From Candidatus Paceibacterota bacterium (GTDB lineage Bacteria > Patescibacteriota > Minisyncoccia > Phycocordibacterales > JAQTLZ01), in the NCBI GenBank assembly GCA_028714635.1, contig JAQTLZ010000004.1, positions 1 through 32,353 on the forward strand: a DNA stretch of 32,353 nt. The letters are read 5' to 3'. The notes below the pieces were generated by a model. That model made no database searches, was not told where the DNA came from, and saw only the letters and a list, made by a program, of their open reading frames with translations. The translations under genes and the position numbers were made by a program. This document shows, one piece after another, positions 1 to 32,353 of this stretch (positions are counted from its first letter, which is position 1; each line of letters begins with the position of its first letter).

Positions 1-405
1 GCTGTTTTGTTTACGGACTGTCTTGGCTGTATCGCAACACTAGTCTTCATTGTGGTGCGACGCAAAGCAAAGCTTGATGTGGAAGTATTCGATCGAGCTA
101 TTATGCTCATCAGTCTCATTGGGTTGGGATTGTGGTGCTTACTTAGGACTTCTAAGTGGGGTCACATACTCAACTTGGGAGCATATAGTCTCGCATTTGT
201 TCCCACCTATAGATCTGTTCTTAAAAACCCCAGCGCTGAACCGACAAAGGTTTGGCTTATGTGGTCAGTTTCTCTGTTTATAAATATCGCTGCGCTTACA
301 TTGAAGCCTGAAACGCAAAATATGGACTATATAAGTCCATTGGTGTATTTATTTCACCACAGCGCAATGGTTCTCTTGTCAATGCGAAGGTTACGAATTA
401 AATAG
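1..405 (+). CDS. Small multi-pass membrane protein, 5' end cut by window edge
   Basis: The frame is open from base 1, so the true start lies upstream; at least 134 codons are visible. The protein is hydrophobic, with about four predicted membrane segments, and ends in a basic tail. Its C-terminal half (…YRSVLKNPSAEP…W…SLFINIAAL…) resembles the C-terminal half of the 190-aa protein at 15627-16199 (…VLKTYKNPKSED…WSISFVASIINLFAL…), so the two are likely paralogues. The repeat-like topology recalls PQ-loop/SWEET-type small transporters, but that assignment is inference. It is the only plus-strand gene in the first 24 kb and is followed closely by a hairpin terminator. Confidence 0.7.
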   Translation, partial: AVLFTDCLGCIATLVFIVVRRKAKLDVEVFDRAIMLISLIGLGLWCLLRTSKWGHILNLGAYSLAFVPTYRSVLKNPSAEPTKVWLMWSVSLFINIAALTLKPETQNMDYISPLVYLFHHSAMVLLSMRRLRIK

Positions 406-406
406 C

Positions 407-454
407 AAGCCTCGCGCGGAAAAGTTCTTACTTTCTCCACGTGAGGCTTTTCTG
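407..454 (+). terminator. Intrinsic terminator after the first gene
   Basis: The arms AAGCCTC (407-413) and GAGGCTT (444-450) pair around a long loop and are followed by a short T-rich tail (TTTTCTG). The hairpin begins 2 nt after the stop of the plus-strand gene and lies 28 nt beyond the end of murG on the other strand, so it may serve both convergent genes. Confidence 0.55.
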
Positions 455-481
455 TTTACCAAAAAGTTTGCGGGGAGCGTC

Positions 482-1609
482 CTACTTTTCGTGGCCTAGC
501 CCAATCTGTATGATTTCTTTAGCGATCACCTCTGCCGAATCAAGCCGGGCAAATCCTTTCGCCATTTCCTTCATTCTCTCTCGTTCCGCTGGATTTTCCA
601 TAAGTCTTCGAATTTCTTCGGAAAGTATATGCGAGTTCAAATTCGCTTCTTCGATGATAACTGCCGCTCCACTTCTTGCGTAGGCGTAAGCATTTTTTCT
701 CTGGTGATCTCCCTGTGAGTCAGTGATAGGAATGAGAATTGAAGGAATTCCCCACACAGCAATTTCGAATATCGTTGAACCTGCGCGGGAAATAATAAGG
801 TCCGCGCTTCCGGCGCTCATCTGCATCGCAAGATCGTTCAAATAATCAAATGGATGATACCGATGTTCAAATTCGTTATCTTTTAAAATAACTTTTGACG
901 TATTTAGTATTTCATTATAATTCGCCTTCCCTGTCTGATGAATGATCTGATATTTTGAGATGAGTCCTGGAAGAGAATCGATAATCACGTCATTTATAAC
1001 TTCCGAACCGAGCGAACCTCCGAGAATTAAAAGAGTCGGAGTGCTCTCTTCAAGCTTTAAAAATTCGTGCCCCCCGCTTTTTTGCACCGTCATGAGTTCC
1101 CGTCGAACAGGATTTCCTGTGTATGCAGTTTTGCCTTTAGGAAAATATTCAGCAGCGCTCGGGTATGAAAGAGCGATTTTTTTTGCGAATTTTCCTGCCC
1201 AAAGGTTCACTCTTCCTGGAACACTGTCAGATTCATGAATAACGACTGGAATGCCGAAAAATCGCGCTGCGAAAAGCGCTGGGTAGCTCGCGTATCCCCC
1301 CTTGGCAAAAACCACATCAGGGAAAATGGTGAACATTTTCCAAAGAGCGACAAGGATACCGAGCGCGGTAACAAAAAGATCAAAAAAATTGGCGACAGAG
1401 AAATACAGTCTTCTTTTTCCTGCGGGGATTCTCACAAACGTGATGTCATTGTCAAAAAGCCGCGCCTCGTGATATGGAGTTGGCGCCATGTAATATAATT
1501 TTGCGTCGAGGAGCTTATTTTGCCTCGCCTCTTTCTGTAATTCTTCGGCGATAGCTATGAGAGGATAAAAATGTCCACCCGTGCCTCCTCCAGTTAAAAC
1601 AATTTTCAT
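482..1609 (-). CDS. murG: UDP-GlcNAc:lipid I GlcNAc-transferase MurG
   Basis: MurG adds GlcNAc to lipid I to make lipid II on the inner face of the membrane. The 375-aa length is normal. Visible family signatures are the N-terminal GGGTGGH glycine loop (residues 7-13), FAKGGYASYP near residue 100, HESDSVPGR near 125, TGNPVRRE near 165, the second-domain loop LGGSLGS near 195, and ISRAGSTIFE near 275 in the UDP-sugar site. It lies 13 nt downstream of ftsW in the same direction, so it is probably cotranscribed. No Shine-Dalgarno is visible; the ATG follows an AT-rich stretch. Confidence 0.96.
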   Translation of the reverse strand: MKIVLTGGGTGGHFYPLIAIAEELQKEARQNKLLDAKLYYMAPTPYHEARLFDNDITFVRIPAGKRRLYFSVANFFDLFVTALGILVALWKMFTIFPDVVFAKGGYASYPALFAARFFGIPVVIHESDSVPGRVNLWAGKFAKKIALSYPSAAEYFPKGKTAYTGNPVRRELMTVQKSGGHEFLKLEESTPTLLILGGSLGSEVINDVIIDSLPGLISKYQIIHQTGKANYNEILNTSKVILKDNEFEHRYHPFDYLNDLAMQMSAGSADLIISRAGSTIFEIAVWGIPSILIPITDSQGDHQRKNAYAYARSGAAVIIEEANLNSHILSEEIRRLMENPAERERMKEMAKGFARLDSAEVIAKEIIQIGLGHEK

Positions 1610-1622
1610 TTGTATTTTAAAT

Positions 1623-2723
1623 TTATCCTATCGCCCTCCGTCGTGAAATATTAAGAAGAATACCGACTTCTGCCATTCCGACAAGAAGCGCTGTGCCTCC
1701 CTGGCTCACGAAAATAAGCGGAACGCCGGTGAGCGGGAGAATCCCAAGCATAGAGCCGATATTCAGGAACGATTGGGACACAATTAGTATAACAATTCCT
1801 ACGACAAGCAGTCTACCAAACACATCGCTTACTTTTGAGGCCATCCGAAGCGCTCGAAGTGCAAAGAAAATGTAAAGAAGCACAAGAAGAAGGCTCCCAA
1901 TGAAGCCAAATTCTTCTCCGGCCACAGCAAAAATAGAATCTCCTATCGGTTCTGGAAGATAATTGAATTTCTGGACGCTTTGTCCGAACCCCCTTCCAAA
2001 AAATCCGCCGGAACCGATCGCGATAAGCGATTGTTGAATTTGATACCCCGAGCCAAGAGGATCGCGCGCCGGGTCCAGAAAGGTTAAAAATCTCTCACGA
2101 ATGTATGGCCGCATGTAGAAAAGTCCCGCTATGCCAACAGCACAAAGGAGAAAAAGAATGAGAATATCTCTCCATCGTCCTCCTCCCGCGACGAACATTC
2201 CAACCAGACTCGCGAAAATAACTAGAAAGGTGCCCGTGTCTGGCTCGAGAAGGACTAATACGGCCGCGACGAAAATAACAATAAGAAGCGGGAAAAGACC
2301 GTATTGGAGTTTGGAAATCTTTTCGCGCACTTTCGAAAGCCATGCCGCATAATAAATAATGAGTCCTAGTTTCAAGAATTCTGCCGGCTGAAGAGAGATT
2401 CCTGCAATATCTATCCACCGTTTTGCTCCGCCGTGAGCAAATCCGATTCCTGGTATAAAGACGAGTGTTGCAAAGCAAATAGATGCGATAGCGATAAAAA
2501 AAGCATATTTACGCCAATGAGTGTAATCAGTTTTCAGTGTGATAAAAAAAGCGATCGAACCTAAAATAACGCCCACAAGTATTTGTTTTATTGCCACTTG
2601 AGAAAATATGCCCTCTCCGCGAGTGAGGAGCCCAAGGGATGCGGAAGTGAAAATAAAAAATCCCACGAAGATGAGAATTGCAAAACAAGCAAGGAGGACT
2701 TTATCTACGCGAGCATGGCTCAT
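1623..2723 (-). CDS. ftsW: SEDS-family peptidoglycan polymerase FtsW
   Basis: FtsW is the SEDS glycosyltransferase that polymerises lipid II at the septum. The 366-aa protein has about ten membrane segments. Hallmarks are GAKRWIDI near residue 105, LQPAEFLKL near 117, LLEPDTGT near 158, and the long signature QQSLIAIGSGGFFGRGFGQS followed by KFNYLPEP and FAVAGEEFGF near residues 230-275. It sits between mraY and murG in the lipid II supply order mraY, ftsW, murG. FtsW versus RodA cannot be settled by sequence alone, but the murG/mraY context favours FtsW. The start has no SD and lies 9 nt after a TATAAT box. Confidence 0.94.
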   Translation of the reverse strand: MSHARVDKVLLACFAILIFVGFFIFTSASLGLLTRGEGIFSQVAIKQILVGVILGSIAFFITLKTDYTHWRKYAFFIAIASICFATLVFIPGIGFAHGGAKRWIDIAGISLQPAEFLKLGLIIYYAAWLSKVREKISKLQYGLFPLLIVIFVAAVLVLLEPDTGTFLVIFASLVGMFVAGGGRWRDILILFLLCAVGIAGLFYMRPYIRERFLTFLDPARDPLGSGYQIQQSLIAIGSGGFFGRGFGQSVQKFNYLPEPIGDSIFAVAGEEFGFIGSLLLVLLYIFFALRALRMASKVSDVFGRLLVVGIVILIVSQSFLNIGSMLGILPLTGVPLIFVSQGGTALLVGMAEVGILLNISRRRAIG

Positions 2724-2732
2724 GGTGTGATA

Positions 2733-2761
2733 ATTATATCACAACACGAAAGAGCTTCCGA
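2733..2761 (-). promoter_or_regulatory. Probable promoter of ftsW-murG
   Basis: On the minus strand an extended -10, TGA-TATAAT (TATAAT at 2733-2738), lies 9 nt upstream of the ftsW ATG. A poor -35 (TCGGAA, 2756-2761) is at 17-bp spacing. The 5' UTR would be only a few nucleotides. Confidence 0.5.
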
Positions 2762-2777
2762 AGATTTAAGAAGCCTT

Positions 2778-3851
2778 TTATTTCCCTATTAAGGCGAGTA
2801 TGAGTCCCAAAATTGCAAAGAGAATTCCGATGATCCAATAACGCATCGTCACTTTATACGCTGGCCAGCCGAGGGCTTCAAAGTGGTGATGGAGCGGAGC
2901 GACAAGAAAAACTTTCTTTCCTCTGTATTTTTTGGAAAGCACTTGGATAATGTTTGAGAGTGTTGTGAGAACGAGCGGTAATGCGATGACTGGAAGCACT
3001 AATATGCCATATCCGCCCGCGAGTGAATCAGTAAGAAATGCCACTACTGCAAGGGCGATAGTAAGGCCCATTGTCCCCGTTTCAGACATATAATACCGGG
3101 CCGGTGGGATGTTAAACCACAAAAATGCCAATATTCCTCCCACAAAAGTGGCGCAAAGAGCCGCCAAGTCTATTTGATTTTGGTAGAAAGCGATTCCGGC
3201 ATACGCGGCAAACATACTCGCAAAAACTCCTCCCGCGAGGCCGTCAATGCCGTCGATAACTCCGCCAGAATAGATAAAAACGGTGACCGCCATAAAAAAC
3301 GGAATAAAGAGAAGTCCAAGCTGTAATTCAAAATGAAATGGAAGTCCAATCGAAGAAACTCCGAGCTTAAAATAAAACCAGCATGCACAGAGAAGGCTGA
3401 TAAGGAGCACTACAAAAAGTCTTTTCTTGAGCGAGAGCCCTCCTGCGATATGATCTCGGCTCCCCTTTATCTCGAGCCAGTCATCAACGAGTCCTACAAT
3501 GGCCCCAAAGAAAAGTGTCGAGAGAGGCAACCATGTTTGGTTTCGGGAAAGGAAATCTATTTTATGCGAAAGTGCTCCTGGGAAGATCTTTGCGAGAAAA
3601 AAGAAAAAGAGGACCGTGATGATGGCGCTCCCCCAGATCACAATACCTCCCATCCGCGGAGTGCTCACCTCCCTTTCTTTATGGAGAGAATTAAATATGG
3701 GCGTCGCATTTCCTTGCATATCGACTTTCCCCGCCTTTTTCTTCCACATTTCGTGCTTGTAGAGGTAATTCGTGAGGAACGGGGTGATCAAAATACCCAT
3801 GCAGAAGGCCACGGTTGAGGGTAGGAAAACTTTTACGATGTCGATTATCAT
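2778..3851 (-). CDS. mraY: Phospho-MurNAc-pentapeptide translocase MraY
   Basis: MraY transfers phospho-MurNAc-pentapeptide from UDP to undecaprenyl phosphate, giving lipid I. The 357-aa length is normal, with about ten membrane segments. Motifs are TPRMGG near residue 65, LVDDWLE with the catalytic Asp pair near 120, VIDGIDGLAGG near 200, and the HHH motif APLHHHFE near 323. The third motif is usually NLTDGLDGLA; here the Asn-Leu-Thr is Gly-Val-Ile while both aspartates are kept. It lies between the carboxypeptidase fusion and ftsW, with gaps of 38 and 54 nt. Confidence 0.95.
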   Translation of the reverse strand: MIIDIVKVFLPSTVAFCMGILITPFLTNYLYKHEMWKKKAGKVDMQGNATPIFNSLHKEREVSTPRMGGIVIWGSAIITVLFFFFLAKIFPGALSHKIDFLSRNQTWLPLSTLFFGAIVGLVDDWLEIKGSRDHIAGGLSLKKRLFVVLLISLLCACWFYFKLGVSSIGLPFHFELQLGLLFIPFFMAVTVFIYSGGVIDGIDGLAGGVFASMFAAYAGIAFYQNQIDLAALCATFVGGILAFLWFNIPPARYYMSETGTMGLTIALAVVAFLTDSLAGGYGILVLPVIALPLVLTTLSNIIQVLSKKYRGKKVFLVAPLHHHFEALGWPAYKVTMRYWIIGILFAILGLILALIGK

Positions 3852-3859
3852 GTTGGGAG

Positions 3860-3888
3860 ATTATATAGTGGAATGCTTATTTTTTCCA
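3860..3888 (-). promoter_or_regulatory. Probable promoter of mraY
   Basis: A perfect TATAAT (3860-3865, minus strand) lies 8 nt before the mraY ATG, with no SD between them. The -35 at 17-bp spacing is poor (TGGAAA-like). The arrangement suggests a leaderless or nearly leaderless mRNA. Confidence 0.45.
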
Positions 3889-3889
3889 G

Positions 3890-5806
3890 CTATTTTATTA
3901 TCGAATTTAAAAGCTTTTTCATTTCTCCGAAATTATCATCAGAATGCAAAATAATTGAGATAATCGCAGTGTCAGGATACATACTTCCTGTTATCAGGAC
4001 GAGATTTTTCTTCGCCATCGGCGTTTCTCCTGTTTTCCCACCGAGTACCAAAAACGGCAATGTTTCGCTAAGAAGTTTATCCGTATTTATCAAATGATGC
4101 GCTACCCCAGCGGTATTAGTGACTGTCGCTTCTTTATTGCGAGTGATTGTCAAGATTTCAGGATGATTTTTTAAAATATTTTCTGCTAAAAGAAAGAGAT
4201 CGGAAGCTGTTGAATAGTTTACCTCGCTTTCGATAACAGAATCGAGCCCGGCCGGGTTTCCAAAATAAGTATTTTTCATTCCGAGCGTCTGCGCCTTTGC
4301 ATTCATAAGTACCACAAAATCACTTTTCGCCTCCGCAAACGCAAAAGCGGAATCATTATCTGATGGGAGGAGAAGGATCGTAAGAAGAGAATCTCTGTCG
4401 AATATTTCGCCAGCGTGAATTTCTCCCGCACTTCCCTTTCCTGCCAAACTATCTTTGTCGATAGTAATCAGGGTATTTTGAGGAATATTTTCCACCGCCA
4501 CCAGCGCAGTCATAAGTTTCGTTACACTTGCGATCGGTAATTTTTGATTTATATTTTTTCGAGCGAACTCAAGCGGTTTATCGTTCCCAGTCACGAGCTT
4601 TGAAAAGTAAGAGGTCGCAGAAAGATTCAATTTTTCTTCCGCTGTCTGCGGTTTTGGCTCATCGGGTTTGGGCGTAACTGTTAAGTTTTCGGGTATCTTT
4701 ATTACAATTTCTGGCTGAATCTGGAAACTCGAAGACCACACATCCCCATTCCAATTCCAATTGCTGTCCATTCCTCCCATCACCCAAATTTTGTCGTTGA
4801 ATACGATGACGCCATGGTCTTCCCTGCCCTTCCACTCATAATCATCGGGAGCTTTGGTCCATTCAATTCCGTCAGTGCTATACCACGCGTCACCTTTGCC
4901 CTCATTACTTGCAGAATGAAGCCCGCCAATAAGCCACATTAGCCCTCGGTAATTTACTATTTCTTGCCCCTGTCTTTCTCCCCAGGGCGCAGTTGCGTTC
5001 ACAAGATCCCAATGTTCCCCATCACTTGAAGACCATTCATCGCTGTAGCCGACGCCTCCAAAATTCATCCCTCCGGCGATATACATTTTTCCATTCCATA
5101 CACCAAGTGCGTGGTCCCATCTCGAATGCCAGGGCGCATTTGTTGTCACAGCTCCCCAGTGGATCCCGTCGTCAGATGACCAAACGTCGTTGAACGTTTT
5201 CCTTCCAAAATAATCCACGCCCCCGACAAGCCATAGTTTCCCATTCCATTCGAGCACGATCTGCCCCTCACGTTCCGGGTAATCCGGTTTTTCCACCACT
5301 TTTTTCCAATGAATTCCGTCGGTCGAGCTCCAAATGCCGTTTTTATATTGAAGTCCATCATGAGGACTCCATCCTCCGTACATGTAAAGAGTGCCTTTAA
5401 AATTGACGACTGATGCAGAACGGATGTAAGGAAAATCGGCATGCTCTACTACTCTCGTCCAGTTCACGCCATCCGACGTATTCCAAATGTCGTTGTAATA
5501 AATTGCCGACTCGTAATCGGGAATCCCATCTACTTTTGATGCATCAGAATCAAGCCCGCCAAGAACCCACATCTTGTTATCAAATACAAACACGGAATGA
5601 GAATCGCGTTTCGGCCAACCCTGCGCACTTGTTTTTGTCTGTATCCACGTAAGTGAGCTTGGGTCGATTTCGGGCGTTGGTGTCGGGGTCGGAGTCGCCC
5701 TTGTAACTATATTGCGAACTTTCTTGAGATTATCTTTGTTTTGCAAAAAAAATCCTCCAGCAACAAGGATGATAATTACAAGTACAGAAAATAATATTTT
5801 TTTCAT
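3890..5806 (-). CDS. Kelch-repeat propeller fused to D-Ala-D-Ala carboxypeptidase (S11) domain
   Basis: This is a 638-aa exported protein. It has an N-terminal signal or anchor helix (residues 4-22) and a Thr-Pro linker (TPTPTPTP near 40). About six kelch-type blades follow at residues 55-375, each with …VWxLGG/MYIAGG… and …DVWSSxDGxHW… repeats. The C-terminal domain (about 405-638) has the serine penicillin-binding triad: SVTK at 427, SDN near 482 and KTG near 591. Family knowledge assigns DacA-like removal of the terminal D-Ala from peptidoglycan stem peptides. It heads the mraY-ftsW-murG block, which fits a wall role. A propeller joined to an S11 enzyme is unusual; the propeller may bind wall glycans or a surface partner (inference). 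Confidence 0.9.
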   Translation of the reverse strand: MKKILFSVLVIIILVAGGFFLQNKDNLKKVRNIVTRATPTPTPTPEIDPSSLTWIQTKTSAQGWPKRDSHSVFVFDNKMWVLGGLDSDASKVDGIPDYESAIYYNDIWNTSDGVNWTRVVEHADFPYIRSASVVNFKGTLYMYGGWSPHDGLQYKNGIWSSTDGIHWKKVVEKPDYPEREGQIVLEWNGKLWLVGGVDYFGRKTFNDVWSSDDGIHWGAVTTNAPWHSRWDHALGVWNGKMYIAGGMNFGGVGYSDEWSSSDGEHWDLVNATAPWGERQGQEIVNYRGLMWLIGGLHSASNEGKGDAWYSTDGIEWTKAPDDYEWKGREDHGVIVFNDKIWVMGGMDSNWNWNGDVWSSSFQIQPEIVIKIPENLTVTPKPDEPKPQTAEEKLNLSATSYFSKLVTGNDKPLEFARKNINQKLPIASVTKLMTALVAVENIPQNTLITIDKDSLAGKGSAGEIHAGEIFDRDSLLTILLLPSDNDSAFAFAEAKSDFVVLMNAKAQTLGMKNTYFGNPAGLDSVIESEVNYSTASDLFLLAENILKNHPEILTITRNKEATVTNTAGVAHHLINTDKLLSETLPFLVLGGKTGETPMAKKNLVLITGSMYPDTAIISIILHSDDNFGEMKKLLNSIIK

Positions 5807-5828
5807 GTTTGATAAAAAGAAATAAAGT

Positions 5829-5861
5829 ATATATCCCTAATTCGCGCGAATAAGGGGTATA
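5829..5861. repeat. Long imperfect palindrome upstream of the kelch/carboxypeptidase gene
   Basis: The two arms, TATATCCCTAATTCGC and GCGAATAAGGGGTATA, meet at the central CGCG and pair almost completely, with two mismatches. It fills most of the 57-nt gap between scpB and the kelch gene. There is no T-tract on the minus strand, so it is a poor terminator. It could be an operator or an mRNA stabiliser/processing hairpin; the function is unknown. Confidence 0.6.
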
Positions 5862-5863
5862 TG

Positions 5864-6418
5864 CTAAATGCTCTCTTTTTCTTCTGGTTCCTTTGCGCTT
5901 TCTTCAAATTTCTTTATCTCCTCTTTTACTCGCGTATATTCGGGCAGGTCCTCGATTTTTTCGAGTCCCAAATGCGCAAGGAGTTCAAGGGTTGGTTTAT
6001 AGAGGAAACTTCTCTGATCTTTCTCTGCGGGCACTTTTTCTACGAGACCCCGGATGAGAAGATTTCGAAGAATAAAGGTCGAATTTACGCCTCGAATGTA
6101 GTCGATTTCTCTTCTTGCGATCGGTCCCCGATAAATAATGATGGAAAGTGTTTCAAGTCCCGCTTTTCCAATATCCCTTGAGAGTTCTTCTTTGGTGAGT
6201 TTTTCGATGATTTCGTCTGCTTTCGAAGCTGTCCCAAGGGCTACTTCATCTCCAATACGCAGAAGCCGGATTCCTCTCGTTTTTAATTTTTCTTCAAGCA
6301 CTTTCAAACCATCCTGAATTTCAGCGGAATTTTTCTCGAGAATTTGAGAAAGTTTTTTTATTGAGACAGCTTCGCCTTTGAAAAACAAAACTGCTTCTAA
6401 TGTTGTTTCGAGATCCAT
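5864..6418 (-). CDS. scpB: Segregation and condensation protein ScpB
   Basis: ScpB is the winged-helix kite subunit that dimerises and binds ScpA in the SMC-ScpAB condensin. The 184-aa length is usual. Family features are the N-terminal LEAVLFFKGEAVS region, TLSIIIYRGPIARREIDYIRGVNS near residues 90-113, and the LLIRGLVEK segment of the second winged helix. A charged Glu/Lys tail follows. It starts 4 nt after the scpA stop, so the two are translationally close. No strong SD is visible. Confidence 0.94.
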   Translation of the reverse strand: MDLETTLEAVLFFKGEAVSIKKLSQILEKNSAEIQDGLKVLEEKLKTRGIRLLRIGDEVALGTASKADEIIEKLTKEELSRDIGKAGLETLSIIIYRGPIARREIDYIRGVNSTFILRNLLIRGLVEKVPAEKDQRSFLYKPTLELLAHLGLEKIEDLPEYTRVKEEIKKFEESAKEPEEKESI

Positions 6419-6422
6419 TTTT

Positions 6423-7157
6423 TTAATTTCCGTATTTAGGAAGTCCCACTTCGTTTGATTCGATCATGATGTCATCGTGTTTCGATTCTTGTACAACAGA
6501 GACAACACCCTGTTTTACCAGTTCAAGAATTGCCAGAAAACTTACGATGACATTGATTTTATCATCCTTTCCGACTTTTGCGAGGTCTTTAAAACCGATC
6601 TTGAGGCTTTTTTGGATGCGTACTGTCAGGTTTCCTATCATTTCCTCGAGGCTTATGATTTTTTTCACAACCGCCTTCGGTAAGAATTCTTTTTTCGGCA
6701 AGCTTTGAAGTACCCGCTCCATCGCAGAGAGCATGTTCGGAAGAGTCGTGTCTTTGTCAGGCGAGAAAACGGGGTCAAATTTTCGCATCTGCGGAGCAAA
6801 GATCATCTCTTTTCCGAAACGTTCGGCAATGTGCACACTCAATTCTTTTATTTCCTTGTAGATTTTCAGCCGGCGTTCGAGCTCATCAATAGACTGTTCC
6901 TCTTCTTCAGAAAGCGAAAGATTCGGCAACAGCGAGCGGGATTTGATGAGAAGAAGTGTAGAGGCGATCAAAATAAAATTCGCGCTCTCCCCCATCGTCT
7001 GATTTCCATTATTTTTTATATACCCGATATAATCATCAGTAATTTGAGCCAGCGAAATTTCGTTGATGAGAAGTTTCCGTTTTTCGATAAGGGAAAGCAG
7101 AAGGTCCAATGGTCCTTCAAATTTCTCCGTTTTTATTTTGTAGGTCTGGTTGTCCAC
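6423..7157 (-). CDS. scpA: Segregation and condensation protein ScpA
   Basis: ScpA is the kleisin that bridges the SMC head domains. The 244-aa length is normal. The N-terminal signature FEGPLDLLLSLIEKRKL is clear at residues 14-30, followed by ISLAQITDDYIGYI. The middle is acidic (SEEEEQSIDELERRLK), and the C-terminal winged helix has VIVSFLAILELVKQGVV near residue 210. Its start touches the aspS stop (7158), so aspS-scpA-scpB form one operon under the T-box upstream of aspS. Confidence 0.95.
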   Translation of the reverse strand: MDNQTYKIKTEKFEGPLDLLLSLIEKRKLLINEISLAQITDDYIGYIKNNGNQTMGESANFILIASTLLLIKSRSLLPNLSLSEEEEQSIDELERRLKIYKEIKELSVHIAERFGKEMIFAPQMRKFDPVFSPDKDTTLPNMLSAMERVLQSLPKKEFLPKAVVKKIISLEEMIGNLTVRIQKSLKIGFKDLAKVGKDDKINVIVSFLAILELVKQGVVSVVQESKHDDIMIESNEVGLPKYGN

Positions 7158-8561
7158 CTATTTTTTCTTTTCTTTCACAATGCTGATTCCAAGTTCCTGA
7201 AGTTGTTCTTCGGTAATCGTCGTCGGTGCGCCCATCATCGGGTCCTTCCCTTCTCCTGTTTTAGCGAATGGAATAACTTCGCGGATGTTCGGTTCATTAT
7301 TGAGGAGCATGAGAAGACGGTCAAATCCCCAGGCGATTCCTCCATGGGGAGGCGTACCGCTTCCAAGCGCAGTAATCATGTGTCCGAAATTATGCTGAAT
7401 TCTCTCTTCAGAATAGCCCATGATCTCAAATACTTTCTTGAGCGCTTCGGGATTGTGATTTCGTATAGATCCTCCAGCAACCTCACAGCCATTTAGAACA
7501 ATATCGTATTGAGTCGTCTTTATTTCTGCGATGTCTTTCTTTTCCATAAGAGATTCCATATGTTCTTTTGCTGGCCGAGAAAATGGATTGTGGGTGAATG
7601 TCCATCCGCCATTATCGTCTTTTTCAAAGAATGGAAAATCAATTACCCACAAAAATGCCAGAAGGTTCGGATCTTCTTTATTCTCTCGAATGTCCGGTTT
7701 ATCAACTCCGTATTTTTTCATCGCTTCGTCATAGCTCATTCTTGGGAAAGGAATCTGCTGGATTTTCTTTTCAGGATAAAGTGTTTTCACCATTTCGATA
7801 AGAAGCTTTTCATTGATCGCCATTACATCTTCGCGTTCAACAAAGCTCATCTCCATATCGAGCTGGGTAAATTCCGGCTGTCTATCCCCTCTCGTATCTT
7901 CATCTCGCATACATCGGGCAAATTGAAAATATTTTTCGAATCCTGCTGACATGAGAAGCTGTTTGTATTGTTGCGGAGATTGTGGAAGTGCGTAGAAATG
8001 TCCTCTTTCTAAGCGCGATGGCACGACGTAATCCCGCGAACCTTCTGGGGTTGCCGTGGATAGGAGCGGAGTTTCGATTTCAGTGAATTTTTCTTCAGTG
8101 AGACGGTTTCGCAGAAAATGCTGAATAGCATGCCGTGCTCGGATATTTTTCTGCATTCGAGGCCGTCGCAAGTCGAGATAGCGGTATTTAAGCCGGGTTT
8201 CTTCGTTTATTTCTGTTCCTTCCCCTGCAATATCAAATGGCGGTGTGGTCGCTTCGTTCAAAACGGTAATTGAAAGAATTTCAACTTCTACCGCACCATT
8301 TGGTTTTTCTTTCTGAATATTTTTTTCTGGACGAGCGTTTACTTTTCCATGGACTTCAACAACCCATTCGGAACGGAGTTTGCTCCCTACTGCGTGTGCC
8401 TCTGTCGCCTTCGGCAAGATAACACCCTGTACGGTGCCGGTCATATCGCGGAAATCAAAAAAGATGAGCTTTCCCTGATCGCGTCGAACATCCACCCATC
8501 CGGCTATCATCACCTCTTTTCCCGCCATCTCTTTCAACTCACCAATGTATGTTCGTTGCAT
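7158..8561 (-). CDS. aspS: Aspartyl-tRNA synthetase, compact form
   Basis: This class II synthetase charges tRNA-Asp. An N-terminal OB fold (residues 1-105) precedes the catalytic domain. Motif 2 is FEKYFQFARCMRDEDTRGDRQ, flanked by QSPQQYKQLLM, and motif 3 is GIAWGFDRLLML near the C-terminus. I start at the ATG whose peptide begins MQRTYIGELK. The longer frame to 8645 begins with a GTG inside the T-box and would translate the terminator hairpin. At 467 aa it is far shorter than the usual bacterial enzyme (about 590 aa). The YGVDKPD segment near residue 280 runs almost directly into LWVIDFPFF, so the GAD insertion domain is essentially missing. SD is weak. Confidence 0.95.
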   Translation of the reverse strand: MQRTYIGELKEMAGKEVMIAGWVDVRRDQGKLIFFDFRDMTGTVQGVILPKATEAHAVGSKLRSEWVVEVHGKVNARPEKNIQKEKPNGAVEVEILSITVLNEATTPPFDIAGEGTEINEETRLKYRYLDLRRPRMQKNIRARHAIQHFLRNRLTEEKFTEIETPLLSTATPEGSRDYVVPSRLERGHFYALPQSPQQYKQLLMSAGFEKYFQFARCMRDEDTRGDRQPEFTQLDMEMSFVEREDVMAINEKLLIEMVKTLYPEKKIQQIPFPRMSYDEAMKKYGVDKPDIRENKEDPNLLAFLWVIDFPFFEKDDNGGWTFTHNPFSRPAKEHMESLMEKKDIAEIKTTQYDIVLNGCEVAGGSIRNHNPEALKKVFEIMGYSEERIQHNFGHMITALGSGTPPHGGIAWGFDRLLMLLNNEPNIREVIPFAKTGEGKDPMMGAPTTITEEQLQELGISIVKEKKK

Positions 8562-8580
8562 ATATTTTTTCCGGAGTAAC

Positions 8581-8772
8581 AAAAAAGCCCCTCCGAATTC
8601 ATTAATTCTAATAAATTCGCAGGGGCGATTTCGTCGCGGTGCCACCCTGTTTTATATCTTTTTACTGCTATATCGGGCTTACCCGGAAGAATCTACTAGC
8701 CGTTAAGCGTTCTTTCTTCATCCTCGCCGGTGTCAGCCGGGTCGTTGGTATTCATATAGTACCACCTTTCCT
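8581..8772 (-). promoter_or_regulatory. T-box riboswitch leader of aspS
   Basis: The minus strand carries the near-invariant T-box AGGGTGGCACCGCG (8634-8648 region). Downstream it can form the standard antiterminator (AGGG with CCCT, inner GCGA with TCGC) or a competing intrinsic terminator (GCCCCT/AGGGGC arms at 8587-8592 and 8621-8626, then six T). The variable base in TGGC is C, which would read the G73 discriminator of tRNA-Asp. The 5' part has several stems; a GAC codon in AACGACC near 8738 could be the specifier, but I could not fold a convincing Stem I. It starts just after the trpS stop, so it acts on readthrough or on a local promoter (a weak TTGCGC-16-TACTAT is visible). Confidence 0.88.
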
Positions 8773-9717
8773 TTAGAGCGCAACTCCTATTTTTTCTCGA
8801 ACAATCTTCATTTTTGCTTCGGCTCGCTCGCGGGCTCGCTCGCCCCCCTCTTTCAGAATTTTGATGACCGCCTTTTTGTCTTTTGCCAGAGCTTCGCGCT
8901 TTTCTCGCATTGGCTTTATGAACGCAATCATATCTTCTATAAGTGCATCTTTGAGGTCTTTATACTTGCCCTTTTTCTCTTCGTAGAGTGCATCGAGTGA
9001 TGCTTTGTCTTTGATGAGTGAATGAATTGCATATACATTCGTTGGCACTCCCGCACTTGAATCCGTGACAATTCCCATGACCGTTTTTTTGATTTCTTCG
9101 TCAGAAGCGAAAAGTGAGATGGTGTTGTTGTAACTTTTCGACATCTTCTGTCCGTCAATTCCAGGAACCACCTTTACTGAATCTAGGATAAGCGGTTCTG
9201 GCATTTTGAATGTATCTCCGAAAATCCTGTTGAATTTTTCTGCTGTGTCTCGAGTGATTTCGATATGTTGTTTCTGATCGAGACCGGTCGGCACGACATT
9301 TGCGTCTTGGATTAATATGTCGGCGGCCATAAGAAGAGGATAATCAAAAAGACCGACATTTATTTCTTTATTCTTAGCCTCCGCATCCTTAAAAGCGTGT
9401 GCACGCATAAGGTACGGCATAGTCGTAAGGCAATTGAATATCCAGCCAAGTTCGGCTACTTGCGGGACATCAGATTGTTTGTAAAGCACTACTTTTTTTG
9501 GATCAAGTCCGATCGCAAGATAATCCAGTGCGACGCCAATAATATTCTCGCTCATCTCTTCCTTATTCTGAACTGTAGTGAGTGCGTGAAGATCAGCGAT
9601 GAAAATGTAGCTCTCGTGATTCTCTTGAAGGTCAACGAATTGCTTCATGGCGCCGAAGAAATTCCCGATATGAGGCCGGCCAGTTGGCTTTACTCCTGAA
9701 AGCAAGATTTTTTTCAT
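8773..9717 (-). CDS. trpS: Tryptophanyl-tRNA synthetase
   Basis: This class I synthetase charges tRNA-Trp. The 314-aa length fits the bacterial family. The HIGH-type motif is PTGRPHIGNFFGAM (residues 11-24), and the KMSKS loop is DGQKMSKSYNN near residue 190. MAADILIQDANVVPTGLDQKQH is the conserved Trp/ATP-site region around 130-150. It follows trpA by 41 nt in the same direction, and a TATTAT box lies 7 nt before its ATG, suggesting its own leaderless transcript. The Asp T-box and aspS follow. Confidence 0.96.
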   Translation of the reverse strand: MKKILLSGVKPTGRPHIGNFFGAMKQFVDLQENHESYIFIADLHALTTVQNKEEMSENIIGVALDYLAIGLDPKKVVLYKQSDVPQVAELGWIFNCLTTMPYLMRAHAFKDAEAKNKEINVGLFDYPLLMAADILIQDANVVPTGLDQKQHIEITRDTAEKFNRIFGDTFKMPEPLILDSVKVVPGIDGQKMSKSYNNTISLFASDEEIKKTVMGIVTDSSAGVPTNVYAIHSLIKDKASLDALYEEKKGKYKDLKDALIEDMIAFIKPMREKREALAKDKKAVIKILKEGGERARERAEAKMKIVREKIGVAL

Positions 9718-9724
9718 GGCCTTA

Positions 9725-9753
9725 ATAATACCAAAATAAGCCCATTCTGTATA
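9725..9753 (-). promoter_or_regulatory. Possible leaderless promoter of trpS
   Basis: An extended -10 (TGG-TATTAT; TATTAT at 9725-9730, minus strand) ends 7 nt before the trpS ATG. The -35 is poor (TATACA-like). If used, transcription starts at or next to the ATG. Confidence 0.4.
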
Positions 9754-9758
9754 ACTAG

Positions 9759-10550
9759 TTATTGATTCAACCTCACTACGAACTTTTCAATAGTCTTCAG
9801 TATATTTTGTGTTGGAGTTTTTTGTATAAGATCAATAACTGCACTGCCAATGACCGCAATATCTCCCTCGGGTTTTATTTCTTTTATGTCTTTGTGAGAG
9901 GAAATTCCAAATCCGACAGCTAACGGCAAATGAGAACTTTTTTTTACTCTTTTAAGATAGGAATGCAAGTCACTCGCAAATCTTTTTCCAGTTCCGGTAG
10001 TTCCCTGTCTCGATGTGCAGTAGAGAAAGCCAGTTGCTTGTCTAGAAATTTTCTCGAGCCTCTCTTTTTCTATCGCTGGAGAGAGAACATAAATCAAATG
10101 AATCCCTTTTCTTGTTGCTTGTTTCTTTAATTCCTCTCCCTCTTTGGAGTCATGGGGAAGATCAGGGACAATTACTCCAGAAATTTTATGTTTCTTGCAC
10201 TCATCGCAGAATTTTTCGATACCCATATGAATAACAATATTCGCATATGTCATAAGCACCACAGGAGTTTTTAAAGTTTTGTCTACGAATGCAGCCAACG
10301 CAAAACTATCTTTTACTTTGGTTCCATTATCGAGGGATTTCTGACAAGCTTCAACAATAAGTGGTCCGTCTGCCATTGGGTCAGAAAAAGGGACTTGGAT
10401 TTCGATAATATCTGCCCCACCGGCCACGAGCGACTGCGCAATTTTTTTTGAGAGAGCAAGGGTCGGATATCCAGTTACAAGATGGGCCATAATCCCCGTT
10501 TTTTTCCCTGCACCGAATTTTTCTATTGTGCGGTCAAGATTATTTTTCAT
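9759..10550 (-). CDS. trpA: Tryptophan synthase alpha subunit
   Basis: TrpA cleaves indole-3-glycerol phosphate to indole and glyceraldehyde-3-phosphate in the alpha2-beta2 complex. The 263-aa TIM barrel keeps the catalytic Glu in IIEIQVPFSDPMADGP (near residue 50) and Asp near 60. It also has VIVPDLPHD near 130 and the loop segment CTSRQGTTGTG near 180, and the phosphate-binding region is VGFGIS…VIGSAVI. It overlaps the end of trpB by 11 nt, implying translational coupling. No other trp biosynthetic genes (trpEGDCF) are in the window, so the source of indole-glycerol phosphate is not shown here. Confidence 0.96.
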   Translation of the reverse strand: MKNNLDRTIEKFGAGKKTGIMAHLVTGYPTLALSKKIAQSLVAGGADIIEIQVPFSDPMADGPLIVEACQKSLDNGTKVKDSFALAAFVDKTLKTPVVLMTYANIVIHMGIEKFCDECKKHKISGVIVPDLPHDSKEGEELKKQATRKGIHLIYVLSPAIEKERLEKISRQATGFLYCTSRQGTTGTGKRFASDLHSYLKRVKKSSHLPLAVGFGISSHKDIKEIKPEGDIAVIGSAVIDLIQKTPTQNILKTIEKFVVRLNQ

Positions 10551-11766
10551 ATCTTTGAATTTCCTCTGCGAGAAACTTTTTAAATTCCTTATGATTGAGA
10601 TATCTTGTGAGATTGAAGAGGTCTTTATCCCCTCTTCCTGATACGTTTACCACTACCACTTCTTTTTTCGAGAGTTTCGGCAGTATTTTATACGCATATG
10701 CAAGCGCGTGGGAAGATTCAAGCGCAGGAATAACCCCCTCATATTTTGCCGTAAGAAGGCATGCTTCCACAGCTTTTTTATCAGTTGCAGATTGAAGTTC
10801 AACTCTTTTTTCTCGAAAAAGTGTCGCGAGTTCCGGTCCCATGCCCGGGTAATCTAATCCCGCCGCTACGCTATGCGTTGGGGCGATATGTCCTTCGCTT
10901 GTCTGAAGAAAAAGTGATTTATACCCTTGAAAGATCCCGAGGCTGCCATTTTCTTTTCGCATAGCATTTTCCCCGACTCTTTTTCCGATTCCTCCCGCTT
11001 CAACTCCGATAAGTCGCACCCCTTTTTCTTTCACAAAATCGTAAAATGCGCCGATCGCGTTGCTCCCGCCTCCTACGCAGGCGACAACTACATCAGGAAG
11101 CTTTTTTTCTGCTTTTCTTGTTTGCTCACGAATTTCTTCTCCGATAATCGACTGGAAAGTCCTGTTCATTTCTGGATATGGATGGGGGCCGAGTACTGAA
11201 CCAATCACATAATAACTTTCATCCGAATGTGCCATCCAATATTTGAGGGCTTCGTTTACAGCATCTTTGAGGGTCTTGCTTCCCGAAGAAACACTTATAA
11301 CCTCTGCTCCAAGTTGTTCCATCCAGAAAACGTTCGGTCTTTGCCGGGCGATATCAACTTCTCCCATAAATATTTTGCACTTAAAACCGAATTTTGCGGC
11401 AACGGTTGCAGTTGCGACTCCGTGCTGGCCTGCCCCGGTCTCTGCAATCAGCTCTTTTTTCCCTAGTCTTTTTGCAATGAGTGCTTGGCCCAAGCAGTGA
11501 GTGATTTTGTGAGCGCCTGTATGGTTTGCACCTTCATTTTTGAGATATAACTTCCCGCCGCCAAAATGTTTGGTGAGATTTTCAGCATAAATAAGCGGAG
11601 TTGGCCGTCCGCTGTAAGAGTGGAGAAGTTCTCGAAATTTTTTCTGAAATTGAGTATCTTTCAGAGCTTTCTCAAATTCGATTTCTATTTCTTTGAGTGC
11701 GTGAACAAGCATCTCTGGAACATATGCTCCGCCGTATGTATTTTTTTGTTTTTCTTTTCTTTTCAT
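10540..11766 (-). CDS. trpB: Tryptophan synthase beta subunit
   Basis: TrpB condenses indole with serine using PLP. The 408-aa length is that of the TrpB1 class. The PLP lysine is in NHTGAHKITHCLGQA near residue 90; most homologues have an Asn pair after HKI, here Thr-His. AETGAGQHGVAT near 115 and the PLP phosphate loop VGGGSNAIG near 235 are intact, and the C-terminal serine of VNVSGRGDKD is present. It is the first large gene after the Trp T-box. No SD is seen before the ATG. Confidence 0.97.
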   Translation of the reverse strand: MKRKEKQKNTYGGAYVPEMLVHALKEIEIEFEKALKDTQFQKKFRELLHSYSGRPTPLIYAENLTKHFGGGKLYLKNEGANHTGAHKITHCLGQALIAKRLGKKELIAETGAGQHGVATATVAAKFGFKCKIFMGEVDIARQRPNVFWMEQLGAEVISVSSGSKTLKDAVNEALKYWMAHSDESYYVIGSVLGPHPYPEMNRTFQSIIGEEIREQTRKAEKKLPDVVVACVGGGSNAIGAFYDFVKEKGVRLIGVEAGGIGKRVGENAMRKENGSLGIFQGYKSLFLQTSEGHIAPTHSVAAGLDYPGMGPELATLFREKRVELQSATDKKAVEACLLTAKYEGVIPALESSHALAYAYKILPKLSKKEVVVVNVSGRGDKDLFNLTRYLNHKEFKKFLAEEIQRYEK

Positions 11767-11810
11767 TGAATTTTAACTAATAGTAACTGAAAACATTTGA
11801 TTTTAATAGA

Positions 11811-11842
11811 AGGCCTCGTCGTGATTGCACGAGGCCTTTTTG
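11811..11842. terminator. Strong GC hairpin between the small ORF and trpB
   Basis: AGGCCTCGT and ACGAGGCCT (11811-11819, 11829-11837) form a perfect 9-bp stem. On the plus strand it is followed by five T, but no plus-strand gene precedes it. On the minus strand the tail is only TTCTATT, so termination between the small ORF and trpB would be partial. It could reduce trpBA expression relative to the small ORF or mark a separate trpB promoter. Confidence 0.5.
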
Positions 11843-11859
11843 TAACAGAGAGCGCTCTT

Positions 11860-12057
11860 TTATTGCACCCAAGTTCGCGGGTCTTTCTCGCCGGTTTTGG
11901 GGCGGAGACCAAAACTCACCAAGCGTCCCCGCATTGTATCCACGAGTCCGTTGGCCACGCCCTCGTTTTGAGCGAGTTTCGCCTCTTCCTCGGGAGTGAG
12001 GCGCTCCTTGAGGAGAAGCTCAAGGAGCTCTGTCCGGTCAGTTCTTGTTTCCATCAT
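11860..12057 (-). CDS. Small acidic/basic protein of unknown function behind the Trp T-box
   Basis: This 65-aa ORF starts at tandem ATG codons (12057 and 12054) preceded by AAAGGA at good spacing, so translation is likely. I prefer this start over the 106-codon frame, whose first codons lie next to the T-box terminator without an SD. The peptide is helical in appearance (LLELLLKERLTPEEEAKLAQ) and ends in TWVQ with a single Trp. It is not a codon-biased leader peptide and matches no family I recognise. It is the first gene transcribed when the T-box antiterminates. Confidence 0.55.
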   Translation of the reverse strand: MMETRTDRTELLELLLKERLTPEEEAKLAQNEGVANGLVDTMRGRLVSFGLRPKTGEKDPRTWVQ

Positions 12058-12181
12058 CTTTTCCTTTCTGCTCGCCCTCAGGCGAAGCTCGGTAATTTCT
12101 GGATCGCTTGCCACATTGGAAGCGAACCCCGTTGACTTGGTGAAATCTCTCTTTTTAAATGAACCATTTTTACAACGCAAA

Positions 12182-12485
12182 AATCCCCGTCTCTTTGCAC
12201 AGCGAAAAATTGTGCAGAGGGACGGGGATTTTTAATCCACGTGTTGCCACCCTTGTTTTGGTACGAAAAAACCGCTAGCGCGGATTTTTGTTCCACTCAT
12301 CGACTCATACGCCTTTCGGCAGACATCGATTATCCTTGTAACGGAGGAGACCGGATTTCCACTTGCGCAGAAATCATCTTTCCAGCACTTATTTTTGAGA
12401 AAAATAAGTGCTGGATGCATAGGCCCAATCCCTTAAGCCTAAGCCAAGGGACCTATACGTAGATATTGCAGTTGTAAAGAATCTA
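12182..12485 (-). promoter_or_regulatory. Trp T-box riboswitch leader of the trpBA unit
   Basis: The minus strand has the T-box AGGGTGGCAACACG (12240-12253). The antiterminator pairs AGGG with CCCT and ACG with CGT around a small GGAT/ATCC hairpin. The competing terminator has long arms (ATCCCCGTC 12183-12191, GACGGGGAT 12221-12229) and a T-run. A compact Stem I pairs GTATAGG (12452-12458) with CCTATGC (12417-12423) and CCCTT with AAGGG. Its 3' internal loop ATTGGG exposes a TGG Trp codon (12425-12427). The T-box base C fits the G73 discriminator of tRNA-Trp. A perfect 15-bp hairpin (12383-12415) sits between Stem I and the T-box. Confidence 0.9.
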
Positions 12486-12490
12486 TATTG

Positions 12491-12518
12491 ATAATACTGC
12501 GAGTAAAAACAATGTCAA
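12491..12518 (-). promoter_or_regulatory. Promoter of the Trp T-box leader
   Basis: TTGACA (12513-12518) and TATTAT (12491-12496) are spaced 16 bp on the minus strand. The start site would be near 12484, at the beginning of the T-box leader. The promoter lies just 5 nt beyond the stop of the histidine-kinase gene. Confidence 0.75.
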
Positions 12519-12523
12519 GCTTC

Positions 12524-13933
12524 TTATTTTCCCTGCAGTTCTACCAAGAAAGTAGAACCCTTCCCCTCCCCTTCTGATTCCGCCCAGACACGCCCGTGGT
12601 GAGCATCTACCATCTTTTTTGCTACATACAGTCCGAGACCAGTTCCGTGGATATTCGTTGCTTGCGCGTCTTTTGCCCGGCTGAATTTTTCGAAGAGTTT
12701 CGGCATTGTTTCTTTAGCGATACCCACACCCGTATCGGAAACAGCAAATGTGATTTTCTTCGTCGCATCATCTTTTTTGAGACTGACAGTCATCGAACCC
12801 TTGGGCGTATATTTTACAGAGTTGTCGATAAAATTGACCAAAATCTGTTTCAGTTTTTGTTTGTCGCCGTTCATCATATAAGTCTTCCCCTCTTCCGGTT
12901 TGAATGCGAACGCAAGTCCGGCCTTTTCTATATTTGGTTTCTGTTCACTGATCACCTCTTCGGTAAGGACCTTAAAATCAAAGTCAGCCATGTCGTACTT
13001 CATATTTCCTTGCTCGATTCGCGATACATCCAAAAAGTCGGCGACCATAGAAGTCAGAGTTTGAGTTGAATGATAAATAATATCTACCGCTCCTTTCAAT
13101 TCGGGCGAGACTGTCCCGAATTCTCCTTCAAGAATAAGGGAAGCATAGCCTTTGATTGCCGTCATCGGACTTCGAAGTTGATGCGATGCAAGTCCAAGGA
13201 ATTCTGATTTGAGTTGGTCGAGCTCTTTCAGCTTGTCGTTGGCAACCGCAAGATCCTCATTGGTAACCTGCAATTCTTGATACAAATATGCTTTATCGAG
13301 GGCGATAGAAATCACGTTTATAAAACTCCCTATAGAATCTTTCTCATACTGGATGAGTTCGTCATAATTTCGGTTAAGTCCGAACATGAGGACGCCGAGA
13401 TTTTTCCCATCAGTGAAAAGCGGATACATAAGGATGCTTTTCAGATGAGTGTTTTCTTGGAACTCTTTCAGCGTTTTCTCGGACACATTTTTCCCCCAAA
13501 GTTCGGTTATGTTTTCAATATGCACCATCTGCTTGTCTCGCAGGACTTTTCCGAGGATTGGATGCGTAGAGGCGGAAGGAAAATGAAAAGAATCGATATG
13601 GACTTGCAATTTCGCCCGAGTCGCATTCCATCTTTCTGAACGGGCAAATTCCGACGGCACCAGCTCGTCCCGGTTGCCATTGTAAGAAAAAAAGGCTACG
13701 AGCTCGTATTCAAAAGCTTTGAGGATCTGCTCTGCCAGTTTTCCCGCAAGAATATTCGGCTCCAGATTCTGGATGCTCGTTTGATAGAGTTCTCGAAGGA
13801 GAGAAAGCGTCTTGTTTTTTATCGCAAGCTCATGGTTTTGCTTGTAGAGGCTTTCCGCCGCTTTTTTGAGTTCATCCTCGTGAGGAGTTGAAGGGCTCTT
13901 TAAAGCCTGGCTTTTTGTTTTTCGAAGAAACAT
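12524..13933 (-). CDS. GAF-domain sensor histidine kinase
   Basis: This 469-aa cytoplasmic kinase has an N-terminal coiled-coil (residues 18-50), a GAF-like sensory domain (about 65-215), and a second short coiled-coil. The HisKA domain has H-box ASHQLRSPMTAIKGY near 250. The HATPase domain has N-box NFIDNSVKYTPKG near 372, G1 DTGVGIAKE near 405 and G2 GTGLGLYVAKKM near 433. There is no membrane segment, but a 7-TM protein gene lies two genes upstream in the same operon. No response regulator is in the window. The ATG is 6 nt after the stop of the 91-aa gene, so the operon is tightly packed. Confidence 0.93.
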   Translation of the reverse strand: MFLRKTKSQALKSPSTPHEDELKKAAESLYKQNHELAIKNKTLSLLRELYQTSIQNLEPNILAGKLAEQILKAFEYELVAFFSYNGNRDELVPSEFARSERWNATRAKLQVHIDSFHFPSASTHPILGKVLRDKQMVHIENITELWGKNVSEKTLKEFQENTHLKSILMYPLFTDGKNLGVLMFGLNRNYDELIQYEKDSIGSFINVISIALDKAYLYQELQVTNEDLAVANDKLKELDQLKSEFLGLASHQLRSPMTAIKGYASLILEGEFGTVSPELKGAVDIIYHSTQTLTSMVADFLDVSRIEQGNMKYDMADFDFKVLTEEVISEQKPNIEKAGLAFAFKPEEGKTYMMNGDKQKLKQILVNFIDNSVKYTPKGSMTVSLKKDDATKKITFAVSDTGVGIAKETMPKLFEKFSRAKDAQATNIHGTGLGLYVAKKMVDAHHGRVWAESEGEGKGSTFLVELQGK

Positions 13934-13939
13934 TTTTCA

Positions 13940-14215
13940 TTATCTAAGACTAGAGGGAATCTCTTCAGGTTTAAGTTCCGCAATCATGCTAGCCACCGCC
14001 TCTCGGCACACCTCATGAGACGCCTTTCCGAACAAACGTTCATACTGGCTGACAAGTCGGTTCACTACTTCCTTTTGATCTCCGTTGTTGAAAGCGATGT
14101 GATGATCACTCACTTGAAGTCCCTGAACCTTGCCCGCCTCGCTCCAAGCAAGAGGGCCGATAACAAGCTCCTGCTCTTTGATGATCTTTGTGGCAATTTG
14201 ATCGAGGGTGGTCAT
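13940..14215 (-). CDS. Unknown 91-aa soluble protein in the histidine-kinase operon
   Basis: This small mixed alpha/beta-looking protein (start MTTLDQIATKIIKEQE) has no motif I recognise. It has one Cys and no membrane segment. It lies 15 nt after the 7-TM gene and 6 nt before the kinase gene, so it is probably part of the same signalling unit, perhaps an adaptor or regulator (inference). Its compositional similarity to neighbours and tight spacing support a real gene. Confidence 0.75.
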   Translation of the reverse strand: MTTLDQIATKIIKEQELVIGPLAWSEAGKVQGLQVSDHHIAFNNGDQKEVVNRLVSQYERLFGKASHEVCREAVASMIAELKPEEIPSSLR

Positions 14216-14230
14216 AAAAGTTTGTAGATT

Positions 14231-15052
14231 TTATTTCTCTGTCTTGTTGAGTAAGTGCGGGTCAAAAAGACTTAAGCCGACACTTAATACAAACATTGCA
14301 GTTGTAAAAAGAAGATCGTTCCAATTGGCAACATCGAATGTCTCTTGAGTGGTAGTATAAGAAAAGCTGAAGTCAGCCAAGTAATTCAAAACAAAACCAA
14401 GCATTATTACTATGATGGGAAATTTAAAGAACCCACCGAGATAATTAAAGGAAAGACTATAAACAAGCGCCGTGATGGATAGGATTACTATATCACCTAT
14501 AGGATAGGCTAGATCAAAAAATAATTTAAGACTTCCCCCAGACAGATCGATGACGCCGCCTCTTCCAATAACAAACAACAGATAATAAGACAAGAAAATA
14601 GTAACAAGTGGGATGATGAGTAAAAAAACTTTTCCACTCATCTTTTTTAACTGGTATTTAAGTCCAATTGCGGGTGAAAGATATAATATTCCAATAGTCC
14701 ACAAAGGCCAACTCACAATGTATGCGACATCAGCTAGGGATGGATAGGGTACGGCAATATCTAGAAAAAGATTATAATAAGCAAAGATAAGTGTTCCGAT
14801 TGCCCACGTCAAGAGACCTGTCGAGAGAAAGATCACAGACTTGCCGGTTGAACTTCTAAAACCACCCCACCTTTTTGCCTTTATCAACCCTACGATGCCT
14901 CCGATAACAGTAAGTACACCAATCGCTCCACCGAAAAGATAATTTTCTGTGGTGTCTATTATGCCCCGGTTGAATATAGTCAACCACCAGAGCAACATTA
15001 CAATGTACAGGCCTATTATTAGAAATCCTGATTTGCTTATTCTTTTATCCAT
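14231..15052 (-). CDS. Seven-transmembrane putative sensor protein
   Basis: This 273-aa protein has about seven to eight hydrophobic segments. Recognisable elements are PYPSLADVAYI near residue 100 and FDLAYPIGDIVIL near 185; similar sequences occur in membrane input domains of some bacterial kinases and diguanylate cyclases (family recollection, not verified). No catalytic domain is attached. It leads an operon with a 91-aa protein and a soluble GAF histidine kinase, so it may be the membrane part of a split receptor. The promoter is close to the start codon and no SD is visible. Confidence 0.8.
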   Translation of the reverse strand: MDKRISKSGFLIIGLYIVMLLWWLTIFNRGIIDTTENYLFGGAIGVLTVIGGIVGLIKAKRWGGFRSSTGKSVIFLSTGLLTWAIGTLIFAYYNLFLDIAVPYPSLADVAYIVSWPLWTIGILYLSPAIGLKYQLKKMSGKVFLLIIPLVTIFLSYYLLFVIGRGGVIDLSGGSLKLFFDLAYPIGDIVILSITALVYSLSFNYLGGFFKFPIIVIMLGFVLNYLADFSFSYTTTQETFDVANWNDLLFTTAMFVLSVGLSLFDPHLLNKTEK

Positions 15053-15063
15053 AGTATCTATAA

Positions 15064-15092
15064 ATTATACTACCCTCTTGTTTTTGTATCAA
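15064..15092 (-). promoter_or_regulatory. Promoter of the 7-TM / histidine-kinase operon
   Basis: TTGATA (15087-15092) and TATAAT (15064-15069) at exactly 17 bp on the minus strand. The -10 ends 11 nt before the ATG at 15052, giving a 5' UTR of only about 4-5 nt. Confidence 0.7.
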
Positions 15093-15106
15093 ACTCTCTT
15101 ATGCAC

Positions 15107-15640
15107 CTATACACTCCCCTTCCTATCATTGTAAATATTTTTTAGATACTTTGAAACGGAGCCTGTCTCAAGGGCTTTTTTGCGATGACGCTTTTGTAGC
15201 TGCGAAAATGAAGAAATAATTCCAAAGCATGTTTCTTCACCACATACACATTTCACAAAATTCTCATCTGCTCCCTTTATCCACCCATGTTCTGACATCC
15301 AGTATGCATACGTTATTTCTTCACCTTTTTTGATGTTCTTTGTTGCTACAAAATCGGGAAAACCGTCAGATCGAGTTTTAATATGCGTATTTGGATTACA
15401 CGAATGATTCCAATATTTACCTGTCAATTTGAGAGGTAAATAATGTTTATTGTGATCAATCTGTATTGATATGTGTGGAGTTTGATGATCGACTATTTTA
15501 CCGAAACCGCTTATAACAATCTCACCTTTTTTCAAATCTCTTTTTGCAAAATATGTATAACCATAACCCTTCGGGGATTTTGCCGTATAAACGTTTTGAT
15601 TATTGAATTCGATAATTTTATCTAGTTTATTTTTTTTCAT
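15107..15640 (-). CDS. SET-domain protein (lysine methyltransferase-like)
   Basis: This 177-aa protein has a full small SET fold. GYGYTYFAKRDLKKGEIV (residues 25-42) is the N-terminal SAM-site strand region, YWNHSCNPNT near 80 is the NHSCxPN motif, and GEEITYAYW near 108 carries the catalytic-site Tyr. A post-SET-like cysteine cluster CVCGEETC is near 133. SET proteins methylate lysines using SAM and are much more typical of eukaryotes and a few bacteria. The target here is unknown; ribosomal or DNA-binding proteins are possible. Its start overlaps the upstream membrane-protein gene by 14 nt, so it is cotranscribed. Confidence 0.85.
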   Translation of the reverse strand: MKKNKLDKIIEFNNQNVYTAKSPKGYGYTYFAKRDLKKGEIVISGFGKIVDHQTPHISIQIDHNKHYLPLKLTGKYWNHSCNPNTHIKTRSDGFPDFVATKNIKKGEEITYAYWMSEHGWIKGADENFVKCVCGEETCFGIISSFSQLQKRHRKKALETGSVSKYLKNIYNDRKGSV

Positions 15641-16199
15641 GAAGGAATGTAAGAAAAAATACTAGACCCGTATTAAAAACCATATAAGCCGGATAAGATA
15701 CAATTGAAATACTGAAACTCTGAAGTGCAAACAGGTTTATAATACTTGCCACAAAACTTATACTCCACGCAAATCTGTCTTCACTTTTTGGATTTTTATA
15801 AGTTTTTAATACTGTAGGAATGAGACCAAGAAAATCTATCACAATTCCCATAAGAAGTGCAATGAGGGGAGATCCGGTGGTCATCCAAAGAATGACACTT
15901 ATAATAACTCCCCCTATGCATATTTTGTCCAAGGTGGTCCATCCTCCAACACCATATTTAATCGACAGGAATGCAATAAATGCTTGAACAAAAAAATAAG
16001 ATATGGGTACCCAGATAGTGCTTGTTGCGCCGGAGGTATAATAGCTTGCAAGAAGAGTAAATCCGACAAACGTCCAGATGAACCATGTTGCTCTCTGTGG
16101 TTTGCTTTCTCCGCGCAGTATTGATCTGGTATAGGGGATAAAAGCACAAAAAGACAAAACGCCAGCCAATATTCCCAAAATCGGATGAATGTCTAGCAT
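15627..16199 (-). CDS. Multi-pass membrane protein, paralogue of the first gene
   Basis: This 190-aa hydrophobic protein has about six to seven membrane segments arranged as two similar halves: FCAFIPYTRSILRGESKPQR…W in the first half, LIPTVLKTYKNPKSED…AWS in the second. The internal Pro plus repeated layout is reminiscent of PQ-loop/SemiSWEET carriers; substrate unknown. It is related to the partial protein at 1-405. It lies 10 nt downstream of the arginine decarboxylase and overlaps the SET gene, so a link to polyamine or agmatine traffic is possible but unproven. Confidence 0.75.
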   Translation of the reverse strand: MLDIHPILGILAGVLSFCAFIPYTRSILRGESKPQRATWFIWTFVGFTLLASYYTSGATSTIWVPISYFFVQAFIAFLSIKYGVGGWTTLDKICIGGVIISVILWMTTGSPLIALLMGIVIDFLGLIPTVLKTYKNPKSEDRFAWSISFVASIINLFALQSFSISIVSYPAYMVFNTGLVFFLTFLHEKK

Positions 16200-16209
16200 A
16201 GATCAGCTT

Positions 16210-16692
16210 TTACTCCCATCCTTCGGATTTGTAAACCGCAGCCACAAGTGCGCAGACAGGTTTTGACTCGCATTTTATTCCGCAGATTTCGCTATGGATC
16301 TCTCCGTATTCTTCTTTACGATACCTCACCATGCTGATGATGCTTTCATTGATAAGTCGTTCGATCTGGGCTCGGTCCGCTCCCTCGTGTTCAACAAAAA
16401 GTCCCCGTTTCGGATCCGTTTTCGACATCACCCAGCCGACTCCTGCCCACGCTTCCTTCCCTATTTCATTTTCTATCTGCGAAGCATAAACGACATAGAG
16501 TTTATTACCGAAGTCTGTTGAGCCATTCATTTTTATTTTCTCTGCTTTCGGTGCGTATCCTTCTGGAATTATGGAAGAAAGGCGGATCAAATTGTAGTTT
16601 GCAATTCCCGCGTCAAACAAAGCGGCGTCAAAAGCCGATAACTTTGTCTCCCCTGTCCCTGAACCCTTGGTAACTTTTATGATTTTTTGCAT
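16210..16692 (-). CDS. pdaD: Pyruvoyl-dependent arginine decarboxylase
   Basis: PdaD converts arginine to agmatine, the first step of polyamine synthesis. The proenzyme self-cleaves between two serines to create the pyruvoyl group; the motif IRLSSIIPEG (residues 36-45) contains this Ser-Ser site. The 160-aa length matches the family. Other family regions are GWVMSKTDP near 85, VEHEG near 98 and the C-terminal VCALVAAVYKS. It is the first gene of a set with the membrane protein and the SET protein. A TGG-TAAAAT extended -10 lies about 12 nt upstream of the start (near 16707), without an SD. Confidence 0.92.
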   Translation of the reverse strand: MQKIIKVTKGSGTGETKLSAFDAALFDAGIANYNLIRLSSIIPEGYAPKAEKIKMNGSTDFGNKLYVVYASQIENEIGKEAWAGVGWVMSKTDPKRGLFVEHEGADRAQIERLINESIISMVRYRKEEYGEIHSEICGIKCESKPVCALVAAVYKSEGWE

Positions 16693-16786
16693 GTTTGAAT
16701 AGCATCTATTTTACCAAAATATAGGGAAAAGAGGAGTTTTTTATGCACAGGAGAAGTCTGCCTTTATCGCAACAAAAATCTACTTA

Positions 16787-16817
16787 TAAAAATAACTCCC
16801 ATCGTGAGACGGGAGTT
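16787..16817 (-). terminator. Intrinsic terminator after tRNA-Tyr
   Basis: On the minus strand AACTCCC and GGGAGTT pair (16794-16817) and are followed by ATTTTTA. It lies 27 nt downstream of the tRNA 3' end and would end the tyrS-pheA-tRNA transcript. Confidence 0.8.
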
Positions 16818-16843
16818 GATTCATTACTATGTTTCAAAAGAAC

Positions 16844-16929
16844 TGGTGGGTAGGGTGGGATTCGAACCCACGTAGGCGTTAACCAACGGTTTTACAGACC
16901 GTCCCCTTTAGCCGCTCGGGCACCTACCC
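16844..16929 (-). tRNA. tRNA-Tyr (anticodon GTA), CCA encoded
   Basis: This is an 86-nt class II tRNA with a long variable arm. The acceptor GGGTAGG pairs with CCTACCC, the discriminator is A, and CCA is encoded. The anticodon stem ACGGT/ACCGT encloses CTGTAAA, giving anticodon GTA. The T-arm is GTGGG TTCGAAT CCCAC. It begins only 7 nt after the pheA stop, so it is probably processed from the tyrS-pheA transcript, placing the tRNA next to the gene for its own synthetase. Confidence 0.97.
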
Positions 16930-16936
16930 AGTCCAG

Positions 16937-17797
16937 TTACTTCGTAGTTCCTGCGGGATAGGATCCCAGCACCAGGGGAGCATCCATTGAAATACCGCTT
17001 GCGCACAACTGATCGTAAGCATCTTCCATCCTTTGTTCGCTGTAACTTCCAGCGAACTCAACTAGGAAGGTGTACTCCCATTTCCTGCCCGGAATCGGGA
17101 TGGGAGTGCAGAGAAGGAGATTGATTCCCCTCTCGGCGAACGGAGCAAGCGCTTTCACGAGACCGCCCGGTTTGGGATGGTCCAAGTTTATAAGCAAGCA
17201 GGTCTTGTCGTTCTCGGTTGACTTTGCCCTCTTCGTACCCACTATCCAAAAGCGGGTGAAGTTGTTGGTATTGTTCGTGATCGATTCAGGATCCAGACGA
17301 ACCAATTCGTACTCCTGTTCGGCCTTTGCTGTGCTGATTGCCACACAGGAGGGATCCTTACTCGCCATCTCGGCCGCCTTGCTGTTCGAAGCGACCGATT
17401 CGATCGGGATATCGTTATTGGCTTTTTTGAAGGCGGCAAGTTTTTGCGAACACTGCCCCTGCGCGACCGGCTGCGCGTAGATTTTGGTCGGCGCACTGCC
17501 GTCATTTTGCTTGCGGAACAGAAACAGCTTGATTGGCACTTCAACTTCACCGGAGATTTTCAGACCATGGGCTCTGCTGAGCTTGTCGATGGCGTAGATG
17601 CTTTCGGTGACCATGCCCTCGATGACATTCTCAACTCCCATTACTCCGAAATCTACATCACCCCTGCCGGCTGCCCGGCAGACATCGGTATGACTGGAAA
17701 AGGAGACAAATTCAACATCTCCTTCGCCCTTGAAGAACCTTTCGGCAGCTTCGAAGCCGAAAGTGCTCCTTCCCGGACCTAAGTATCCAACCCTCAT
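16937..17797 (-). CDS. pheA: Prephenate dehydratase with C-terminal ACT domain
   Basis: This enzyme converts prephenate to phenylpyruvate in phenylalanine synthesis. I start at the ATG at 17797 (AAGGAG at good spacing), 11 nt after tyrS stops, giving 286 aa. Family features are VGYLGPGRSTFGFEAA at the N-terminus, GVENVIEGMV (usually PIENSxxG) near 55, and the active-site NNFTRFWIVG near 180. An ACT domain follows from about 200 (GGLVKALAPFAERGINL). The Phe-binding ESRP motif of typical ACT domains is replaced by CTPIPIPG, so feedback inhibition by Phe may be altered. There is no chorismate mutase domain. Confidence 0.92.
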   Translation of the reverse strand: MRVGYLGPGRSTFGFEAAERFFKGEGDVEFVSFSSHTDVCRAAGRGDVDFGVMGVENVIEGMVTESIYAIDKLSRAHGLKISGEVEVPIKLFLFRKQNDGSAPTKIYAQPVAQGQCSQKLAAFKKANNDIPIESVASNSKAAEMASKDPSCVAISTAKAEQEYELVRLDPESITNNTNNFTRFWIVGTKRAKSTENDKTCLLINLDHPKPGGLVKALAPFAERGINLLLCTPIPIPGRKWEYTFLVEFAGSYSEQRMEDAYDQLCASGISMDAPLVLGSYPAGTTK

Positions 17798-17808
17798 GAG
17801 GAGTCTCC

Positions 17809-19041
17809 TTATTCCACCTTGACTTGGTGGTGTTGTTTTTTCCCGTGGCGAATGATACAAACGCCACCTGAAAAAGAGCTTTGGTCAATCACGGCACCGA
17901 TTGCAGTGACTTTCACATCATTCACATACGCTCCGCCTTGTTCGATAAGCCGACGAGCCGCTCCTTTCGAAGCTGCAAGCCCCGTCTCAACCAACAAGTC
18001 GATCACAGAAATTCCTGCGGCGACTCTCTCTTTGGTGACGAGTGTGGTCGGAAGCGCCGTGCCGTCCGCGGATTCTTTTGAGAAAGCCGCTCGAGCCGTT
18101 CTTTGCGCTTTTCCTGCTTCTTCTTCGCCGTGGCAAAGACGCGTTGCCTCGAAGGCAAGCACTTCTTTTGCCTGGCGAATATCGGCGCCCTGAAGTGCCC
18201 CTAGTTTCTCAATTTCCTCTATTGTGAGGAAAGTAAACATAAGCAGGAACCGGACAACATCGCGGTCGTCGCAATTGATCCAATACTGATAGAACTCATA
18301 GGGCGAAGTCTTGAGAGCATTCAGCCAAACTGCTCCAGCTTCGGTCTTCCCCATCTTCTGCCCCCTCGCGGTTGTGATGAGCGGGAAAGTGAGAGCAAAG
18401 ACTGTCTGTCTTCTCACTTTCCTTACCAGATCGACGCCGGCCAGGATGTTCCCCCATTGGTCGTCGCCTCCTATCTGCAGCTTACAGCCGTACTGGTCGT
18501 GCAAAACGAGGAAGTCATACGCCTGCAAAAGCTGGTAGTTGAACTCAATGAATGAGAGTCCCTGCTCCAACTCGAGACGTTTCCTGTATCCCTCGTTCTT
18601 AATCATCTCGTTGACCTTGAAATGCTTGCCAATGTCGCGCAGGAACTCAATGTAATTGAGTTCCGCGATCCAATCTGCGTTGTCAATCAAGAGTCCTTGT
18701 TTTCCACCGAGAGTCAAGTAACGGTTGAACTGCAAAGAGAGCTTCGCCATGTTGCTCGCGACATCTTCGCGCGAGAGCATCTTGCGTAGCTCGGTCTTCC
18801 CACTCGGGTCCCCAATAAGACCGGTACCGCCGCCGATAATTGCTATCGGCTTATGACCAAGCTTCTGGAGATGAGCCATCGCCATGATCGGGATCAGACT
18901 GCCGATGTGAAAACTGTCGGCTGTCGGATCAAATCCTGCGTAGTAGGTTACCTCTGATCCAGAAAACAGGTCATGGAGGCCCTGTTCGTCCGAACATTGC
19001 TGCATGAATCCCCTCTTTTGGAGAATTTCTAGCGCGTTCAC
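17809..19041 (-). CDS. tyrS: Tyrosyl-tRNA synthetase
   Basis: This class I synthetase charges tRNA-Tyr. A GTG start at 19041 follows AAAGGAG at good spacing and gives 410 aa, the normal size; the longer frame to 19086 is not needed. The HIGH-type motif is DPTADSFHIGSLIP, the tRNA/Tyr-binding region is QLLQAYDFLVLHDQYGCKLQIGGDDQWGN split over two segments, and the KMSKS-type loop is KMGKTEAGAVW. An S4 RNA-binding domain forms the C-terminus (KGAARRLIEQGGAYVNDVK). It is the first gene of tyrS-pheA-tRNA-Tyr. Base composition looks more GC-rich than the cell-wall or signalling blocks. Confidence 0.97.
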   Translation of the reverse strand: MNALEILQKRGFMQQCSDEQGLHDLFSGSEVTYYAGFDPTADSFHIGSLIPIMAMAHLQKLGHKPIAIIGGGTGLIGDPSGKTELRKMLSREDVASNMAKLSLQFNRYLTLGGKQGLLIDNADWIAELNYIEFLRDIGKHFKVNEMIKNEGYRKRLELEQGLSFIEFNYQLLQAYDFLVLHDQYGCKLQIGGDDQWGNILAGVDLVRKVRRQTVFALTFPLITTARGQKMGKTEAGAVWLNALKTSPYEFYQYWINCDDRDVVRFLLMFTFLTIEEIEKLGALQGADIRQAKEVLAFEATRLCHGEEEAGKAQRTARAAFSKESADGTALPTTLVTKERVAAGISVIDLLVETGLAASKGAARRLIEQGGAYVNDVKVTAIGAVIDQSSFSGGVCIIRHGKKQHHQVKVE

Positions 19042-19122
19042 GTTCAGCTCCTTTCTGCCCCATTGTCTGGGAAATGTAAAGACCACTTTTGTCCTTTGCC
19101 TTTTAACGAACGTCCTTAGTCA

Positions 19123-19150
19123 AGCTTAGTAGAAGGAATACCCTTGTCAA
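19123..19150 (-). promoter_or_regulatory. Probable promoter of tyrS-pheA-tRNA-Tyr
   Basis: TTGACA (19145-19150) with TAAGCT (19123-19128) at 16 bp on the minus strand, just after the aroG terminator. The leader of about 75 nt has no T-box motif and no codon-biased ORF that I can see. Confidence 0.55.
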
Positions 19151-19165
19151 GCAAGTTGTAGAAAA

Positions 19166-19201
19166 AGAAAAAAGCGGTTCACATGATAAGTGTGAACCGC
19201 T
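19166..19201 (-). terminator. Intrinsic terminator after aroG
   Basis: On the minus strand AGCGGTTCACA and TGTGAACCGCT form a perfect 11-bp stem (19173-19201) followed by TTTTTTCTTTTTC. Confidence 0.92.
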
Positions 19202-19233
19202 CTATAGAAAGGACAAAAAACTCATAAAAAGAA

Positions 19234-20328
19234 CTACTGTTGCCAGGGCGCCCAGCCGTTGGAAACTGGCTTCAAAATCTCGAAAAGCTGACCACAGAGG
19301 TCATATGTCTCGCTCTGACCGATACAAGCATCAGTGACAGAGAGACCTCGCTTGCGAGTCTGAACCGTTTCCGGTGAAGGGAAATTCTGCTTTCCCTCAT
19401 GGATGTAGCTCTCGAGCATTGCTATCCGGACGAGACCGTGCTCTGCGAATTGCCGGCCGGCGTCCAGAAAGATCGCACCCTGTTTTTTGCAGTCCTTGTT
19501 CGAATTGCCGTGAGATCCGTCAATAGCAACAGCGACATCAGGCAGGGCTTCAGAGACCAGAGCCACGTTTCCTGCATGAGAATTCGGCCCGCCATCTCCC
19601 CCGCGGAGAATGACATGCGCGTCCGAATTCCCCAAGGTTCTGACCTGCGAGTCATGGCCTTCAGGATTCGCAGCCAGAAGAGCGTGCGGCTTCCGAGCAG
19701 AACGGACAGCAGTGATTGCGTGCTTCAGCGAGCCGTCAGTGGTATTTTTCATACCCATGGGCATCGACATTCCACTTGCAAGAGCACGGCTGTCCGGAGC
19801 TTGAACCGTACGGGCGCCAATACAACCGTAGCTGTAATGGTGCGCGACGAGATTCGCGACAGTTGGACTCACAAACTCGCCGGCAAGCGGGAGCTTGGCC
19901 GAAAGTTTGAGAAGCAAATCCAGACTCATCGGAATGCCATTGACGTAATCGTACTCGCCCGTAAGGAAAGGGTCAGTAATGTAACCTTCCCATCCGCCCT
20001 CAGAGCGCGGCTTTTCCAGGTAGGTCCGCATACAGAACATAATGCGAGAACCGTACTCTTCGGTAAGTCGGAGCACAAAGTCCGAGTATTCAAAAGCTGT
20101 TTCAGGATCATCGATCGAGCAGGGCCCGAGAATGACCAGAAAAATGCTCCCTTGCTTGTGGACGATCTGTTTTATCTTCTGACGATGTCTTCTGATGGCT
20201 TCCTCTACGTGGGTTGGCGCAGCAAATTTTTCCGCCAGCTCATTTCGAGACAACAGCCGAGTGTACCCAGCGATGCGACAATCATCGAGTCTTTCATCGC
20301 CGCTGCTGCTTGTGTGAGCTCCGAGCAT
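19234..20328 (-). CDS. aroG: 3-deoxy-7-phosphoheptulonate (DAHP) synthase, AroFGH type
   Basis: DAHP synthase joins PEP and erythrose-4-phosphate in the first step of the shikimate pathway. The 364-aa class I (alpha) enzyme keeps ILGPCSIDDP with the metal-ligand Cys near residue 70. It also has MRTYLEKPR near 100, QAPDSRALASGMSMPMGMKN near 180, the metal His in DGSHGNSNKD near 275, the metal Glu in LESYIHEGKQ near 310, and the Asp in SVTDACIGQSET near 335. The SD GGAGGG precedes the ATG. Its 250-nt leader carries an aromatic attenuator. Class I alpha enzymes are the proteobacterial/yeast kind, so transfer is possible. Confidence 0.96.
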   Translation of the reverse strand: MLGAHTSSSGDERLDDCRIAGYTRLLSRNELAEKFAAPTHVEEAIRRHRQKIKQIVHKQGSIFLVILGPCSIDDPETAFEYSDFVLRLTEEYGSRIMFCMRTYLEKPRSEGGWEGYITDPFLTGEYDYVNGIPMSLDLLLKLSAKLPLAGEFVSPTVANLVAHHYSYGCIGARTVQAPDSRALASGMSMPMGMKNTTDGSLKHAITAVRSARKPHALLAANPEGHDSQVRTLGNSDAHVILRGGDGGPNSHAGNVALVSEALPDVAVAIDGSHGNSNKDCKKQGAIFLDAGRQFAEHGLVRIAMLESYIHEGKQNFPSPETVQTRKRGLSVTDACIGQSETYDLCGQLFEILKPVSNGWAPWQQ

Positions 20329-20347
20329 TGTAGTTCCCTCCGTTAGG

Positions 20348-20411
20348 TTTGCTTTTCAAAGTGTACGTAGCTTACCGCGAGCTACGCCAGAATCGGACAT
20401 TTCCGATCTGG
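20348..20411 (-). promoter_or_regulatory. Paired hairpins just upstream of the aroG ribosome-binding site
   Basis: Reading the minus strand, CCAGATCGGA…TCCGATTCTGG is followed at once by CGTAGCT…AGCTACG, two adjacent stems between the attenuator terminator and the SD. Neither has a T-tract. They may protect the 5' end of the processed mRNA or affect translation; no function is demonstrated. Confidence 0.5.
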
Positions 20412-20447
20412 AGAATGAGTATTTGGCTTAGAACACGCATTCTTCAG

Positions 20448-20530
20448 AAAAGAAAAATCCCCCGTTTTGCGGGAGATTTCTTGATTTGCTAGTTCTGTTC
20501 AGTGTTTATCGAGTAGCAACAAAATCTCCC
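20448..20530 (-). promoter_or_regulatory. Transcription attenuator of aroG (antiterminator/terminator switch)
   Basis: Segment 2, GGGAGATTT (20522-20530), lies inside codons 19-22 of the aromatic leader peptide and is a perfect complement of segment 3, AAATCTCCC (20471-20479). Segment 3 can instead pair with segment 4, CGGGGGATTT (20455-20464), as a 10-bp hairpin followed by TTTTTCTTTT. Segment 2 can also form a short 1:2 hairpin with CTCTC just upstream. A ribosome stalled on the Phe/Tyr/Trp codons would leave 2 free to pair with 3 and permit readthrough. One that reaches the stop codon (20506-20508) would cover 2 and allow the terminator. This is the standard trp/phe-type logic. Confidence 0.85.
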
Positions 20531-20586
20531 TTTTGAGAGTTAAAAAAGAAGTAAAAGAAACCCCATTTCTGTGCTGTCATGTTCAT
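20506..20586 (-). CDS. Aromatic-rich leader peptide of aroG
   Basis: This 26-codon ORF contains the run KWGFFYFFFNS: one Trp, five Phe and one Tyr codon within eight positions, plus another Phe later. ATG codons occur at positions 1 and 3. The first ATG is 6 nt after the -10 hexamer TAGACT with no SD, so the leader mRNA is probably leaderless. The ORF ends with a TAA placed so that a terminating ribosome covers the antiterminator segment. It resembles pheL/pheST leader peptides in logic, but is upstream of DAHP synthase. Confidence 0.85.
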   Translation of the reverse strand: MNMTAQKWGFFYFFFNSQKGDFVATR

Positions 20587-20592
20587 AAAATC

Positions 20593-20621
20593 AGTCTATC
20601 TCTAAGGATCTTTTTTGTCAA
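20593..20621 (-). promoter_or_regulatory. Promoter of the aroG leader
   Basis: TTGACA (20616-20621) and TAGACT (20593-20598) at exactly 17 bp on the minus strand. The predicted start site coincides with the first ATG of the leader peptide at 20586. Confidence 0.85.
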
Positions 20622-20651
20622 GACCTTAAGGGAAAGGATGATTTTCGGAAT

Positions 20652-20679
20652 AAAAAAAGTGATTGCGTTATGCAATCAC
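20652..20679 (-). terminator. Intrinsic terminator after tyrA
   Basis: On the minus strand GTGATTGC and GCAATCAC form an 8-bp stem (20659-20679) followed by seven T. It separates tyrA from the independently promoted aroG leader. Confidence 0.9.
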
Positions 20680-20687
20680 CCAAACTC

Positions 20688-21572
20688 CTATTTGAAAAGA
20701 GTTTTTGTCGAGTCGACAAACCACGCATTGATCCAATCTCTCGCTCGATCTCTTTCACAGAGAGAAATCGTGCGCACTAATTTGGATTGGGCTTTGATTT
20801 TCTTCCCAACATTTCCGAGAGACATTCCTCCCACCTCCTCGCACGCTTGATGTAGAGACAAAAGCAGACTACCCGGTGTTTCTCTCACGATTTCGTTTCG
20901 AAGCCATTCCGGAGTGCTATTTATAAGATGAAGATATGACCCGAAAATCGCGTTCGAGGCCGGTACAGCCCACTGCATAAGTTCTTCTTGCGTAGGGACA
21001 GGTCGATTGGAATCCTCGGCATACTTCTCGATAATTTTTTCAAGAACGATGGTCAACATCTCGGGGATGCTCAATGTAATTCCCATCATAAAGTCGTGTT
21101 TTCCCTCGGAACATGCAGGAAGAAATGAGATTCCCTTTTCCTTCAGGAAATTCAAGAGCATTTTCCCTCGAGGATGTTTTTCTCCTCGAGAAAGAGTTTG
21201 TATGAGAGCCCAGCGCTGGCCAATAAACGGGACTTTAGTTCCGTGCAGAGGGTGCAAAGAAAGGTGAGTTGCACCGGTCCTTGCAACAACCGCTCCCAAT
21301 CCTCTTTTAAGGGAACAAACATCTACAACCAGTTGTTCTTTCTTAAACTTCTTCTCCACGAGCAGACTTTCTATGGAAGAGCGAGGAACGCTGAGCCATA
21401 TAATATTCGCTTTCCACGTCTTTCTCCAATCGGAGCTGGTACTTTCACGATCAATTTTAATGACCGAAAATAAGGGAGAAAAAATGCTGGCTAATAGACG
21501 GCCCATATTTCCCTTAGCCCCAATAATAGCGAGAGTGGCAGATTGCTGATGTTTCTTTTTTAATCTTTTCAC
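20688..21572 (-). CDS. tyrA: Prephenate/arogenate dehydrogenase
   Basis: TyrA oxidatively decarboxylates prephenate (or arogenate) in tyrosine synthesis. The 294-aa protein begins with a basic stretch, then the NAD(P) loop IIGAKGNMGRLL (residues 16-27). Further motifs are WLSVPRSSIE near 60, the conserved LHPLHG near 108 (HPMxG family motif) and GKHDFMMGITL near 165 with the catalytic-region His-Asp. No ACT or chorismate-mutase domain is attached. The start is GTG at 21570-21572, preceded by AAAGGAG. A short Phe-codon ORF ends 13 nt upstream, suggesting coupling. Cosubstrate preference cannot be read with certainty. Confidence 0.9.
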   Translation of the reverse strand: MKRLKKKHQQSATLAIIGAKGNMGRLLASIFSPLFSVIKIDRESTSSDWRKTWKANIIWLSVPRSSIESLLVEKKFKKEQLVVDVCSLKRGLGAVVARTGATHLSLHPLHGTKVPFIGQRWALIQTLSRGEKHPRGKMLLNFLKEKGISFLPACSEGKHDFMMGITLSIPEMLTIVLEKIIEKYAEDSNRPVPTQEELMQWAVPASNAIFGSYLHLINSTPEWLRNEIVRETPGSLLLSLHQACEEVGGMSLGNVGKKIKAQSKLVRTISLCERDRARDWINAWFVDSTKTLFK

Positions 21573-21585
21573 AGCAGGACTCCTT

Positions 21586-21645
21586 TCATCTCTTCGCGGA
21601 GAAATTCCGCTTGGTTGACCTTACTTTGGCGCAAAAGAAAAACAT
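21586..21645 (-). CDS. Possible Phe-codon leader peptide of tyrA
   Basis: A 19-codon ORF begins MFFFCAK (three Phe codons directly after the ATG), has one later Phe, and ends in TGA overlapping ATGAAAGGAG, the tyrA SD region. AAAGGAAG lies just before its ATG, a little close. A small hairpin (GCGGA/TCCGC) spans its last codons, and its 3' arm includes CTCC, which could otherwise pair with GGAG of the tyrA SD. There is no terminator, so any control would be translational. The bias is suggestive but short, so chance is not excluded. Confidence 0.45.
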   Translation of the reverse strand: MFFFCAKVRSTKRNFSAKR

Positions 21646-21678
21646 CTTCCTTTGGAGGGAACTTAATTACCCGAAGGT

Positions 21679-21707
21679 AGTGTAACCTCTAGATGTATAT
21701 TTATCAA
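21679..21707 (-). promoter_or_regulatory. Promoter of tyrA
   Basis: TTGATA (21702-21707) and TACACT (21679-21684) at 17 bp on the minus strand, giving a leader of about 100 nt before tyrA. Confidence 0.72.
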
Positions 21708-21722
21708 CGTTATATTTTATAA

Positions 21723-21763
21723 GAAAAAACTCTTAGAGCGCCAATGGGAGGCATTCTAAGAGT
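21723..21763 (-). terminator. Intrinsic terminator after the 201-aa gene
   Basis: On the minus strand ACTCTTAGA and TCTAAGAGT pair (21729-21763) around a 17-nt loop and are followed by TTTTTTCTT. Confidence 0.88.
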
Positions 21764-21781
21764 ATTGCTCTGATGTCAAGA

Positions 21782-22387
21782 TCAATGATCTTGGTAAACA
21801 GCAGAAACGTAATTCGTAGTGAGGTCGTCATCGTCCGAGTAAGACCCGACTCGCCACTTTCCCCCAGCCCAGAAAAAGAAGACCTTTATGTGCTTGTCTT
21901 CTCGCGTGGCCAGGTCAGATCCGTCAAATGTGATTCGACGTGTCTTTCCTTCCCCATCACGCTCCTTCCACTCCTCCGGGATTTTGTCCTGGTTTTTGTA
22001 GAGCGAAAGGAAGGCGGAATCGCCGAGCGGTATGCCCGGATTATTCGCGAGATGCTCCTCGTCCTCTTTCACCAGACGCGCCAGAACTTCGTCCCGACGT
22101 TCCGGGTAATCTCCGATGAGCTTCATATCTTCAAGCCCAAGCCTCGCTCGCGGGCATTCTTGATTGAGGCGGTCTTGATAGACTGACCCCTTTATCGAAG
22201 ACTCATGAGGTTCGTGCACGCTGACGAGTTTGACCTTCCTTGTGTCAAAGACCTTGAGCCGTGCCGTAAGGATTTGTTCCGCTGTTTGGCACAACTCATG
22301 CCCCGTGAGAGTCTCGAGCAGCCCCATATCTTCATCGCCCTCGATGATCCTGACCATCGTGTCCTGTCCCTCGTCCTTTGGACCCAT
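21782..22387 (-). CDS. Unknown 201-aa soluble protein
   Basis: This charged, acidic-rich protein has no membrane segment, and I recognise no family. Features seen are an acidic start (IIEGDEDMGLLE), a central charged region (LARLVKEDEEHLANN), and a C-terminal part with FFFWAGGKWRVGSYSDDDDL that looks like beta-strands. Translation is well supported by AGGAGG 8 nt before the ATG, its own promoter and a terminator. It is monocistronic. It shares the strong-SD style of the aromatic and proline genes rather than the leaderless style of the cell-wall genes. Confidence 0.8.
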   Translation of the reverse strand: MGPKDEGQDTMVRIIEGDEDMGLLETLTGHELCQTAEQILTARLKVFDTRKVKLVSVHEPHESSIKGSVYQDRLNQECPRARLGLEDMKLIGDYPERRDEVLARLVKEDEEHLANNPGIPLGDSAFLSLYKNQDKIPEEWKERDGEGKTRRITFDGSDLATREDKHIKVFFFWAGGKWRVGSYSDDDDLTTNYVSAVYQDH

Positions 22388-22445
22388 GTTAAACCTCCTT
22401 CTGGTCTATGGGTTATTTCTCGGATTACGAAAGTTCCAACTCGTA

Positions 22446-22474
22446 TTAATAGTAGAATAAAACATTCCTGTCAA
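22446..22474 (-). promoter_or_regulatory. Promoter of the 201-aa gene
   Basis: TTGACA (22469-22474) and TATTAA (22446-22451) at 17 bp on the minus strand; the leader is about 50 nt and has no obvious ORF or long hairpin. Confidence 0.8.
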
Positions 22475-22490
22475 GTGCAGATCACTCTCT

Positions 22491-23207
22491 TTAAAATTTT
22501 TTCAGATAACCCATATTCAATTGTTCTTTGAGTCTTTCTTTTTGAATATTCGTTAATTTGCCAAAGAGCGAGTCGGCTATCTTTTCTGTAACGATACTTT
22601 TCGCCGCTTTTTCTGAAGCGGTTGAAATTATTTCTTGAGCTTCCACTGAAGTAACTGGCACAGTCAAATAAGCTTGTATTTTTTTACCCAAAGGTGTTTG
22701 GAGCTTCTTTCTGCGCCACTTCAGATGGTCTAAAATGTCTTTTGCTGTCCCCTCAGTAATATTTTCTGGAGAGATCTTGCCTGAATTAGTAAGCTTCCAT
22801 GTGTGGCGAATGATACCGAGAATTCCAGATTTTTCTAAAACATCAGCATCATGGACTATCTTTGCTTCAAGTGTTGTTGCCTTTCCTGTTCCTTCATGGC
22901 AAGCGACGCATTCAGAAACTTTTTCTAATTCTTCCTCCGATAAGTCTACATTTTTCAGGATATCTTTTACGATTTGTTTATTTTTCTCAGAATCGTAGTC
23001 GTTTCCTGACGGGAGGGCTGTATCATGAAGCCATGCCCCCGCCTCAACAATTGAGACATTTGCTCGTAATTTTTGAGCCATGAATTTAGCTAATTTCACA
23101 ACTCGAAAGAGATGCTTATTTCCTTTGGATTTTCCGGCAAAGGCGTCATTCCAGTCTATTTCAACGCCAAGTTTCTTTATTTGAAGCAGTGTTATTTTGT
23201 TAAGCAT
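22491..23207 (-). CDS. HD-domain phosphohydrolase
   Basis: HD proteins are metal-dependent phosphohydrolases, often acting on nucleotides. I start at the ATG at 23207 (MLNKITLL), just downstream of a good promoter, giving 238 aa; a longer frame to 23249 would extend through the promoter. Metal-binding positions are GNKHLFRVVKLAKFMA near residue 30, the HD pair in AGAWLHDTALP near 57, CHEGTG near 100, and KIVHDADVLEKSG near 112. The C-terminal half is helical and Lys-rich. No SD is present. The substrate is unknown, and it has no operon partner. Confidence 0.85.
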   Translation of the reverse strand: MLNKITLLQIKKLGVEIDWNDAFAGKSKGNKHLFRVVKLAKFMAQKLRANVSIVEAGAWLHDTALPSGNDYDSEKNKQIVKDILKNVDLSEEELEKVSECVACHEGTGKATTLEAKIVHDADVLEKSGILGIIRHTWKLTNSGKISPENITEGTAKDILDHLKWRRKKLQTPLGKKIQAYLTVPVTSVEAQEIISTASEKAAKSIVTEKIADSLFGKLTNIQKERLKEQLNMGYLKKF

Positions 23208-23228
23208 AAAAGTAATGAGATACGAGTG

Positions 23229-23257
23229 AGTATAGTATAAATGTCCCAATCTTTCAA
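23229..23257 (-). promoter_or_regulatory. Promoter of the HD-domain gene
   Basis: TTGAAA (23252-23257) and TATACT (23229-23234) at 17 bp on the minus strand. The 5' UTR would be about 15 nt to the ATG at 23207. The -35 overlaps the tail of the kinase terminator. Confidence 0.7.
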
Positions 23258-23297
23258 AGAAAAAGGGCTGGCGTCGGTTTGTGACCGAGACCAGCCC
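23256..23297 (-). terminator. Intrinsic terminator after the P-loop kinase gene
   Basis: On the minus strand GGGCTGG and CCAGCCC pair (23265-23297), with an inner TCGGT/ACCGA stem, followed by TTTTTCTTT. Confidence 0.9.
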
Positions 23298-23309
23298 AAT
23301 TGTTTCGTA

Positions 23310-23864
23310 CTAACATCTTTCCAGAATCTTTTCTACCAGAGCATCCACGTTGGCGTCATCTTCGTTGTCGATGACCAAGTGATTTTCTGCATTGGCAGGA
23401 AATTTTTCGAAAATTTCCCTGAACATAAGGTGCATATTCAAGGCTTCTGCTGTAGACAGGATGTGCGACTCTCTCTCTTGTGAGCAGAGGCGTTTCTCGA
23501 CGGTGGCGTACGGACACCGCACTTCAACCCACAGCACCTGCACGTTTTGTTTCGCGCAGAGAGCTTCCATTTGAGCACGGAGGGCGCTCAAATGAAATAC
23601 TTCATCCATTACCACAACTGATACTCCCTGATCAAAAAGACTGGACACGTATTCCAAGGCTTTTTGATAGTAACGCCAGCGGATCTCTGGTGGGTCGATT
23701 TGCTGTGCCACCAGAGCTGGGTCGACTTCGGTTCTTTTGAAATCGTCGATGTCAACAGTTCTCGCTTGGATTTTGGCGCTCACCTTTCGAGAGATTGTTG
23801 ATTTGCCCACTCCCGGCAATCCGGCGGCCAAAATCAGAACTCTTCTTATGTCCTGGTTTCCCAT
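23310..23864 (-). CDS. P-loop kinase of unknown substrate, under a Tyr-codon attenuator
   Basis: This 184-aa protein has Walker A AAGLPGVGKSTISRK (residues 13-27), a DIDDFKR acid motif near 38, a Walker B-like VVVMDE near 83, and an Arg-rich lid region. It belongs to the AAA_33/zeta-like small-molecule kinase group, similar in size to shikimate, gluconate and nucleoside kinases. It lacks the typical shikimate-kinase Gly-Gly-Gly and DSD patterns, so the substrate cannot be assigned. AAGGAG precedes the ATG. The leader encodes a Tyr-rich peptide and an attenuator, which implies a role tied to aromatic amino acids. A non-orthologous shikimate kinase is one possibility, but this is inference. Confidence 0.85.
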   Translation of the reverse strand: MGNQDIRRVLILAAGLPGVGKSTISRKVSAKIQARTVDIDDFKRTEVDPALVAQQIDPPEIRWRYYQKALEYVSSLFDQGVSVVVMDEVFHLSALRAQMEALCAKQNVQVLWVEVRCPYATVEKRLCSQERESHILSTAEALNMHLMFREIFEKFPANAENHLVIDNEDDANVDALVEKILERC

Positions 23865-23906
23865 TGCCCTGTCTCCTTATGTAATTTAATTCAGGTTGTG
23901 AAGAAC

Positions 23907-23982
23907 AAAAACTACCCCCACATGAGGGTAGTTTGAGAAGTCGATAATGTGTGATTATTCTATTCGGCGCCTTAAACTAACC
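23907..23982 (-). promoter_or_regulatory. Transcription attenuator of the P-loop kinase gene
   Basis: The terminator is AAACTACCC paired with GGGTAGTTT (23909-23934 hairpin) followed by a T-run. An upstream segment GGTTAGTTT (23974-23982) matches AAACTACCC in eight of nine positions and overlaps the last codons of the Tyr-rich leader peptide. Ribosome stalling at the Tyr codons would free this segment to block the terminator; completion of the peptide would cover it. The layout parallels aroG and proB. Confidence 0.78.
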
Positions 23983-24052
23983 TCTGTGAGATGTGAGCAT
24001 AATAACAATAATAAGCAGTAGTTTTAGATACTGTAGAAGTCTTATTTTGCAT
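23972..24052 (-). CDS. Tyr-rich leader peptide of the P-loop kinase gene
   Basis: A 26-codon ORF contains AYYCYYA (codons TAT TAT TGT TAT TAT): four Tyr codons in five, seven codons before the antiterminator segment. An earlier in-frame ATG at 24073 lies within the proposed -10, so I prefer 24052, about 10 nt after the predicted start site. There is no SD. The stop TAA (23972-23974) abuts the antiterminator segment. Confidence 0.75.
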   Translation of the reverse strand: MQNKTSTVSKTTAYYCYYAHISQRLV

Positions 24053-24068
24053 TCTTTTATTGTTTGAA

Positions 24069-24096
24069 TTCATATACGAATACTTACTTATGACAA
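24069..24096 (-). promoter_or_regulatory. Probable promoter of the kinase leader
   Basis: TTGTCA (24091-24096) and TATGAA (24069-24074) at 16 bp on the minus strand. It is weaker than the aroG and proB promoters but correctly placed for the Tyr-rich leader peptide. It fires away from the proB promoter 50 bp further on. Confidence 0.55.
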
Positions 24097-24146
24097 GCCT
24101 ACCATGTTCAGTTTTTTGGGTCAATGCATTGGACTAGTACAACAGA

Positions 24147-24175
24147 TTGACATAAAATCGGCATACTGCTAGCAT
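24147..24175 (+). promoter_or_regulatory. Promoter of the proB leader
   Basis: TTGACA (24147-24152) and TAGCAT (24170-24175) at exactly 17 bp. The first ATG of the leader ORF is at 24183, 7 nt after the -10, so the transcript probably begins at or within a few bases of that codon. Confidence 0.85.
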
Positions 24176-24182
24176 TCAAATT

Positions 24183-24266
24183 ATGAATTTCATAGCGAAA
24201 TCCATGTCTGTAAATATCCCGTCACCCGCACCCAGAAACCCCATGAAATGCGGCTTTTCGTTATAA
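24183..24266 (+). CDS. Pro-rich leader peptide of proB
   Basis: A 27-codon ORF from the ATG at 24183, or 20 codons from an in-frame ATG at 24204. It contains IPSPAPRNP: four Pro codons (CCG, CCC, CCC, CCC) in nine positions. No SD is visible, and the upstream ATG fits a leaderless start. The codons after the Pro run (MKCGFSL) form the antiterminator segment, and the TAA is at 24264-24266. The amino acid matches the product pathway of proB, as expected for ribosome-mediated attenuation. Confidence 0.82.
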   Translation: MNFIAKSMSVNIPSPAPRNPMKCGFSL

Positions 24267-24329
24267 GAATCTATCAAAACTATTCAATCGAGAAACCGCC
24301 TTCATGGAACGAGAAGGTGGTTTTCTTTC
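24243..24329 (+). promoter_or_regulatory. Transcription attenuator of proB
   Basis: The terminator pairs AAACCGCCTTC (24293-24303) with GAAGGTGGTTT (24313-24323), 11 bp with one G-U pair, followed by TCTTT. The leader segment at 24243-24260 (ATGAA…GCGG…TTT…TCG) complements 24289-24305 over most of its length with small bulges, an antiterminator. It overlaps the last codons of the Pro-rich leader, so stalled and completed translation would give opposite folds. Downstream, CCAGGGTGCCCTGG (24374-24387) forms another small hairpin before the SD. Confidence 0.8.
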
Positions 24330-24440
24330 CGCCTTCTCCCCTGACGAGAGGGTCTCGATTCTAGATTTTCTCGCCAGGGTGCCCTGGATTTCGCCCTTGC
24401 GAAAATGTCCTTTTAAAACTGAAAAACGGAGGAACAAGCC

Positions 24441-25205
24441 ATGCGCCCAATCGTGAAGCGAGTCGTGATCAAGTTTGGCACTGAAGTCCTTTTGACCGAA
24501 AATCATCTCGATCAAAAAATTTTTGATAATGTTGCCTTGCAGGTGAGGCAAATTCAAGAACTTGGCGTTGATGTGGTGATCGTGACGTCCGGCGCAATCA
24601 AGGCCGGAAAGGAAAAACGGACGAGAAGCAGGAAATTTGTTGAAGGTATACCAGAATCAATTCTGGCGGGAACGGGCAATCTGCCCTTGCTTATTATGTG
24701 GAGCAATGCATTTGAGCCGGATCAAGAGATCGCCCAGATTTTGGTAACACATGCGAATCTGGGAGACGAACATGAAAAAAATGCCACTCGTTCGGTGATT
24801 CTCGCGGCGCCGTCTTTATCTGTTGTTCCTGTCATAAATGCGAACGATATCGTCTCCGACGAAGAGAGAAAAGGCATCAGCGAAAATGATCAGCTCGCAT
24901 GTCTGGTTGCCGAACTTATCGATGCCGACGGAATTCTCTTTTTGACGAGTTGCGGGGGTGTTTATAAAGACAGCCCAGGCAATCTTTATAAAGAGATTGA
25001 TATTCCGACTGCGAAACTCATTGCTTCTGCCTCACGGTCAAAGTCGACAAACGGGCGAGGCGGGATGAGTGCAAAGTTGGATTCAGCGATTGTGTGCAGA
25101 GAGGGAGGGATGCATACGGTCATTGCTGGACTCGGTGAAGATACTATTCTACGCTTCGCGACTGGACGGGATGTTGGTACTCGTATTGGCTTTTCCGTCC
25201 GCTGA
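24441..25205 (+). CDS. proB: Glutamate 5-kinase, short form without PUA domain
   Basis: ProB phosphorylates glutamate to gamma-glutamyl phosphate, the first step of proline synthesis. The amino-acid-kinase fold shows VVIKFGTEVL (residues 8-17), VTSGAIKAG near 48, NANDIVSDEE and GISENDQLACLVAELIDADG near 133-160, and GRGGMSAKLDSA near 205. At 254 aa it lacks the C-terminal PUA domain of the E. coli enzyme. A good SD (GGAGGA) precedes the ATG. proA and proC are not in the window. Other amino-acid kinases (aspartate, acetylglutamate) are alternatives, but the motifs and the Pro-codon leader favour ProB. Confidence 0.92.
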   Translation: MRPIVKRVVIKFGTEVLLTENHLDQKIFDNVALQVRQIQELGVDVVIVTSGAIKAGKEKRTRSRKFVEGIPESILAGTGNLPLLIMWSNAFEPDQEIAQILVTHANLGDEHEKNATRSVILAAPSLSVVPVINANDIVSDEERKGISENDQLACLVAELIDADGILFLTSCGGVYKDSPGNLYKEIDIPTAKLIASASRSKSTNGRGGMSAKLDSAIVCREGGMHTVIAGLGEDTILRFATGRDVGTRIGFSVR

Positions 25206-25227
25206 TTTCCAGATACTGTTTTCGAAG

Positions 25228-25259
25228 GGCTTTGATTCATTGGATCGAAGCCTTTTTTA
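25228..25259 (+). terminator. Intrinsic terminator after proB
   Basis: GGCTTTGAT (25228-25236) pairs with ATCGAAGCC (25244-25252), followed by six T. Confidence 0.9.
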
Positions 25260-25262
25260 TTT

Positions 25263-25300
25263 GAAAAACAAAAAGCGGAATCGGTGTGATCCTATCCGCT
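25263..25300 (-). terminator. Intrinsic terminator after the 126-aa gene
   Basis: On the minus strand AGCGGA and TCCGCT pair (25274-25300) and are followed by TTTTTGTTTTTC. The hairpin begins at the stop codon of the gene. Confidence 0.8.
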
Positions 25301-25679
25301 ATTTACGCTCTGACGGAGGAATCCATTTAGGTGGTTCCTCTTTTTTTACTCTTGGCGGTCCGATGTAGCCGAAGACTTGTTCGCATCGCTGTGGCGGTGG
25401 GAGAGCCTCACGGGCTTCTTTTTCTCTGGCCTTAGCGACAAGTCCCTTGAGTTCTTCCTCGTCTGTAAGAAGCGCTGCCCAAGACACTTTGCCATTCTTT
25501 ACCATGGCGATGATTTTTTGGGCCTGAATTTCAGCACTCCATCCTCCGAAATAACAAACCCTCAATTTACCAACGAGGTAACAGCATTCATCCAGATCAT
25601 TTCTGAAGACACTCTTTCTTCCCGGAACCCTTTTGGCTTTTGGCCAAGGGGTCACATTTTTCAGCAATTTCTCGAACAT
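25299..25679 (-). CDS. Unknown 126-aa soluble protein
   Basis: Translation is well supported: AAGGAGG lies 5 nt before the ATG, and there is a promoter and a terminator. The basic N-terminus is followed by ECCYLVGKLRVCYFGGW and a helical stretch of alternating charged residues (TDEEELKGLVAKAREKEARE). The tail is proline-rich (PPKWIPPSERK). Three Cys occur in the first half. I recognise no family. It is monocistronic, with its own 60-nt leader containing a GCCCGA/TCGGGC hairpin but no leader ORF. Confidence 0.72.
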   Translation of the reverse strand: MFEKLLKNVTPWPKAKRVPGRKSVFRNDLDECCYLVGKLRVCYFGGWSAEIQAQKIIAMVKNGKVSWAALLTDEEELKGLVAKAREKEAREALPPPQRCEQVFGYIGPPRVKKEEPPKWIPPSERK

Positions 25680-25736
25680 TGCGACCTCCTTGGGTGTAAG
25701 CCTCTCTCGTGGGCCCGAAACGCCTATCCTCGGGCT

Positions 25737-25765
25737 ATTTAAGCAATATTGGGGGTATTATGCAA
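25737..25765 (-). promoter_or_regulatory. Possible promoter of the 126-aa gene
   Basis: TTGCAT (25760-25765) and TTAAAT (25737-25742) at 17 bp on the minus strand, directly after the dnaJ terminator. Confidence 0.5.
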
Positions 25766-25794
25766 ACCCCCCACTAAAGCTTTAGTGGGGGGTT
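25761..25794 (-). terminator. Perfect palindromic hairpin after dnaJ
   Basis: AACCCCCCACTAAAG and its exact reverse complement are adjacent (25765-25794), followed on the minus strand by TTTGCAT. The stem is very strong although the T-tract is short. Confidence 0.8.
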
Positions 25795-25822
25795 CTGTTG
25801 TCTTTTAGATATTCTGAAACCT

Positions 25823-26899
25823 CTACAAACCCTCCTTTTTAAGAGCTTCCAGAGCCTTCTGGGCCTCCCGAGAGAGCTTTGTTGGCAATTGGATATGAAG
25901 TCGAATAAGGAGGTCTCCACGATGATTTTTCTCCATTGGGACGCCTTTTCCTTTCACTCGAAGTACTTCGCCGAAAGTTACTCCAGCTGGAACTTTTACT
26001 TTGATTTCTCCATCAAGCGTCTGCAAAGTGTATTCAGTTCCGAGAAGCGCATCAGTTAATTTAATTTTAAGATCAGTGACGAGATTATTTCCCTCTTTTT
26101 TGAAAAGCGGATGTCGGTGCACGTGAAGCTTGATGTACAAATCTCCCGAAACTCCTCCGGCAACAGCTTCTCCCATTCCGGTGAGGCGAACCATTTCTCC
26201 ATCATCAACTCCGACAGGGATTTTGACTTCGATCTCCTGTTCTTTGCGTGTGACGCCAGCACCTCGGCAGACATGACATTTTTCTTTAGGCACTTTTCCT
26301 TTTCCGAGACAGGTTTCGCACGTTTTCTCTACCATAAATGAACCGAGAAGGGATCTTTTTGTTTCGCGGATCTTTCCTTTTCCGTTGCAGGTTGAACAAG
26401 TGATCATTTCTGATCCGGTTTCCGCTCCGCTTCCTTTGCAATGCTCGCAAACACTCGTTTTTGTCAGAAGTACTTTCCTATCAGAGCCGAAAATTGATTC
26501 AGCAAAACTAAGTTCAAGGTCAATCGAAATGTCTCGCCCTCGTTTTGTTCTCGAATTTCTGCCCCCAAAGAAATCTCCGAAAATATCTCCGAAATCAAAG
26601 CCTCCAAATCCTTCCGACCCTTGCGTGAATTGTGAGAAATCAAACCCTTCGAATCCGCTTGCACCAGCGCCTCCAGTATTTCCGCCTTCGCTGAACACTC
26701 GCCCGTAGGTGTCATATTCTGCGCGCTTCTTTTCATCAGACAGCACCGAGTATGCCTCGCTCGCCTCTTTGAATTTCGCAGAGTCCCCTCCTTTTTTGTC
26801 AGGATGATGTTTGTGCGCGAGAGTACGGAACGCTTTTTTGATTTCGTCCGTCGAAGCGTTCTTTTCTACACCGAGAATTTGATAATAATCTTTTGCCAT
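25823..26899 (-). CDS. dnaJ: Chaperone DnaJ (Hsp40)
   Basis: DnaJ delivers substrates to DnaK and stimulates its ATPase. I start at 26899 ([11 protein letters not shown]), giving 358 aa; the longer frame to 26950 runs through the promoter. The J domain (1-65) has the HPD triad in [11 protein letters not shown] Gly/Phe region follows to about 115. Four zinc motifs are present: [24 protein letters not shown] and CHVCRGAG. C-terminal beta domains follow. It is separate from dnaK-grpE, with a plus-strand gene between. There is no SD; the -10 ends 7 nt before the ATG. Confidence 0.96.
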
Positions 26900-26906
26900 G
26901 AAAACT

Positions 26907-26934
26907 ATATTACACCGCCCAGGAAATAGTGCAA
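26907..26934 (-). promoter_or_regulatory. Promoter of dnaJ, apparently leaderless
   Basis: TTGCAC (26929-26934) and TAATAT (26907-26912) at 16 bp on the minus strand, with 7 nt between the -10 and the ATG. It is back to back with the promoter of the plus-strand gene, whose -35 starts 9 bp away. Confidence 0.65.
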
Positions 26935-26943
26935 GGATTCTCC

Positions 26944-26972
26944 TTGACAAACATACTTTATGACGGTATAAA
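26944..26972 (+). promoter_or_regulatory. Promoter of the 157-aa membrane-anchored protein gene
   Basis: TTGACA (26944-26949) and TATAAA (26967-26972) at exactly 17 bp. The leader is about 70 nt, includes a GGATCGATCC palindrome, and ends in AGGGGGT before the ATG. Confidence 0.85.
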
Positions 26973-27048
26973 GTAGTCTGGCAAGTCAGGATCGATCCTC
27001 GTGGATCTCTTCCTTTTCAATTTTTAACCCAAGCACAGGGGGTCAATC

Positions 27049-27522
27049 ATGTGGACTGTCATCGGTCTTGTTTCGATTGTTGTTGGTGTCATTGTCATCA
27101 TCGCTGTTCTCCGGCGTGATAAGCACAACATCCACACGCCCCACAAGTTTTATGTGGAGAGTCGGGAGAGGCAGCATTCCTACTATCTTCACATGGTCGT
27201 AACTGCGCCAAAGGAGCAGGTTCATTCCGGCAGGTTTGATCCGACAAGTTTCGGGATTTTGTTGCACAACAATCTCTGGATGAAGTGTTCGAACTATTCG
27301 GGCACCGATCTTTTCCAGAACGGTAAACTGGGGGTGGTGCTCGACGAAATCAAAGCAGAACTTGTGGGGCCAACCGGAGAGGTTACGATTTCCCTCATTC
27401 ATATTGAGGATGCGCCTCTGCACGTGTGGGGCGAAGACAAACCGGATGTTCCCGGGCCTCCCAAACCTCCGGCTTCCACTCAAGCGAGTGGTGGACACAT
27501 GGGATGGGGTCCGAAGGGGTAG
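27049..27522 (+). CDS. Unknown 157-aa protein with N-terminal membrane anchor
   Basis: Residues 3-20 (VIGLVSIVVGVIVIIAVL) form one membrane helix, followed by RRDKH, which predicts a membrane-anchored protein; which side the rest faces is not certain. The body has beta-rich patches (FGILLHNNLWMKCSN, KLGVVLDEIKAELVG) and ends in a Pro/Gly-rich tail (PDVPGPPKPPAS…). I recognise no family. Promoter, SD and terminator all support expression. An ORF on the opposite strand of nearly the same length has none of these and is a shadow. The location between dnaJ and dnaK could be incidental. Confidence 0.78.
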   Translation: MWTVIGLVSIVVGVIVIIAVLRRDKHNIHTPHKFYVESRERQHSYYLHMVVTAPKEQVHSGRFDPTSFGILLHNNLWMKCSNYSGTDLFQNGKLGVVLDEIKAELVGPTGEVTISLIHIEDAPLHVWGEDKPDVPGPPKPPASTQASGGHMGWGPKG

Positions 27523-27548
27523 CTCAATAGCTAGGTTGAGAAGTTTTC

Positions 27549-27583
27549 AGCCACAGAAAGTCACATTTCTGTGGCTTTCTGTT
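27549..27583 (+). terminator. Intrinsic terminator after the 157-aa gene
   Basis: AGCCACAGAAA (27549-27559) pairs with TTTCTGTGGCT (27566-27576), followed by TTCTGTTT. Confidence 0.88.
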
Positions 27584-27588
27584 TGTAC

Positions 27589-27622
27589 GCGAAAAAGTTG
27601 CCTTGCAGGGCAACTTTTTCGC
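27589..27622. terminator. Perfect hairpin between dnaK and the convergent gene
   Basis: GCGAAAAAGTTGCC (27589-27602) and GGCAACTTTTTCGC (27609-27622) are exact complements. The T-tract is inside the arm, so the hairpin can end dnaK transcription on the minus strand and back up the upstream terminator on the plus strand. Confidence 0.75.
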
Positions 27623-27629
27623 GTCTTCA

Positions 27630-29543
27630 TTACTTCGTTCCCTCGTCTTTCTTTTCCTTAAAGTCAGCATCCCGCACTTTCTCCTCCGGCTTTGCTTCCC
27701 CACCTGCTGCTCCAGCTCCGGGTGCGCTTTGTGCGCCCGCTGCTTTTTGCATTGCTTCGCCGACTTTTGAAAGCTCGGTTGAGAGTTCTTCTGTTGCTTT
27801 CTTGATCGATTCAAGCGTACCGCTTTCTCGCTCTTTCTTTGCAGCGGCAACTTTGTCTTCGACTGATTTCTTCAGTTCTGCCGGTACCTTATCTCCCGCG
27901 TCTTTCAATGCTTTTTCTGCAGTGTACGCCATCTGCTCCGCGAGATTTTTTGCGTCAATCAAATCTTTTGCTTTCTGATCTTCTGCCGCATTCATTTCGG
28001 CGTCTTTCTTCATTTTCTCGATATCCTCTTTTGAAAGTCCGCCAGAGCCGGTTACTTTTATACTCTGCTCTTTTCCTGTGGTCTTTTCTTTTGCTTTCAC
28101 TGTAAGAATTCCGTTGGTGTCCACGTCGAAATTAACTTCGATCTGCGGCATACCTCGTGGAGCTGGTGGGATTCCATCCAAGATGAATTTACCGAGCGAC
28201 TTGTTGTCTTTTGCCATTGCTCGCTCTCCCTGTACGACATGAATTTCTACCGAAGTCTGATTGTCGCTTGCTGTTGAGAATGTTTGTGATTTCGATGTCG
28301 GGATGGTCGTATTTTTGTCGATGAGCTTTGTCGCTACCTGTCCCATGGTTTCGATACCGAGAGAAAGTGGAATAACATCAAGAAGGAGCACGTCCTTCAC
28401 ATCTCCTTTGATGATGCCTCCTTGGATCGCTGCTCCGAGCGCTACTACTTCATCAGGGTTGATTGTTCGGTTCAATTCCTTTCCGAAATATGCCTTCACT
28501 ACTTCCTGCATCTTTGGCATTCGAGTCTGGCCTCCTACGAGCACAACTTCGTTGATCTCATTTACTTTGAATGGAGAAGCTTCCATCGCTCGCTTGGTGA
28601 TTGCCATTGCTCGGTCGATAAATTCTCCAGCCAATTCCTCCAATTTTGCCCGTGTGAGCGTCTGGACGAGGTGAAGCGGGCCGTTGGCACCGGATGAAAT
28701 GAACGGAATGTTTATCTCGCTTTGCGTTGCTGTTGAGAGCTCGATCTTTGCTTTTTCTGCCGCTTCGTCGAGTCGCTGTTTTGCAAGCGGGTCTTTTCGC
28801 AAATCAATTCCGGGATTCTCTTTCATGAATGCATCTGCGAGATAGTTCATGATCTTCTGGTCGATATCCTTTCCTCCGAGGTGTGAGTCTCCGTCGGTTG
28901 ATTTCACTTCGATCACATCATCTCCTGTTTCCAATACGGAGATATCGAACGTACCGCCTCCGAAGTCGAAGACCACGAGCTTTTCATTTTTCTTTTTGTT
29001 GAATCCGTATGCAAGAGCGGCTGCTGTCGGCTCTGGAAGTACGCGGAGCACCGTGAGTCCCGCGATCTCTCCGGCGTTCTTTGTCGCCTGTCTTTGTGAG
29101 TCGTTGAAATACGCTGGGACGGTGATGATTGCCTCGGTTACTTTCTCTCCGAGCTTTGCTTCTGCGTCTGCTTTCAATTTCTGGAGAAAGATAGCAGAAA
29201 TTTCTTCTGGGCGATAATTTTTATCTCCCATTTTCACTTCCACTCCTCCATTTGTTCCCTTTACGACTTCGTAGGGCACGGATGCTTTGTCTTTCTGCAC
29301 TGCTTCCTCGTCGAACTGGTGGCCCATAAAACGCTTGATCTGGTAGATCGTGTTCTTTGGATTGGTCACTGCTTGTCGGCGTGCTAAAAGGCCCGCGAGC
29401 GTCTCTCCGGTCTTTGCTTTTGCTACTATCGAAGGTGTGGTTCGCACTCCTTCGGCATTTTCGAGAATTTTCGGCTCGCCTCCTTCCATTACCGCGACAG
29501 CCGAGTAGGTTGTACCTAAGTCGATTCCTATTACTTTAGACAT
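27630..29543 (-). CDS. dnaK: Chaperone DnaK (Hsp70)
   Basis: DnaK is the ATP-driven Hsp70 that works with DnaJ and GrpE. The 637-aa length is complete. The start [19 protein letters not shown] is the phosphate-1 loop, [15 protein letters not shown] near 195 is phosphate-2, and [14 protein letters not shown] near 335 is the adenosine motif. The linker [15 protein letters not shown] near 385 is intact, followed by the substrate domain and helical lid. The tail is Gly/Ala-rich then charged, ending KDEGTK instead of the common EEVD-like end. No SD precedes the ATG; a TTGATT-17-TAATTA pair ends 6 nt upstream. Confidence 0.98.
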
Positions 29544-29585
29544 TGTGTTTAATTAAATTAAAGATGATAAAAAATCAAATTCAAT

Positions 29586-29912
29586 TTAATTAGACGGCGC
29601 ACGAGCTCCTATTGTTGCAATAAATCCTGTTTGGAAAATTGAAGTCTCGAAAAATGGTGAAATAACGGGAAGCGTCTTTGTAAGTCGGCGAACGGAAGTG
29701 GAAATTTTTCCAGGAAGAGAAAAATTTCCGCTTGAAACCTCCCCTTTCAGTACCACCTGCTCCTTTGCAATAATCCGTACAATCCGTGGTTCAGAAACAG
29801 CAATAAGCTCGCTTCCCTCTTTGCGGAAAGCGACAGCATAAATCACCACCGACGTTCCCTTGTCGACAGTGAAGAATTTAACTATGCGGTTTTCTCGTTG
29901 CTGGATTTGCAT
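29586..29912 (-). CDS. Unknown 108-aa protein between grpE and dnaK
   Basis: The sequence looks beta-rich (VVIYAVAFRKEG, PRIVRIIAKEQVVLKGEV) with no membrane segment, and I recognise no motif. It starts 5 nt after the upstream 161-aa gene, so they are probably cotranscribed with grpE. Long minus-strand overlap with nothing else, tight spacing and codon pattern support a real gene. There is no SD. Confidence 0.65.
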   Translation of the reverse strand: MQIQQRENRIVKFFTVDKGTSVVIYAVAFRKEGSELIAVSEPRIVRIIAKEQVVLKGEVSSGNFSLPGKISTSVRRLTKTLPVISPFFETSIFQTGFIATIGARAPSN

Positions 29913-29917
29913 GGTTC

Positions 29918-30403
29918 TTATCGAACTTCGATATATGGTTTCTCTAAATTTCTAAAAGCGAGTTTCGTGAAGTTGGAGGAAAGAGGGATACGAGCTCGTT
30001 CTGTTTCAATACCAGCTTCTTCTTTGTAAAGGATAGCATCACTTCCAACCATTGCAACAGAATACACCACTCCATCACAAAGCACAGCGTGCGCTCGGTA
30101 CTTTTCATTATAAGGAATGCCATCACCACTTCCAAAATCATCCTTGCAGTTTGCGAGATGAAGTTTTTCGACAACATTTTCATGTTCAAGATAGAAAGTA
30201 AGAGGATTCTCATCCATGAGAAAACCACTTGTATCTATAAAAAAAGAAGCATAAGCGGTGTGAGGGGCATCGCTCGTTTGATCTGCTATTTGAAAAGTGA
30301 TTGGGTGAGAATCAAATTTTACAGGCATATTAGCGAAAAAATAAAAGCCAACAAGTATGAGTGCAATGACGAAAATAATTATGTATGGACGGTATTTTTT
30401 CAT
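29918..30403 (-). CDS. Unknown 161-aa exported or membrane-anchored protein
   Basis: An N-terminal basic-hydrophobic segment (KKYRPYIIIFVIALILVGFYFF, split here as residues 2-23) is a signal anchor. The rest (about 138 residues) is predicted outside, with two Cys (LANCKDD and HAVLCDG) that could form a disulfide. No family is recognised. It lies 9 nt after grpE. Why an exported protein is in the grpE-dnaK set is unclear. Confidence 0.7.
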   Translation of the reverse strand: MKKYRPYIIIFVIALILVGFYFFANMPVKFDSHPITFQIADQTSDAPHTAYASFFIDTSGFLMDENPLTFYLEHENVVEKLHLANCKDDFGSGDGIPYNEKYRAHAVLCDGVVYSVAMVGSDAILYKEEAGIETERARIPLSSNFTKLAFRNLEKPYIEVR

Positions 30404-30412
30404 GTCTTTACT

Positions 30413-30994
30413 TTATTTTTTCAATTCTCCCACATTCACCTTTGCCGGACGAACCTCTTTTCCGTTCAGTGTATATCCTTTCTGAATTACCGCAAGAATT
30501 TTACCATCTTCGTCTGCTTTTTCTGTCGGGATGAGCGTTGCTGGCTCGTGATTTGCCGTACTAAACATCTCGCCTACCGGATTCGTCTGCTTTACGCCGT
30601 ATCCTTCGAGTATTGAAAGAAATTGCGAGTATATATACTCTACGCCTTTGCGCCAGTTCTCTGGTGCAGACATCCAGCTCTCTTTATTCGCCATTGCCAT
30701 ATCGAAGCTGTCGAGCGCAGGAATGAGGTCAAGAATGATCTGCTCATTTGAAAATTTGATAAGATTTTCCCGCTCTTCTTTCTCCCGCTTTTTGTAATTG
30801 GAAAAGTCGGCCTGTGTCCTCTGCCAGCCATCAAGATACTGCTGTTTTTCAGTGACAGCGACTTTCAGCTTTTCCCGAAGCTTTTTTAAAGCAAGAGCAG
30901 AATTCTCCCCCTCCTCGATGTCTTCAATAACAACATCGTCAGTTTCCTGCTCAACTGTGGGGTCTTTTTTAGCGTTTGTATCGTCTGAATTCAT
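30413..30994 (-). CDS. grpE: Nucleotide exchange factor GrpE
   Basis: GrpE releases ADP from DnaK. The 193-aa protein has an acidic disordered start (EQETDDVVIEDIEEGEN), a long coiled-coil helix (residues 33-90, LKKLREKLKVAVTEKQQYLDGWQRTQADFSNYKKR), and a four-helix region. The C-terminal beta domain keeps FSTANHEPATLIP near 140 and IQKGYTLNGKEVRPAKVNVG near 170. It is the promoter-proximal gene of grpE-(161 aa)-(108 aa)-dnaK. No CIRCE operator is seen upstream. Confidence 0.95.
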   Translation of the reverse strand: MNSDDTNAKKDPTVEQETDDVVIEDIEEGENSALALKKLREKLKVAVTEKQQYLDGWQRTQADFSNYKKREKEERENLIKFSNEQIILDLIPALDSFDMAMANKESWMSAPENWRKGVEYIYSQFLSILEGYGVKQTNPVGEMFSTANHEPATLIPTEKADEDGKILAVIQKGYTLNGKEVRPAKVNVGELKK

Positions 30995-31006
30995 ATTTGA
31001 GATGAC

Positions 31007-31035
31007 ATTATATCCAGAAAAACGTCAATGGGCAA
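31007..31035 (-). promoter_or_regulatory. Promoter of the grpE operon
   Basis: TTGCCC (31030-31035) and a perfect TATAAT (31007-31012) at 17 bp on the minus strand; the ATG is 12 nt after the -10, so the 5' UTR is about 5 nt and there is no SD. Confidence 0.72.
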
Positions 31036-31106
31036 GTTTTGGTACACACTCACTTTAGACAATTCTATTTTTGCTTTGTCTATCCACATGTTTTCCACGT
31101 TTCCTC

Positions 31107-31135
31107 TAGTTGCTTTCTCGGAAAAATGTTATAAT
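31107..31135 (+). promoter_or_regulatory. Extended -10 promoter facing a gene-poor region
   Basis: TG-T-TATAAT (TATAAT at 31130-31135) is a perfect extended -10; a partial -35 (TAGTTG, 31107-31112) is at 17 bp. The predicted start is near 31142. No ordinary plus-strand gene follows. Confidence 0.6.
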
Positions 31136-31141
31136 AAGATA

Positions 31142-31507
31142 CAAGCAGTTTGGACTCTCTATTGTTTGGAGAGAAAATCTGCCAAAAGCTCTTCGAGAGC
31201 AGAGGTATTAATAGCTAATCAAAATTATTATGCAAATAATAATCACGATTTCAATTAAACCACCTTCTGTTCTCGGCAGAACCACCAAAGCTAAGTTTAC
31301 AGAGATTTAGTTACTACGTGCATCTTACCAAGAGAGCAGAAGACAAAGTCTTGAGAAGAACTGTCTGGTAAGGTGGTAAGTGATAAACATTCTTATAGGA
31401 ATGGGATTAGGTCTGGTTCTCTGTGGGGCCAGATACATTCTAAGCTTATTGGAAAGCGACAACTAGTTTGAGCAAGTAAAAACCCGAGCTATAACTCGGG
31501 TTTTTAC
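31142..31507 (+). ncRNA. Candidate structured RNA or small-ORF transcript, about 365 nt
   Basis: This is the only gene-free stretch over 500 nt (31059-31600) in this half of the window. It has an extended -10 promoter at one end and a terminator at the other. Many local stems are visible: CTCTC/GAGAG near 31156-31174; GCTCT/AGAGC at 31188-31200; TTCTG/CAGAA at 31265-31281 flanked by two ACCACC that can meet GGTGGT at 31372; CTTACCA/TGGTAAG at 31323-31372; CATTC/GAATG; and TCTGG/CCAGA at 31412-31433. I do not find RNase P, tmRNA, SRP or 6S signatures. Two short ORFs lie inside (see the 31380 entry), so an mRNA for tiny proteins is the main alternative. Confidence 0.45.
31380..31466 (+). CDS. 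Possible 28-aa single-pass membrane peptide
   Basis: A GTG start with AAGGTGG 5 nt upstream opens a 28-codon frame whose residues 3-23 are strongly hydrophobic (NILIGMGLGLVLCGARYIL) and which ends LLESDN. In the same frame upstream, an ATG at 31230 opens 26 codons (MQIIITISIKPPSVLG…) ending in TAG, then 22 more open codons to the TAA directly before this GTG. It could be a small membrane protein, or chance coding within a structured RNA. Confidence 0.3.
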   Translation: MINILIGMGLGLVLCGARYILSLLESDN

Positions 31508-31508
31508 T
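31478..31508. terminator. Bidirectional intrinsic terminator
   Basis: AAAACCCGAG (31479-31488) and CTCGGGTTTT (31495-31504) pair around a 6-nt loop. There is a T-run on both strands, so it can end the plus-strand candidate RNA and the methyltransferase transcript from the other side. Confidence 0.88.
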
Positions 31509-31600
31509 TTGTTTGGACTACTGCTTAAGCCTAAATATTATATCATCCCTAAATTGTGGAAAAAGGAGGGGTGGGGAAAACTCTGTTTTTATAGGAAACT

Positions 31601-32233
31601 CTATAGTTTTTTCACAATAACCTGAATCCACTTTACTTCAGAACGCCCATGGTCGTCCTCAAGCATTGTATTGCTTATGATTTCAAATCCAGCTTCTATT
31701 AAAAGAGCCTCCATATTTTCAGGAGTATAGTATCTAAAGAACCTGTCGTGTTTTGAAAGCGTGTCGGTGACAACTGCGGTTTTGTCTTCTCCAGTTTGTG
31801 CTTTGACTTTCACAAGTAATGTCCCCCCAGATTTTAAAACTCTGTGAAATTCTTCCAGTGCTTTTTTCGCATCCTCAATAGTTTCGAGATGAACCAAAGA
31901 AGCGTGAGCCCAAACCGCTCCAAATGTAGCATCTGGAAAAGGAAGTTCGAGGAAATTTCCTTTTACAAACTCTGTTTCCGGGTTCATCTTTCTAGCAACT
32001 TCAAGTAACCCTTCAGACATATCAATTCCAACTGTCTTTATTCCTTTCTCGTGAAAAATTTTACTCTCTCTTCCTGGCCCGCATCCTGCTTCTAAAACAT
32101 ATGCATCTTGCGGTATATGTTCTAAAAACGCTTGGATAGAGGCTGTAGGCGATACCTCGTATAAACCTTTGGCGTATTGTTCCGAGTTATTATCGTACCA
32201 ATCAATGGTATCTTTGAAACCTTCAACTTTCAT
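31601..32233 (-). CDS. Class I SAM-dependent methyltransferase
   Basis: This 210-aa protein has a Rossmann methyltransferase fold. Motif I is VLEAGCGPGRES (residues 45-56), motif II is TVGIDMSEGLLEVAR near 67, and a GNFLELPFPDATFGAVWAH segment near 92 corresponds to motifs III-IV, followed by FHRVLKSGGTLLVKVK. Such UbiE/type-11-like enzymes methylate small molecules or other targets; the substrate is unknown. It lies 3 nt after the stop of the partial VOC-family gene, so the two are cotranscribed. Confidence 0.88.
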   Translation of the reverse strand: MKVEGFKDTIDWYDNNSEQYAKGLYEVSPTASIQAFLEHIPQDAYVLEAGCGPGRESKIFHEKGIKTVGIDMSEGLLEVARKMNPETEFVKGNFLELPFPDATFGAVWAHASLVHLETIEDAKKALEEFHRVLKSGGTLLVKVKAQTGEDKTAVVTDTLSKHDRFFRYYTPENMEALLIEAGFEIISNTMLEDDHGRSEVKWIQVIVKKL

Positions 32234-32236
32234 ATT

Positions 32237-32353
32237 TTAAGGCTGATACAAAATTTCTAATTTATTTCCGTCTGGGTCGAGAAAATTCGTGAAGCTGCCG
32301 TAATGGGTCTCAACGAGTTTCTTTAAAAATCGAACATTCTTTGTTTCCAGATT
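32237..32353 (-). CDS. C-terminal end of a VOC/glyoxalase-family protein, cut by window edge
   Basis: The last 38 residues are visible. They end in the typical VOC C-terminal strand FTNFLDPDGNKLEILYQ, in which the Glu is the usual metal-ligand position of the second module. The rest lies beyond the window. Family members include glyoxalase I, dioxygenases and resistance proteins, so no specific activity can be given. Confidence 0.75.
   Translation of the reverse strand, partial: NLETKNVRFLKKLVETHYGSFTNFLDPDGNKLEILYQP

Follow-up and report, generated by a model that had tools for sequence, protein, structure and literature searches.

The window, a stretch of 32,353 nucleotides from a Candidatus Paceibacterota bacterium, contains two kinase genes that diverge from an intergenic gap of 576 nt (23865-24440). 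A P-loop kinase gene starts at 23864 on the minus strand, and a gene for a ProB-like amino-acid kinase starts at 24441 on the plus strand (Table 1). The minus-strand half of the gap carries a short ORF whose peptide has the core AYYCYYAH (the Tyr leader), and a terminator hairpin begins 36 nt past its stop codon. The plus-strand half carries a short ORF with the peptide core NIPSPAPRNP (the Pro leader), and its terminator begins 23 nt past the stop codon. Since the genes diverge and neither strand has an upstream gene that needs a terminator, both hairpins sit in 5' leaders. The original prediction had placed a leader with its terminator on each strand and an antiterminator at the end of each leader ORF, and all of these parts were recovered.

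Both elements thus have the same three components, namely a short leader ORF enriched in one amino acid (YYCYY or PSPAPRNP), an intrinsic terminator before the gene, and a competing antiterminator. The Tyr antiterminator starts 13 nt past the final Tyr codon; its duplex with the 5' arm of the terminator has an energy of -11.7 kcal/mol (p=0.004). The Pro antiterminator starts 6 nt past the fourth Pro codon and 15 nt past the third, and the corresponding duplex has an energy of -11.5 kcal/mol (p=0.006; both p-values against mononucleotide shuffles). The two promoters had been expected about 50 bp apart. The plus-strand promoter is clear, the minus-strand one is weak with two options, and the spacing is therefore only approximate.

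Table 1. Features of the divergent region and of the Phe leader region in the window
Feature	Coordinates	Strand	Remarks
ProB-like amino-acid kinase, 254 aa	24441..25205	plus	no PUA domain; relative of glutamate 5-kinase
Pro leader intrinsic terminator	24290-24324	plus	stem-loop then CTTTC; -16.1
Pro antiterminator segment TGCGGCTTTTCG	24249-24260	plus	in the last codons of the leader; pairs with terminator 5' arm
Four Pro codons (CCG, CCC, CCC, CCC)	24219..24242	plus	Pro core kept in 12 loci
Pro leader ORF MNFIAKSMSVNIPSPAPRNPMKCGFSL	24183-24266	plus	probably leaderless; homologues known
Pro leader promoter TTGACA-17-TAGCAT	24147..24175	plus	10 of 12; 7 nt before leader ATG, position p=0.004
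Candidate Tyr leader promoter TTGACC-17-TAGGCT	24124-24096	minus	weak
Alternative Tyr leader promoter TTGTCA-16-TATGAA	24096-24069	minus	weak; alternative to the 24124-24096 site
Tyr leader ORF MNSNNKRMQNKTSTVSKTTAYYCYYAHISQRLV	24073-23972	minus	alternative start 24052; homologue in L144
Tyr-Tyr-Cys-Tyr-Tyr codons	23999..24013	minus	Tyr run kept in L144, Cys replaced
Tyr antiterminator segment AGAGGTTAGTTTA	23985-23973	minus	overlaps leader stop codon
Tyr leader intrinsic terminator	23935-23903	minus	-15.2; compensatory changes in L144
P-loop kinase (AAA_33)	23310..23864	minus	own terminator 23299-23260
Phe leader promoter	20621-20593	minus	ahead of Phe leader ORF
Phe leader ORF MNMTAQKWGFFYFFFNSQKGDFVATR (FFYFFF)	20586-20506	minus	third attenuator of the window
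Phe antiterminator	20531-20520	minus	within the Phe leader region
Phe leader terminator	20481-20453	minus	before DAHP synthase
DAHP synthase	20328-19234	minus	downstream of Phe leader

Recurrence of the two leaders in relatives

The kinase under the Tyr leader has a single clear homologue among 297 genomes of the order. This homologue is encoded in genome G064, which belongs to another family, and shares 49% identity with the window protein; the neighbouring HD-domain protein is also conserved (54%). The G064 locus (L144) contains a Tyr leader, MSSKFSNLNKRHDSASAAYYYYSAHLPIRLVSRCRNNSNNS, which includes MSSKFSNLNKRHDSASAAYYYYSAHLPIRLV and reads AYYYYSAH in place of AYYCYYAH. The Tyr run and the downstream AH..RLV are kept, and the Cys is lost. 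In the L144 terminator, two pairs are changed on both sides and one wobble has become a standard pair. The antiterminator has changed along with the terminator and pairs fully. The promoter of this leader (TTGACA-16-TATCCT) is followed by the ATG 6 nt downstream. The leader stop codon in L144 lies beyond the antiterminator, so occlusion there would occur in passing and not at the stop. This comparison comprises two copies, the window and one homologue, and a DNA search with the Tyr leader gave no match in genomes of the same genus.

The Pro leader is more widespread. A short leader with a Pro core (mostly VPP; Pro-Pro or PSP), a terminator and an antiterminator is found at 12 of the 29 proB-like loci of the order that have upstream DNA, and the antiterminator is better than shuffles (p<0.05) in ten of these 12. 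Examples of the leaders are MKAIGITINIVPPAPIN, MTFRIATVTVVPPAPINLRG, MVKMTTYTHNLPSPTPDLMLRRVF, MQKFQTVNVVPPQTAL and MKSRNKYSNIVPPPSPNP. The third positions of the Val and Pro codons vary synonymously with the residues held constant. A thirteenth Pro leader of the order is probably present in G347 (L026), where an uncurated scan matched a terminator and an out-of-frame ORF. Outside the order, one further candidate was found in G531 (IAPTPPVTGC). A scan with a proB alignment returned loci mostly from other phyla, and 77 of these served as a control; L064 alone among them had a convincing Pro leader, and this locus and G286 are apparently one contig. A Pro leader candidate from Chlorobiaceae (L097) was rejected, as the match lies inside a broken transporter-like gene with intact counterparts in L137 and L143.

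These homologues bear on the possibility that the Tyr and Pro runs arose by chance in an AT-rich or C-rich spacer and that the hairpins act as common terminators or belong to RNA switches of another kind. Tyr runs arise easily from TAT-rich DNA, and two copies are all that back the Tyr case. However, the Tyr run, the AH..RLV and the terminator have persisted, with compensatory changes in the stem, at loci whose proteins are 49% identical, the Pro core is retained in 12 loci, and the divergent layout gives the terminators no upstream gene to serve. Chance is highly improbable as an explanation, in agreement with the original prediction, and at the level of sequence it is already largely refuted by the homologues. 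The outcome feared there, conserved stems with lost codon runs, was not seen; the opposite was found, with the Tyr run and the Pro cores both kept.

The two leaders do not travel together. G064 has the Tyr leader and the kinase with no detected match to proB, and a dozen genomes that lack the kinase carry the Pro leader ahead of a proB-like gene, next to unrelated upstream neighbours. G001 and G002, which belong to the same genus as the window, have neither the kinase nor the divergent layout. Because each attenuator is found without the other and the layout is missing from the same genus, the two switches are separate systems that are neighbours by chance in the window. The search for the same layout in relatives, proposed earlier, therefore found no conservation, and the suggestion of one shared divergent control region was dropped. 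A coupled regulatory unit, with a shared promoter region or cross-talk between Tyr and Pro, would fit the back-to-back candidate promoters, whose -35 boxes are about 22 bp apart if the 24124-24096 site is used. Against the independent distribution just described, including the differing upstream genes at the other leader-bearing loci, such a unit is very unlikely.

Probable attenuation by leader-peptide translation

We conclude with considerable confidence that the gap contains two ribosome-mediated transcription attenuators, one in each half, which act through their leader peptides. In the proposed mechanism, RNA polymerase would transcribe the leader ORF with a ribosome trailing it. When charged tRNA-Tyr (or tRNA-Pro) is ample, the ribosome would reach the leader stop and mask the antiterminator, which overlaps this codon or lies next to it. 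Formation of the terminator hairpin would follow, and transcription would end without reaching the kinase gene (or the proB-like gene). Under shortage of the amino acid, the ribosome would stall at its Tyr (or Pro) codons, which precede the antiterminator by about 6-17 nt. The antiterminator, left free, would pair with the 5' arm of the terminator and so allow transcription of the downstream gene. By this geometry, a ribosome at the Tyr codons or at the first three Pro codons would leave the antiterminator free, and a ribosome at the stop would cover it.

The pairing was examined in 21 curated loci. The antiterminator is better than shuffles (p<0.05) in 19 of them and no better in L002 and L025; these p-values are optimistic, as the shuffles were single-base and the loci were chosen by eye before testing. 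The antiterminator starts 4-18 nt past a regulatory codon. Among 17 representative loci, antiterminators pair with their own terminators at a mean of -11.9 kcal/mol compared with -7.4 kcal/mol for swapped partners, and none of 20,000 permutations reached the mean of the matched pairs. This swap test, the mutually exclusive pairing and the homologues uphold the prediction of two independent codon-biased attenuators.

Modelled ribosome positions give a similar picture. A ribosome placed on the stop codon lets the terminator form in all 21 loci. When the ribosome is placed on the regulatory codons, all 21 leaders can adopt an upstream fold (-7 to -26 kcal/mol) while the 3' arm has yet to be transcribed. 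The terminator is still part of the final minimum-energy structure in about half of the loci despite the stalled ribosome, and the window Pro leader is among these (-19.2). Antitermination in the window Pro leader must therefore rest on the order of folding, that is, on kinetics. Known attenuators likewise switch kinetically.

The enriched residue matches the pathway of the downstream gene where the Pro leader heads proBA or proBCA (G263 and G352) and where Phe leaders precede DAHP synthase or the operon that includes a tyrA-pheA fusion. Pro at the orphan ProB-like gene and Tyr at the kinase pair may fit likewise. For the Pro leader, a different signal can be considered, in which the formation of the Pro-Pro peptide bond (through EF-P availability or an arrest peptide) is sensed instead of tRNA-Pro charging. 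The residues of the core [IV]-V-P-P are conserved, and its Val and Pro codons differ in their third bases; often just two Pro codons are present, and the f62 leaders carry just PP, in NVVPPxTAL. However, the window leader and L002 read PSP[AT]P without Pro-Pro. Furthermore, Salmonella mgtP answers low charged tRNA-Pro by attenuation, and two adjacent Pro codons are necessary and possibly sufficient for this response even when the rest of the ORF is scrambled (PMC3641672). By this precedent, plain charging can explain leaders with two Pro codons, and we consider Pro-Pro sensing unlikely. Sensing of tRNA-Pro charging is likened to mgtP by analogy.

In most leaders, translation probably begins at the 5' terminus of the RNA or immediately beside it. 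About 17 of the 21 leaders have a sigma-70-like promoter (score 8-12 of 12) whose end lies 6-8 nt upstream of the start codon of the leader, and a Shine-Dalgarno-like sequence was found at none of the 21 starts. The Pro leader ORF in the window starts 7 nt past the -10 box without a Shine-Dalgarno sequence. This spacing and the missing Shine-Dalgarno sequence are the reasons for regarding the ORFs as leaderless. The window Tyr leader, with its weak promoter, is among the exceptions to the spacing pattern.

Leaderless leader-peptide attenuators are found in actinobacteria and Sinorhizobium, as in S. meliloti trpL and the mycobacterial cysteine leaders, where the ORF lies at the 5' end of the transcript without a Shine-Dalgarno sequence. 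The leaders described here share these properties, with their starts placed by promoter spacing, and differ in phylum and amino acid. With the attenuators of trpL, hisL, pheL, ilv, leu and thr they share a run of amino-acid codons in a short ORF, an intrinsic terminator, an exclusive antiterminator and the ribosome-footprint geometry. They differ in having a single antiterminator within or abutting the leader end, with no four-segment scheme, which makes the design simpler than that of E. coli trp and his. They also differ in being mostly apparently leaderless, in responding to Tyr and Pro, and in belonging to another phylum. The Salmonella mgtP/mgtL leaders similarly contain Pro codons in a short ORF; those control Mg2+ transport genes, whereas the genes here are a proB-like gene, proBA or proBCA.

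According to a survey in 2010, leader-peptide attenuators were known only from Proteobacteria and Actinobacteria, and the survey added Firmicutes (PMC2965389). In the open-access literature that was searched, we found no paper on leader-peptide attenuation or T-boxes in Patescibacteria, nor on tyrosine codons in an attenuating leader peptide. The Tyr-specific and proB-specific leader peptides and the leaderless design are thus apparently described for the first time in Patescibacteria.

Kinases under the putative control of the leaders

The ProB-like kinase is an orphan in the window's genome, a status that the original prediction did not recognize. The protein matches a solved glutamate 5-kinase with E=2e-30. 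Against the glutamate 5-kinase model TIGR01027, it scores 143.4 bits, below the cut-off of 186. Two leader-bearing orphans score just above the cut-off (194.7 and 187.5) and five others tested score below it. The residues that we take to be catalytic in E. coli ProB look conserved in the ProB-like orphan. ProA and ProC gave no match in the window's genome and eight other leader-bearing genomes, save one sub-threshold ProC (G130); the same search found its target in 14 of 14 reference genomes. ProA was likewise not found in G347, G394 and G531. Within the order, 11 of the 13 leader-bearing genomes tested gave no match to ProA, and the short ProB-like kinase without ProA is present in at least 11 genomes. 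The exceptions are G263, where the Pro leader heads proBA, and G352, where it heads proBCA. The Pro leader family is thus linked to proline synthesis in these two genomes and, in all the others, to an orphan ProB-like kinase.

The P-loop kinase is less easily assigned. Its best match among solved structures is L-seryl-tRNA(Sec) kinase (E=0.003). In a protein scan, it reached 23.7 bits against the shikimate kinase family PF01202 (cut-off 22.1), with AAA_33 scoring far higher. Identity as a shikimate kinase was set aside as unlikely, since a genome search matched the P-loop stretch alone (17.7 bits). The gene is monocistronic because its terminator lies directly 3' of it. An operon with the downstream tyrA was also rejected on account of this terminator and of more promoters and terminators in between. 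The interval from the kinase to the HD-domain gene contains a similar hairpin in the window (the hairpin at 23299-23260) and in L144 (GGGCTGG...CCAGCCC; GGGCTGGCC...GCCAGTCCC), with a T tract in the window only. In L147 and L148, a long hairpin (AAACCATAAGTAAAACAAA...TTTGTTTCRCTTATGGTTT) followed by T is located about 75 nt upstream of distant kinase homologues and resembles a mobile repeat or a terminator.

We tentatively suggest, with somewhat less than even confidence, that the leader-peptide attenuators here control kinases outside the biosynthesis of the sensed amino acid. The ProB-like kinase (Pro shortage, no ProA or ProC) and the P-loop kinase (Tyr shortage) would then be starvation-induced enzymes switched on through leaderless leader peptides. 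If so, their products might be gamma-glutamyl phosphate or another phosphorylated compound, for scavenging or signalling. The Pro leaders offer a handle on the orphan ProB-like kinase, because the switch names the shortage that is answered.

Putative amino-acid switches of the aromatic pathway

The window contains further switches that were absent from the original prediction. A third attenuator, with a Phe-rich leader, precedes the DAHP synthase gene (Table 1), and a Phe-rich leader is found ahead of eight of 15 sampled DAHP synthase loci of the order. The element at 20577-20449 on the minus strand shares its layout and codon content with the Rfam family Phe_leader (RF01859) and likewise has an aromatic-pathway gene downstream; its score of 27.7 bits, where the gathering score is 55, leaves it outside the family by the Rfam standard. 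A second Phe attenuator is present elsewhere in the window's genome (MSMLADKFFHFFYFSR; G000:C1, about 228,500, L059) and in G002 (MNMLADKFFNFFYFSR; G002:C17, L047). It heads an operon encoding a TyrA-PheA fusion as well as an aminotransferase, and has the antiterminator GGGAGATTTTG in common with the DAHP synthase leader of the window.

The trpB leader (12215-12421, minus strand) is of another type. It matches the T-box family RF00230 with E=5e-5 (in a search of 901 bases) and 31 bits, under the gathering score of 93. It has an AGGGTGG...CG antiterminator motif and a strong terminator, and lies upstream of a small ORF and trpB-trpA-trpS. This T-box-like leader is plausibly a sensor of Trp. Its presence in the same window raises the question of whether the Tyr and Pro leader RNAs bind a ligand or tRNA directly, as in a T-box or riboswitch, with the short ORFs being incidental. 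In contrast to the trpB leader, the region 20300-24500 gave no T-box or riboswitch match even at permissive thresholds. No Rfam family matches the Tyr or the Pro element, and RF00230 matches neither. Furthermore, what is conserved are the codons of the leader ORFs and no fixed fold. Direct binding is extremely improbable, and attenuation through the leader peptides is retained for both elements.

Bacteria with genomes this small are regarded as having little regulation and as living at the expense of other cells. The sampled genomes of the phylum are 0.5-2.0 Mb in size and contain bacterial cell-wall genes. With Phe, Tyr and Pro attenuators and a T-box-like trpB leader in one 32-kb stretch, individual amino acids would be sensed by translation.

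Two other features of the aromatic genes can be mentioned. Just 5' of tyrA, at 21645-21586 on the minus strand, a short ORF (MFFFCAKVRSTKRNFSAKR) overlaps a small GC hairpin that no T tract follows; this ORF is possibly another leader, perhaps one acting on translation. The gene run DAHP synthase-tyrS-pheA is immediately followed by a tRNA-Tyr gene (16844-16929, minus strand), which places genes for the supply and charging of tyrosine in one cluster.
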